In this document: positions 1 to 12,698 of the stretch, in pieces
Numbering within the stretch: the stretch's first letter is position 1
How the letters are laid out: every line of letters starts with the position of its first letter
Origin: an archaeon
GTDB taxonomy: Archaea > Nanobdellota > Nanobdellia > Woesearchaeales > GW2011-AR9
Direction of reading: 5' to 3'
NCBI GenBank assembly: GCA_023266155.1
Contig: JAHFRS010000004.1
Coordinates: 10,430-23,127 of the forward strand
Length of the DNA: 12,698 bases
Translations under genes and position numbers: made by a program
Notes under the pieces: model-generated
What the model was told of the DNA's origin: nothing
Databases searched by the model: none
What the model saw: the letters and a program-made list of their open reading frames with translations, nothing else

Positions 1-71
1 CACAGCAGTGATGTTGTGAGATCAGCAGAAATGTCTGGTCCGATTCTTGAAAAAGAATTCGTAACAATATG
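1..71 (+). other. 3' end of a probable group I intron in the 23S rRNA gene (site L1931)
   Basis: The 23S sequence downstream begins cleanly at A72 with AGCGTAAT, equivalent to E. coli A1932 onward. The universally conserved H69 loop and CUAAGGU that should precede it are absent. Instead there is a hairpin 1-6/13-18 (P8-like), a stretch ending in GTCTGGTCC that resembles the P7 3' strand region, and a hairpin 43-48/53-58 with a GAAA tetraloop (P9-like). The last base before the exon is G71, as expected for the terminal omega-G of a group I intron. L1931 is a known group I insertion site in 23S genes, for example in Thermotoga, and group I introns are known in archaeal rRNA. The 5' exon, catalytic core and any homing endonuclease lie outside the window, so the class is inferred. 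Confidence 0.6.
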
Positions 72-390
72 AGCGTAATACCTTGTCGTTTGATTGACGA
101 CTTGCATGAATGGTATAACGAGATCGCCACTGTCCCGAGCTAGAGTCTCCTGAACACTTCTTCCTGGTGTAAAGACCAGGGATTTCCAGTGGGAAGCGAA
201 GACCCCGTGAAACTTTACTGTAGTCTGCCGCTGTGGTGCGGTTTTTGTTGTATAGCGTAAGTGGGAGCTGTTTGAGGCCATGAGCGTAAGCCTATGGCGT
301 AGGCACCAATGTAACACCACTCCACGAGTACTGCATTACTTACCTCGTAAGAGGGACAACGGTTGGTAGACAGTTTGGCTGGGGCGGCAC

Positions 391-458
391 GCTGTCGAAA
401 AGATAGAGAAATGCGATCATTTCTAATAAAGTTCGCATGCTCACTTTATATCGATAGC
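391..458 (+). other. Expanded H81 hairpin in 23S rRNA
   Basis: The stem 391-398/451-458 closes a region that is a short loop in E. coli and typical archaea. Here the loop carries about 40 extra bases, with an inner perfect stem ATGCGA (411-416) / TCGCAT (433-438), extended by GAG (406-408) / CTC (440-442). This is a lineage-specific expansion segment that directly follows the P-loop. Confidence 0.7.
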
Positions 459-695
459 GCCCAATGGTTGGCTCATCCGGTTTAGAAACATTTACCGCCG
501 GGAAATTTCCTAACGGTAAAGCTGAGGATCCGGAGTGGAGTGCAAGGGCATAAGCCAGCCTGATTGGCTTCCGAACATAAAAGAATCCAAACGCGAAAGC
601 GTGGCCTAGCGAACCTCTCTGCCTTCTTGATGAGGGCGAGAGATGACTGAAAAGTTACTCCGGGGATAATTGAGTTGTCGCGCCCGAGAGTTCAT

Positions 696-734
696 TCTTC
701 TGTCCGTGACGAACGTCATGAACAAAGTGAATAG
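696..734 (+). other. Expansion segment at the tip of 23S helix 89
   Basis: About 39 extra bases separate GAGTTCAT (688-695) from ATCGACGG (735-742), which are contiguous in E. coli. The insert folds as its own hairpin: CGTGAC (705-710) / GTCATG (715-720) with loop GAAC, and outer pairs ATTC (694-697) with GAAT (729-732). It lengthens H89, which lies beside the peptidyl transferase centre. Confidence 0.75.
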
Positions 735-1224
735 ATCGACGGCGCGGTTTGCTTCTTCGATGTCGGCTCATCCTATCCTGGCCGTGCAGAATATAATCGT
801 CTTTAAGACGGAATCTGTGGGCGGCCAAGGGTGGGGGTGTTCACCCATTAAAAGGGTTCGTGAGCTGGGTTCAGAACGCTGTGAGGCAGTTTGTTTGATA
901 TCTACTGGAAATGTTGGGTGTCTGAAAGGAAGGACCTTTTAGTACGAGAGGAACGGAGGTTCGTTGCCACTGGTGGACCGGTTGTCTGACAAGGCATGCC
1001 GGGCAGCTACGCAATAAGCGATAAGTGCTGAACGCATCTAAGCACGAAGCGCCCCTTAAAAATAGACACCTTCGGACACGGCCATAACAGCCGTTTGATA
1101 GAAGCGGTGTGTACGTACCAAGCTTCGGCGAGGTATTCAGCATGCGCTTACTAACGTCCATATCTTTGTTTTAATCTACCTACGGTTTTCATTATACCTT
1201 ATGACGTTCAACGTTGTAGGGTGT

Positions 1225-1252
1225 ACTTAACGGTGAGCAATCACTGTTAGGT
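1225..1252 (+). other. GNRA-capped hairpin after the 23S gene
   Basis: A 12-bp stem (1225-1236 with 1241-1252, including two G-T pairs) is closed by a GCAA tetraloop and followed by a T-rich stretch. It lies about 60 bases past the 23S 3' end and may be part of rRNA 3' processing or an upstream terminator. Confidence 0.65.
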
Positions 1253-1261
1253 CATTTTATT

Positions 1262-1304
1262 TTCTCTGTAAGGAGAATTTCTTTTTTTTTCTTTTTGTTT
1301 TTTT
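1262..1304 (+). terminator. rRNA transcript terminator
   Basis: A 6-bp hairpin (1262-1267/1272-1277, loop GTAA) is followed by a long oligo-T tract (1278-1304) broken only by single C or G bases. Archaeal RNA polymerase stops at oligo-T, so this is the likely end of the rRNA transcript. Confidence 0.8.
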
Positions 1305-1438
1305 GAAGAAGTCGCGGGAGCGCTGGCGGTTTTAATGATGTATGTATTACCTACAAACTGCCTCCGGGAACCCAGCTTACGATGATTCTTGGTGAACACC
1401 CCCGTAAAGCTTAAATTCTAATCAGATTTTCTCCTAGA
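1305..1438 (+). other. Structured intergenic stretch, function unknown
   Basis: No ORF, tRNA or convincing 5S rRNA is seen here. Two stems are clear: GGCGGTTT (1325-1332) with AAACTGCC (1355-1362), and GCTTACG (1375-1381) with CGTAAAGC (1403-1410, one bulge). GC content is higher than in the surrounding spacer. The 3' part overlaps the probable promoter of the next gene. It could be a small RNA, a remnant of a lost rRNA or tRNA gene, or an element end. Confidence 0.35.
1404..1417 (+). promoter_or_regulatory. Archaeal promoter of the four-helix-bundle gene
   Basis: TTAAATT (1411-1417) is preceded by a purine-rich GTAAAG that could serve as BRE. The box centre is about 25 bases before ATG 1439, the usual spacing for a leaderless archaeal transcript. 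Confidence 0.45.
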
Positions 1439-1861
1439 ATGGCTCGTGATTACCGACAAATCGGGATATATCATTTAGCTTACGATTTTGTTTTGGAAAT
1501 TTATCGGCTGACTAAAGATTTTCCTAAAGCCGAAGAACAAAACATCACTTCTCAAATTCGTCGGGCCGCCGTTTCCATTCCTCTGAACATTGCTGAAGGA
1601 AGTGCTAAAGCCAGTGATCGAGAATTTGCCTACTACTTGAATGTCGCTTATGCTTCCGCAAAAGAAGTAGAAGTATTATTGAACTTGTGCTGTGATCTTA
1701 AATATCTGGATGAACTGCAAGGGAAGCAATTAGTTCTCAAGCTTGATGAAGTGAATGCGAAACTGTTCTTGTTTCTGCGAAATATCGAAGCTCGAATAGG
1801 AAGTTCTCGCTATCACTTCTTTAAAAAGTTTGAAGAGAAAACTGCCGATTCAGAAAAATGA
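1439..1861 (+). CDS. Four-helix-bundle protein of the 23S rRNA intervening-sequence (S23) family
   Basis: A 140-residue, mostly helical protein. The family signature is clear: an N-terminal helix, then RRAAVSIPLNIAEGSAKAS (about residues 41-59) and the Ser/Ala-rich third helix with SAKEVEVLL (about 73-81). Length is slightly above the usual 115-125 residues because of a charged C-terminal tail. Family members were first found inside intervening sequences of bacterial 23S rRNA genes. They are related to the Avd accessory protein of diversity-generating retroelements, and a basic surface suggests nucleic-acid binding, but no biochemical role is settled. Here the gene is not inside the rRNA: it follows the 23S terminator with its own TATA-like box. 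No reverse transcriptase is nearby, so an Avd role is not supported. The start is ATG 1439, with no Shine-Dalgarno sequence. Confidence 0.9.
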   Translation: MARDYRQIGIYHLAYDFVLEIYRLTKDFPKAEEQNITSQIRRAAVSIPLNIAEGSAKASDREFAYYLNVAYASAKEVEVLLNLCCDLKYLDELQGKQLVLKLDEVNAKLFLFLRNIEARIGSSRYHFFKKFEEKTADSEK

Positions 1862-1950
1862 GTTCAACAGTGAACTTTTTGTATTTGAAAATCCTGTTCT
1901 TCCAATAATTGTCTTTCTTTATTCCTTTCCGAATATTTCTATCAACAAAG

Positions 1951-1984
1951 TATATAACTCTGACTCCTTGTTCTTCAGAGTTAT
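1951..1984 (+). promoter_or_regulatory. TATA box and 10-bp inverted repeat (candidate operator) of the MetE pair
   Basis: TATATAA (1951-1957) lies 29 bases (centre) before ATG 1983, giving a leaderless or nearly leaderless message. A perfect inverted repeat, ATAACTCTGA (1954-1963) and TCAGAGTTAT (1975-1984), overlaps both the TATA box and the start codon, with an 11-base spacer. Half-site centres are 21 bp apart, two DNA turns, as in operators of dimeric repressors. In RNA the right arm would include the start codon. Confidence 0.6.
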
Positions 1985-2957
1985 GAAATTTGGCGCGTAT
2001 CTCACTGGTCCTTTCGGCCAGTCGGAAGAACTTTATAAAGTTCGCAATGAAGCTAAACGGGGCCGGGGAACGGAGTCAGCCGTGCCGGAACAGATTCAGA
2101 AAGATACCCAGAGAATCATTCAGCTACAACAAGAGGCTGGGTTGGATTTCATTCTGGATCCCCTGTTTAAACAGTATTATCTCTTTCAGTCGTTGGCGGA
2201 ACATCTTCCCGGTATAACGGCCGGCCCACAGGAAAATTGGTTAAATAATAATGTCTTCTATTGGCGGCCACAGATTCAGGGACCGTTGAAACATGAGGTT
2301 GGATTCAGCAGTAACTATCTTCATTTTGACCTCCTCCCTAAAAATGGTCTGGCCTTGGCAATTCTTCCCTCACCCTATACTTTGTTGACTCTTTCTGATG
2401 TGAAAGGATATCAGAATAAAAAAAGTGCCATTGCTGATCTCGCGCAACTGCTGCAGGAGGAAGCGCAGAATTTAGTTCAGAAAGGCATCGCCCGAATACA
2501 ATATGATGAGCCCGTATTAGCGGTGAAACAATCTCTTCAGGCGCTCGAGAAAGAAGATCTTCAGTTATTTCTTCATGGTATGATGTATTGTGGCGTGGTC
2601 CGTCATGCCCGCACCAGTATCCAAACTTATTTTGGGAATGCCGGGCCGTTAATTCCCGTTTTAGTAGACACACCAATGGATTGCCTCGGTCTTGATGGCA
2701 CGGAAACTAACCTTGGGGCTATTAAGAAATATAATTTTGGAAGCAAAGAACTGGCTCTGGGTTTACTGGATGCGCGCAATACCGCCCTTCCCACATCTGA
2801 AGATCTGATCAAAAAAATTATAGACCTTGCGGAACAACTATCAGTATCCACGATTTGGATTACTCCCAATACCGGCACGGAATATCGCGGCTGGAGCCAT
2901 GGGCATAAAGTTGTGGCCATGTTAAAAGCTATCAAAGAAGGATTGCCACAGGACTAA
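1983..2957 (+). CDS. Methionine synthase MetE, N-terminal-domain-like subunit
   Basis: A 324-residue protein matching the N-terminal barrel of cobalamin-independent methionine synthase (Meth_synt_1). Seen motifs are RIQYDEPVL (171-179, family QIDEP), QTYFGN (214-219, family TTYFG), a GLD segment (236-238), GLLDARNT (260-267, family G-NGRN) and ITPNTG (293-298), where MetE has its PSCSLLH-like turn. The zinc ligands are absent, as expected for this barrel. The partner gene 20 bases downstream carries the catalytic barrel; together they reach about 720 residues, close to the roughly 750 of fused bacterial MetE. I chose ATG 1983 because homology begins there and a TATA box sits 29 bases upstream. 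The longer frame from 1830 would overlap the previous gene and add 51 residues unlike the family. The methyl donor in this organism is unknown and may not be folate. Confidence 0.82.
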   Translation: MKFGAYLTGPFGQSEELYKVRNEAKRGRGTESAVPEQIQKDTQRIIQLQQEAGLDFILDPLFKQYYLFQSLAEHLPGITAGPQENWLNNNVFYWRPQIQGPLKHEVGFSSNYLHFDLLPKNGLALAILPSPYTLLTLSDVKGYQNKKSAIADLAQLLQEEAQNLVQKGIARIQYDEPVLAVKQSLQALEKEDLQLFLHGMMYCGVVRHARTSIQTYFGNAGPLIPVLVDTPMDCLGLDGTETNLGAIKKYNFGSKELALGLLDARNTALPTSEDLIKKIIDLAEQLSVSTIWITPNTGTEYRGWSHGHKVVAMLKAIKEGLPQD

Positions 2958-2984
2958 ATTGAAAGAAGGATTACCGCATGACTA
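2934..2984 (+). repeat. 28-bp-period imperfect direct repeat at the MetE gene junction
   Basis: The 23 bases 2934-2956 recur at 2962-2984 with three mismatches. The first copy encodes the C-terminus of the upstream gene. The second forms the intergenic gap, the AAAGAAGG stretch (possible weak Shine-Dalgarno) and the start codon of the downstream gene. Confidence 0.8.
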
Positions 2985-4168
2985 CATTATTTCCCGTGTA
3001 TGAAGTAGGAAGTTTACCTAAATTGTCTGCCCGCGTGAACGCTCTTCGTGGTACAGAGGTTAGTAAATCCGATTTACAGCAACTACGGTATTTTGCCGTT
3101 AGAACTGGTCTGGACATTTCTCCCTGTCTGGAGATTGTGTCAAGAGTACAAAGAGAACAACGAAAATGTACCGCTCAGGAAAAAGAAACTCTGATTGATT
3201 TGAACTCTGCCCTTAATCTCAAGTTGCAGGAATACTGTGGTTTAGATTATGTCTATGATGGGGAAGCCAGAAGGACCGAAATGTATCGCCATGCCGCCCA
3301 GCAGATTGAAGGGTTTGTGGACTTACCGGAAATGATTCGTTCTCGTGGTCCCGACAGTTGGCGCATGGCTGTGTGCGCGGCAGAACCAAGACTGAAAAGT
3401 TCTTTAGACACGTTGCCCATCGTGCAGGAATTTTCTTTTGTGCAGCAGCGGGCGCAACGCGCCGTCAAAATTCCTCTCGATGATCCTTATATGATTGCGG
3501 TGATGAGCGATAATAAATATTACACTGAGAAGTTGCGGGAGCAATATGCCGGAAATCCAGCTCAGCTTCGTTATGAGGCTAAAAAAGAATTTACTTTGGC
3601 GTTAGCTCGTAACATCATTCGGCCGCACGTGGAAGCTGTGGTGAAACGGGGAGCACCCTGGATCCAATTGGATGCGCCTGCGGCCACGCTTGACCTTGAA
3701 CATATCCCTATTTTGGTGGCAGGGCTTAACGCTGTGGTTGAGGGCATTGACCGAGTCAAATTCAGTGTCCATTTCTGTTATCCACGGCGAGTATCGCTGA
3801 TGGCGAAAAGTGGATATGAATTATTATTTCCCTCTCTGCTGGATTTACATCCTAATATCACTCACTTTTCTTTAGAGTTGGCCAATGCTGACACGTATGA
3901 ACAGGATCTTCAGCCCTTTGCCTGGCAGGACCGGAAATTTGAAATTGGTGTCGGCGTGGTGGACATAACGTTAGAACAACAATATCGTGGGACTTTAGAA
4001 ACCAAAGAAGTAATACGGAATAGAATTGTCCAGGCAGCTGAAGTGCTGGGAGATGCCCACTTGGTGTATGTTGCTCCTGATTGTGGCTTGCGGCAATTAT
4101 CGTTAGAACGCTGCGAGAAGATTTATGATGTGATGGTGGCCGGAGCAGAGTTGGCCAGGAAAGGGTAA
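2978..4168 (+). CDS. metE: Methionine synthase MetE, catalytic (C-terminal) subunit
   Basis: A 396-residue protein matching the catalytic barrel of cobalamin-independent methionine synthase (Meth_synt_2). It would transfer a methyl group to homocysteine to make methionine in the cytoplasm. All four zinc ligands are visible: H265 and C267 in VHFCY, E300 in SLELANAD, and C369 in PDCGL. The GSLPK motif (11-15) matches the start of the domain. IQLDAP (229-234) corresponds to QIDEP; the Asp that binds the homocysteine amine is kept (D232), but the next Glu is Ala. GVGVVDI (324-330) is the GVxD strand. It forms an operon with the N-terminal-like gene upstream (20-bp gap). It ends 23 bases from the convergent coiled-coil gene. 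Split MetE pairs occur in several archaea; the methyl donor may be a corrinoid or another carrier rather than methyl-tetrahydrofolate. Confidence 0.87.
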   Translation: MTTLFPVYEVGSLPKLSARVNALRGTEVSKSDLQQLRYFAVRTGLDISPCLEIVSRVQREQRKCTAQEKETLIDLNSALNLKLQEYCGLDYVYDGEARRTEMYRHAAQQIEGFVDLPEMIRSRGPDSWRMAVCAAEPRLKSSLDTLPIVQEFSFVQQRAQRAVKIPLDDPYMIAVMSDNKYYTEKLREQYAGNPAQLRYEAKKEFTLALARNIIRPHVEAVVKRGAPWIQLDAPAATLDLEHIPILVAGLNAVVEGIDRVKFSVHFCYPRRVSLMAKSGYELLFPSLLDLHPNITHFSLELANADTYEQDLQPFAWQDRKFEIGVGVVDITLEQQYRGTLETKEVIRNRIVQAAEVLGDAHLVYVAPDCGLRQLSLERCEKIYDVMVAGAELARKG

Positions 4169-4191
4169 ATTATTTCTCTTATTTCCGTTCT

Positions 4192-5658
4192 TCAGAACCC
4201 GTCCCCACTGGAGAATCCTCCGCCGCCGAATCCACCGCCACTGTCAAAACCTCCTCCGCCAAAACCACTGCCAGAATCGCTACTAGACGAGCTACTCCCA
4301 GAACTGTGGTGGTGAGATGAATCGTCGTCACGTGAAGAATAACTCTGGGAGGAATACGAGCTATAAGTTTCTCGTGGTTTAAATTTCTGGTGGGAATCAA
4401 TCTGCCCAGTGACCGCTTCTAAGGAATACTGGCCACCTAAATACCCCAGCAGGAAAGTATCAACATTAAACCCACTATCAAAGTAACTGCGATTGGATTC
4501 GTAATCCTTGCTCGTGTAGAAACGGGAAATACGCTGTAATCCATCAAGTTTGGTGGTTAAAGCACTTTGTTGCTGCTGTATTCCTTTGGCTTTTGCTTTT
4601 ATTTCTTTAATCTCCACATCAACCTGCTCAATTTTGTCCACCAGCCCATCATCTTCTGTACTGGGAGTCGTTTTAGCGCGTTGTTTTAATTGACTCACCG
4701 TATTCCCTTTCAGGTAACCTTTTAATTTTCCCAAAGCTGTTTGATAATATTCTCCTTTGGCATTATCTGCCTCGGTTCGCTCCTGAGCATACCCGCAAAA
4801 TTCCTGATCTTCTTTTTCCAGGGAAGTGAGAATTTTTTTCCGTTGTTCAATCAAGTGCTTCCCTTGACTCAGGACCGGGGGAAGTCCCCGCTGTTCCGCC
4901 GCTTTCGTTTCCATCATTCTCATATTCTCCACGACTAAATCCAGTTCGTTCTGCTGCCGGTCAATCTCGGCTTTGATGGCTTCCGGCATCAATTTCAGAA
5001 AATCATAATTTGCTTTTGTTTCTTTATAATTAACCTTCCCCGCGACCCATGTGTCCAGCTTGGTGGTGATGGCCAGGTCTCCATAGTTCCCGACTCCAAA
5101 ATTCCGCCGCAGCAAATAGTCAAATAATGGTTCTTGGGTATAGGCGGCTAATTTTTGTGTAGCTTGAATTGTAAAAGTTTCGTGCCGTTTTTTATTTTGT
5201 TCCAGACGAGTTTGCGCCTGCCCGGCGTGTCCATGAAGATTTTGATAGAGAGGATTTGCGGCTAGTTCTTCCGCCAACGCCTTTTTCAATTGCTCTCGCT
5301 GCGTGACCGTTTCTTCCAACTGCCGATCAGCCGTAGCGAGTTTTTCTTCCAGACCTGCTTTTTTTTCCCGGGATTGAGACAGTAATTTATCGAGCTGTGC
5401 GCGTCGCTGCTGCCGCTCATTGAAAATGTTTTTTACGTCGTCCTGTAATTCTTTAAGGGTGTTTTTTACCGCCGCCGCATCAAGTTCAGGAAGATAGAAC
5501 ATGGCTAATCGGGCAAAATATTGTTCACGCTGGTCGGTGAGAGTACTTATTCCCTGTTCATAGGCAGACAACTCCCTGCTTAAGCCTTCCTGCTCATTCT
5601 CAGCAGCGCGAATTCTTGTCCGGATGCTTTCATATACTTTTTTTCCACTTATGGTCAT
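4192..5658 (-). CDS. Coiled-coil protein with Ser/Gly-rich C-terminal tail (partner of DUF6384-like protein)
   Basis: A 488-residue soluble protein with no signal peptide or membrane helix. Residues 1-150 and about 215-390 are charged, heptad-like coiled coil. A less charged central part (about 165-215) contains FDYLLRRNFGVGNYGD. Near 395-430 is a conserved-looking globular patch (RFYTSKDYESNRSYF). The tail (about 435-488) is low-complexity Ser/Asp/His followed by GFGGGGFDSGGG repeats. From memory, bacterial gene clusters hold long helical proteins of this design with Gly-rich tails next to DUF6384 proteins; I do not know a biochemical function. It is the second gene of a minus-strand operon, starting 9 bases after the DUF6384-like stop codon. 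It converges with the MetE operon. A structural or scaffold role is a guess. Confidence 0.75.
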   Translation of the reverse strand: MTISGKKVYESIRTRIRAAENEQEGLSRELSAYEQGISTLTDQREQYFARLAMFYLPELDAAAVKNTLKELQDDVKNIFNERQQRRAQLDKLLSQSREKKAGLEEKLATADRQLEETVTQREQLKKALAEELAANPLYQNLHGHAGQAQTRLEQNKKRHETFTIQATQKLAAYTQEPLFDYLLRRNFGVGNYGDLAITTKLDTWVAGKVNYKETKANYDFLKLMPEAIKAEIDRQQNELDLVVENMRMMETKAAEQRGLPPVLSQGKHLIEQRKKILTSLEKEDQEFCGYAQERTEADNAKGEYYQTALGKLKGYLKGNTVSQLKQRAKTTPSTEDDGLVDKIEQVDVEIKEIKAKAKGIQQQQSALTTKLDGLQRISRFYTSKDYESNRSYFDSGFNVDTFLLGYLGGQYSLEAVTGQIDSHQKFKPRETYSSYSSQSYSSRDDDSSHHHSSGSSSSSSDSGSGFGGGGFDSGGGFGGGGFSSGDGF

Positions 5659-5667
5659 GTTCTTAAC

Positions 5668-7164
5668 CTACCAGCGGGTTATCCGGCCACGTTGGAGAGA
5701 AAATTTCTCTTCATATTGCGGCGCCAGATAGCCACGTTTTTTCCTTCCAAGGACCTTATCCTGAAGAATGCCGTCATCTTTCTTGTCTGATTTAACTCGT
5801 TCATACACGTCCTGCGGCACTCGCACTCCCCACAGTTCGACTCGTTCTGTTTGCTGATTCTCCTCATTGACGATATTCTGAGCGACAACGTTCCCGTCAG
5901 GATCGACCGCTTCAACGATCAGATAATAACCTGATACTCTCCTGCCCTGTTCATCTTTATAATACCGATCCTGCCCGCTTTTAACTCCCGGTCTGGAGAC
6001 GATCATCACCTCATATTGTTCGCTGAGCAGGGCCTCAAGCTGGCGTAACTTTTGCACTGTTTCCCGTAACTTGGGAACCTGTGTGTTTTTTTGGTATATT
6101 GACGCTTCACCATAGAGAGCCGTAGCCTGAAGTTGAGCGGCATCTTCCTTCGCTGTTCCTTTAATTGTTGCGTAGACCTGCTCTACTTCTTTCGCTAAAC
6201 TGTCAAATTGCTGAATATCCTGTTGCAATGCCAATAATTGTTGCAGCGAATTCTTGGCAGGAGGTAGTTGGCGTGCCCGGACCTGGCTTGTTCCCGTCTT
6301 ATAGATAGTATCGGCTCGTTCGGCAAAGATTGCCAGCAGTTTTTGATTTTGCACAGAGGCCCAGGTTGCTTCTAACTCCTGCCCCGTTTTCTGTAGATCT
6401 CTTTGATACGTAATCGCCTGTGTTCCTCGTTGTGATTCTTCGGCAATGTTCCCTAAAGATTCAATAATCGTCGTAAGTTGTCTCTGTGCGGCAGGATAAT
6501 TTTTCACCGTGATATCATCATCTGCTGTTCCGTCATCACAAAAAGTTGTAAAGAAAAGGTCAGTTTTGTGTAATTCTCGCGTGGTTCGTTGGAGAAGAGC
6601 CGATAATTCTGCTTGTTCAGTGGCAGGTAACTGTTTCCTCAGAGGGGAGGAAGACCATTCCTGAATAGTTCTTTCCTCAGCCTGTCGCTGCCGATAGTTT
6701 TTTTCTACCAGTTCTTCCACTGCCGCTTCTTGTGTTTTGTGGTAGGCAATTTTTCCCGCCTGCAGGACACCCCACCCCATCCCCCCGAGAACGGAAAGAA
6801 CCAGAGCTGGCATTCCATATTTCCTTCCCAATCTACTGCGGTCAACATAGGCTTTGGCGAGGGAGTAAGAAAAATCTTTTTGAGGAGGCGCAAATTCGTA
6901 TTCCTGGGCGAGATGGTCTTGAATGGCTTTTTCTAAAGTTACATCATCTACTTCCGTGCCCATGCTTTTATACGTCGCGCGTAATTTATCTTTGATCGCT
7001 GCTATTCTTTCTGAGAAGGAAAGTTGTTGTTGTACTTCCTGAGCGACGGTCCTCTCGGCATCCACCACATCCATAATCCGTAAATAATCCTGCACCTTGA
7101 GATCAGCAGTTAATTTTTGTGATAGTACGCCAGGATTATCTAAATCAGCATCAGCAGAGGCCAT
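5668..7164 (-). CDS. DUF6384-like single-pass membrane protein
   Basis: A 498-residue protein. Layout: an N-terminal conserved segment (DYLRIMDVVDAERT, about 26-39, then a helical region to about 90), a basic stretch followed by one transmembrane helix (about 117-135, GMPALVLSVLGGMGWGVL), a long coiled-coil middle (about 150-385), and a C-terminal domain (about 390-498) with SRPG, YYLIVEAVDPDG, WGVRVP, DDGI and a final GRITRW. The N- and C-terminal motifs are those I associate with DUF6384 of Proteobacteria. No catalytic residues are evident. The frame opens at a TTG (7182), but I chose ATG 7164 because a minus-strand TATA box (7197-7190) sits 29-30 bases upstream, which puts the TTG before the transcription start. 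The coiled-coil gene follows in the same operon. It probably anchors a protein assembly at the membrane. Confidence 0.8.
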   Translation of the reverse strand: MASADADLDNPGVLSQKLTADLKVQDYLRIMDVVDAERTVAQEVQQQLSFSERIAAIKDKLRATYKSMGTEVDDVTLEKAIQDHLAQEYEFAPPQKDFSYSLAKAYVDRSRLGRKYGMPALVLSVLGGMGWGVLQAGKIAYHKTQEAAVEELVEKNYRQRQAEERTIQEWSSSPLRKQLPATEQAELSALLQRTTRELHKTDLFFTTFCDDGTADDDITVKNYPAAQRQLTTIIESLGNIAEESQRGTQAITYQRDLQKTGQELEATWASVQNQKLLAIFAERADTIYKTGTSQVRARQLPPAKNSLQQLLALQQDIQQFDSLAKEVEQVYATIKGTAKEDAAQLQATALYGEASIYQKNTQVPKLRETVQKLRQLEALLSEQYEVMIVSRPGVKSGQDRYYKDEQGRRVSGYYLIVEAVDPDGNVVAQNIVNEENQQTERVELWGVRVPQDVYERVKSDKKDDGILQDKVLGRKKRGYLAPQYEEKFSLQRGRITRW

Positions 7165-7189
7165 TACCTGCTCTTTCCACAACGGGTCC

Positions 7190-7197
7190 TATATAAA
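7190..7197 (-). promoter_or_regulatory. TATA box of the DUF6384-like operon
   Basis: On the minus strand TTTATATA is centred 29-30 bases before ATG 7164, giving a message with almost no leader. A second AT-rich palindrome (CTTTTTAAAG, 7216-7225) lies further upstream. Confidence 0.55.
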
Positions 7198-7251
7198 CCT
7201 TTCTTTCTATTACTACTTTAAAAAGATAAACCATCATAAAGTTTATAAACC
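7193..7251 (+). repeat. Three ATAAACC repeats in the divergent promoter region
   Basis: ATAAACC occurs at 7193-7199, 7226-7232 and 7245-7251. The last two share an eighth base (A). They cover the control region shared by the two arms of the module and could be protein-binding sites, or partly TATA sequence by chance. Confidence 0.4.
7241..7250 (+). promoter_or_regulatory. Palindromic TATA box of the rightward module gene
   Basis: GTTTATAAAC is a perfect palindrome 81-90 bases before ATG 7331 and the only good TATA sequence for that gene. Transcription would start near 7272 and leave a leader of about 58 bases. GGGGG (7319-7323), 8 bases before the ATG, may act as a Shine-Dalgarno sequence. 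Confidence 0.4.
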
Positions 7252-7298
7252 AACTTGTTTTTCACCGCCTTACTTTCTCTGACGAGGAAGCACTCGGG

Positions 7299-7334
7299 AT
7301 GAGCCGAACACATGAAGCGGGGGATACACTATGA
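7299..7334 (+). other. Possible 11-codon upstream ORF
   Basis: ATG 7299 opens a frame encoding MSRTHEAGDTL, whose TGA overlaps the ATG at 7331 (ATGA arrangement). It lies in the predicted leader and could couple translation. No Shine-Dalgarno sequence is obvious and it may be chance. Confidence 0.2.
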
Positions 7335-8509
7335 GTAATTTACAACAATATATGGATCGGGCGCTAGGAGTTCTACACAAATATAATATCCTGCATCAGG
7401 AAGGAGAAGAATCTCAAATGGCGGCGTTATTGCAGCGAGTTGTTACGGTTGATGAACCTAAAGTGTTAGCCATTGCCAAAACAATTCAATATATGGGGAC
7501 TTTTAACCAGCTGGTTCGGGAGAATGTGCAGGAAGTGCGTAATGCTGACCGTTATAATGATATCACAAAGATGTTTGATTCTATTCGCGAAGATTCCAAA
7601 GCCTTAGTGCAGCAATTGGAAGATGGTAAAATCGATGTGAAAGAGAGATTTCAGAATTGGGTGATGAAGCTTACTCGAGGCACACCACACAAACGCTTTG
7701 AGAAAATTAGTGAATTGTACGTGGGCGTGAGTACCGATACCAGAGAAGCTTTAGAACGAGAGGACGAAATTTTACAGGCCTATACCAATTTCCGTTTTGC
7801 CGTCAAAGAAGCAGAAATTTTGGCGCATCAGGTATTAGAAGAGCAAGTTAAGGTGAGGGACGCCACGCAGGCAGAGTTTGGCACCAAAGTAAAGGCAGTC
7901 GCAGATTTCCAGGGAGAACAGTCAGAAAAAGGAAAACTGGAACTTGCCCGTGATGAAACTCAACAGACGTGGGAGCAAGAAAAAGGGAAGTATGACCTTA
8001 TCAAGCGCGTCGCCGATAACCTTACGGTCGGATATCATGTTGGTGAAACTTTAATCACCAAGTTGAAACAAACTCACGACATCAAAGAGCAGGTATACCA
8101 GCAAGCGGTCACTTTCTTTAGTACCAACGAGCACGTCTTTACGGTTATGGATGCTGTCTATACATCGCAGCATGGATTGCATGAAGCCACGCAAACATTG
8201 GAAGCCATGAAAACCGGTGCAAACAAAGGGTTGGAAGATATTGCTGCCCTGGGAACGAGGCTGGAAACAGCCGCAATTCAAGCCGGTTACGGTGAGACCA
8301 TTAGCGCGGCGTCTGTCCAGAAATTAGTGGATGCCATTGTGACCTATCAAATCGAATCTGTTAGGATGATTGCGGAAGCACAAGAACAAGCAACAGTAAA
8401 CGCAAAAGAAGTTACCCGCGTCGTTGAAGATGGCAAGCGACGCTATCGTGAAGCTCTGGAAGCGTTTGTGAAACCGGCGGAGAAAGTACTCACTCCAACC
8501 TCTGGGTAA
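7331..8509 (+). CDS. Helical cytoplasmic protein of the DUF6384-associated module
   Basis: A 392-residue protein, helical and acidic, with no signal peptide or membrane segment. Recognisable blocks are KVLAIAKTIQYMGTFNQLVRENV (about 45-67), FDSIREDSKALVQQLEDGKID (about 81-101), KLTRGTPHKRFEKI (about 113-126), DNLTVGYHVGETLITKLKQT (about 229-248), VYQQAVTFFSTNEHVFT (about 255-271) and EATQTLEAMKTG (about 284-295). From memory these match a conserved proteobacterial family often labelled 'cell surface protein', encoded beside DUF6384 and sometimes the TelA toxic-anion-resistance protein. The sequence argues against a surface location. It shares a 166-base divergent promoter region with the DUF6384-like gene, so the three are likely co-regulated. 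General architecture recalls TelA, but I do not see TelA's own motifs. Function unknown. Confidence 0.72.
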   Translation: MSNLQQYMDRALGVLHKYNILHQEGEESQMAALLQRVVTVDEPKVLAIAKTIQYMGTFNQLVRENVQEVRNADRYNDITKMFDSIREDSKALVQQLEDGKIDVKERFQNWVMKLTRGTPHKRFEKISELYVGVSTDTREALEREDEILQAYTNFRFAVKEAEILAHQVLEEQVKVRDATQAEFGTKVKAVADFQGEQSEKGKLELARDETQQTWEQEKGKYDLIKRVADNLTVGYHVGETLITKLKQTHDIKEQVYQQAVTFFSTNEHVFTVMDAVYTSQHGLHEATQTLEAMKTGANKGLEDIAALGTRLETAAIQAGYGETISAASVQKLVDAIVTYQIESVRMIAEAQEQATVNAKEVTRVVEDGKRRYREALEAFVKPAEKVLTPTSG

Positions 8510-8542
8510 GTTTTTATTTTTTATTTCTTCTTTTCCTTTTTC
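8510..8542 (+). terminator. T-rich terminator of the rightward module gene
   Basis: Directly after the stop codon the plus strand runs through repeated T4-T6 blocks. Most of it doubles as the lysine-rich 3' end of topA, whose stop codon is only 11 bases away on the other strand. Confidence 0.5.
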
Positions 8543-10842
8543 AAGATATTGGTTGTCGTGTTCTCTTTCTTCCCAGCCTTCTTCTCTTCACTACTCTTCT
8601 CTCCCTTCTCTTCACTACCTTTCTCCCCTTTCTTCCCATTACTTGCGCTCGTCTCCAATTTCATAATCTGCCGGCATTGAGGGTAGCCTGAACAACCTAA
8701 AAAAGAGCCATAGACTGAACGCCGCACCACTAAATCCTTCCCGCATTTTGGACATTTTTTTTCGATTTTCTGCGTGGCAAACTGTTGAATTTCCTTCCGT
8801 TCTTCAACGGTTGTTTTACTTTTACACGATGGATTGATACAGACCTGCTGTTTGCCCCGCTTCTGAATGATGTCAATTAAAGGATAGGAACAAGTTTCAC
8901 AGCTCTTCCCCGTGCTTTTGATCATCCCCCCTCTGGGCAGTTTAAATGTCGTGGTGCATTGTGGATATTGGTTACAGGCGATAAACCGGCCAAATTTGCC
9001 CAGGCGCATCATCAGTTTTCCTTGGCCACAGGTTGGACACCCGCCGATATAATTCTGAACATCTCTGGTTTCCTGAACAGATTTCATAATATCAGCGCCG
9101 ATTTGCTGTTCTTTTTTCTTGAAATCAGCCAGTAACGGCACTAAGATTTTCTGTGCTTCCTGCAATACTTTTTCTTCTTTTTCAGTTCCTTCACGAATTT
9201 TTTCCAGATCCTCTTCAAAGTTGACAGTCAGTTCCTCATCTAAAATCGTGGGGGCATATTTTTCCAGGATAGTGATCGTCTCCATCCCTAATTTGCTGAC
9301 GGTGATCTGCACCCCTTCCAAGTATCCACGCTGGAATAAGCGATCGAGAATGTCGGCTCTGGTCGCCTTCGTCCCCAGATTGCGTTTTTCCAGTTCCTTG
9401 ATGATCGAAGATTGATTGTAACGATGCGGCGGCTGCGTTTCTTTATCGATTTTCTTGATTTCAGTGATGAGAACTTTTTCTCCTTCTTTCATGTTGGGAA
9501 GGGTGATTTCTTCCACTTTCACGTATGGTTTGTAGAACAGATACCAATTCTCAGCCAGAGTTCGGGTGCCTTTGGTGATAAACAGTTCCCGGTTCACGTC
9601 AAGAACGACTTCCATCGTTTCTCGTAAAGCCGCCTTCGCAAACGTGGCCAGAAATCGTTTGACAATCAAGTCATACAATTTCTGTTCTCTCTGGTTCAAT
9701 CCGGTGGGGATCACTCCCGTCGGGAAAATTGCCGGATGGGCGGGATCTGTTTTTCTGCCATTATGAGGCTTTAATTCTTTTTCTTTCAGCAGCTGTCCGG
9801 CCAGCTGTTTATAATCAACCTGTTTCTCCAGTTCCGTCAAAATTTTTCTAAATCCTAATTTAGGATCTAATTGTTGTGATGAGGTTCGCGGATAAGACGT
9901 CGCTCCCGCCAGATAGAGGCTTTGAGCCACCTCTAACGTTTCTTTTGGCGTAATCTTAAACAGGTTGTATGATTCTGTCTGTAACGTGGTCAGGTCAAAC
10001 GGATAGGGGGGAGCTTGTTCCCGTTGCGTACGTGTTACTTTACTGATGGTAGCTTCTTTGTGTCCTTTCACCGCGGCCAGAATGACATCCACTTCTTTTG
10101 TATCAAATATTTTATCTTTGAGATGCCACGCTTCCACTGCTGCTTGTTGATACTTCCCCCATAAGCCAATCTGCCAGTATGGTTCTGGCTTGAACGCCGC
10201 AATCTCTTTTTCCCGATCTACTAATAATTTTAAAGCTGGCCCTTGTACCCGGCCAACAGACATGACCCTAAATGAGCCCGCTGCTTTCACCGCTGACGTT
10301 AACGCTCGTGACAAATTTATTCCATAGAACCAGTCTAATTTATGTCTGGTTTCCCCCGCGTGCGCCTGTCCCCAATCTAAATGATTGGCCTTCTGGGCAT
10401 AGGCTTCCACCAATTCCGGTTTTGTGAGTGTGGAGAATTTCATCCGCTGGGCATCTTTTTGCTTACAGGCATAGCGAATGACATTCAGGCCAATGACTTC
10501 TCCTTCCACGTCATAGTCGCAGGCAATGGTGAATTCTGTCGCTTTTTTCGCTAATTCAGTGATGGTATCGATATAAATCTTGACATGCTGCAGATTTTTT
10601 CGCACACGGTGGGCGGCGACCCAAGTAATGTCAAACACCGGATAGGTCCAGCCTTTCTTTCCCCGTTCCATTAAAGAATAGAGATGGCCGACAGCTGAGG
10701 TGACGATAATCGGTTTTTTGTGATGGGTCAATTCAAAATAGGAACATTGCTGGTTTCTTTTCTGCAACAGTTTGCCGTCGGCAAGCGCCTCAGCTATTTT
10801 TTTGGCGGAGCTGGGTTTCTCGGTGATGATTAATTCGACCAT
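8521..10842 (-). CDS. topA: DNA topoisomerase I (type IA, archaeal)
   Basis: A 773-residue type IA topoisomerase that relaxes negatively supercoiled DNA through a transient 5'-phosphotyrosine link. The TOPRIM part shows E8 in IITEKPS and the metal-binding D109-x-D111-x-E113 in ACDYDVEGE. The catalytic tyrosine is Y317 in [21 protein letters not shown] (191-204) and [13 protein letters not shown] (490-502) are further family blocks. Three C4 zinc fingers follow: C602/605/623/629, C648/651/668/673 and C697/700/717/723. The last 40 residues are a Lys/Glu/Ser tail with an 8-residue repeat. There is no helicase domain, so it is not reverse gyrase. A minus-strand TATA box (TTTTTAAA, 10873-10866) is 27 bases before ATG 10842, which supports a leaderless start. 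It is divergent from the sigma factor gene. Confidence 0.96.
8582..8618 (-). repeat. 24-bp repeat encoding KGEK-SEE units in the TopA tail
   Basis: TTCTCTTCACTAC at 8582-8594 recurs at 8606-8618, a 24-bp period equal to 8 codons. It makes two KGEK(G/S)SEE units. Confidence 0.75.
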
Positions 10843-10873
10843 TTAATGATAAATCTGGCGGGTGGTTTAAAAA
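10842..10873. promoter_or_regulatory. Interleaved divergent promoters of topA and the sigma factor gene
   Basis: The topA TATA box (minus strand, 10873-10866) covers the sigma gene's chosen start codon. A TATA-like TTTAATGAT on the plus strand (10842-10850) abuts the topA start and lies 26-28 bases before ATG 10873. Two initiation complexes could hardly occupy this stretch at once, which suggests mutually exclusive expression. Confidence 0.45.
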
Positions 10874-12300
10874 TGTTTGGGGGGAGCGAGGAAACAATTT
10901 ATAAAATCCGTACCATCCCTGCTGGTACTATGGGGGGCTCTCAACGGTCTATGCGGCAGTACGACGCCATCGATGGAGAACGGCTGGAAGAAAGGGTTGA
11001 TGATTCTCGAAATCAAACACCAGATAGTGAACCTACGGCGGTTCAGTTATATTTTCAGTCTATTGGTGCCATTCCCCTTCTGAGCCCGGAGCAAGAAATT
11101 GAATTAGTCAAGAAGCGAGATGATCTCAAAGAAAGATTATGGAGCAGTGCTTTTGAACTTGCGCCATTGAAAGCCTACTCTCTGCTCTATCAAGTCGCAG
11201 AGCAGATGGAATCTGAACCTAAAATAATGAAAGAGATCCTTCTGGCTTCGAAACAGGTTTCCATCGGTAAATTTAAAGAATATCTTCGTGAAGTGACTCA
11301 TAAATATAAATCGCTGGAACGCAGACTTAAAACTGCGGCTAAATATGATGCTCAAGCTAATGTCCAAGTTAATGCTAAATCTAATGGAGAGTCCCAAAAA
11401 GAAAAAAGACAGCAGCTTCAACGAAAAGGTAGGGATCTTGCCAGCGAATTCATAACTCAGTATGCTCTTACCATCAAGTATCTGGCAGGATTTATCGGGG
11501 CTATTGAACAGGATCCATATACCGAAAAAACTACTCAAGAACAACTGTCGCGGCTGCTCTATCACTATCATCAAAATCAGGATCTCTTTGTAAGATCTAA
11601 CTTGCGGTTGGTCGTTTCCATCGCCAAAAAGTATGCTCGTGGCCCTACTCTTTTTCTTGATCTCTGTCAGGAAGGTAACATGGGGCTGATGAAAGCAGCA
11701 GAAAAATTTGATTATAAGCGCGGCTTCCGCTTTAGCACTTATGCGACGTGGTGGATACGGCAGTCTATCCGCCGTTCCCTAAGCGACAAATCACGAACGA
11801 TTCGCCTTCCCATTCATCTGGTAGAGTCGCTGCTGACGATGGCAAAAACAGAGAAAACGTTGATGCAGGAATTTGGGCGGCCAGCGACGGAAGAAGAAAT
11901 TGCCGCGCGTCTGATGATTTCTAAAAAAAAAATACGGACCCTCAAGACTTATCAGGGTCAAGAGCCTTTTTCGCTGTCGAGCACGATCCCGGGAACAGAC
12001 AATATTCATTTAGAGCAATTGTTAGAAGACCACCGTGCTCAAGAGATAGGAGAAGCACTGGAAAAACGGCAGCTTACGGTTGGGTTACACCGGTTAATGA
12101 ACGAAACATTGACGCCAAAAGAATATGCGATTCTGCGGCTGCGTTTTGGGTTGGATGACGACAATGCTGAGACGTTAAAAAATGTAGGTGAAAAAATGCA
12201 GGTAACACGTGAGAGAATCCGGCAAATAGAAAAGAAAGCTCTGGGAAAGTTGCGGCATCCGGTTCGTTCCACGAGACTGAAAGAATTTGTGGATAAATAA
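10873..12300 (+). CDS. Bacterial-type sigma-70 family RNA polymerase sigma factor
   Basis: A 475-residue protein from the chosen start; numbers here count from the longer frame's ATG 10846, so subtract 9. Region 1.2 is at 64-90 ([19 protein letters not shown]). A Lys-rich non-conserved spacer runs from 92 to 245. Region 2 (247-310) has [32 protein letters not shown] and [11 protein letters not shown], covering core binding and promoter melting. Region 3 starts at RTIRLPIHL (318-326). Region 4.2 (about 441-472) has [20 protein letters not shown], the -35 helix-turn-helix. Region 1.1 is lacking. The architecture is of the primary/group 2 type, not ECF. In region 2.4 the position equal to E. coli T440 is Arg (R309), while Q437 is kept (Q306). 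ATG 10846 would leave 3 bases between divergent starts, so ATG 10873 is preferred. Its partner polymerase in an archaeon is unknown. Confidence 0.95.
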
Positions 12301-12343
12301 GTAGCCGTGAATCGTTCTGGAGTGAAAGTGAATGATTCTGTCT

Positions 12344-12362
12344 CTAATTTTCCGATAATTAG
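12344..12362 (+). other. Small AT-rich hairpin after the sigma factor gene
   Basis: CTAATT (12344-12349) pairs with AATTAG (12357-12362) around a 7-base loop. No T-tract follows, so it is at best a weak 3'-end signal. The rest of 12301-12396 shows nothing else. Confidence 0.3.
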
Positions 12363-12396
12363 TGAGGTAGAATACTGGACAATTCTTAATAAAATG

Positions 12397-12430
12397 GAAA
12401 AATAAAAGAAAAAAAAAGAAACAAAAAAAT
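12397..12430 (-). terminator. Oligo-T terminator of the minus-strand hibernation-factor gene
   Basis: On the minus strand, just after the stop codon, there are T7, T9 and T4-T5 blocks within about 34 bases. This is a typical archaeal oligo-T terminator. Confidence 0.65.
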
Positions 12431-12433
12431 TAT

Positions 12434-12698
12434 TTACCGTTCAGCTCTCGGCACGTGCTCATCGCCTTTAAACTTCTTATCCAGCGCATTCTCGGCATTG
12501 GCAAAGGTCATCCGCAGCGCCGTGACAACATCCCAATCATCCTGTGATACGGTGACGATCTTCCCAGGATATTCAATGCGCAGATGAACACTATACTTAT
12601 GCTGTTTTCCCTGTTTGCCTTCTTTGGCATACTCTTTAAAGTGAATCACCAGGATAAATTCATTATGAATCTTTCGCTGTAATTTCATCGATTCATTG
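12434..12698 (-). CDS. Probable ribosome hibernation factor (HPF/RaiA-like), C-terminal part, gene runs off the window
   Basis: At least 88 residues are open. The frame continues without a stop to the window edge, so M at 12688 is probably internal and the start lies outside. The visible part reads as beta strands HNEFILVIHFKEY and KYSVHLRIEYPGKIVTV, then a helix DVVTALRMTFANAENALDKKF. This fits the end of the S30AE fold (HPF/RaiA), where the last helix typically reads as AI-LA-DKLE-QL-K. Such proteins bind the small ribosomal subunit and hold ribosomes idle. The match rests on pattern and predicted fold, not strict motifs, so confidence is moderate. The oligo-T tract after its stop supports real expression. 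It converges with the sigma factor gene. Confidence 0.5.
   Translation of the reverse strand, partial: NESMKLQRKIHNEFILVIHFKEYAKEGKQGKQHKYSVHLRIEYPGKIVTVSQDDWDVVTALRMTFANAENALDKKFKGDEHVPRAER

Follow-up and report, generated by a model that had tools for sequence, protein, structure and literature searches.

The question raised by this locus is what a complete sigma factor of bacterial type is doing in an archaeal genome, and in particular whether it works with the RNA polymerase of its own cell. The window (the whole stretch of DNA analysed, 12,698 nucleotides, C141:10430-23127) forms the terminal part of a 23,127-base contig in a 1.19 Mb assembly of 186 contigs, which is 82.66% complete with 5.56% contamination. 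An archaeal 23S rRNA gene is complete on this contig (2455 bits, RF02540), which also carries an 834-aa ORF, named by eye, that resembles family-B DNA polymerases. Beside the sigma ORF and divergent from it lies topA, scoring 735 bits against a cut-off of 458 for TIGR01057, with its start codon 3 bp from the first ATG of the sigma ORF. An earlier reading, made from the sequence only, had placed the sigma gene in one window with an archaeal 23S rRNA and an archaeal topA, and both identifications hold. TopA is 63 - 75% identical to its 119 best relatives, among which the named organisms are Woesearchaeota, Nanoarchaeota or Nanoarchaeia, and by this sequence comparison the host lineage is Woesearchaeota. 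Elsewhere in the window a protein of the 23S rRNA-intervening-sequence four-helix-bundle family (PF05635) is encoded at 1439-1861(+), directly 3' of the 23S gene and not within it, and positions 4192-8509 encode a 488-aa coiled-coil protein with a Gly/Ser-rich tail, a DUF6384 protein and a 392-aa protein, whose matches to defence families are weak only.

The sequence-only reading had also described the protein as a complete sigma-70 factor of bacterial type, and this is confirmed by Pfam matches above the curated cut-offs for region 1.2 (Sigma70_r1_2, residues 65-89, E 2.3e-8), region 2 (Sigma70_r2, residues 248-318, E 4.5e-22), region 3 (Sigma70_r3, residues 332-398, E 7.7e-11) and region 4 (Sigma70_r4, residues 421-471, E 1.3e-17). 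In this order of regions the protein is like the bacterial group 1 factors RpoD and SigA, with about 50% identity in the C-terminal half and near-identical motifs 2.2, 2.4 and 4.2; in the PDB it is closest to chains of SigA/RpoD (E as low as 2.4e-70), and the best 25 of 41 NCBIfam matches are to RpoD and other sigma-70 models. It differs from RpoD/SigA, however, in showing no match to region 1.1 (PF03979) in Pfam at E 0.001, in not reaching the NCBIfam cut-offs for the RpoD equivalog (330 of 555 bits, the best RpoD model) and for RpoD_Cterm (280 of 354 bits), in having an insert between regions 1.2 and 2 for which the bacterial set holds no match, and in its presumed partner, which is an archaeal RNA polymerase. 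Archaeal TFB has a role analogous to that of sigma, and a passage in one review argues that the two are homologous (PMC8131849), but the window protein is bacterial-type, and a Pfam search at E 0.001 showed no TFIIB in it. An AlphaFold model likewise has sigma factors as its best Foldseek matches, only the core of the model being informative because its mean pLDDT is 63.9. The start of the gene had been put at 10873, which is among the possible ATGs, but two TATA-like stretches (10866-10873 and 10898-10906) make the ATG at 10930 the likelier start. Both would be compatible with leaderless archaeal transcription of topA and, from ATG 10930, of sigma; on a leaderless reading, the sigma gene would itself probably be under the TBP/TFB pathway.

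Table 1. Features of the window; positions are counted from its first nucleotide.
Feature	Positions	Strand	Basis
23S rRNA 3' part, archaeal (host marker)	1..1173	+	Rfam RF02540
Archaeal DNA topoisomerase I, topA (host marker)	8521..10842	-	TIGR01057
Sigma-70 family ORF, 484 codons; probable start ATG 10930 (456 aa)	10846..12300	+	
Possible archaeal promoter: TATA-like TTTAAAAA, lying between the starts of the divergent genes topA and sigma and ~27 nt from the ATG of topA	10866..10873		
Possible sigma promoter, archaeal and leaderless: TATA-like TTTATAAAA, ~28 nt before ATG 10930	10898..10906	+	
Sigma region 1.2	11038..11112	+	Pfam PF00140
Insert, non-conserved, separating region 1.2 from region 2; resembles same-genus sigma insert	11131..11577	+	
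Sigma region 2 (core binding, -10 recognition, melting)	11587..11799	+	Pfam PF04542
Region 2.2 motif, clamp-helix-binding residues kept	11653..11691	+	Alignment
Sigma region 3	11839..12039	+	Pfam PF04539
Sigma region 4	12106..12258	+	Pfam PF04545
Region 4.2 helix-turn-helix (-35 recognition)	12202..12261	+	Alignment

The assembly is fragmented and contaminated to the extent given above, and the sigma ORF stops about 400 bp before the end of the contig, so that the gene might be an assembly chimera or bin contamination. This is exceedingly improbable, given the archaeal 23S and topA genes on the same contig, the occurrence of sigma matches in many genomes of the order (one of the contigs concerned, L110, also has topA) and a host-like codon usage (r 0.876, where 13 reference genes from this genome span 0.784 to 0.955). 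Castelle et al. (2021) likewise ruled out misbinning for their own genomes, in the passage concerned (PMC8204110). The GC content of the gene, 0.444, falls within the range of the same 13 reference genes. A further point against a chimera is the insert after region 1.2, which resembles the insert of a sigma factor from a genome of the same genus (G001; E 1.1e-4, the sole direct match), the two proteins being 30% identical over 417 aligned positions. Of the best database sigmas, the 119 others (few of them named, and presumed to be bacterial) gave no match to the insert, nor did 6053 ORFs from 80 bacterial loci; with region 1.2 and the insert together as query there were weaker matches to L106, L107 and L109, and an HMM of the insert matched nothing beyond its own training rows. 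The adjacency of topA and sigma does not hold across relatives and was rejected as a general arrangement.

Complete sigma factors are said to have been found by Rinke et al. in 2013 in single-cell genomes of a few uncultivated archaea, and the sequence-only reading accordingly took such proteins to be rare. A survey of 191 genomes (the present one and its relatives down to the rank of order), with the window protein as query, does not bear this out: 80 genomes, the present one included, gave sigma matches, and these represent 69 of the 155 genera of the order, so that rarity was rejected. Strong matches (E 1.4e-20 or better) were obtained in 56 of the 80, whilst the 24 genomes with weak matches may include ECF- or HTH-like proteins. 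In a wider draw of 371 genomes from the phylum the region-3 family was detected in 65, of which 48 were above the cut-off and 18 fall outside the order; the weak matches are not to be trusted here, because a Methanocaldococcus control also matched, presumably below the cut-off. The prevalence was already in print, since Castelle et al. (2021) describe sigma-70 as "particularly prevalent in Woesearchaeota" and the family as present in DPANN (PMC8204110). Their DPANN proteins (fam00359) are of the same family and the same lineage as the window sigma; the passage reports that anti-sigma factors were not found and leaves the function open and, unlike the present analysis, it contains no residue-level test, promoter test or link to alpha-CTD proteins (PMC8204110). 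It was the only paper on complete archaeal sigma-70 proteins that a search of the open-licence PMC literature turned up; the relevant part of another gives sigma region-3/4-like domain labels to archaeal LuxR-type proteins and no more (PMC5413776). The window sigma is thus real, archaeal and of a kind already reported from its lineage.

Long matches among the relatives are mostly only 30 - 47% identical. Many genomes hold several copies, with adjoining sigma genes in L110, L113, L114, L117 and L124, and protein lengths are highly variable, reaching 1741 aa in L119. In that longest protein (L119:4316-9541(+)) sigma-70 is confined to the last 300 residues, the first 1450 having no Pfam match at E 0.001. 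Three sigma genes stand in tandem in each of L114 and L117 (from G047 and G042), where a family of 235-aa genes is common to both and lies upstream of the arrays; its member in L113 has a DUF7343 domain. Unknown proteins similar in size to an HATPase_c_3 protein that adjoins sigma in L118 are found beside sigma in L108, L109 and L111.

Residue conservation was assessed in an alignment of 60 archaeal cores (77 HMM matches less 5 duplicate loci and 12 that failed length or coverage filters) and 38 bacterial ones, thinned at 85% similarity, the figures below being for the 37 higher-scoring archaeal rows. Among the residues that we take to read the -35 element, R584, E585 and R588 were found in 100% of these rows and Q589 in 97%; of those presumed to act in -10 recognition and melting, N383 was kept in 100%, Y430 and W434 in 97%, Q437 in 91% and W433 in 89%; and four of the six positions taken to bind the clamp were well conserved (D403 94%, E407 89%, N409 89%, Q406 83%). 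Other positions were relaxed in comparison with bacteria, namely L402 (43%, bacteria 81%), M413 (62%, 76%), T440 (51%, 71%) and H455 (70%, 100%), and values were mostly lower in the set of 60 rows, e.g. W433 68% and Q406 73%. The window sigma itself is the same as E. coli at all six clamp-helix-binding positions of region 2.2 and retains the -10 and -35 residues except that T440 is replaced by R and that there are three milder substitutions (Y425F, V454I and M456L). The near-consensus core-binding, melting and -35 motifs noted from the sequence are therefore confirmed by residue alignment. Since most of the -35, -10 and clamp residues are conserved, the archaeal sigmas look functional, and conservation of this kind at an overall identity of mostly 30 - 47% suggests that DNA binding and core binding have both been under selection. 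Judged by its residues, the window protein is probably functional as a sigma-70 protein.

The presumed partner is the archaeal polymerase. A domain search of the genome gave one Rpb1-type match, the product of which is closest to archaeal Rpo1N/A' chains, and found no second multisubunit polymerase; over the survey set Rpb1-type matches occurred in 185 of 191 genomes. TFB was found in 170 of the 191, comprising 73 of the 80 sigma-bearing genomes and 97 of the 111 others (Fisher p 0.49), and the proposition that sigma replaces TFB is therefore not supported. Seven sigma-bearing genomes lack a TFB match, two of them (G053 and G083) being at least 92% complete. TFB was not found in the present genome (82.7% complete), probably through incompleteness, and it was found in G001 of the same genus. 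The clamp coiled coil of RpoA' is homologous to the bacterial beta' clamp helices, and it is possible, from the sequences, that sigma binds there. A comparison of 70 RpoA' loci, of which 60 rows were readable, showed the coiled coil to be near-invariant across 34 strong-sigma, 7 weak-sigma and 19 sigma-less genomes. Covariation of the clamp with sigma was thus rejected, and a clamp that is the same with or without sigma gives no sign of adaptation; it may be that the unmodified clamp is sufficient for sigma, or that there is no binding at all.

Searches for promoters served by sigma found none. Exact TTGACA-N16-18-TATAAT pairs numbered 0 in the present genome (backward control 3), and the tallies against backward controls were 70 vs 72 in the 56 strong-sigma genomes, 37 vs 18 in the 24 weak-sigma genomes and 169 vs 107 in the 111 genomes without a sigma match. 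As the excess lies in the weak-sigma and sigma-less genomes and not in the strong-sigma ones, there is no link of such pairs with sigma, and the tally is the opposite of a sigma-driven enrichment. Some sigma-less genomes (e.g. G069, G151 and G057) had more exact pairs than controls, perhaps through codon or word bias. With up to 2 mismatches the present genome showed a weak excess, 189 sites at spacer 17 vs 152 at spacer 22 and 135 and 142 in backward controls, which is about 2 standard deviations above the spacer control and about 3 above the mean of the three controls; with up to 1 mismatch there was no excess (9 at spacer 17 vs 13 at spacer 22), and all 9 sites lie inside ORFs. Nor did the regions that precede 65 archaeal sigma genes show a -35/-10 signal (8.57 vs 8.39 in shuffles), 6 of the 65 having 10 of 12 consensus positions; these regions were counted from the first possible start codon and may be misplaced. 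The absence of a sigma-linked excess makes a genome-wide, RpoD-like role unlikely, and a small regulon or a different motif possibly lies behind the missing signal.

The interpretation we favour, tentatively and at close to an even chance, is that the protein is an accessory initiation factor of the host's own archaeal RNA polymerase, anciently acquired and with a small regulon. Region 2 would dock on the RpoA' clamp coiled coil and would recognise and melt a -10-like element, region 4 would read a -35-like element, and the factor would direct the polymerase to a small group of promoters, probably in certain conditions only, with TBP/TFB continuing as the general pathway. It is possible, if rather unlikely, that the sigma has instead become a DNA-binding regulator which forms no holoenzyme and represses or activates TFB-driven promoters through -35/-10-like sites. 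The -35-reading residues are indeed conserved more than the clamp residues L402 and M413, no promoter-like enrichment is tied to sigma, the tally of exact pairs by sigma status shifts weight slightly from the accessory-factor interpretation, and pieces of sigma have been re-used in this genome in a fusion of region 4 with an alpha-CTD, for which Pfam shows no region 2 at E 0.001. However, D403, Q406, E407, N409 and the melting residues are conserved at 83 - 97% in the 37 rows, and it is not obvious why a protein that only binds DNA should require them.

Service to a mobile element, virus or conflict system, rather than to the cell, is improbable. The patchy occurrence and very variable lengths of the proteins would suit such an element, as would the HATPase-domain neighbour beside one relative's sigma (an HATPase_c_3 protein, L118:11065-13446(-), directly upstream of the sigma gene) and a match to the profile of MzaA, the sigma of the MZA anti-phage system (E 1e-82). 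The window protein is like MzaA in its sigma-70 regions, the match covering residues 45-484, but it scores 279 of 800 bits, far under the cut-off, and there are no convincing defence genes among the five window neighbours scanned for MZA partner genes, for which PADLOC matches were weak or none, the contig ending 400 bp downstream. The gene moreover adjoins topA on a contig with 23S, and no neighbour family recurs in more than 4 loci (19 relative loci and the present genome's C173). It is more improbable still that the polymerase served by the sigma is a bacterial one, e.g. in a bacterial partner to which the protein is exported: its motifs are near-identical to bacterial ones, but no bacterial partner is known from the present data and an identity among relatives of mostly only 30 - 47% fits a single conserved target poorly.

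The sigma is presumably of bacterial origin, and we infer an ancient acquisition, after which the order retained the gene and its copies multiplied. A sigma tree had been proposed as a check; in poorly resolved trees with many long branches (about 246 columns) most archaeal sigmas do fall together, but the window sigma is placed weakly beside bacteria. With 33 archaeal and 19 bacterial rows, forcing all 33 archaeal rows into one clade cost 0.02 log units, and the AU test does not reject a single archaeal clade (p 0.49).

To our knowledge, bacterial promoter-binding alpha-CTD domains are not expected in archaea. The genome that holds the window sigma nevertheless encodes two proteins with such domains, which are new, no paper on an archaeal alpha-CTD having been found in the open-licence PMC literature. 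One (C173; L125:7999-9210(-)) is a 404-aa fusion of sigma region 4 with a bacterial RNA polymerase alpha-CTD, which has at least 20 near-full-length relatives in public data and lies one gene away from a class I tRNA synthetase gene of isoleucyl/valyl type. The other (C116; L181:5636-6370(+)) is a protein of 244 aa in which an alpha-CTD is accompanied by a second alpha-CTD-like repeat that looks degenerate, and its gene is divergent from a run of genes recognised by eye as archaeal ribosomal protein genes. The fusion is a more novel lead than the sigma-70 itself. It would be an attractive, if distinctly unlikely, extension that Woesearchaeota possess a second, bacterial-style layer of promoter recognition, in which sigma sits on the clamp whilst sigma region 4/alpha-CTD adaptors read UP-element or -35-like DNA and help or compete with it. 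If the sigmas do drive the archaeal polymerase, bacterial and archaeal/eukaryotic modes of initiation would operate on one enzyme in one cell, and this would offer a direct test of how far the clamp-binding logic of sigma and of TFB/TFE is interchangeable. That question belongs to the evolution of transcription, and the divergent order-wide copies, the sigma-less sister genomes and the alpha-CTD fusions provide material for it. In passages of recent papers archaea are still said to have no sigma factors (PMC12316311) or to need none (PMC12993045). Two alpha-CTD domains also occur in one protein of a related genome (G039:C138; L180:2334-2861(-)), on a 3-kb contig. The present genome further encodes a 181-aa ECF-like sigma factor with a region 2 match (C157; L084:708-1253(-)), beside a phosphoglycerate kinase-like gene and with a 4-base overlap with a hydrolase-like gene.
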